The position numbers and the translations under genes are program-made. Positions 1 to 28,922 of a stretch of 28,922 bases of DNA are shown piece after piece (the stretch's first letter is position 1; every line of letters begins with the position of its first letter). Under the pieces are notes generated by a model. It saw nothing but the letters and a program-made list of their open reading frames with translations. It was not told the origin of the DNA and searched no databases. The stretch comes from a virus. Location of the stretch: positions 1-28,922 of the IMG/VR virus record IMGVR_UViG_3300049825_000988; one strand, given 5' to 3'.

Positions 1-1105
1 CCCCATAGTAAGGTCCCGCAATATCCGTCCCCGCGAGCCCCCCATCCCCACCCATCGAAGTTGGGCCATTCCCGCCGGTCGTTCCATGACGCCCATCCAA
101 AATGGTGCCTGACCCAGAGCGACCGCCGTGCCCTGCGGATACGCAGTGCTGTTCCGCGAAGACTTCGTTACCTGGATTGATAAGTGCAGAATCGCCGCCA
201 CGTGCGGCGACGCCGCCCGCTGCATACGTCGTAATAAACCGACCCTGCGCGCCGCCCTGAAACCTTATCAGGCCTGTTACTTCCGAATATTGTCCGGGTG
301 TGGCCGCCGTGGGCGCAGCACCAAAATTTCCCGTTCCACCCGGCCCGCCGGTGCCAATGAATAGGCTCAGCGTCGCCAAGGGCGTGACCGCAACAATGGA
401 GCCGCCATAGGAGCCGGCCGCCCCGCCTCCGCCGCCGCGAGCGTAGGAGTTTATCGCGTTGTCCCCTCCCATTCCTCCGGCCCCGCCACCGCCGGCGCCG
501 CTGCCTTCGATGAACAGTTTTGTCACTCCACGCGGCACCACAAAACTGGCGGCGCCTGGTGTACCAAAAAAGGCGGTTCGCGTTCGCGGCCCTTGGCCGC
601 TTTGGTGCAGGCGCCAGCCGCCGAAGTAGACGAAGGTTGCCCAGGATCCTTCCTGTGCATCGCCAAAGCCGATCTCGAACATCGTCAGGCTCGCGTTGTC
701 CTTGACGTACACCGTGTACGCGAAGCCGGGTTCCGCGTAGACCGTGCACGTGTCCCCCGCCGTTGCTCCCGTGTTGGTCAGTTGCAGGTTTCTCGACACG
801 CTAAATGTCGACGGGACACGGTAAATGTGGCCCCATGCGGCCGTCCCGAGAACGGTGTCGGCGGCATCACTGAGGGTGACGACGTTTGAAATGATCCGTC
901 CCTGGCCACTGGTGCCACCCATTCGGATGGGGGCATCCATTTGAATCCCAGAACCGCCCAACGTCAGCACCGCCGCGGGGGTCCAAACGCCACCATCGTC
1001 GCCGTTGATGGCGCGAAACGTCTTCTCGTCGAGGTCGTCAAAGTCGGCCTCGGTAGGGACAGAGCCCGTCAGCCAATCGGCTCGTGTGCGAGAATTGTGC
1101 GCCAT
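1..1105 (-). CDS. Glycine-rich tail fibre / receptor-binding protein (3' end outside window)
   Basis: The frame opens at ATG 1105 and stays open to the left edge, giving at least 368 residues with no stop, so the gene is partial. The N-terminal 50 residues (MAHNSRTRADWLTGSVPTEA...) are soluble and could be the baseplate-attachment part. From about residue 200 a typical phage glycine-rich adhesin domain begins: the lead-in FVVPRGVTKLFIEGSGAGGG is followed by a long run of Gly-Gly, Gly-Ala and Gly-Ser segments up to the edge. In Mu-like phages the last tail gene after gp47/gp48 is the fibre, and this gene is in that position. The poly-glycine character suggests a host-recognition tip packed from polyglycine helices, which is inferred from the family. 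No chaperone gene is visible because the window ends. Confidence 0.75.
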   Translation of the reverse strand, partial: MAHNSRTRADWLTGSVPTEADFDDLDEKTFRAINGDDGGVWTPAAVLTLGGSGIQMDAPIRMGGTSGQGRIISNVVTLSDAADTVLGTAAWGHIYRVPSTFSVSRNLQLTNTGATAGDTCTVYAEPGFAYTVYVKDNASLTMFEIGFGDAQEGSWATFVYFGGWRLHQSGQGPRTRTAFFGTPGAASFVVPRGVTKLFIEGSGAGGGGAGGMGGDNAINSYARGGGGGAAGSYGGSIVAVTPLATLSLFIGTGGPGGTGNFGAAPTAATPGQYSEVTGLIRFQGGAQGRFITTYAAGGVAARGGDSALINPGNEVFAEQHCVSAGHGGRSGSGTILDGRHGTTGGNGPTSMGGDGGLAGTDIAGPYYG

Positions 1106-1121
1106 CTTTTGCTTTGTCCTT

Positions 1122-2054
1122 TTAGAAGGTTACCGTCCCGATCGGTACAAGTCCGATGCGCGACACGCCGACGGTAAACGGGCCTGCGGTGGATGGACTC
1201 GACGCTTCGACGATCGCCCAGACGGTTGTCCCTCGCACCATGCGGCGCATCAACTGATCAACCTTTCGGCGGATCAGCGGATTGCTTGCTGCACTTGCGG
1301 TCAGGACCACGAGCATCGCTCGACGCCACGATATCCATGTCGGCGCGTGCGTGCGAACAATCGCGCCGATGTCATGGGGCCGCGCGAAGATTGCGGTGGC
1401 CGTGAGCGCTCCACTGGTTGCCGCGGAAACGACGGTGATCGCTTCCGCGTTCGCTAGGTTTTCTGGCTGCACGCTGTAGCGCTCGCCCGGGCGCATGCGC
1501 GCTCCGTCCGCGAAGAGGTTTTCGTAAACGAAACTCGCGGGCGTTCCAAGTGACGATATCGCCGTGGTCATTCGGAACATGCGCGGGATGGATGTTGGCG
1601 CATCCCATGCGCCTTTCCCCTCCCCTGTCACTCCGGGGGTGAGATTGCTTGGCTGAGTGTGGAGACCAACAAAGTTGCTCCCCAACAGCGTTCGCAATGC
1701 ATTTTCGAGGCTCTCACGCCTCGGTCCACGGCCGATCAGCTTGCGCGACGCGACCTCACGTCGCCGAACTTCCTCACTGTCGCTCGGCAGAGGAACAACC
1801 CCGAACTTCCGCTCAAGGGCCGGCAGGAGTTCCACGGAGCGAAGCGGGCGCCGTTGGTCAAAGCCGTGCCGAAGCGTGGCTCTGACGGCGGCCAGCGCCA
1901 GCGCTTTCGCGTACAAGCCCGCGGCAACGTGCGTGTCCAAAAGGAACGATCCCGCTTGGTTGCTTGTCATCGACGCGTAAAGCGCCGTTGCGGACGTCTC
2001 CGTTGAGCCAAAACTCAACAGCCCGAACGGGCCAAACTCGCCGAAGCCGGCCAT
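1122..2054 (-). CDS. Putative baseplate/tail protein in the Mu gp48 position
   Basis: 310 residues. The ATG at 2054 shares its first base with the TGA of the upstream gene (TGATG), so I prefer it to the TTG one codon earlier. The N-terminus is rich in Gly and Phe (MAGFGEFGPFGLLSFG). Residues about 40-110 are helical, with a segment LLPALERKFGVVPLPSDSEE that recalls the part of gp48/YmfQ-type tail proteins where a polymerised domain meets the baseplate wedge; this resemblance is weak. The C-terminal third is beta-rich. It lies between the J-like wedge region and the tail fibre, where Mu encodes gp48 and P2 encodes gpI, and at 310 residues it is longer than those. A fibre-connecting or baseplate role is inferred from position. 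Confidence 0.6.
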   Translation of the reverse strand: MAGFGEFGPFGLLSFGSTETSATALYASMTSNQAGSFLLDTHVAAGLYAKALALAAVRATLRHGFDQRRPLRSVELLPALERKFGVVPLPSDSEEVRRREVASRKLIGRGPRRESLENALRTLLGSNFVGLHTQPSNLTPGVTGEGKGAWDAPTSIPRMFRMTTAISSLGTPASFVYENLFADGARMRPGERYSVQPENLANAEAITVVSAATSGALTATAIFARPHDIGAIVRTHAPTWISWRRAMLVVLTASAASNPLIRRKVDQLMRRMVRGTTVWAIVEASSPSTAGPFTVGVSRIGLVPIGTVTF

Positions 2055-2527
2055 CAAAACACCGACACGGTGACGTCGGCGTCAATGGCAGCGTTCGCGT
2101 TGTCGGCGGTGTAGACCTCCACACCGTTCGCGATCAAAACGACGTCCGGCACTGCGACCGCAGCGCCGCCGCGATTGGTCGAGACCATCGGGCGGGAGTT
2201 CGCGGTCGGAAACTTCCCCGCCGGCCACACGATGCTCGTGCGACCGACGCCAAGGTCCGTGACCGTGAAGTCGCCCAACACGATGTCTTCTCGCACCGAC
2301 GCGAACGAGTGCACCGAAGGCACTCCGGCCAGGTATTGGAGGCTGATCCTCAGGAGCGGGATCATGCGCCCGAAGGCGGCGGCCAGCCGGGCGATCTGCA
2401 TGTACTCCTCCGCCGCGGGCATGTGCGGCGGCACCGTTGCCGTGACATTCGTTTTGGTCCCGTTGATGATGTCTGCTTCGCCGGGCCGCTTCGGAGGTAC
2501 TTGCTGAAACGTGAGCGTTGATGTCAC
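2054..2527 (-). CDS. Uncharacterised baseplate-region protein
   Basis: 157 residues, not recognised. A GAGGAGG Shine-Dalgarno sequence overlapping the upstream gene's stop sits about 8 bases before GTG 2527, so I chose GTG over the TTG at 2530. The N-terminus (MTSTLTFQQVPPKRPGEADI) looks beta-stranded. A helical middle (about residues 40-70) is followed by more strands ending in DADVTVSVF. It has no cysteines, signal peptide or membrane segment. It is inserted between the J-like wedge gene and the gp48-position gene, where Mu has nothing, so it is probably an accessory baseplate component. Its 3' end overlaps the next gene by one base. Confidence 0.7.
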   Translation of the reverse strand: MTSTLTFQQVPPKRPGEADIINGTKTNVTATVPPHMPAAEEYMQIARLAAAFGRMIPLLRISLQYLAGVPSVHSFASVREDIVLGDFTVTDLGVGRTSIVWPAGKFPTANSRPMVSTNRGGAAVAVPDVVLIANGVEVYTADNANAAIDADVTVSVF

Positions 2528-2540
2528 CAAGTGAACCTCC

Positions 2541-4034
2541 TCAGAGCGGATAAATTCGCAATTTGCGCAGGGACGTCAGCGTGGCGGTCGATGCCAACGC
2601 ATTCACCGTCGGTGCGGTGCGGGGCAACGCAGGCGACGCGACTTGGATGTCGTCGACCGACGCTACGGCGTAGATTCCAACGAGCACGCGGCCCGTGAGT
2701 TCGTACGGGTACGCCTCGAACCCTGTCGGATCGCGACGTTGACGAAGCCCCCCCTCGTCGAAGCTGAAAAGGAAATCGCTCGGCCCCAACTGCAAGCCAT
2801 CCGCCAGGGGTTGCAACACATCCGCCAGCGAATCGCTCCACGGCATCGGGCGGTCGTTGAGCTGTGGGACGTAGGCCTCGTCGGAAGCGCCGTTGGCGGT
2901 CGTGAACGTCACCAGCCACGGTGTGCCCGGCGCTCCGTTGCCGGCCGTGATGGCCCCGACAGTCTTGCGGACGAAGGTCTCGTTCGTCTGATCCCAAAAC
3001 GCGAGGGTGGTCCCGGCACCGGGCGCCACGGGGGTCGCTTGCGCCGTCGCAATGGCGGCGGTGAGAGCGTTCGCGCTGGTCACCGTCACGTAGTAGGGCT
3101 GCGTCGCGTGGTAGAGCGGCCACGGCAGAATGTCGCTCCATCCTGCCGCCGTGCGGCTCCATCGCACTTTCAGATCGATATCGATCGGATCGTCTAAAAG
3201 CGTGAACATGAACAGGCCATCGTCGGCCGGCATCTTCCCGATCACGTTCGCTCTGACCAACGCGATCTCAAGCGCCGTCGGGCGGCGCGAGCCAAACCGT
3301 GACGAGGGGAACATCGTGAACGCCATGCCCATCGTCCCCGGGCCGAGGATGGCCGGGTACGTGAACGCGGCCTGGACCGATATCCCAGGGGTGAGCAGGG
3401 CCGCCTTGCGGTAGTCCGCGCTGTTGCCGGCGAGGGCTGGCGTAGACCGCTCCGCCCGGATGCGGCGACGAAGATCGTCGTCGAGTTCTTGCGAGCGGCC
3501 CCCGGATAGCCCGCTGCCGTCCGCTTGCGCAACCACGATGGCCGTGTCTGCCAAGCCCGGCGGTGGGGACACCCACTTGAGCACTGCTCCCGCGGCCACG
3601 TCCGAATCCGGCCCCAGTTCCACGCCAACGACCGGCACCTGTTGCCCGGTCTCATAGAGATTTGTGAGCAGCGCCACGTAGCGGAAACCCGTTTGTTCGT
3701 CCCGGCAGGCCGTGCCCGCCAGAATGGTCTCGCCGCCGGCGACCGTCGTGACCACGACAGCGCCCGAAGCCCCGACAGCCGGGAGCCGCCGTGGGAGCCC
3801 CAGATCCGCCGCCTCGTCTTCCAGCTCCGTCCCGGAGAGGTTGTCGATGTCGGCGCCACCGCCCAGAAGGGCCGCCTCTGCGTAAATCGGCAAGAGGTGG
3901 TCCGCCAGCACCCGGGCGTCCACTCCGGGCAATGTATTCGGGCCAATCTTGGCGCCCGGATTGCGAAGTGTGTAGTCGCGCTCGTATCTGCGAATCAGTT
4001 CATCCCGACTTGGAATCAGAATCTTTTCTGCCAT
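2541..4034 (-). CDS. Baseplate wedge protein, J-like (Mu gp47 family)
   Basis: 497 residues, a baseplate J-like protein that with the gp46/W-type protein forms the wedge around the tail hub. The N-terminal helical part contains PGVDARVLADHLLPIYAEAA, followed by the conserved element DNLSGTELEDEAADLGLPRR (about residues 63-82). A beta domain follows (GASGAVVVTT, AGTACRDEQTGFRYV), and then the stretch in which GGRSQELDDDLRRRI precedes AGNSADYRKAAL, typical of J/gp47 proteins. The length is somewhat above Mu gp47 and P2 gpJ. Its ATG shares a base with the stop of the gp46-like gene, as expected for two proteins made together. Assignment is based on motif and order. Confidence 0.9.
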   Translation of the reverse strand: MAEKILIPSRDELIRRYERDYTLRNPGAKIGPNTLPGVDARVLADHLLPIYAEAALLGGGADIDNLSGTELEDEAADLGLPRRLPAVGASGAVVVTTVAGGETILAGTACRDEQTGFRYVALLTNLYETGQQVPVVGVELGPDSDVAAGAVLKWVSPPPGLADTAIVVAQADGSGLSGGRSQELDDDLRRRIRAERSTPALAGNSADYRKAALLTPGISVQAAFTYPAILGPGTMGMAFTMFPSSRFGSRRPTALEIALVRANVIGKMPADDGLFMFTLLDDPIDIDLKVRWSRTAAGWSDILPWPLYHATQPYYVTVTSANALTAAIATAQATPVAPGAGTTLAFWDQTNETFVRKTVGAITAGNGAPGTPWLVTFTTANGASDEAYVPQLNDRPMPWSDSLADVLQPLADGLQLGPSDFLFSFDEGGLRQRRDPTGFEAYPYELTGRVLVGIYAVASVDDIQVASPALPRTAPTVNALASTATLTSLRKLRIYPL

Positions 4035-4489
4035 CAGGCCCTCACCGCGATACGTGTCGCGCGCACCGTTGGCGCCGGCAAGCGGAGGTTGGTGTAGTCC
4101 ACAAAGAAGAACGGCCGCCCGTTTGCATCGGGCGCGAGCGGAGCGCCGTGAAACGCGATGTCCCCATCGCTGATCAATTGTTGAAGCGCGTCTTTGACCA
4201 CCAAAGTTACGGTGAGCTGCATTGATGCTCGTGAAGCGCGACGGAGCCGGGCCACGTCCAGCCCCGAGGTCGGGGTCGACTGCGTTCCGACAAGCGGGCG
4301 CCCGACCGCCAGCGCGACGGCTTGATCCACGGGATGCACGAGCGTCAATTCGCCGTTGCCATCCAACGGAAAGGTTCGCGTCTGAATGTCAAATTTCGCC
4401 GATCTCAACGTGGAGCCATCGGGTGCCGAGGGGGTTGGCGTCGTGTGCCCCGCCGGTCCAGCTCCCGCGATGAAGTCTCCGGCGCCCAT
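4034..4489 (-). CDS. Baseplate wedge protein, gp25/W-like (Mu gp46 family)
   Basis: 151 residues. The central part has the gp46/gp25 pattern: a short N-terminal arm, then SAKFDIQTRTFPLDGNGELT, then a helical core HPVDQAVALAVGRPLVGTQS and a segment ending in TLVVKDALQQLISDGDI. The C-terminus is strand-rich (PFFFVDYTNLRLPAPTVRAT). Proteins of this family connect the tail hub to the J-like wedge. It lies directly upstream of the J-like gene with a one-base stop/start overlap. The N-terminal arm is rich in Gly, Ala, Pro and Thr and is probably flexible. No other family fits the position as well. Confidence 0.75.
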   Translation of the reverse strand: MGAGDFIAGAGPAGHTTPTPSAPDGSTLRSAKFDIQTRTFPLDGNGELTLVHPVDQAVALAVGRPLVGTQSTPTSGLDVARLRRASRASMQLTVTLVVKDALQQLISDGDIAFHGAPLAPDANGRPFFFVDYTNLRLPAPTVRATRIAVRA

Positions 4490-4501
4490 TGCGACGGCAA
4501 G

Positions 4502-4906
4502 TCAATCAGAAAACGGGCAGTGTGGCGCTGGAATCTGAGGCAAAGGGGGCACCTTCGGCAGGCTTGGCAGCGCGAACGGCAACGGCGGCACGCGGAACGC
4601 CGCGGTGAGCGCGGGGAACCCCGGCAGCCCGCCGCCTCCGGGCAATCGGATCCCCTGCGTCGGATCGGGCAACGCGGGCAGCGACGGCACCTTCGGCAGG
4701 CTTGGCAGCGCGAACGGCAACGGCGGCACGCGGAACGCCGCGGTGAGCGCGGGGAACCCCGGCAGCCCGCCGCCTCCGGGCAATCGGATCCCCTGCGTCG
4801 GATCGGGCAACGCGGGCAGCGATGGCACCTTCGGCAGGCTCGGCAGCGCGAACGGCAAGGGCGGCACACGGAACGCCGCCGTCAGCGACGGAAGAGAACA
4901 CCCCAT
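4502..4906 (-). CDS. Proline-rich tandem-repeat protein of the baseplate region
   Basis: 134 residues, not recognised as a known family. Almost the whole protein is a 46-residue unit present about 2.6 times. Each unit begins LTAAFRVPPLPFALPSLPKV, continues through SLPALPDPTQGIRLP, and ends with a GGGGLPGFPA hinge. Proline recurs every third residue over much of the unit (LPx pattern), which suggests a polyproline II rod joined by glycine hinges. The short C-terminal tail is PQIPAPHCPFSD, with the only cysteine besides Cys3. The ATG directly follows the TGA of the spike gene (TGAATG), so the two are probably translated together. Placement between spike (gp45-like) and wedge (gp46-like) suggests a small virion or assembly protein; Mu has no gene here. 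The antisense frames over the repeat are also open, but all neighbours read on the minus strand. Confidence 0.65.
   Translation of the reverse strand: MGCSLPSLTAAFRVPPLPFALPSLPKVPSLPALPDPTQGIRLPGGGGLPGFPALTAAFRVPPLPFALPSLPKVPSLPALPDPTQGIRLPGGGGLPGFPALTAAFRVPPLPFALPSLPKVPPLPQIPAPHCPFSD
4553..4893. repeat. In-frame 138 bp tandem repeat, about 2.5 copies
   Basis: Copy 1 covers 4553-4690, copy 2 covers 4691-4828, and a diverged partial copy starts at 4829 and fades near 4893. By eye, copies 1 and 2 differ at one base (gacggc versus gatggc at the copy end), while the partial copy has several changes. The unit is 46 codons, so a gain or loss of a copy keeps the reading frame of the proline-rich protein. 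The near identity of two copies points to a very recent duplication or ongoing homogenisation. Confidence 0.95.
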
Positions 4907-5707
4907 TCAGGTGGCCGTGACGTCTTTCGTCTTGAGCTGTTGCAGGAGCAGTTGCAACGGGGCCACCAGCGGAGCGGTGGCTTGCGTCGCTACCGTCGGC
5001 GGCAAAGTTACGGCAAATCCCGCCTGGATCATGGCCAATAGCCCATTGACAAGTTGCTCGACAATATCCCCATACGCCAAAGCCTTGGCGCCCTGCGGTG
5101 CGCCAAGAATGGTCGCGCCGTTCACCGTCACGCCGTCATCGTTGATGACAATGAACGCACTTCCTGAGGCATTCTTGATCGTAATGGCCGAGTCGGCAGC
5201 AGACATCGTGATGGCCAAGCCGGAGCCGTGGACGATCTCAATGCTTTCTGCGCCCGCGGCGCGTACGTTGATCCCGATGGCCATGGCCTTCGATGGCGTG
5301 GCGTCTGCTGTCTCCCCGCTGAATTGATAGGGGACGTAAACTTGAAAGCTTCCGCTGGTCCCGTCGATGCTGGTAAACGCGGGGAGCGCTTTCTTGCCAC
5401 CGTACATCATCGCGCCCCCGTTCGTGACGCGCGGCAATTTGTCGGTCATTCGCGAATCCCCTAACGGGAACGCGTGACCTCTGTCGTTGGACCATGCAGT
5501 GAGGAACTTCCCGCACTTGTTTGAGATCGGCACCAGATTGGTGCCGCGCTCGCCTTCGTGAGGTAGCCCAAAGAACCCAGAGAAGTGGTGCAGTTCGTAC
5601 GGGATCAGTCCCGCTTCATCTTCGCCGTACGAATCCGGTTGCACTTGCGGGACGCCATCGTCCGCATAGCTCACCTTGATTCCAGCCGCAATATCCCACT
5701 CTCTCAT
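4907..5707 (-). CDS. Baseplate central spike protein (Mu gp45 / P2 gpV family)
   Basis: 266 residues. The central spike caps the tail tube and punctures the outer membrane in phages of this family. Residues about 25-110 fit an OB-fold-like N-terminal domain (HHFSGFFGLPHEGERGTNLV is a gp45-type stretch), then come repeated beta strands typical of a triple-stranded beta-helix (GLAITMSAADSAITIKNASG, AFIVINDDGVTVNGATILGA). The C-terminus continues for about 60 residues into a predicted helix (IVEQLVNGLLAMIQAGFAVT) and a Gln/Leu-rich end. I see no HxH motif of the kind that binds iron at the P2 and Mu spike tips. The start overlaps the hub gene's stop by ATGA. Confidence 0.85.
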   Translation of the reverse strand: MREWDIAAGIKVSYADDGVPQVQPDSYGEDEAGLIPYELHHFSGFFGLPHEGERGTNLVPISNKCGKFLTAWSNDRGHAFPLGDSRMTDKLPRVTNGGAMMYGGKKALPAFTSIDGTSGSFQVYVPYQFSGETADATPSKAMAIGINVRAAGAESIEIVHGSGLAITMSAADSAITIKNASGSAFIVINDDGVTVNGATILGAPQGAKALAYGDIVEQLVNGLLAMIQAGFAVTLPPTVATQATAPLVAPLQLLLQQLKTKDVTAT

Positions 5708-7035
5708 GTGTCAACCTCGTCGTAGCCGAACACAAGATCCTCTCGACGCATCAGTCGTAACTCAGTTGTCGTCCCTGAGGCGCTTCGCCGGTAGCGGACG
5801 TCCTCAATGTAGCACGTGTCGCTCAGCCCGAGCTGATAGCTGTCGAAGTGGACCATCGTGTCAGGACGCCAAACCACTCGATTGTTCGTGCCTGTCTCCG
5901 TGGTGGTGTGGCCCGCCACCGTAACGCTCATCTGCCAATCGCGGCGGCGGCTTTCCGCGATCTTCCGCCGGGCCATAAGTTCGGCCTGCGCGTCCGTTTG
6001 GACGTGCCAGTCCCGGAACGTGTGAACGCGCTTGTATCCATAGTCTTTCATTTCAGGGTCTACGTACGACCCGCGGTGCTTCACCGTCGGAGCTTTCTTG
6101 CCGCCGCCCCTGCCATAGACAATATACTCGCTGGCGCGCCCCACGGTCGAATTGCGAAAACTGAAGTCGAGGACATTCGCTGGGCCTTCGTTTGGAGCGT
6201 GCACCAAACGATACAACGGCGCGATGTCGGCATTCGGCGCCGTGATCATGTACCGACCACTCGGCGCGGCGTACAGGAACAACCCGGCGCGATCGAGTAC
6301 ACGTTTGATGAGGTCGAAATACTTATCACCTAATCGCATCCGTATCGCGGACGCGCCAAGGCTCTTTTCTTCCACCGTAGTGGAACTTGGCAACGCCGGA
6401 CGGCCCCGCGCCATCGACCGTCGTACCGCCTCTGTCGTAAACATCGCCGTGGCATCAAACTTGCCATGCGCCAGGACCGCATTCACGAAGGCCAAGTGCG
6501 TTTTTTCAGTAAATGATCTCTCGGCGTTCGTGTAGGAATCCGCCAAGTCCTGCAACGTGTCGCGCCCAGCCACGTTGACGATGGCCGATTGCCCGCCGGC
6601 GCCGATCGTGTCGATCCGTCCCGTTTGGACCAGCACACCCCCAATGCGCAAGACGAATGGCTTGCGGGGCTTCACAAGGCTGAGCAGCTCGCGGACTCTG
6701 CCGCCGTGGCCCATCACGAAGGCGAATGACGCGGGCTGAGTGAACACCGCGGTGTGCACGTCGTAGCTCTCGACCGTCAGCGCCGGCAGGCCATCGATCT
6801 CCAGCGTCACCTGATCATCGAACGACCCCAGCGACAACGGCTCTTCCGTCGGCTGGAAGTGCTTGTCCTTCTCGGCGACCACGACCTGGGCAGGCGCGTC
6901 CGCCGCAATCTTGGCGAACGGTTTCATGGGCGCCGCCGCGCGGCGGCGCGCGTACTCCACGGCGCTGTCCAACCACCGACTCACCGGCTCGAACGGTGAA
7001 CCGAGATCCGCGCGAGGGTTCCGGGGGTCGGCCAT
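5704..7035 (-). CDS. Baseplate hub protein (Mu gpP/gp44, P2 gpD-like)
   Basis: 443 residues. The hub links the tube to the spike. The conserved part starts near residue 74 (DDQVTLEIDGLPALTVESYD) and continues with a domain containing KPFVLRIGGVLVQTGRIDTI and the stretch IVNVAGRDTLQDLADSYTNA, typical of gp44/gpD hubs. The C-terminal part has a later hub domain (GSYVDPEMKDYGYKRVHTFR, then ELMARRKIAESRRRDWQMSV). The first 70 residues are an Ala/Lys/Pro-rich extension that I do not recall from Mu gpP. It lies between the gpN-like and spike genes as in Mu. The ATG overlaps the TAA of the gpN-like gene by one base. Confidence 0.85.
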   Translation of the reverse strand: MADPRNPRADLGSPFEPVSRWLDSAVEYARRRAAAPMKPFAKIAADAPAQVVVAEKDKHFQPTEEPLSLGSFDDQVTLEIDGLPALTVESYDVHTAVFTQPASFAFVMGHGGRVRELLSLVKPRKPFVLRIGGVLVQTGRIDTIGAGGQSAIVNVAGRDTLQDLADSYTNAERSFTEKTHLAFVNAVLAHGKFDATAMFTTEAVRRSMARGRPALPSSTTVEEKSLGASAIRMRLGDKYFDLIKRVLDRAGLFLYAAPSGRYMITAPNADIAPLYRLVHAPNEGPANVLDFSFRNSTVGRASEYIVYGRGGGKKAPTVKHRGSYVDPEMKDYGYKRVHTFRDWHVQTDAQAELMARRKIAESRRRDWQMSVTVAGHTTTETGTNNRVVWRPDTMVHFDSYQLGLSDTCYIEDVRYRRSASGTTTELRLMRREDLVFGYDEVDT

Positions 7036-7988
7036 TACAGAATCACGTACCGGATGTTGGTGCCCGCGGGAATTGCGAGCGAATCCTCAAACTGATTCTG
7101 CTGCAAAAGCTCGCTGCCGCGTCCCGCATCGCCGGCGAAGATCGCGGCGGAGACTTCGGGCAGCGCCATTTGTTTCGGCACGACGTAGTTCCGCGCCTGG
7201 TTGGACCTCTGCACCGTCGCACGAAGCGATTCCAGGCTCGACCAAAGATCCTTGCCCGCTTCCACGACACGCCACGCTTCTGGGTTCGTGAGAAAGGACA
7301 GCTTCTTGTCCGCCCGCTGCACCAGTTGCGATGCCTGCTGAATCTTGCTGGCCACCTGGTTTCCCAGAAGTTCCGCGCTGTCGACGATCGCCAAGACGCT
7401 TTCGACCGCGCCTGCGATCTGATCCAGCAAGTTTTGGTCGGGTACCGTTTTTTCGGTGTTCGACTTCTTGATGTAGGCGTTGATCTCGTCGTCCCAAGTG
7501 ACCTGTCTTTTTCGGACATCACTGGTGGGCCACTGGACGGCGCGGCTTCCCGACGCGTCAACGGTGAGGTCCTGCACGAACTCCATGCTCACCTCTTCGC
7601 CGCTGCGTACCATCGCGCTCTGTTTCCGCGTCAATGACGTCATCATCGCAGTCATCTGTCCGATGGTCGGAACCACCAGAAGGAACGAGCCGCCCGCGTT
7701 GTAGAGGATATTCAACGATTCCAACAACTCCGGGTACAGGGGGATCCCGTCGTTTAAGTCGTCATAGTCGATGTCTTCGTCGAAGACCGGGGTCAGTCGC
7801 ACACGAGCGACCGAGCGGCCGATCTTCTCCAATTGGCCGCCGGACACGTGCGGATACTCGTGCAGGTGATGGCGCCACGACGACATCGTCTCGATGTCCC
7901 GAACGGGGAACTTTAGCCCCGCAAACTCACACGGCGGCAACTTATCGAAGTGCGCTGCCGCGGGGAAAACTTGTCGAGGTTTCGCCAT
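7035..7988 (-). CDS. Mu gpN-like tail/DNA circularisation protein
   Basis: 317 residues. The N-terminal domain carries the pattern of the DNA circularisation N-terminal family (PF07157, Mu gpN): FPVRDIETMSSWRHHLHEYP, then SGGQLEKIGRSVARVRLTPV, then LYPELLESLNILYNAGGSFL. In Mu gpN is a tail/baseplate component, named after its effect on DNA circularisation after infection. Residues about 175-270 are helical. The C-terminal 50 residues (RNYVVPKQMALPEVSAAIFA ... AIPAGTNIRYVIL) end like tail proteins of the LysM/gpX kind. It is in the same order as in Mu: tape measure, gpN, hub. Confidence 0.8.
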   Translation of the reverse strand: MAKPRQVFPAAAHFDKLPPCEFAGLKFPVRDIETMSSWRHHLHEYPHVSGGQLEKIGRSVARVRLTPVFDEDIDYDDLNDGIPLYPELLESLNILYNAGGSFLLVVPTIGQMTAMMTSLTRKQSAMVRSGEEVSMEFVQDLTVDASGSRAVQWPTSDVRKRQVTWDDEINAYIKKSNTEKTVPDQNLLDQIAGAVESVLAIVDSAELLGNQVASKIQQASQLVQRADKKLSFLTNPEAWRVVEAGKDLWSSLESLRATVQRSNQARNYVVPKQMALPEVSAAIFAGDAGRGSELLQQNQFEDSLAIPAGTNIRYVIL

Positions 7989-7995
7989 CTTTCCC

Positions 7996-10455
7996 TCAGT
8001 GGTCGGTCGTGTGCGTAGCGAGCCCGGGTGACGTCCCGTCGCCCGCCTTCGGCATCCTTAGTTCGCGCCTCGTTGCGTCTTCCAACGCTCGCGCAATCCC
8101 AGGCCCAGCGTTAGCGATGCTCTGCGTGAGCGCTTTTAGGGCTTCTTCGGACCATTTGAGAGATTGCTGAGCGACGGCGGTCTCAACACTTCTGGACGTG
8201 CCAACGCGCGACATCCCGCGTATTTCCTCAGGGCCCTTACCAGCTTCAAGAGCTTGCATGTCGCTCCGTTGGTTTTGAATCGCGGTCCATGCTCGATCGA
8301 GCAAGTCGTAGGCTCCTTCCGCCGCGTTGGCATACGGCCGATTGGGGTTTGCTTTTGACGCGAGGGATGGCAGCGACGACGCGAGTGCTGCTCGTGCGCT
8401 TTCGGCCGTCTTCGTCGCCGCCATGATCTCGGCAGGGGTTGCCGTGGTCGAGTCGCGCGCGTTGCGTAATGCAACTTCGGCGTCGAGTGCTTGGGCGTTG
8501 AGCTCCGTCGCCTTGCTTACTTTGCCGAGCAAGCCCGCGTTGGTGAGAAAGTCGACCATCCCATTGAAGGCCATTGCGAGCCTCGTGGCGGGCCCCACCA
8601 AGCCCTCCAACATTGGCAACAGGGCGGCCCCCATTTTGCCGCCGAGTTCGTCCATCTTATTGTTGTATCGCTGCACCACGCTCATCGAGTCGCTTGTTAC
8701 TTTGTTGAGCGATTCCCTAAGGGCAGCGTCCGTTTCCATCGCGCGCGTCTGGCGATTCATCCCGTCGATGTACGCCTGTACACCGGCAGCGTTGAGCTGT
8801 TCGGGCGTCATCTTTGCGGCCTCCCCTGAGGCACGCAGCGCCTCGACCTTCGACGTGTACATCCCCGCGGCGCCCTTCACCACGGCCATGGACTTGGCGT
8901 CGCCGAAGGCCGGTGACAACTTCGTCCAGTCCCCTTTCACCTTGCCGAGCAACTTGCCGAGCATGACCACCGGATCCATGAACTTGCCATCCTTGTCGCG
9001 GAGTTGCGACTCCGGAATGCCAAGAATGCTGGCCATCCCCGCGCGACGGCTGTTCTTGGAGTACGCGTTGATGAACGCTCCGACGGCCGTTGCGGCTTGC
9101 TGCGGGCTCGCGTTCTGCGTCCTCGCCAACTGCGCAAAGCCGGTCATCTGTTTGATCGTCCCCGTTGTCCCCTTGCCTTCGGCGTTGGCAAATATCTTGC
9201 TGCCGGCGACAACTTTGGCAAGTTGGGAGGCCAAGTCCGAGATTTCGACCGCCCCCAATTTGCCCTGCATGGCAATCGTCCGCATGATCGAGATGATGGC
9301 GGGGCCCTTGTCCTCCACGTCCTTCAACTGCAATGCCACGTCTGCCGCGGCGTCTGCCATGTCGCCAAGGTCCGCACCGTAGGCTTTGGATAGACCGGCG
9401 AGTTCCATAAAGATCGGTCGAATGGTCGCGAGGTCGCCTGTCTTTTTCACGAAGCGCGTCATGCCGTCCAGCGCTGAATCCGTGGACTCCCCGAACGCGT
9501 TCGCGGCGTCCCGCGCTTCCTTGAGCAGTGTGGCGGGCGCGACGCGGGAATTGTTGTTGGCGTCGGACGCAACATATCCCGCATTCGAAAGGTTTGCGGC
9601 TCCGCGCTCCTGTTGCATCGCGCGGCCCGCGGCGCCTGCGAAGCTGAAGTCTGCGCCCATGCCGCCGAGGATGCCCGAGGCCATTTCGAACGGCTTTGAG
9701 GCAAGGCCAGCCATGCCTGACAAGCCCGCCATCCCAGCCCCAATACTGAGACCACGCATAAGCCCGCTGCCCACTTGCCTACGGAAAGCATTGCTTTCAC
9801 GGCTTGACGCTTTGCCGGCGCGCGAGGCTTCCTTCTCGGCCGTGCGGGCCGCGCGGGCGGCTTCCTTCTCGGCGGCCAGCTTGTGGGCGGCAAACTGCTT
9901 GTGCGCATTCAGGCGGGCGTCGAAGTCGGAAAGCTCCGCTTTGGCCGCGCGCTGCCGCGCGGCGTGCATTTCGTTGTCGTGCTTGATCTTGTCGGAAACG
10001 AGCCCCGCGTGCGCTTTGCTCTGCGCTGCAACTTGAGAGGCTTTGCCCTTCTCGAACTGTTTGATGCTGGTGGCCACCGCCGCAACCGCGGGCCCGACCT
10101 TCTTTTGCGCGGCGACTTCTTTTGCTTTGAGCGCCTTCAGGTGGGCGTCGAAGTCGGAAAGCTCCTGCTGGTAGCGCGTTTTGGTCGCAGCGTGTCCGCG
10201 GGTAAACACGGCGTTCTCCCGCGCGATGCGCTCGTTCACCGCCGCCATTTCGCGCTGCTCGCGCCGCTTCAGCGACGCGTCCAGAGCTTTCTCGGCTTTT
10301 GCGAAGGCCGACGCCTGTGCTTTCGTTCCTGCTGCCGCCGCGGCTTCGACCGATTTGACTGCGGCTTCCGCCGCGGCCTTCTGCGACTCCGCCATGAACA
10401 TGGCGTTGACGTCTTTGTCTACCGCAAGCCCGACCTTCAGCAGGATGTTGCTCAC
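7996..10455 (-). CDS. Tail tape measure protein
   Basis: 819 residues, starting at GTG 10455 behind a GAGGTGA Shine-Dalgarno sequence. Tape measure proteins set tail length and leave with the DNA. Residues about 15-220 are a long Ala/Lys/Glu coiled coil with two copies of LSDFDA(H/R)L 76 residues apart. A Gly-rich hydrophobic stretch follows (MRGLSIGAGMAGLSGMAGLA). The conserved middle contains MELAGLSKAYGADLGDMADA, then SILGIPESQLRDKDGKFMDP. The C-terminus is again helical. At roughly 1.5 angstrom per residue the length would fit a tail of about 120 nm. It follows two chaperone-like genes, the usual context. Confidence 0.92.
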   Translation of the reverse strand: MSNILLKVGLAVDKDVNAMFMAESQKAAAEAAVKSVEAAAAAGTKAQASAFAKAEKALDASLKRREQREMAAVNERIARENAVFTRGHAATKTRYQQELSDFDAHLKALKAKEVAAQKKVGPAVAAVATSIKQFEKGKASQVAAQSKAHAGLVSDKIKHDNEMHAARQRAAKAELSDFDARLNAHKQFAAHKLAAEKEAARAARTAEKEASRAGKASSRESNAFRRQVGSGLMRGLSIGAGMAGLSGMAGLASKPFEMASGILGGMGADFSFAGAAGRAMQQERGAANLSNAGYVASDANNNSRVAPATLLKEARDAANAFGESTDSALDGMTRFVKKTGDLATIRPIFMELAGLSKAYGADLGDMADAAADVALQLKDVEDKGPAIISIMRTIAMQGKLGAVEISDLASQLAKVVAGSKIFANAEGKGTTGTIKQMTGFAQLARTQNASPQQAATAVGAFINAYSKNSRRAGMASILGIPESQLRDKDGKFMDPVVMLGKLLGKVKGDWTKLSPAFGDAKSMAVVKGAAGMYTSKVEALRASGEAAKMTPEQLNAAGVQAYIDGMNRQTRAMETDAALRESLNKVTSDSMSVVQRYNNKMDELGGKMGAALLPMLEGLVGPATRLAMAFNGMVDFLTNAGLLGKVSKATELNAQALDAEVALRNARDSTTATPAEIMAATKTAESARAALASSLPSLASKANPNRPYANAAEGAYDLLDRAWTAIQNQRSDMQALEAGKGPEEIRGMSRVGTSRSVETAVAQQSLKWSEEALKALTQSIANAGPGIARALEDATRRELRMPKAGDGTSPGLATHTTDH

Positions 10456-10485
10456 GCGGTCACCTCGTGCACGCCCGGTTGTCTT

Positions 10486-11034
10486 TCAGCCAGCATCGAC
10501 CAGTTCGCCTAAACAAAACGCGAGAAGGCGTCGCACTCTCACCGCTCGCCAAGTTGGTATGACGTTGAGTCCTTTGGTCATGTTCGGCAGAAGAGCGATT
10601 TGCTCGTCGGTCGCTTCGAGCATCGCCGGGCTCGTCGAGAGCCGCAGGCGCTCCAACGCGTCGAAGATGGCGCGGACGCCTTCGATCGTAAGCGCGTGCT
10701 TCACGATGTCCTCAGGCGCTTCGCTCCAAAGCTCCGGGGGCTCGCTGACGTCGTTTGGGTCTGTGGTCCCGCGCGCCACGATGTAGCGCAAAAGGATGTC
10801 CTCCGCCGCCGCGTACCGCAACGGCTGATCTTCGACGCGCGGGAACACCTGCCACGCTTCCGCCATCGCCGCCGGCAACGCTCGCTCTGCGTCGCCGTCC
10901 GAAAGCAGCGTCAGCCCGACGCACACCGGCTCCGTCGGCGCGTCAGGCCAGGCTGGCGAGAAGGCGGACGGCGGCAAAACCATCGTGGCCAACGGAGCTT
11001 TTTGCCCCTTCGCGACCTCGCCAAAGTTCGCCAT
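10486..11034 (-). CDS. Putative tail assembly chaperone, second of two
   Basis: 182 residues from ATG 11034; a GTG one codon upstream at 11037 is an equally possible start. An AAGGGGAT sequence precedes it and its ATG overlaps the previous stop as TGATG. The N-terminus (MANFGEVAKGQKAPLATMVL) resembles that of the preceding gene (MGTFSDVAQGAFARRTISVV). The rest is helical, with DQPLRYAAAEDILLRYIVAR and a segment EDIVKHALTIEGVRAIFDAL. The spot between tube and tape measure, right before the tape measure, is that of tail assembly chaperones. No frameshift is needed to make it. Confidence 0.55.
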   Translation of the reverse strand: MANFGEVAKGQKAPLATMVLPPSAFSPAWPDAPTEPVCVGLTLLSDGDAERALPAAMAEAWQVFPRVEDQPLRYAAAEDILLRYIVARGTTDPNDVSEPPELWSEAPEDIVKHALTIEGVRAIFDALERLRLSTSPAMLEATDEQIALLPNMTKGLNVIPTWRAVRVRRLLAFCLGELVDAG

Positions 11035-11663
11035 CACGCATCCCCTTCATCGGGCTCGTCCTGTTCCTGCGTCTCCGGTTGAAGCTCTGTGTTTATATGC
11101 GTCGTACTCTCCGGAGAAGTAGAACCAAAGTGCGATTTGCGATCGAGTAAGTCGATATACAGGTTCGCCAAAGTACGCGTGAAGAGCCACCGCATGGACG
11201 GCTCCAATTCGGCAAAAGGGTCGATATCCCCCTCCCCGATCTTTCGGATGCGCTCCATCAACGCGTCATCGCTGACGATGTTGCGGTAGGGCGCGTTCTC
11301 GGCCTGCCATATCTCCTGATGCTCGGCGAGGTACGCAAGATGCGCCCGCGTCAGCACGCGTGACGACAGGATTTGTTCCGCACCCCCATCGAAGAACGGA
11401 CGCGGCTCTTCGCGCGGCGACTTGGCGTCCACGCACGCCATCACGCACGTGTGGAGCCAACGTCCGTATTCGTAGAGTGGATCTCCGTCGCGCGGATCGG
11501 TGAGCCCGCGCGCCTTGGCGAACTCGCGCGCCTTTCGCAAAAGCTCCGCCTCTTCGTGAGGGCCTAGCACCCTCACGTCCAGGCTCACATCGGCAGATCC
11601 GATGACAACGGAGATAGTTCGTCGAGCAAATGCCCCTTGCGCGACGTCAGAAAATGTTCCCAT
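11034..11663 (-). CDS. Putative tail assembly chaperone, first of two (Mu gp41 position)
   Basis: 209 residues. The beta-rich N-terminus (RTISVVIGSADVSLDVRVLG) leads into a helical body (HEEAELLRKAREFAKARGLT, then DDALMERIRKIGEGDIDPFA) and an acidic, Gln/Glu-rich C-terminal tail (ETQEQDEPDEGDA). This layout and its place just after the tube gene match tail assembly chaperones, which coat the tape measure until the tube polymerises. The gap to the tube gene is three bases. In many phages a -1 frameshift extends this protein; here I see no slippery heptamer in the only short region where a shift could lead into the next frame. Confidence 0.6.
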   Translation of the reverse strand: MGTFSDVAQGAFARRTISVVIGSADVSLDVRVLGPHEEAELLRKAREFAKARGLTDPRDGDPLYEYGRWLHTCVMACVDAKSPREEPRPFFDGGAEQILSSRVLTRAHLAYLAEHQEIWQAENAPYRNIVSDDALMERIRKIGEGDIDPFAELEPSMRWLFTRTLANLYIDLLDRKSHFGSTSPESTTHINTELQPETQEQDEPDEGDA

Positions 11664-11666
11664 TCG

Positions 11667-12044
11667 TCACACAATAACCGGAATGCCGCCCTCGAACTGC
11701 CCCGTGCCGCTGGCCACGCCGCTTTCCGTGTTGGACGTAAACTCCAACGACACGATCGCCATCTCCGCCGAGACGACTTTGCCGCCGATGAACAGCTTGA
11801 TCGTGACGTTTTCTTGCAAAAGGTGCTTCGTTTGCAACTGAGTGATGAAGTCCGAGCCTCCCGTGGGAGTGATCTCCGTGAGCGACAACTTCACTTGCAG
11901 GGCGCCCTTGGAGTGAGCCAGGTAGCCCTCTTGCCCAAACACTGCCGTTCGCCCCGCGGGGATCGACAGCGATTGCTGATTCACCGTAAACGCCTTTGTG
12001 CTTCCGAAATAGATCGCGAACGCACGTACGTCGGGCATAGCCAT
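11667..12044 (-). CDS. Tail tube protein (Mu gpM-like)
   Basis: 125 residues, of normal size for a myovirus tube protein. It is strand-rich, with AFAIYFGSTKAFTVNQQSLS, then ALQVKLSLTEITPTGGSDFI, then ENVTIKLFIGGKVVSAEMAI, and a closing GTGQFEGGIPVIV. Tube proteins form hexameric rings inside the sheath and have this all-beta pattern with one short helix. It directly follows the sheath gene and precedes the chaperone candidates, as in Mu and P2. The start is ATG 12044; the nearest purine-rich sequence (AAAGGAAAG) is about 16 bases upstream, farther than usual. Confidence 0.85.
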   Translation of the reverse strand: MAMPDVRAFAIYFGSTKAFTVNQQSLSIPAGRTAVFGQEGYLAHSKGALQVKLSLTEITPTGGSDFITQLQTKHLLQENVTIKLFIGGKVVSAEMAIVSLEFTSNTESGVASGTGQFEGGIPVIV

Positions 12045-12079
12045 GTTTAGTTACCGTCTTTCCTTTTGAATGGTGCGGT

Positions 12080-13600
12080 TCATGGCCCGGTTTGCCGAAC
12101 GATCTGGCGGATCTGGTGCTGGACTCTCGACACCACGAGCGGCACCAGTGACTCGATTGCCTTGGCTGGCTTGTTGAATTGCGACTGCGGAGGATTGGCA
12201 TCCGGGTTCTCAATCCATCCCGAGTTGAACCAAGCCTTCATTCTGGCGTAGACGGCCGTGTTCCAAAGCCGCGGGTACCCCACGTTGACCGGCGGGTCTG
12301 CTTCGCCCGGGAGTGGATCTGCTCTGACGTACTTGTTGCCCGGCCGAAACTCCGTCTCGTAGAGGAGTTTCAGATCGAGCATGGCATAGTCCGTCATGAC
12401 CGCATCGCCGATGTCGATGGTTCGGAAGTCCGGCGTCCCGCCCACTCCGCCAAGCAACGAATAGCTCGTGATGGACCGCACCACGTGAGCCTCGCCGTTG
12501 TAGCTGGTGATCGGCGTGACACCGCTGTTCAGTGCCGCGTTTTGCTCGCTGTCGAGCGGAGCATCGTCCGCCCACGCGTGGGGCGGAATGCCGGGCAGCA
12601 AGAGACCGTCGTAGTCCGGGACCGGATCGGCGCCTTCCGTGGTCGCGCGCACCGCCGCTTTGACGGCCGCAACCACCGCGGGATGAATGTCCGCGTTGCG
12701 CATCCAAAGAAGCTGCGCGCGCTGGTGGTTCATCGTCACCGTCGCCAACGTTTGCGACGACGGGAGCGTGCCCGAGAAGCCGTAGACAAGCTGCTCAAGC
12801 TTGAGCGTCAGCATGTCTGCTTTCGTGTTCACGTGCGTCTCAAGCAACGCGACGTTCACGGCTTCGTTGGTCGACGAAGCAATGCGCGCGTAGCGCTGGT
12901 TGAGCAGCTTGGTCAGGAGCGTTGTAACGTCCGCGGTCCCGACGCCCGTACCGCCCGCGCCAGCTCGCACGCGGTCACCGCCGAGGGCCGCAGAGCCCGT
13001 CACCGTGATGGTCACGCCGGGCGCCAAGCGGCTCTTGTCGACCTGGATGATCCAGTCCTTGCCGACGTCGCCAACGTTCGCGCACGTCAGCGTCAACGTG
13101 TCGGTGCCGGAGACGTAGACCGCCGTGAACGGGCACCTCGCGTCCGCTTGGATTTTCGTCTCCATGTCGGCGCCGATGGCGTCCACCGTCGATGTCGAGG
13201 TGATCACTCCGCGGTACTCAATGCCCGCGATCCGGATGATCCACTCCCCCGAACCCGTGGGCGTGCCCGCCAGGAGCATGGTCACGGTCGCCGCCGTGGC
13301 CCCGCCAGGGTTCGCGTACGGCGCGACGAAGTGTCGGCTCGTGGGAGCGGCGCGAAGCCCCTTACGGGCCATCCAGCCGAGCAACGATCGGGCGCCGACC
13401 TTCGAGTCGATCTCTTCCTCGTCGAAGACTTCGACAATGTCTTGGTCCGCCGTCAGGCTGCCCGCCGATGTCTTGGGGCCGATATAGAGCACGTACAACG
13501 GCAAATCGGACGCGGAGAGGGCCCCTGCCGAGAAGACGATTTTGCCAATGAACTTCGGGACTTTGTAGGTGGGGTCGAGCCCCGTGAACTGGAACGCCAT
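12080..13600 (-). CDS. Contractile tail sheath protein (Mu gpL-like)
   Basis: 506 residues, close to Mu gpL. The sheath contracts to drive the tube through the envelope. The N-terminal part contains LSASDLPLYVLYIGPKTSAG. An inserted beta domain at about residues 120-230 (Gly, Thr and Val-rich; EWIIRIAGIEYRGVITSTST) is the variable outer domain. The conserved C-terminal half has YDGLLLPGIPPHAWADDAPL, then AALNSGVTPITSYNGEAHVV and VRSITSYSLL, which is the typical sheath core. It has the strongest Shine-Dalgarno sequence I noticed among the structural genes (AGGAGG), consistent with high expression. Confidence 0.92.
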   Translation of the reverse strand: MAFQFTGLDPTYKVPKFIGKIVFSAGALSASDLPLYVLYIGPKTSAGSLTADQDIVEVFDEEEIDSKVGARSLLGWMARKGLRAAPTSRHFVAPYANPGGATAATVTMLLAGTPTGSGEWIIRIAGIEYRGVITSTSTVDAIGADMETKIQADARCPFTAVYVSGTDTLTLTCANVGDVGKDWIIQVDKSRLAPGVTITVTGSAALGGDRVRAGAGGTGVGTADVTTLLTKLLNQRYARIASSTNEAVNVALLETHVNTKADMLTLKLEQLVYGFSGTLPSSQTLATVTMNHQRAQLLWMRNADIHPAVVAAVKAAVRATTEGADPVPDYDGLLLPGIPPHAWADDAPLDSEQNAALNSGVTPITSYNGEAHVVRSITSYSLLGGVGGTPDFRTIDIGDAVMTDYAMLDLKLLYETEFRPGNKYVRADPLPGEADPPVNVGYPRLWNTAVYARMKAWFNSGWIENPDANPPQSQFNKPAKAIESLVPLVVSRVQHQIRQIVRQTGP

Positions 13601-13606
13601 CGTGAT

Positions 13607-13612
13607 CCTCCT
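13607..13612 (-). promoter_or_regulatory. Perfect AGGAGG ribosome binding site of the sheath gene
   Basis: The plus-strand text cctcct at 13607-13612 reads AGGAGG on the coding strand, six bases before the ATG at 13600. It fixes the sheath start and suits a gene whose product is needed in hundreds of copies. Confidence 0.85.
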
Positions 13613-13615
13613 GGT

Positions 13616-13936
13616 TCAGAACCCGGCGCGAAGGCGCGCCAACACTTGCTCGGGCAGCTCAAACTCTCCCTGCGCACGCGACCATCGCCATGTGTCTTCG
13701 TCCGCCGCCAGCAACGAGCCATCCTGCAAACGACGGAGATAGTACGCCGTAAGTGGGACGCGCACGGGTTCGTCGCCGATCACAAACCGCATTTTCCCTG
13801 CGGTCCGCGTCGCTTCCACATCGACCCGCGCGCCCACATACTGATCGGCCACGCCCTCCACCATGACGGTCGCGCAAGGAGTGCCTTCGGCGTCGTGCGC
13901 CGCGTGCGGGTTGGGGACCACGGACAGTGTTTTCAT
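13616..13936 (-). CDS. Small tail/neck-region protein, Mu gp38-like (DUF2635 type)
   Basis: 106 residues. The C-terminal half contains VRVPLTAYYLRRLQDGSLLA, which resembles the short DUF2635/gp38 proteins that precede the Mu sheath gene, where a V-P-x-x-x-Y-W-x-R-R-x-x-D-G-D pattern is typical. The N-terminal half is an additional beta-stranded segment (GVADQYVGARVDVEATRTAG). It lies immediately before the sheath gene, exactly the gp38 position. An AAGG sequence precedes ATG 13936. The function of the family is not known to me. Confidence 0.6.
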   Translation of the reverse strand: MKTLSVVPNPHAAHDAEGTPCATVMVEGVADQYVGARVDVEATRTAGKMRFVIGDEPVRVPLTAYYLRRLQDGSLLAADEDTWRWSRAQGEFELPEQVLARLRAGF

Positions 13937-13946
13937 TTGTCAGCCT

Positions 13947-14690
13947 TCAGTTGGGATCGAAGTCAAAACGACCGGTCCCCACGGTCAGTGGCGCCGGTAG
14001 GGTCGGCGGCTCCGCGGGCGACTGCAATGTCGTCTGCGCGTAGGCGACCTCGGGATATTTTGCCGGGTCCTCGACCAAGAGTTCCTCGACCATCAGTCTG
14101 AAGTCGACCGCTTCAAACACGCGGTTCGCGGCGGCGCCTTCCATGTTGATGGTCATGGTCTGGCGGCTCATCTCGGCCAGTTGGAGCTTCCAAAGCTTGG
14201 CTCGTCCATAAAGGAAAGTGCCAAGCGTGTCGGCCATCGGATCTGTATCCCCTGACAGTATCCATCCTGGCGTCCGCCCGCGCTCGATCGCGATGTCGAG
14301 CGCCGCATGAAATGATGCGCAGACAGGTTCCCAGATCCGCTTTCGTTCCTGGCTGTTCGCCATGAAGGGGACCCATCGCAACGTCAGTTCGCTTGCCCGG
14401 ATCCGAAAGCCCAAGGCCTTCCAAATGGGCGAGCCGTAGGTGCCGCGCCACAAGTAGAGCGCCGGAGTCGTGACTTCGCGAAAGGCTTGCGCTCCTGGAT
14501 TGTGCGCGAACGTCCGTTTCACAATCGCTTGATTGCCGATGTTCCCCGAAACGCTGTTCCAGACGTCTTTGCAGTCATGGGTCAGTACGCCTTCGAAAAA
14601 CAGCAGCAGGGTATCCAGTAACGGATCGCCTTGCGCCGTCCCCTCTTCGGGGGTCGGCACCGGCAGTCCGATATCGCCGTAGCGGTCCAT
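13947..14690 (-). CDS. Putative neck / tail terminator protein (Mu gp37 position)
   Basis: 247 residues from ATG 14690, whose first base is the last base of the upstream TGA and which is preceded by a purine-rich GGGGAAGGG. The frame stays open to 14777, but that extension is basic and overlaps the previous gene. Residues about 15-110 are helical then stranded (DPLLDTLLLFFEGVLTHDCK; ALYLWRGTYGSPIWKALGFR), and the end is Pro-rich. In Mu gp37 lies here, between the connector genes and gp38, and is a tail-completion type protein. At 247 residues it is longer than Mu gp37. Assignment rests on position. Confidence 0.5.
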   Translation of the reverse strand: MDRYGDIGLPVPTPEEGTAQGDPLLDTLLLFFEGVLTHDCKDVWNSVSGNIGNQAIVKRTFAHNPGAQAFREVTTPALYLWRGTYGSPIWKALGFRIRASELTLRWVPFMANSQERKRIWEPVCASFHAALDIAIERGRTPGWILSGDTDPMADTLGTFLYGRAKLWKLQLAEMSRQTMTINMEGAAANRVFEAVDFRLMVEELLVEDPAKYPEVAYAQTTLQSPAEPPTLPAPLTVGTGRFDFDPN

Positions 14691-15241
14691 CAGACGCCCT
14701 TCCCCCACCGTCGTCGAAAGATTTGCTGCGCTTCGTCGAACAACAGGCCAACGCCGAGGGTCATTCGAACGGTGCACACGTTGAGCGCGTGGCGTGTGAA
14801 GTTCACCCCCGTCGAACCGGGGTGATGCACCTTGGTCCGAAAGACGTCTTCGCCATCATTGCCAACCCAGTGCAGCTTTTTCCTGACAGCTCCCGCTCGG
14901 CGACGTGTCTGCGACTCACGCACGGGCCCGTGAAAGCCAGTTGCCGCCTTCGGCTGGATCCAGTGGGGGCGAGCCCCGCCATCCACAATGCTGGCGTACT
15001 TGACGGGCCAGGACATGCCTCCGTCCGCGCGCCCTCGCATCGCGCGCACGGGCAACGCTGTTCCCTTGGACTCCAGCTTTCCGGTGTCGACGGGAATGTG
15101 GGGGGTCGCGGCGGCCACGCCGTTTCGCGTCGCTTCGGCGACAATGCGCGGCAAGCCCGCGTCAATGCGTTCCGCAAACGCTTGCATGTCCCGCTGGAAG
15201 TTGGACATGTCCACCTTCGCCGTGAAGTTGAACTTCGTCAT
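14690..15241 (-). CDS. HK97 gp10-like neck/tail completion protein
   Basis: 183 residues. I chose ATG 15241, one base after the stop of the previous gene; the longer open frame up to 15427 adds 62 Arg/Pro-rich residues that read through that gene. The protein has the HK97 gp10 pattern: an N-terminal helix, then ATPHIPVDTGKLESKGTALP at about residues 45-64 (the PVDTGxL motif), then the KYASIVDGGARPHW segment at 81-94, and near the end KVHHPGSTGVNFTRHAL. Such proteins sit at the head-tail joint. Mu has its gpG family protein elsewhere, so this gene is a mosaic element. Confidence 0.7.
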   Translation of the reverse strand: MTKFNFTAKVDMSNFQRDMQAFAERIDAGLPRIVAEATRNGVAAATPHIPVDTGKLESKGTALPVRAMRGRADGGMSWPVKYASIVDGGARPHWIQPKAATGFHGPVRESQTRRRAGAVRKKLHWVGNDGEDVFRTKVHHPGSTGVNFTRHALNVCTVRMTLGVGLLFDEAQQIFRRRWGKGV

Positions 15242-15242
15242 T

Positions 15243-15725
15243 TCAGCAGCCCTCCCGCCAAAACTCATCGCTCGGCGTGCCGCACGACGTACCTTCAAAG
15301 TCGACGGGGATCGCCGCGGAGGCGCCGGGCGCCGCGGTCGGGGGCGACACGGCGGAGGTCGGGTTGGGTTGCGCCTTGCTGCCGCGCTGCAACCCCTCGG
15401 CGATGGCTTTGCCCGTGGTCCTGGCATCCGTCATCAGCCGTTCACCCATGTCGCGCACGTACGCGTCGCCGCGCATCATCGCGCGAGCCTTGGCGAAGTC
15501 GAGTTGCAGCGCCCAAATCTCATCGGTCAATGGCGAGTCGACGTCAGTCACCTCGCCGTCGTAGCCAAGTAGGGTGTACCGCTTCACGTCGGCACGGGCA
15601 GCGCGGAGGATGAGGGTGACCGCATCCACGTTCACGATGTCCGTGCCGGTGTCCGCAAAAATGGCGATAAACGTGCTCGCGCCAAGCGCGTGCTCTAAGT
15701 CCAGAGCTGTCACGTCGACCGCCAT
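15243..15725 (-). CDS. Head-tail connector, Mu gp36-like (DUF1320-type position)
   Basis: 160 residues. The helical N-terminal two thirds (DAVTLILRAARADVKRYTLL, then SPLTDEIWALQLDFAKARAM) resemble the small adaptor proteins (gp36, HK97 gp6) that sit under the portal. The C-terminal 50 residues are Ala/Pro-rich and end with two cysteines (EGTSCGTPSDEFWREGC). It lies after the gp35-like gene and before the HK97 gp10-like gene, matching Mu order up to that point. The leader before its ATG resembles that of the capsid gene (AGTAAACGAC in both). Confidence 0.6.
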   Translation of the reverse strand: MAVDVTALDLEHALGASTFIAIFADTGTDIVNVDAVTLILRAARADVKRYTLLGYDGEVTDVDSPLTDEIWALQLDFAKARAMMRGDAYVRDMGERLMTDARTTGKAIAEGLQRGSKAQPNPTSAVSPPTAAPGASAAIPVDFEGTSCGTPSDEFWREGC

Positions 15726-15731
15726 CGTCGT

Positions 15732-15986
15732 TTACTTCTTGTCGCTCGCCGCAACAGCAGCGACGGGTTCCGCCTTCGCCGCAACAGCAGCGACGGGTTC
15801 CGCCTTCGCCGCAACAGCAGCGACGGGTTCCGCCTTCGCCGCGACGCGGCGACAGAGCAGAGCGGTGCAGCTTTCGAGCACCGCCGCCTCTGCTTCGGTC
15901 ACTTCCACGATCTCCGGCTCAAGGCCAAAGAACTTGCCAAGCCGGCGGTGGCCGGTGTCGCTCTTGGAGCGGACTTCGATTCTCAT
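15732..15986 (-). CDS. Mu gp35-like small head protein with Ala/Lys/Pro repeat tail
   Basis: 84 residues. The start is ATG 15986, overlapping the capsid gene's stop as TGATG; the frame is open further upstream but only as antisense to nothing useful and inside the capsid gene. The N-terminal 47 residues (IEVRSKSDTGHRRLGKFFGL, then EVTEAEAAVLESC) match the pattern of the Mu gp35 C-terminal domain (RxxGxxFxxxPxxVxVTxxExxxL). The rest is three copies of a decapeptide AKAEPVAAVA encoded by a perfect 30 bp repeat, ending in SDKK. The tail is probably flexible. It follows the major capsid gene, the gp35 position in Mu. Confidence 0.6.
   Translation of the reverse strand: MRIEVRSKSDTGHRRLGKFFGLEPEIVEVTEAEAAVLESCTALLCRRVAAKAEPVAAVAAKAEPVAAVAAKAEPVAAVAASDKK
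15751..15840. repeat. Perfect 3 x 30 bp tandem repeat inside the gp35-like gene
   Basis: Units at 15751-15780, 15781-15810 and 15811-15840 are identical and each begins gcaacagcagcgacgggttc. Ten codons per unit keep the frame. There are no spacers, so it is not a CRISPR array. Confidence 0.97.
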
Positions 15987-16909
15987 CACGCCTTTGCTTT
16001 CGCCATGAGGAACCATGGCCCGTAGGTGCCGACGCCTCGGGCGTCCGCGCCGTAGTGGAAGACTTTTCGGAAAAAGACGCTGTCGTCCGTGTCCTGATTT
16101 TTGGCGACGAAGCGCGGAGCCTTGCGGTTCCACACGACGAGCGGCTTGATCGCGCCGTTGAGCGCTCCCATGTACCAGTCCGTCCCGGTCAACTCCGGGT
16201 AGACGATGACCTCGGCCGTCCCCTGATTCACGTTGTCCACGTTCGCCGCGGCCGTGTTGGTGCCGTAGACCACGGGCGTTGTGGTGGATTGCACGATGCG
16301 CTTTGCCGTGACTTCCAGGTCCGGCGAGACGATCAGCGCGCTTGGACGAACGCCGAGCGGGCGCCCGTCGGGGCCCTTCAGGCTCATCATGCGCGCGCGC
16401 ACGTACGCATAGTTGTCGTCGTTCAACGGGCGGCTCGTGAACAGGTTCGACTGCACCGGCGAGCTTGCGATGGCCGGATCCTGCGGATGGTCCGTGTCGA
16501 AGTAGAACTGCCCGTCGTAGGTCAGCTCGCTCTCGCCCGCCAACAAGCGCTCGGCCACGACGTCATCCCAGAGCAGGGCCGACTGACGGCCCATTTCCGA
16601 GAACAGTTCGTCGTACTTGCCAATGACGTCGTCTTCGATGTCATTGCGCGAGACGGGCACCATTTGCTGCCAGTCCTTGTTCTTGACCTTGTGCTCGTAC
16701 ACGCTGAACGTGGACGCGGTTCGTTCGCCAACCCACTCGGTCATGCGCGGCAAAGTGCCGACGTACATCATCAAGTTTTCGAGCGTGGTCGACGTCTTGA
16801 TCGTCGCCAAGCGCTTCGCGATGGGCGAAGCCATCCGGAAGCCGCTCATGTAGAGGGTGGCAAAGCCAACTTCGAGGGCTTTGAGCTGCGCTGAAGATGT
16901 AATTTCCAT
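15986..16909 (-). CDS. Major capsid protein (Mu gpT-like)
   Basis: 307 residues, the normal length for Mu gpT. It has the family's landmarks: the N-terminal ALEVGFATLYMSGF, then a stretch containing SRNDIEDDVIGKYDELFSEM, then the DTDHP motif at residues 138-142 within FYFDTDHPQDPA, then GVRPSALIVSPDLEVTAKRI, and a C-terminal region with FFRKVFHYGADARGVGTYGP. The protein forms the icosahedral shell with an HK97-like fold (family knowledge). A GAGGAGT Shine-Dalgarno sequence lies about 9 bases before ATG 16909. It follows the protease/scaffold and putative decoration genes. Confidence 0.92.
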   Translation of the reverse strand: MEITSSAQLKALEVGFATLYMSGFRMASPIAKRLATIKTSTTLENLMMYVGTLPRMTEWVGERTASTFSVYEHKVKNKDWQQMVPVSRNDIEDDVIGKYDELFSEMGRQSALLWDDVVAERLLAGESELTYDGQFYFDTDHPQDPAIASSPVQSNLFTSRPLNDDNYAYVRARMMSLKGPDGRPLGVRPSALIVSPDLEVTAKRIVQSTTTPVVYGTNTAAANVDNVNQGTAEVIVYPELTGTDWYMGALNGAIKPLVVWNRKAPRFVAKNQDTDDSVFFRKVFHYGADARGVGTYGPWFLMAKAKA

Positions 16910-16922
16910 TGTCGTTTACTCC

Positions 16923-17342
16923 TCAGAGCCCAAGGCCGATCAACACGACAACACCGTCCGAATCAATGCGGTGCACTTTGCCCGCTCGGCTTCGGGTACC
17001 CGTTCCATCCGTCTTGGCGACGGTTTGGTCGTCGACCAGGAAGCAATCCTTGCCGAGGTCGGCTTGGACGATCTGATCTCCCGCGGTGGAGTTCGCGAAC
17101 TTGTAGGCGCCTTCCAGCACCTCAACGCTCTTCGCTCCCGCCGAACCGGAATTCAGAACGCTCTCCTGAAAGACGCCAATAGCGATGAGGCTTAGAGCTG
17201 CCCGCGCGGGCGCCATGTAGCCGGCGTCCACGACGGCAATGCCGCCAGCCCATACTTGCGTCGCCGCTTTGATGCCCTGGTTGTGCAAGCGCCCGGGGGG
17301 GCCTACCGCAACCGTCGGTCTCCGCGCTGCCAGAGCTGCCAT
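16923..17342 (-). CDS. Putative capsid decoration/cement protein
   Basis: 139 residues. A basic, Pro-containing N-terminus (MAALAARRPTVAVGPPGRLH) leads into beta-rich sequence: AKSVEVLEGAYKFANSTAGD, then DLGKDCFLVDDQTVAKTDGT and GKVHRIDSDGVVVLIGLGL. This short strand-rich pattern, with a value-reset segment near the end, resembles small capsid cement proteins (DUF2190 type). The place between protease/scaffold and major capsid genes fits: lambda has gpD there. A GGGAGG sequence precedes ATG 17342, which overlaps the protease stop as TGATG. Confidence 0.55.
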   Translation of the reverse strand: MAALAARRPTVAVGPPGRLHNQGIKAATQVWAGGIAVVDAGYMAPARAALSLIAIGVFQESVLNSGSAGAKSVEVLEGAYKFANSTAGDQIVQADLGKDCFLVDDQTVAKTDGTGTRSRAGKVHRIDSDGVVVLIGLGL

Positions 17343-17914
17343 CAGACGCCTCCCTTCGCTGCGGCCTGTTCTTCGGCCAGCAATTTCTTAGATTCCAACA
17401 TTTGTTGACGGGTGAGCCCGAGCTGCTTGGCGACCTGCGCGTCCGCTTCGGTCCACACAGCGTCATCGCTCGGCGCCACTTCACGCGTCGCCGTCGCCGC
17501 CGTCGTGACCAGGACCGGCAATGCCGCGACCAAGGCCTCCAGTTGCTCGGGATGCGTCGCGCCGAGGGCGCGCAGCTCGCGCTCGGTGGCCGCGTTGGTG
17601 ATCTTCCCGTCGTGCTTCGCTTGCACCACGCACGCGTCGACACGCCGGGTCGCCTCAGCCTTTTTCAAGTCCTGAAGCTCCTGCTGCAACCCCGGCACCG
17701 CCTTGGTTGCAATCATGCCGGCTTGGACGACGCCGAGAGCTTCCGCCCCGGTGCCCTTCCCGGTCGCCGCGAACAGGGACTCCCGAAGTCCCCGAAGTGA
17801 GGTTGCTTGGTCAATGATTTCGCTCTCGGTTGCGGACGCCGCTAGGCCGCAAGCAAGGGCGATCGCCATGAGTTTGGCGGAGCCGCTTGTGGCGGCGGTC
17901 GCGTCGATAGTCAT
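17342..17914 (-). CDS. Probable nested scaffold protein (internal start in the protease gene)
   Basis: 190 residues if translation begins at ATG 17914, in the same frame as the protease. An AAGGAG Shine-Dalgarno sequence lies nine bases upstream, and it falls at the boundary between the S49 domain and the helical C-terminal part. The product would begin MTIDATAATSGSAKLMAIAL and contain the predicted coiled coil. Nested scaffolds of this kind are known: lambda Nu3 inside C and Mu Z inside I. That this one is used is inference from the ribosome binding site and domain boundary. Confidence 0.55.
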   Translation of the reverse strand: MTIDATAATSGSAKLMAIALACGLAASATESEIIDQATSLRGLRESLFAATGKGTGAEALGVVQAGMIATKAVPGLQQELQDLKKAEATRRVDACVVQAKHDGKITNAATERELRALGATHPEQLEALVAALPVLVTTAATATREVAPSDDAVWTEADAQVAKQLGLTRQQMLESKKLLAEEQAAAKGGV

Positions 17915-18862
17915 CTCCACTCTCTCCTTGCCGGACGTTTGTCCGGCGTTGCTTGCACTTGTCATCGTATCCAAAACTTCTGCAAAACTCATGACCCCGT
18001 CCGCAAGGCCGGCAGCCTTGGCCGCCGCTCCTTGAAAGACTCCCGCCTCAAGTCGTTTCACGTCCCGCGGCGTCATGTTTCGGGCCTCGGCGACGAGCGC
18101 AAAAAACAGATCGCCCAAGTGGTCCACTCGGGCCTGGTATCGTTTGACCACGTCTTCGGTCAGAGCCACCGCCGGGTGACCGTCGGCCTTCTGCTGCCCG
18201 GTCGTGACAACCCGCACGTTGATTCCGAGCTTTTGAAGCATCACCGACTGCTCGGCGAGCACGCCGAGCACGCCGATCGATCCGACGATCCCAGATTCCG
18301 GCAGATAGATTTCATCCGCCGCAGTCGCGAGCGCATAGGCCGCGGAAGCCGCCATGTCGTCCGCGTAGGCAACGACTTTCTTGCCGCTTGCCTTCGCCAT
18401 CGCCCGCATGCGCGCCGCCGTTTCGAAAACGCCGCTCGCCGCACCGCCAGGTGAATCAATGTGCAGCACGACCGATTCCACGGTCGGGTCCGCCAGTGCT
18501 GCCGCAAACCGCGATTCGATGAAGTCGTAGCCGTCGATCGACCAGAACCAGCCCTCATAGCCGCGGCGCGCCAGCGGGCCCATGATGTCGATCTGCGCCG
18601 TCGACCGCACCATGCGATATGGCTTCGACTCGCTATCCCGCTCCGCCGACAGTCGCGACTGTAAGCCGCCTTCGTGGCCCGCGAGTGTCGAGAACACTTG
18701 GTCGAACGACATCGGATCGATCGCCATCACTGCTTCCAATGGGTACGAGCCACCGTCAAGCCGGTACGTCGCCGTCCTCGGCTGCACCCATTCGGGCATC
18801 GGGTTCGCTTTCAGCGTGACGAGATCATCCAGCCCGGGCCGGGCGCCGTCTCGAATGGTCAT
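17342..18862 (-). CDS. Prohead protease (S49/SppA-like) fused to scaffold domain
   Basis: 506 residues from ATG 18862, which overlaps the previous stop as ATGA; a longer open frame to 19060 lies antisense to no known family and overlaps the 78-residue gene. The middle is a peptidase S49 domain: HIDSPGGAASGVFETAARMR with DSPGG at about residues 136-140, the putative nucleophile Ser173 in DDMAASAAYA, the VGSIGVLG loop near 193, and Lys225 in TTGQQKADGH. The 52-residue spacing of Ser and Lys equals that of the Bacillus SppA dyad. The last 190 residues are a helical scaffold-like part (LQQELQDLKKAEATRRVDAC, TRQQMLESKKLLAEEQAAAK). Such proteases cleave the scaffold during head maturation. S49 type differs from the Mu gpI protease as I know it. 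Confidence 0.85.
   Translation of the reverse strand: MTIRDGARPGLDDLVTLKANPMPEWVQPRTATYRLDGGSYPLEAVMAIDPMSFDQVFSTLAGHEGGLQSRLSAERDSESKPYRMVRSTAQIDIMGPLARRGYEGWFWSIDGYDFIESRFAAALADPTVESVVLHIDSPGGAASGVFETAARMRAMAKASGKKVVAYADDMAASAAYALATAADEIYLPESGIVGSIGVLGVLAEQSVMLQKLGINVRVVTTGQQKADGHPAVALTEDVVKRYQARVDHLGDLFFALVAEARNMTPRDVKRLEAGVFQGAAAKAAGLADGVMSFAEVLDTMTSASNAGQTSGKERVEMTIDATAATSGSAKLMAIALACGLAASATESEIIDQATSLRGLRESLFAATGKGTGAEALGVVQAGMIATKAVPGLQQELQDLKKAEATRRVDACVVQAKHDGKITNAATERELRALGATHPEQLEALVAALPVLVTTAATATREVAPSDDAVWTEADAQVAKQLGLTRQQMLESKKLLAEEQAAAKGGV
17924..17929 (-). promoter_or_regulatory. Internal AAGGAG ribosome binding site for the nested scaffold
   Basis: Plus-strand ctcctt at 17924-17929 reads AAGGAG on the coding strand, nine bases before ATG 17914. 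It lies inside a coding frame, so it could be chance, but it coincides with the domain boundary. Confidence 0.5.
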
Positions 18863-19095
18863 GTGAACAACGTCACCGGGAAGACGCCGCTCCCGCTGGA
18901 GACGCTGGCGAAGTTCACGCGTTGAGTCTCGCCGGCAACAAACCGAAGAGTCGCCAGGGCGCCGTCGCCAACACCAACGACCAATATTCCCGCTCCCGAT
19001 GCGCGAACAGCGCGCCATGAGCGCGTGCCCGCCGCGACCGCCGCGGCTTGGTCTGCGCAATCCAGCGGACCGCTCAAACTGTCATTGTCTCGCAT
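18859..19095 (-). CDS. Uncharacterised 78-residue head-region protein
   Basis: 78 residues. The ATG at 19095 lies 14 bases inside the portal gene and the stop overlaps the protease ATG (ATGA). After a short N-terminal arm (MRDNDSLSGPLDCADQAAAV) the rest is strand-rich, with RSWRAVRASGAGILVVGVGD, then LRFVAGETQRVNFASVSSGS, ending FPVTLFT. The Gly-x-Leu-x-Val pattern and the AGE turn recall small trimeric beta proteins found near portal genes, but I cannot name a family. In Mu the space between portal and protease holds gpF and gpG, which are not here. Confidence 0.7.
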   Translation of the reverse strand: MRDNDSLSGPLDCADQAAAVAAGTRSWRAVRASGAGILVVGVGDGALATLRFVAGETQRVNFASVSSGSGVFPVTLFT

Positions 19096-20377
19096 CTTTG
19101 ACTTTCTTCGGCGGACTCACTGTAGCCGATTTCAGTGGAATCCCGGCGCGTTTGCAGAATTCCGCCACGTCCACATCCAACCCGCGCCCAATCAATTTGT
19201 CGAGAGCTTCCGCTGCCCGAGCCACAACGTTCGCCCATGCACCCACAACTTCAGGCGGCGTCGTATTCCAGCTTGGGTATGGGGCCAAGGCTTCGTCGTC
19301 GAAGCGAATCCTCGCGTAATGGACGAGAACTCCGCTCCGAAACCCGGTCGACGCCACTTCGGCATCCCACTCCAAAAAGTCCTGTCGAACGCGCTCCGCC
19401 GACTTCCCGGCGGCGTACGACCCCCCAGACTTCACCTCGGTCGTGAGGTTTTGGCCAAGAAGGAGGATCGCCACCGCGGCGTCCGCGTTCGCCACCTTGA
19501 GCGCGAAGGTCTCGTGATCTGCCTGCCCGAACTCGACGGCTTGCACGGTGTACCCGTGGGGGATCGCCATGCCCAATCGGGTCCGCAGGGCCGCGATATC
19601 CTTCGCGAATTGCGCGCGGTCTGAATCTAGCGCCCCTTGCGGGGTCGTTCCGATCAGTGCCGCACGGCCGCGTGCTTCATTGCGACGTCCCCAGTCGTAC
19701 TCAGCATATTGCTTCGCGAGCCAAATGTACGCGAGCGGCCAGATCAATCCGTTCATCCACGGGTACGCGCCGCCGAATGGCGAATACACAAACCATCGGC
19801 CGTCGCCAGGAACGATCTCGATCTCCTCCGTTGTCATCCCGCCACTCGTCGGGCTTCCAATCATCAGGAAGAACTTACGTAACGAGATATCATATCGGAT
19901 ATGCCGCGGGTGTTTCACGTGCAACGTTGGAATCCAAAGATCCGTGGGCGTGTCGTAGCGCCACACGATCTCTGCGACTGCAAAGTTGAGCAGCAAACCC
20001 CACAGCATGATCTGAACGAACGTCGGTTCCGGAACGATCGTCCACCACTCGCCACCCTCTTCGAGGGCCTGCGTGACAGCGTTTTTGGTGTACGCCGACG
20101 GGTTGCGCTTCTGCCGCCGGGGCGCAACCGCGTCGAAAGATAACGGAGTACCGATCAAAGCATTCGTGCGTGTTTGCAGCACGCCGCGAATACGCCCGTC
20201 GGTTTGCACCGCATCGCACAAGTCCGCCACGGACTTCAGTTGGCCTTGCGCGCAGTCCTGAAATGCTTTTTGAACCCGGTTCGGCGTCCACTCGGGCCGT
20301 GAAACTTCCGGGGGGGGCTCGAACGTGGAGATTCCCGAATACGCCGCCGGACGCGCCGCTTCCTCAGGAGTAGGCAT
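19082..20377 (-). CDS. Portal protein (Mu gp29-like, DUF935)
   Basis: 431 residues. The portal is the dodecameric channel for DNA entry. The DUF935 pattern is clear: DGRIRGVLQTRTNALIGTPL (about residues 60-79), the hydrophobic QIMLWGLLLNFAVAEIVWRY, the FVYSPFGGAYPWMNGLIWPL segment around 197-216, and AILLLGQNLTTEVKSGGSYA at about 303-322 (the LGQxLTT motif). It is slightly shorter than Mu gp29. The ATG at 20377 lies 14 bases inside the terminase gene, with no obvious Shine-Dalgarno sequence, which suggests coupled translation. Confidence 0.9.
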   Translation of the reverse strand: MPTPEEAARPAAYSGISTFEPPPEVSRPEWTPNRVQKAFQDCAQGQLKSVADLCDAVQTDGRIRGVLQTRTNALIGTPLSFDAVAPRRQKRNPSAYTKNAVTQALEEGGEWWTIVPEPTFVQIMLWGLLLNFAVAEIVWRYDTPTDLWIPTLHVKHPRHIRYDISLRKFFLMIGSPTSGGMTTEEIEIVPGDGRWFVYSPFGGAYPWMNGLIWPLAYIWLAKQYAEYDWGRRNEARGRAALIGTTPQGALDSDRAQFAKDIAALRTRLGMAIPHGYTVQAVEFGQADHETFALKVANADAAVAILLLGQNLTTEVKSGGSYAAGKSAERVRQDFLEWDAEVASTGFRSGVLVHYARIRFDDEALAPYPSWNTTPPEVVGAWANVVARAAEALDKLIGRGLDVDVAEFCKRAGIPLKSATVSPPKKVKDARQ

Positions 20378-21866
20378 TGGTTACGTCCATGTCGGGGTCG
20401 TCCTCATCCACCGCAGAGCTGCCATGATTGGTATCATTCCGCCCGCTAACGCCGCTAGAACTAAACCGCTCCGCCCCGTCGCCAAACAGCGAGAGACAGA
20501 ACGCGTCCGCGCGGTCCGGAGAGCGGCCGAGCCGCGCCTTCAGATCATCCTTTGATTCCACCTGGCGCCGCCCCTTGCGGTCGAACGTGTACGTCGGCGC
20601 AATCAGTTCCCCCACGAGTTTCGCATCGTCTGGAATCGTTCCGCCGGCCTTGAGAAAGGCATCCGCCTTGAACCAAAGCTCACTCCGGAGGTTTGGATAT
20701 TCGTCCGCGCTCTTCGCCACTTCTGACACGTTCACTTCGTAGAGAACGATCTCCCCGTCCTTATGATTCTGCCTCAAGACGTCGGCGACGCCGCCGCCGA
20801 CGCCCACGACGTCCACACTGACCAGGGCGCGCTCGTGGGGCCCATGCCGCAGTTTTTTGACGACGCTCATCGCCAGCCCGGCGATCTGCACGGTGTCTTG
20901 CCCGTGCACGCAAATCAGCGGGAATACCTTGCGCCCTCGCCGAGCACTGATGCAGGAGTCATCGTCGCCAAACCGCGCCACGTCGACTCCGACAGACAGC
21001 GGGGCTGACGGATCGTCAACGTCCAGATATCTACCGATCGCTTCTTCGACCGTCTCAAGTCCGATGACGGCGTTCTCGGCCTGGGCGGGGAAGTTGCCCT
21101 TGATTCGCACGTGGTAGAGGGGACTGTCTTCGCCCCACTCTTGCCGCTTCTCTTCGATGAATTCTTTTGTCGCAAGCCCGACGTCCGGCGGACCATCGGC
21201 CGCCGCCTCTTCGGAGGACACGTGGATGCATTTCCAGAATTCGCGCTTTTCGTGGAACGCGTCGTAGAAATACCCGCTGGTCTGCGTCGGGTTGCTGAAC
21301 AGGATCAGGCGAGCGCCGCCGGCGCGGTTGCCTTCGATCGCCTCGTAAATCTCGACCGGGATACCGCTCGCCTCGTCCACGATGAACAGCACGTAGGGGC
21401 CGGAAATGCCGGCCATCTTCTCCGGCTCGTTCGTGTAAAAGCCAACAATTTCGCGACCATCCGGCCATTGAAGGCCAATCTCCGGAAGCTCCGCGAGCTG
21501 CCCGCCGAGCGGGATTGCCGACGTGTGGTAGAGGAACTTCAGTTCGCGCCAAAGGATCGAGCGGATCTGCCGATGCGTCGGCGCCGTCATGATCACTCGC
21601 GCTCGCGGGTGCACCGCCGCAAACCAAAGTGCCGCGCACACCGCTACGCGCGATTTTCCGATTTTATGGCCGGACCGAACGGCGACACGCCACTCGGCGA
21701 GCATCGCGTTCAGGATCTCTTCCTGCCGCGACCAAAGTTCGGTCCCCAATACCTCGCGCGCAAACCCCACCGGGTTGTCGCGGTACGCCTCGAATTTACC
21801 GGCGGCGGCCTTGGGCCGCGAGGCTAGATGCTGTTTCGCCAGGTTTGATAGAAGCTGCGACTTCAA
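20364..21866 (-). CDS. terL: Terminase large subunit
   Basis: 500 residues; the motor ATPase/nuclease that packages DNA. The ATPase half has a Walker A-type RSGHKIGKS at 64-72, Walker B VLFIVDEAS at 159-167, and a coupling motif LILFSNPTQTSG near 187-198. The nuclease half has acidic residues in GVDVARFGDDDS at 293-304, VSVDVVGVGGGVADVL with Asp352, and SPDRADAF with Asp451/Asp454. The C-terminus is Ser/Asp-rich. The start is uncertain: the frame opens at TTG 21866, 71 bases inside the upstream gene, without a clear Shine-Dalgarno sequence; no ATG lies nearby in frame. Confidence 0.93.
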   Translation of the reverse strand: MKSQLLSNLAKQHLASRPKAAAGKFEAYRDNPVGFAREVLGTELWSRQEEILNAMLAEWRVAVRSGHKIGKSRVAVCAALWFAAVHPRARVIMTAPTHRQIRSILWRELKFLYHTSAIPLGGQLAELPEIGLQWPDGREIVGFYTNEPEKMAGISGPYVLFIVDEASGIPVEIYEAIEGNRAGGARLILFSNPTQTSGYFYDAFHEKREFWKCIHVSSEEAAADGPPDVGLATKEFIEEKRQEWGEDSPLYHVRIKGNFPAQAENAVIGLETVEEAIGRYLDVDDPSAPLSVGVDVARFGDDDSCISARRGRKVFPLICVHGQDTVQIAGLAMSVVKKLRHGPHERALVSVDVVGVGGGVADVLRQNHKDGEIVLYEVNVSEVAKSADEYPNLRSELWFKADAFLKAGGTIPDDAKLVGELIAPTYTFDRKGRRQVESKDDLKARLGRSPDRADAFCLSLFGDGAERFSSSGVSGRNDTNHGSSAVDEDDPDMDVTNAYS

Positions 21867-22500
21867 GAACGCGCTCGAACATCTCCGGCGGCAATTCGCC
21901 TTCGAGAGCTACTATCAGCGCTTGTAGTTGCACTGTCACCTGATGTTCCACTTCGACCGTCACTTTTGTTCGAAACGCGGGGTCGAAGCGTTCCAGCAAA
22001 TACATGTGCCAACGGACGTCGTTTGAGACCGCCGCAACGTCGTTCGCATTGTGGATGATCTTGCGACAGACCTCCTCGGTCACGCTTCCGAAATCCTCGA
22101 TGAAAATCCGGTAGATCGGATGCGCTTCATCGTCGTCCGCGAGGCGCGTGTACTTGGCGAACAGCTCCTTCGTGATCCCGGCCCCACGCAGCGCCAGCTC
22201 CGGCGGCGCGAGTTCGCGGATCGAGTTCATCACCCGTCGAACACGCTCCGCCGTCAGCTTGGAGCGCTCGTTGAGCGTCCCGTGGTGATTCTTGCGCCCG
22301 CTCTCCAGTTGCGCGTCGAGCGTCGCCAACACGTCCCCTGCGGGTGAAGCGTCAAACGCCGCGACATTGGCGCGCGCCTGCTCCTCCGTGAGGCCGACAG
22401 GGGGCCGCGGCATCGCCTGTGGCACGTCGTTGAGGCTCGGCCCGTACCGGCGCGGCTTGCCCCGCTGCGCGCGCGGGGGGCCCTCGTCATCCCAATTCAC
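21796..22500 (-). CDS. Candidate terminase small subunit
   Basis: 234 residues from GTG 22500, which overlaps the upstream stop as GTGA and has GAGGAAGAG upstream. Residues 1-60 are Arg/Pro/Gly-rich (RAQRGKPRRYGPSLNDVPQA). The middle is helical (LTAERVRRVMNSIRELAPPE; ITKELFAKYTRLADDDEAHP), and a C-terminal helical segment follows (QVTVQLQALIVALEGELPPE). No canonical helix-turn-helix is certain, but the all-alpha body, the basic N-terminus and the place immediately upstream of terL fit a DNA-recognition subunit. It could instead be another packaging-region protein. Confidence 0.5.
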   Translation of the reverse strand: MNWDDEGPPRAQRGKPRRYGPSLNDVPQAMPRPPVGLTEEQARANVAAFDASPAGDVLATLDAQLESGRKNHHGTLNERSKLTAERVRRVMNSIRELAPPELALRGAGITKELFAKYTRLADDDEAHPIYRIFIEDFGSVTEEVCRKIIHNANDVAAVSNDVRWHMYLLERFDPAFRTKVTVEVEHQVTVQLQALIVALEGELPPEMFERVLEVAASIKPGETASSLAAQGRRR

Positions 22501-22733
22501 TTCCGCCGCTCTTCCTCGAACATCGCTTGTTGGCGCTTCGCCGCACCCGACGATCGCTCGCTTGCCGACCAACCCACGCTCACCACGCGGCATTTGCGAC
22601 AGAACGCCGCCGACGACATGCCGCGCAACACCACCTCAGTCGCGCCCACTCCGCAGGTCACGCATTGCCCGACGGAACGGCGCATCGCCAATTGATACTC
22701 TTTGGCGGACGGCTTGAGCAGCTTCCACGTCAC
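22497..22733 (-). CDS. Small zinc-ribbon protein
   Basis: 78 residues from GTG 22733, two bases after the TAG of the previous gene and downstream of GGAGG. It has two cysteine pairs spaced 21 residues apart: CVTCGVGATEVVLRGMSSAA, then FCRKCR. The C-terminal end is basic and helical (SSGAAKRQQAMFEEERRK). The layout suggests a metal-binding zinc ribbon with a charged tail. Function unknown. It ends inside the start of the terminase-adjacent gene, so the two are translated together. Confidence 0.65.
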   Translation of the reverse strand: MTWKLLKPSAKEYQLAMRRSVGQCVTCGVGATEVVLRGMSSAAFCRKCRVVSVGWSASERSSGAAKRQQAMFEEERRK

Positions 22734-22735
22734 GC

Positions 22736-23107
22736 CTACAAGCCTCCACTGCCCTGCGTAAAGTCGGGAGTCACGGGGCCTTCCTTGCAAGACCATAGGT
22801 GCAGGCAATACGGGTGCGTATTTACGTGCTTCGATTCCGGCGCGAACACTTGCAACGCCGTCTCTTCCAGACCGATGAAAGTGCGTTTTACGTCGCACAT
22901 GTCTTGGTAACTCGGAAGCTGCTGCGGTCGTGACAGTGACACGTGGTGCCAAAGTTTGCCGTCTTGCTCGACGGACGAAGACTGAATCACCAGCAAGCCG
23001 TCCGCGCGACGCCAGGCGCTCCCGGCGGCGCGCGTTTCGACCATACGCCACCCCAACATCGAAGACGACATGGCTCGCGCCACGCGCCGTTGCGCCGACT
23101 GCCGCAT
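22736..23107 (-). CDS. DUF7694-like phage protein
   Basis: 123 residues from ATG 23107, overlapping the previous stop as TGATG; ATG 23071 is an alternative. The second half contains WHHVSLSRPQQLPSYQDMCD, then KRTFIGLEETALQVFAPESK, then HVNTHPYCLHLWSC and GPVTPDFTQGSGGL. This is the pattern I associate with a widespread phage hypothetical domain (DUF7694: W-H-V-S, F-I-G, A-x-Q-V, H-x-W, P-D-F). The function of that domain is unknown. It lies between two zinc-ribbon mini-genes. Confidence 0.65.
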   Translation of the reverse strand: MRQSAQRRVARAMSSSMLGWRMVETRAAGSAWRRADGLLVIQSSSVEQDGKLWHHVSLSRPQQLPSYQDMCDVKRTFIGLEETALQVFAPESKHVNTHPYCLHLWSCKEGPVTPDFTQGSGGL

Positions 23108-23301
23108 CAGTTCAAATGGGAATATGTCGGGCGTGGCGTGACGTTGGCGCGGCGCGGCGCAGGTTGCGCCAACTGCCGCACTTCTTTTTCGGCACAATCC
23201 AAGCACACGCGAGCCACGTCGCCGTCTTCGGAGACCCGGAGCATGGGCGCGTGCTTCGTGCACTGGGCGCAAGAACCATTGCTGGCGGTCACTACGAACA
23301 T
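23107..23301 (-). CDS. Small zinc-ribbon protein
   Basis: 64 residues from ATG 23301. One compact zinc ribbon: SNGSCAQCTKHAPMLRVSED with a CxxC pair, then VARVCLDCAEKEVRQLAQ with a second CxxC pair. The end is basic and Pro-rich (PAPRRANVTPRPTYSHLN). There is a weak purine stretch only before the start. A 33-base gap with no feature that I can identify separates it from the upstream pyrophosphohydrolase gene. Function unknown. Confidence 0.65.
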   Translation of the reverse strand: MFVVTASNGSCAQCTKHAPMLRVSEDGDVARVCLDCAEKEVRQLAQPAPRRANVTPRPTYSHLN

Positions 23302-23334
23302 TGTTCCGTTACACTACTCACGAACCGCTCACGG

Positions 23335-23976
23335 TCAACAGGTTGTTTGATGTTCGCCTGACCCATTGCTGCCTACTGGCAGCACACCGTTTGTGGGTCG
23401 CCACCCCTGCTTTTGCAGCTCTTCCGCAATGTTTGGAGGTGACCACCCCTCCGGCTTGCTCAGCTTACCGGTTATCGCACTCACGACAGCGCCACGCTTT
23501 GCCATGTTTGAGCGGTGCACTTCTTGAGCGATCGGCGCGCCGTCGACTCCCAATTCCTGTCGAAACCCCTCGGCGAGGTAGTCGATGTCGGCGAGAGCGT
23601 CTGCGATGGCCACGAGGTCCGGTCGTTCCTCCGCGTCCTCCAATGCCGCGCGGACGACCGAGAAAAGGACCTCAAAGTCGGTGGTAAAGCAGGCTTCGAA
23701 CAGCTCTTCTACCTCCTCCAGGATCAGCCGGACGTGGGCGCGCGCTCGCCCGGGGGCCTGGGGCACCTGCGGGGATCCGGCCCCCACCGGAAGGTTGAAC
23801 AGCTTGCGAAAGGAGCGCACCTGCTCCGCCAATGTGGCGGGAGAGCGCCGCTCAAGAGTCACCTCGTTGAGGCGCCTTTGGAGCATGTCTCGCTGCTGCG
23901 ACAGGTGGCGGTGTTCCGACACGAGTTGCGCGAGCGTCGCGGGCGATATCGGCAAGTTCTCAACCTTGATGACCAT
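23335..23976 (-). CDS. MazG/HisE-like NTP pyrophosphohydrolase
   Basis: 213 residues. The C-terminal two thirds have the all-alpha NTP pyrophosphatase pattern: ARAHVRLILEEVEELFEACF (EExxE at about residues 87-91), DALADIDYLAEGFRQELGVD (metal-binding Asp near 130-132), then QEVHRSNMAKRGA and KLSKPEGWSPPNI. The HRSNMAK and KPEGW segments are typical of phage phosphoribosyl-ATP pyrophosphohydrolase-like proteins. The first 60 residues are a coiled coil (LVSEHRHLSQQRDMLQRRLN). It likely hydrolyses a (deoxy)nucleotide triphosphate to the monophosphate; the substrate is unknown. Its start overlaps the second pyrophosphohydrolase gene by 17 bases. Confidence 0.75.
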   Translation of the reverse strand: MVIKVENLPISPATLAQLVSEHRHLSQQRDMLQRRLNEVTLERRSPATLAEQVRSFRKLFNLPVGAGSPQVPQAPGRARAHVRLILEEVEELFEACFTTDFEVLFSVVRAALEDAEERPDLVAIADALADIDYLAEGFRQELGVDGAPIAQEVHRSNMAKRGAVVSAITGKLSKPEGWSPPNIAEELQKQGWRPTNGVLPVGSNGSGEHQTTC

Positions 23977-24334
23977 CGCCGTCCAACTTCCGCCGCAACT
24001 CTCTCGCCGCCGCCAGCCCCGCGTTCAATCGCTCCATGAAGTTGGCTTCCCCATTGCGCTCCAAGTCGTGTTCCAAAAGAAAATCGCAACACGTGCCCGC
24101 GTGGGCGAGGTGGTGCATCGAGGACTGAAGGTCGAACCGGGCCCCAAGGCGGATCGCCGACACGTGGCGCCCCAACGCGTCGAGGTAGCGCGCCCTCAAG
24201 TCGTCCAACTCACGCCAATTGTGGTCTCCGTAGACCACCGCGCCGTAGGTGAGGACGCCCGCGCGCTCCCGCTCGGCCATGGGCGAGATCAGCCCAAAGC
24301 GGGGCTTCCCGCTGTCCCACTTTTTGCCCGCCAT
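23960..24334 (-). CDS. dATP/dGTP diphosphohydrolase-like protein (DUF5664 type)
   Basis: 124 residues. The sequence follows the DUF5664 pattern: KWDSGKPRFGLISPMAERER at 5-24, LTYGAVVYGDHNWRELDDLR at 28-47, RYLDALGRHVSAI at 49-61, and a closing DLQSSMHHLAHAGTCCDFLL at 68-87 containing the H-L-A-H element. Members are N-terminal domains of dATP/dGTP diphosphohydrolases, and the MazZ enzymes of 2-aminoadenine phages are of this broader kind. It starts with TGATG overlap from the SSB gene. The paired Cys-Cys (82-83) is unusual. Confidence 0.65.
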   Translation of the reverse strand: MAGKKWDSGKPRFGLISPMAERERAGVLTYGAVVYGDHNWRELDDLRARYLDALGRHVSAIRLGARFDLQSSMHHLAHAGTCCDFLLEHDLERNGEANFMERLNAGLAAARELRRKLDGDGHQG

Positions 24335-24786
24335 CAGAATGGAATCTCGTCCAGTTCGCTATCGTCTCGGGGCGCTTGCGGCGGTAACGCTCTGTCGGCG
24401 GCATATGGACGCTCGGACTGGTTGTGGCTTGCCCGTCCGCCTTCGGACCTTCCTTCGCCCGCTTCCCCTCCGCACAACTGGCAAGTTGCCACCCGAATCG
24501 ACGTAAATATCTGTTTCTTCCCATCTTTTTCGTAGGCGCGCACCTGGATCGAGCCCTCCACGAAGACAAGCCGCCCCTTTCGGAGCCACTCCGTCATCTT
24601 CTCGGCGGATTTCGAAAACCAGTCGCAGGTGAGATACGTGGTGGATGATTTGTTGTCCCCCTCGCGACTTTGGTAGCGCTCGGTCACGCCAATCCGAAAC
24701 GTGAGTTTCGACGACCCTTCGAAGTGCTTTAGCTCCGGATCACTGGCCACGTTGCCCAACAAAAACACACGATTTAGTCCGCTCAT
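24334..24786 (-). CDS. ssb: Single-stranded DNA-binding protein
   Basis: 150 residues. Start at ATG 24786, overlapping the previous stop as ATGA and preceded by AAAGG; the frame is open ten codons further but without need. The OB fold covers about residues 1-105, opening with the SSB signature LNRVFLLGNVASDPEL, then KLTFRIGVTERYQS and RLVFVEGSIQVRAYEKDG. The linker is Gly/Ser/Gln-rich, and the end is the acidic tip DDSELDEIPF used to recruit partners. A CxxC pair (CQLC) near residue 101 is unusual for an SSB. It coats ssDNA in replication and recombination. Confidence 0.9.
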   Translation of the reverse strand: MSGLNRVFLLGNVASDPELKHFEGSSKLTFRIGVTERYQSREGDNKSSTTYLTCDWFSKSAEKMTEWLRKGRLVFVEGSIQVRAYEKDGKKQIFTSIRVATCQLCGGEAGEGRSEGGRASHNQSERPYAADRALPPQAPRDDSELDEIPF

Positions 24787-24998
24787 TTTACCTTTATCAT
24801 CTTGTGACCCGTCCACTCTTCGATCTGAAGAGCCGACAATATTGCCCTATCCATCACATGCCGCTCGTAGGTCGAGCGCTCGTCAATGGCGTCAAAGTCC
24901 ACCACGAACCCGCCACTCCCGTACGGGCATTGGCCCCGCACGATCAGCTCGCCTGCCCACTTTTTCCCCGCCAAAAGGCCCAAACGCAGTGGTTTCAC
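24783..24998 (-). CDS. Uncharacterised small protein before ssb
   Basis: 71 residues if GTG 24998 is used. GGAGGA lies directly before an ATG at 25001, which leaves that ATG no spacing, while GTG 24998 has a workable distance and overlaps the previous TGA as GTGA. The sequence (MKPLRLGLLAGKKWAGELIV, CPYGSGGFVVDFDAIDE, HVMDRAILSALQIEEWTGHK) has no family that I recognise. The Cys-Pro-Tyr-Gly turn and a helical end are visible. It is followed by ssb with ATGA overlap. Confidence 0.55.
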   Translation of the reverse strand: MKPLRLGLLAGKKWAGELIVRGQCPYGSGGFVVDFDAIDERSTYERHVMDRAILSALQIEEWTGHKMIKVK

Positions 24999-25402
24999 CA
25001 TTCCTCCGGAACCATCACGGTCATCGAACACGACGGGCACCCGTCCGCTTCGTGGTGCCGCAGATCGCCGAGAATGCAGTCTCGTATTGCGCAGTCGTGG
25101 CACCCCACCGCAAGGCACGTGGAGGAGTGATTCAGTGTTGCCCATTCTTGCCACAAGCGCAGCTCTAGCTCTTCGAGGGCCGGCATGTCTCGCCACTCGT
25201 CCGAAACGCGCGCCGAGCATTCCCCGCACACCCCGGTGCGCGTGAACGCCGAGCACCCCGCAACGAGGCAAGGCTCCGGCGTCGGCGAGGGGCGGTTTCG
25301 CGTGTAGTGACCGGTGGCTCCCGCCGCGAGCCTATATTTTGCGTTTTCGTGGGAGATCAGCACGGTACTCCAGGGACCAGAGCTTCCCATGCGGTCCGTC
25401 AT
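24995..25402 (-). CDS. Cysteine-rich putative metal-binding protein
   Basis: 135 residues from ATG 25402; GTG 25363, behind GGAG, is an alternative that would remove most of a 71-base overlap with the previous gene. There are ten cysteines in pairs or near pairs, including CLVAGCSAFTRTGVCGECSA, then STCLAVGCHDCAIRDCILGD, then DGCPSCSMTVMVPEEW. A helical stretch rich in Glu/Trp (ALEELELRLWQEWATL) separates two clusters, so two zinc-binding modules are likely. No known family recognised. Confidence 0.6.
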   Translation of the reverse strand: MTDRMGSSGPWSTVLISHENAKYRLAAGATGHYTRNRPSPTPEPCLVAGCSAFTRTGVCGECSARVSDEWRDMPALEELELRLWQEWATLNHSSTCLAVGCHDCAIRDCILGDLRHHEADGCPSCSMTVMVPEEW

Positions 25403-25583
25403 CGTTCAGCTCCACGAGCAATATCGGTGTGTCCGCGGGCAGTTCCCCGTCGTCTCCCATCTTGCGCAGGGCAAGCTCTCGCGCATGGCTCGCGTCCGCG
25501 GCTCGAAAGGCGGCGATTCGCGTCTCGGGCGCAAGCGAACTGCCACGCGACGGCGGTATCTTGAGCCTCGCCAAGAAGATCAT
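25332..25583 (-). CDS. Uncharacterised small protein
   Basis: 83 residues from ATG 25583, overlapping the previous stop as ATGA; the longer open frame to 25691 lies over another gene. It opens MIFLARLKIPPSRGSSLAPE, then has a helix (RIAAFRAADASHARELALRK) and strands (ADTPILLVELNDDG; KLWSLEYRAD) before a basic end RKRKI. It has no cysteines, unlike most neighbours. No family recognised. Confidence 0.55.
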   Translation of the reverse strand: MIFLARLKIPPSRGSSLAPETRIAAFRAADASHARELALRKMGDDGELPADTPILLVELNDDGPHGKLWSLEYRADLPRKRKI

Positions 25584-25819
25584 GGCTCTTCGCTCTCCAG
25601 CTCCGTCGGCGGCGAGCACTCCATCGCCATGGGCTCGCCATCCAGCCCCCCGAAGACCGTCCATTCCTGCGTCGGGGACCCGGCGTCGCATTGGTAGCAG
25701 AGAGTCTGGACCGGCCGCCCCTCCTCAAAGGCAATGCGGTGGGCTTCATCCGCCGTGGACGCCAGAACGTCCGTGTAAACGGTAATGGGCAGCTCGCCCT
25801 TCACTCGCCACCAGCTCAT
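25580..25819 (-). CDS. Uncharacterised small protein with one CxxC
   Basis: 79 residues from ATG 25819; GGAGG is two bases upstream. The frame is open to ATG 25900, but that extension has no ribosome binding site and is Arg/Ser-rich. The sequence (MSWWRVKGELPITVYTDVLA; STADEAHRIAFEEGRPVQ; TLCYQCDAGSPTQEW) has a DEAHRIAFEE helix often seen in short phage proteins and a CYQC pair. The end is acidic (PPTELESEEP). No function assigned. Confidence 0.5.
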   Translation of the reverse strand: MSWWRVKGELPITVYTDVLASTADEAHRIAFEEGRPVQTLCYQCDAGSPTQEWTVFGGLDGEPMAMECSPPTELESEEP

Positions 25820-25991
25820 GGCCTCCGACGATCTTCGCCGCGTGCTCGTTCGCATCCGAAATACACCCTTGACCTCTCTGTTCGACGATGGCAGATCCAT
25901 GGTCAGTCGGCGCCATCGGCGGCTTGAGCTTTGGTCCCCCCCTGAGCGCAGTCGCCGATGGCGCCGGCACCTTGTTGGCGCGGCCTGTCAC
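25746..25991 (-). CDS. Possible small CDS, weak evidence
   Basis: 81 residues from GTG 25991, which overlaps the previous stop as GTGA. It fills about 170 bases left empty between two other genes if the later start at 25819 is used. Residues include KPPMAPTDHGSAIVEQRGQG, then CISDANEHAAKIVGGHELVA. The last 25 residues overlap the next gene in another frame. No Shine-Dalgarno sequence was checked as strong and no family is recognised. It may be non-coding, in which case the next gene could start at 25900. Confidence 0.35.
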   Translation of the reverse strand: MTGRANKVPAPSATALRGGPKLKPPMAPTDHGSAIVEQRGQGCISDANEHAAKIVGGHELVASEGRAAHYRLHGRSGVHGG

Positions 25992-26545
25992 CGAAATGGC
26001 TCGCTGCATTTGTCGCACTCGACGACAAACTTCAAGGTTTCGTCGTTGTGGGGACACTGGGCGAAGCGCCAAATCTGCGCGTAAGTCTCCCAAGCGGGCG
26101 CGCCAGGCGGGTGTTGGCCGCCCGAAGCGGTCTCCAAACTCACCGACCGGCCCGTGTCGACGAACAAACCGAAGCGCATCGCGGCCACTGGGGCCGGCGA
26201 ATGCTTGATCGTCTCCATTTTCACGCAGAATTCGCCGAAATTCAGCTCCACTTGCGCCAAATTCACGGTCAGCGTGCACTCGGGCTCGCCGTCGTCCCGG
26301 TCGACTTGGATCGCTCCGCGCGCCACCCCGTCCGCCCCGCTCGAACCGTAGGCGCCTGCCCGGATGCGAAAAATTCCACGTGTTTTGTGGCGATTCACGC
26401 CCGCTGCCATCGTGCGAGCGAGTTCCGTGACCATACATTCGCGGTACGTCTGAAACTTCATCCCGTCGGCGGCTCGAAACGGCCTCAACGGGTCCGGCGG
26501 AGGTCCAGCACTCCCCCACATGCGCTTGTGAATCTCTGCCGTCAT
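25988..26545 (-). CDS. Uncharacterised protein with C-terminal zinc-finger-like end
   Basis: 185 residues from ATG 26545; AAGGGG lies about 9 bases upstream. The frame is open to 26713 over the neighbouring gene. Helical N-terminal part (RPFRAADGMKFQTYRECMVT; ELARTMAAGVNRHKTRGIFR), a beta-stranded middle (GAIQVDRDDGEPECTLTVNL; QVELNFGEFCVKMETI), and an ending CPHNDETLKFVVECDKCSEP that looks like half of a zinc ribbon. Not recognised. Spacing of the cysteines suggests metal binding. Confidence 0.6.
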   Translation of the reverse strand: MTAEIHKRMWGSAGPPPDPLRPFRAADGMKFQTYRECMVTELARTMAAGVNRHKTRGIFRIRAGAYGSSGADGVARGAIQVDRDDGEPECTLTVNLAQVELNFGEFCVKMETIKHSPAPVAAMRFGLFVDTGRSVSLETASGGQHPPGAPAWETYAQIWRFAQCPHNDETLKFVVECDKCSEPFR

Positions 26546-26562
26546 CTCCAGAAGCCCCTTTT

Positions 26563-26784
26563 TTACCGGAGTTCGATGGCGCGGCCCGAACCAGAGCATG
26601 GCGCCGGCGGCGACACGTCCTCTTTCTCCCGCTGTGTCGAGTGCTGGCGCATGATCCACGCCTCGCTCTCCGCGCTCCTCGTCACCGCGTATTCCCTGGC
26701 GCAGTCCGGGCATGTCACTCTTGGTTTTCCACCACGGATGCGGCGTATCTTCGCCAAATTAGGCTTTTTCACCTTTCGCGGCAT
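26563..26784 (-). CDS. Small basic protein with a CxxC pair
   Basis: 73 residues from ATG 26784; AAAGG lies about 10 bases upstream, inside the end of the methyltransferase gene (16-base overlap). The N-terminus is strongly basic (MPRKVKKPNLAKIRRIRGGK) and precedes TCPDCAREYAVTRSAESEAW. The rest is polar. A DNA- or RNA-binding role would fit the charge but is unproven. Confidence 0.55.
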   Translation of the reverse strand: MPRKVKKPNLAKIRRIRGGKPRVTCPDCAREYAVTRSAESEAWIMRQHSTQREKEDVSPPAPCSGSGRAIELR

Positions 26785-27485
26785 TGATGCAGACCTTTCG
26801 CGGGCGAAGCTGACGCTTTGCCGTTTGCACCTTCGCTTTTTACATCTGCGCGATGCCAAACCCACTCTTTTGTTTGCTGGACCGTCTCACAATCCAGCAA
26901 GGCCCAAGTGCCATGGGCTCGGGTGCCCCCCCAGACAAGCCAGGCGTACTCGCAGGCGTCCGTCTGGAGGGTCCCGCGATCGTCCTGCATGAAGCCCGGA
27001 CGGCGCGCGAGGACGCCCACGGCGGGGGGGCGAGTCCTGAGAAGCTCGTACCGGGCCGGCTCCTTCACGCGGGCCCCTGCAAGCCACTCCAGGCGCGACA
27101 GCACGGCCACCTGGGGGGCGAGCCGCAAAGCTCGGTCCACGAAGTGCACCTGTTGCGCGAAAGGGGGGTTCATCACGATGAGGAGGTTCTCGCCAAGTGG
27201 GGAGGGGAGGGCATCGATGCGAAAGTCGCCCACCAGGATCTTCGCGTAGGCCCGCGTTTGCAGGGCGGCTGACGCGCGCCGCCGGTCCAGCTCAATGCCA
27301 ATGACCTCCCGCGGGCCCGAAGGCCCCAAGGCGGCGCCGAGGCTCCCTGTCCCGCACCCCGGATCGATCACCGTCGCGCCCATCAGGTTCCGGATCATGG
27401 GCAGGAGAGCGCGCACGGCCCACGCCGGGGTCTCGTAGAAGTCGAGCGGCGAGCGCTCCGACACCAGTCGGCCGCGCACCGTCAC
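26769..27485 (-). CDS. SAM-dependent DNA methyltransferase, adenine-N6 type
   Basis: 238 residues from GTG 27485, which overlaps the previous stop as GTGA and has GGAG eight bases upstream. It has the SAM-binding motif DPGCGTGSL at about residues 41-49, an acidic partner in VIGIELDRRRASAALQ near 60-75, and the catalytic NPPF at 106-109. The N-terminal SPLDFYETPAWAVRALLPMI is typical of phage adenine methyltransferases. NPPF proteins can also act on other amines, so the target is not certain. It probably protects phage DNA from host restriction. No restriction endonuclease partner is seen, so it looks like an orphan enzyme. Confidence 0.8.
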   Translation of the reverse strand: MTVRGRLVSERSPLDFYETPAWAVRALLPMIRNLMGATVIDPGCGTGSLGAALGPSGPREVIGIELDRRRASAALQTRAYAKILVGDFRIDALPSPLGENLLIVMNPPFAQQVHFVDRALRLAPQVAVLSRLEWLAGARVKEPARYELLRTRPPAVGVLARRPGFMQDDRGTLQTDACEYAWLVWGGTRAHGTWALLDCETVQQTKEWVWHRADVKSEGANGKASASPAKGLHQCRER

Positions 27486-27772
27486 TTCATCGGCTCCAGG
27501 CACACCCGACACGCGTCAAACACCTTCGAACATGACAAACACAGCCTCCCGGGCTGGCTCGGGGTGTCGATGCAGCAATTCAGGCAAAGAGAGCCGTGGC
27601 ACTGCGCAAGTCCGGCGTATTGGCATTTGCGGCAAAGCCGCGTCGTCAAATGACGGTCCTTGTTGAGCGGATCGCCCCAATAGGCCTCGTATGTGACTCG
27701 GGCGGCGGTCTCCCGTTTGGCTTGCCGCTCCGCTGCCGTAGCCAACAGTGCCTTGATATTCAGCTTATCCAC
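27482..27772 (-). CDS. Cysteine-rich putative multi-zinc protein
   Basis: 96 residues from GTG 27772, eight bases inside the previous gene; a longer open frame to 27841 would overlap it further. A basic helical N-terminus (MDKLNIKALLATAAERQAKR) leads to eleven cysteines in 58 residues, starting at LCRKCQYAGLAQCHGSLC and continuing LNCCIDTPSQPGRLCLSC and FDACRVCLEP. Two zinc modules seem likely. No family recognised. It lies between the Lar-like and methyltransferase genes. Confidence 0.6.
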   Translation of the reverse strand: MDKLNIKALLATAAERQAKRETAARVTYEAYWGDPLNKDRHLTTRLCRKCQYAGLAQCHGSLCLNCCIDTPSQPGRLCLSCSKVFDACRVCLEPMK

Positions 27773-27986
27773 TCTTCGGCTTCTTTCGTGTGTTCCATTG
27801 GTCAATGACCCCGTCTTGATCTTCGGACGCCATCTGCACATCGCAGACGTCGCACTTGATCGTCAGCCACTCGACAAAATTGCGGCTCCACAACGACTCG
27901 TCGCTCCGCCGGTACGTTCGGGGCGGCACGCCGCAGAAGGGGCACGGGCGGAGGGGGACAAAGCGCGGTTTCTGCGTGACAGTCAC
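27765..27986 (-). CDS. Lar-like restriction alleviation protein
   Basis: 73 residues from GTG 27986, overlapping the previous stop as GTGA. It has the Lar pattern: LRPCPFCGVPPRTYRR near the N-terminus, WLTIKCDVCDVQMASED in the middle, and VIDQWNTRKKPKSG at the end (the WNxR motif). Rac prophage Lar modulates type I restriction; related phage proteins are usually called restriction alleviation proteins, though few are tested. It is separated from the DNA methyltransferase gene only by the cysteine-rich 96-residue gene, so the group may serve defence evasion. Confidence 0.7.
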   Translation of the reverse strand: MTVTQKPRFVPLRPCPFCGVPPRTYRRSDESLWSRNFVEWLTIKCDVCDVQMASEDQDGVIDQWNTRKKPKSG

Positions 27987-28180
27987 GTCGCCGCCCACGC
28001 CTTCAGGCGTTCCCAGTCGTCGGTGAGGTCGTAGCCAAAGAACGGGCAAGGCCACGCGTGAGCCTCGCCAGCCGCGGGCGGAATCTCGCAAAACTCGCAG
28101 TCAAACGAGTATTCGAAGCGCTCCATGGCCAACCGGAGCGCCAGCTTTGCGAGTGCGGCGAAGTCCTCGGGTTTACTCAT
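27983..28180 (-). CDS. Uncharacterised small protein with CEFC
   Basis: 65 residues from ATG 28180. The first half is helical (KPEDFAALAKLALRLAMERF), followed by FDCEFCEIPPAAGEAHAWPC and then FGYDLTDDWERLKAWAAT. A CxxC pair, a nearby His and a third Cys could form one metal site. It starts eight bases inside the previous gene and ends with GTGA overlap into the Lar-like gene. Not recognised. Confidence 0.6.
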   Translation of the reverse strand: MSKPEDFAALAKLALRLAMERFEYSFDCEFCEIPPAAGEAHAWPCPFFGYDLTDDWERLKAWAAT

Positions 28181-28358
28181 CGGCGAACCCCAACAGGGAT
28201 TCCGCGTTGGCTCGCTTCGGCTCGCGCTTCTCGTAGCTGAGGCACTTGCACCACAGCGACAAGCACGCCCCGCGCACCAAATAGCCTTCGGACGTCATTG
28301 GTTCCAGGTAGTGGCTCGATTTGTCATGGCCGCAAAGGCACGTTTCGTGGAAGCTCAT
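28173..28358 (-). CDS. Small zinc-binding protein
   Basis: 61 residues from ATG 28358, which overlaps the previous stop as ATGA. It has the pattern CLCGHDKSSHYLEP then GACLSLWCKCLSYEKREP, typical of short phage proteins with a C-x-C-G-H, H, C and C-x-C layout. A metal site with two His is likely. The C-terminal end is acidic. Function unknown. Confidence 0.65.
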   Translation of the reverse strand: MSFHETCLCGHDKSSHYLEPMTSEGYLVRGACLSLWCKCLSYEKREPKRANAESLLGFADE

Positions 28359-28561
28359 GGCCGCAAGTCCCCGTTCTCCTTGCGCCAGGGGTGTTGCTTG
28401 AACTTCGGCCGCGCGGGCCCGCAGTGGCCGCCTTCGGCCGAGGCCTCTCTTGCACGTTGGTTCCACGGTACCGCGGATGGATGCACGCACACAGCATCCG
28501 TGCCGTAGGCACTCGCAGGGTCCACGACAGAAAACGCGCACGCTCTGCAGTTCTTGCTCAT
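28355..28561 (-). CDS. Small cysteine-containing phage protein
   Basis: 68 residues from ATG 28561, overlapping the previous stop as ATGA. The sequence SKNCRACAFSVVDPASAYGT, then VCVHPSAVPWNQRAREAS, then GGHCGPARPKFKQHP is a layout I have seen in short hypothetical phage proteins (CxxC, C-x-H-P, GHCGP). Four cysteines and two His suggest one zinc site. Function unknown. Confidence 0.65.
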   Translation of the reverse strand: MSKNCRACAFSVVDPASAYGTDAVCVHPSAVPWNQRAREASAEGGHCGPARPKFKQHPWRKENGDLRP

Positions 28562-28922
28562 GGCTGATGCACCGCTGTCAAAAAGGCCGAGTCGGCCAAG
28601 GTGGCGTACGCGAAATTGCAAAAGAGGCAATACTCGGCACTGTCCGCCATTCCAGGCACCGAAAATGTCACCGTCGCCACGAACTTGTTCTGCGGGTGGG
28701 TATCCTTGCAGTGGCCCAAGCGCGCTATCGAGGAATACCGGATCTTCGCGTTGGGCCATTTACCAAGCACGACCGCGCGCGCAAAGGCGATTCCGGAGCC
28801 ATTCCGCGCCCGCTCTTCGCGGTACGTGTCCATGCAGTCTTGGGTGCAAAAGGCCGTGTGGTCGCCATCCCAGACATTGGGTTCCTCCGACAGGAGATCT
28901 TCGCCGCACTCGTAACATTGCG
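28558..28922 (-). CDS. Zinc-finger protein, 5' end outside window
   Basis: At least 120 residues; the frame is open to the right edge, so the start is not seen. An ATG at 28833 is inside a coherent zinc-finger module and is unlikely to be the start: upstream of it the frame reads QCYECGEDLLSEEP, then DHTAFCTQDCMDTYREERAR, a treble-clef-like CxxC plus CxxxC arrangement. The second half has a beta segment (KFVATVTFSVPGMADSAEYC) with CLFC near the end. Role unknown. Its stop overlaps the next ATG as ATGA. Confidence 0.65.
   Translation of the reverse strand, partial: QCYECGEDLLSEEPNVWDGDHTAFCTQDCMDTYREERARNGSGIAFARAVVLGKWPNAKIRYSSIARLGHCKDTHPQNKFVATVTFSVPGMADSAEYCLFCNFAYATLADSAFLTAVHQP

Follow-up and report, generated by a model that had tools for sequence, protein, structure and literature searches.

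What is a small, proline-rich protein made of near-identical repeats doing between the membrane-piercing spike and the first wedge gene of a Mu-like contractile tail, in a place where Mu has no gene? The question is raised by an ORF at 4502-4906 of the window, that is, the whole 28,922-nucleotide stretch of viral DNA analysed here (IMG/VR virus record IMGVR_UViG_3300049825_000988, positions 1 to 28,922). A sequence-only reading of this DNA had noticed the ORF and its repeats, and had suggested that the number of repeats might tune the length of a small structural rod.

The tail module around the ORF

On the minus strand, the genes of the module run in the order sheath, tube, tape measure, tube initiator, hub, spike-like gene, ORF, gp46-like wedge, baseplate J and gp48-like gene, in agreement with the earlier placement of the ORF between spike and wedge (spike, ORF, wedge, baseplate J). 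The genes closest to it, some of which were named with the help of a homologue in a 48-kb contig (L013), are as follows.

2541-4034, minus strand: baseplate J (Mu gp47-like), Pfam PF04865, 8e-23
4034-4489, minus strand: gp46-like first wedge gene, named by position and L013 homologue, with no family match of its own
4502-4906, minus strand: leucine/proline (LP)-repeat protein gene, 134 aa, the ATG of which abuts the spike stop codon (TGA-ATG)
4907-5707, minus strand: spike-like gene, 266 aa, after the hub; L013 homologue (tblastn 24.5%, 5e-13)
5704-7035, minus strand: baseplate hub (Mu gp44/P-like), phrog_177, 5e-36
7035-7988, minus strand: tube initiator (Mu gp43/N-like), PF07157, 5e-7

The spike has no family match in PHROGs or Pfam and owes its name to its place and its L013 homologue, and the ORF matches nothing in PHROGs, Pfam or PDB sequences. 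An HxH scan shows that the spike lacks the HxH iron-clasp motif, and its C terminus is predicted at low confidence to form a helical hairpin (AlphaFold2 pLDDT 38). The tube initiator has a C-terminal end that looks LysM-like by eye, as in its homologues, and that is not picked up by the Pfam LysM model.

A translated and probably recently duplicated repeat

Tandem Repeats Finder reports a single array at the locus (4548-4887, period 138, 2.5 copies, 97% matches, score 638), the score of which is well above chance expectation. In this register, the sequence-only reading described the array correctly, since the units at 4548-4685 and 4686-4823 mismatch at 1 of 138 bases, and the third, partial copy (4824-4887) has diverged by five substitutions, with identity ending at 4888. 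In the protein, this array translates into the following parts.

4898-4900, minus strand: Cys3, one of only two cysteines (Cys2 in the MW202476.1 counterpart described below)
4745-4882, minus strand: repeat 1, 46 aa, TAAFRVPPLPFALPSLPKVPSLPALPDPTQGIRLPGGGGLPGFPAL
4607-4744, minus strand: repeat 2, 46 aa, identical in protein to repeat 1, the DNA having five synonymous differences
4502-4606, minus strand: repeat 3, head only, then the C-terminal cap PPLPQIPAPHCPFSD and stop
4505-4519, minus strand: C-terminal CPFSD with Cys130 (C-terminal CPFD in the MW202476.1 counterpart)

The composition of the product is as odd as its architecture, with 36 prolines among 134 residues (27%), 10% glycine, 12 charged residues when histidine is included, two cysteines and one histidine. 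A single-sequence AlphaFold2 model is of low confidence (pLDDT 56, pTM 0.10).

Read in gene order, the differences between copies form a mosaic across repeat heads and tails: the heads of repeats 2 and 3 are the same over 19 codons, heads 1 and 2 differ by five changes, each at a third codon position, and repeats 1 and 2 do not differ at all in their 26-codon tails. Since all five differences between the 20-codon heads 1 and 2 are synonymous, for 17.7 synonymous versus 42.3 nonsynonymous sites (P about 0.0016), the ORF frame is translated and FRVPPLPFALPSLPKVP kept by selection. Third-position GC (0.84) is high like that of the adjoining genes, and second-position GC is raised by proline. Judged by its substitution pattern, the ORF is coding and under protein-level selection, so the earlier description of a genuine proline-rich tail-module gene with in-frame 46-residue repeats holds. 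Further open frames do span the array (4322-5041 on the plus strand and 4405-4869 on the minus strand), as would be expected if a GC-rich tandem repeat merely happened to leave several frames open, but such a non-gene is hardly credible given the silent head differences, the exact fit of the ORF from the spike stop codon to the wedge start and the existence of a counterpart ORF in MW202476.1.

The mosaic is most simply explained by one recent 138-bp tandem duplication that took the gene from two to three repeats, which implies that copy number can change. It has probably shifted once, recently, in the lineage of the window, which suits a labile repeat. This speaks for a change in copy number but lends no support to the tuning of rod length that had been suggested, and the sole other example, also with three repeats, has a 34-aa unit and a different proline spacing.

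The window contains a second in-frame tandem repeat (15746-15853, 30 bp, 3.6 copies, AVAAKAEPVA), which makes up the C-terminal tail encoded by a small ORF (15732-16133, minus strand) beside the major capsid gene. Homologues of this small ORF in L002, L004 and L013 have other low-complexity tails.

Relatives and an overlooked counterpart

Searches with the ORF, the spike, the hub or J brought up no direct relative among the viral contigs, and two scans of bacterial and archaeal genomes gave none either. Queries with the sheath, terminase and portal did recover close relatives, on contigs that end before the spike. The contig L013, recovered with a three-sequence alignment query, spans the spike region and is 59% identical to the window in sheath, 53% in J and 48% in hub. 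In its slot, by which we mean the position immediately after the spike gene, lies a 105-aa ORF that lacks LP repeats (19050-19367), and there is no LP-rich ORF anywhere in its 48 kb.

The complete 77-kb genome MW202476.1 is much more distant, with hub and J only about 22-26% identical, and has the same gene order as the window. Its slot holds an unannotated leucine/proline-rich ORF with three repeats (4938-5249, MCQFDLPRIALPLPALPIPVIPPPLPRF...LPLPQIPPKIPVFVMECPFD), which starts two bases past the spike stop codon (4933-4935). The protein consists of three 34-aa units, with 35/69 residues identical at offset 34. The CDS deposited at this place (UOF77303.1) is in a different frame, the codon-position composition of which is unlike that of its neighbours: GC3 is 0.71 in the LP frame, like the neighbours, versus 0.48 in the annotated frame. 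By this measure, the slot is annotated in the wrong frame and the LP counterpart was overlooked. A tblastn search with LP proteins is nearly blind to such composition, MW202476.1's own match having an E of only 0.009.

Several other features of this genome are worth recording. The CDSs UOF77303-UOF77306 (4938-6151), between the spike and a lysozyme-like gene, resemble wrong-frame calls, the LP-repeat gene being overlapped by at least the first of them. At about 5300-6130 on the minus strand, a long opposite-strand frame opens with a signal-peptide/lipobox-like sequence (VAAVACSGG) and includes a stretch rich in Gly and Ser; it is possibly a lipoprotein moron. MW202476.1 is labelled Siphoviridae sp., yet it has genes for a gpL-like contractile sheath and for a Mu-like baseplate, and is therefore probably a myovirus.

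In the sequences covered here, the LP-repeat group has two members, the window ORF and the MW202476.1 ORF, which have in common a gene placed immediately after that of the spike, repeats rich in LP, end cysteines and a C-terminal CPF(S)D. They rank as the top two for hydrophobic-Pro density among the 3,184 ORFs of a six-frame translation of 385 kb (0.21 for both, 0.11 for the next). Cysteines number exactly two in each, the first at residue 2-3 and the second within the C-terminal CPF(S)D, an arrangement that none of 200,000 joint shuffles reproduces; the MW202476.1 protein has no histidine. No residue shuffle out of 2,000 attains the global alignment score of the pair, whereas 78 of 2,000 block shuffles that retain xP pairs do, which suggests that the repeat cores resemble each other mainly in composition and only weakly beyond it. 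Prolines are spaced 3-3-3-3 in the window units versus alternating 2-3 in MW202476.1, and the units are 46 versus 34 aa long, both proteins having three of them. Common descent of the two proteins is likely, not proved, and it is safer to claim that they share a role in the slot.

Spikes without HxH and the gene behind them

A broader view comes from 15 Mu-like tail loci, namely the window and loci fetched by similarity to the hub, J or sheath of the window, L013 or MW202476.1, irrespective of slot content. HxH is present in 11 of the 15 spikes, 12-19 residues from the end, and in all 11 of these loci the slot has no gene: the gap to the next gene, where in view, is at most 118 bp, with no notable ORF within. 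The absence of a gene at this place, which had been pointed out for Mu, thus extends to these loci. The four spikes without HxH are those of the window, L013, MW202476.1 and a further locus (L011), where the gaps are 417, 322, 1244 and 216 bp, respectively, and all four contain an ORF. They fall into three kinds with no relation to one another: the two LP-repeat proteins, the 105-aa protein of L013 and a 71-aa protein in L011 (about 4048-4260, ending in PGVSGGQILGTGKIL). HxH absence and the presence of a slot ORF are associated (Fisher P 7e-4, uncorrected for kinship, several loci being related and L022-L024 near-duplicates). The PAAR profile PF05488 has no match at E <= 1 in the records of the window, L013 or MW202476.1; the window record may be a fragment, and a PAAR gene could lie outside it. 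The resulting rule, that a spike lacking HxH is followed by an additional gene, is simple and open to testing on any set of Mu-like tail modules.

A proposed spike-tip partner and its alternatives

Three observations go beyond the sequence-only reading: the two terminal cysteines, the neighbouring spike without an HxH apex and the counterpart in MW202476.1. Together, the slot, the coupling to the spike gene and the presence of a like gene in a distant phage make a spike-associated role likelier than it would be on gene order alone. Our preferred explanation, which we put forward tentatively and at somewhat less than even confidence, is that the ORF encodes a separate partner of the spike tip or spike end, similar in function to PAAR or T4 gp5.4 without being a member of the PAAR family. 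The product would be part of the virion, where it would cap or point the distal end of the trimeric spike in place of an HxH apex. Its LP-rich stretches could form polyproline-II segments packing against the spike end, and the cysteines near both ends could staple the tip through a disulfide bond or a metal, as do the Cys/His of PAAR and gp5.4. One chain with pseudo-three-fold symmetry would suit the combination of three repeats and a spike of three chains. This match is suggestive only, since it comes from two cases with a recent duplication in one, and the evidence for a recent change from two to three repeats weakens the idea that three are obligatory.

Our confidence is limited mainly because only half of the four slot ORFs encode LP proteins, the other two having no relation to them. 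The L013 protein counts against a spike tip, since it is not LP-rich in a contig with hub and J 48% and 53% identical to those of the window. Either there are several solutions to the same problem, or the slot has more than one purpose. The slot could also be a tolerant one in which the ORF is an accessory gene with no tie to the spike, the LP-rich pair being convergent, a view favoured by the unrelated ORFs of L013 and L011 and the extra opposite-strand ORF in MW202476.1. We nevertheless regard it as improbable, because odd composition, end cysteines and a C-terminal CPF occur together in two phages at this very place and in no other ORF of the 385 kb. The small size of the product and the fact that its gene abuts that of the spike, together with the small non-homologous proteins found in the slot of two other phages without HxH, would also suit an assembly factor that leaves before the virion is complete, such as a chaperone holding the end of the spike trimer or its helical C terminus. 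This is unlikely, although less so than an accessory gene, since the two cysteines, one per end in both LP proteins, look structural and charged residues are few.

A virion component elsewhere in the central baseplate deserves more weight but is still doubtful. The ORF product would then be an extended linker or rod, as in the sequence-only reading, whether connecting spike, hub and wedge or running inside the lumen, and the number of repeats would set its length or reach. Low-complexity polyproline suits extended linkers, the 138-bp unit was duplicated in frame and recently, and small hub-wedge linkers such as BH1a have been described in other simple myophages (PMC11915804). The role of BH1a, however, appears to be already filled by the LysM-like end of the tube initiator, and the two examples at hand both have three repeats, which is not a length series.

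Returning to the spike-tip partner, a bolder version would make the LP proteins a new class of tip, in which one chain with three polyproline repeats and Cys-stapled ends replaces the iron apex or the PAAR cone. This class would occur on the contractile-tail spikes of some Mu-like phages, where gene callers miss it owing to low complexity. Taken as a whole, we consider this extension rather unlikely. Since LP proteins escape similarity searches, through low complexity and wrong-frame calls, they could nonetheless be common and overlooked.

Comparison with known systems

In phage and T6SS spikes, the end is a metal-held point that is either built in or provided by a separate tip protein (PMC10715212). 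P2, phi92 and R2 pyocin have a built-in His-iron point, and separate tip proteins include PAAR, T4 gp5.4 and, in Francisella, IglG with four cysteines (PMC10715212). The apex of the Mu spike belongs to gp45 itself and holds Fe and Ca (PMC11915804). No proline-rich spike tip or needle was found for contractile tails in the literature searched.

Some comparisons can be set aside. An Rz1-type proline-rich outer-membrane spanin is rejected, as the cysteine at residue 3 has no preceding hydrophobic leader. BH1a, a small hub-wedge linker protein of simple myophages (PMC11915804), is like the ORF product a small extra baseplate protein, but the latter, with 27% proline, has no LysM match or LysM-like sequence and the tube initiator keeps its LysM-like end, so identity with such linkers is rejected. 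The S16 gp38 adhesin, which caps a trimeric fibre with a polyglycine-II sandwich (PMC6851490), offers a parallel in that the ORF product may also be a single small protein at the end of a trimer, built from unusual extended helices. The ORF product is proline-based (27%) and not glycine-rich (10%), which excludes a polyglycine-II tip of this type, and it would sit on a spike and not a tail fibre, with no demonstrated sequence relation to gp38.

The remaining comparisons are with the two known ways of ending a spike. With the HxH-iron apex of the P2 gpV/Mu gp45 type, the ORF product would share the job of closing the spike end; unlike in these spikes, HxH is absent from the spike of the window and the closing function would reside in a second gene. 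With PAAR and T4 gp5.4, it shares its small size and a gene separate from that of the spike, and may share the closing of a blunt distal trimer end as well as the use of Cys/His tip residues. It differs from them by its leucine/proline repeats, which are not PAAR repeats, by having at most one histidine in either LP protein, and by matching neither PF05488 nor any other Pfam family, which rules out membership of the PAAR family. If our proposal holds, polyproline would be a third means by which contractile phage spikes close their point, as opposed to a metal-clasped beta cone.
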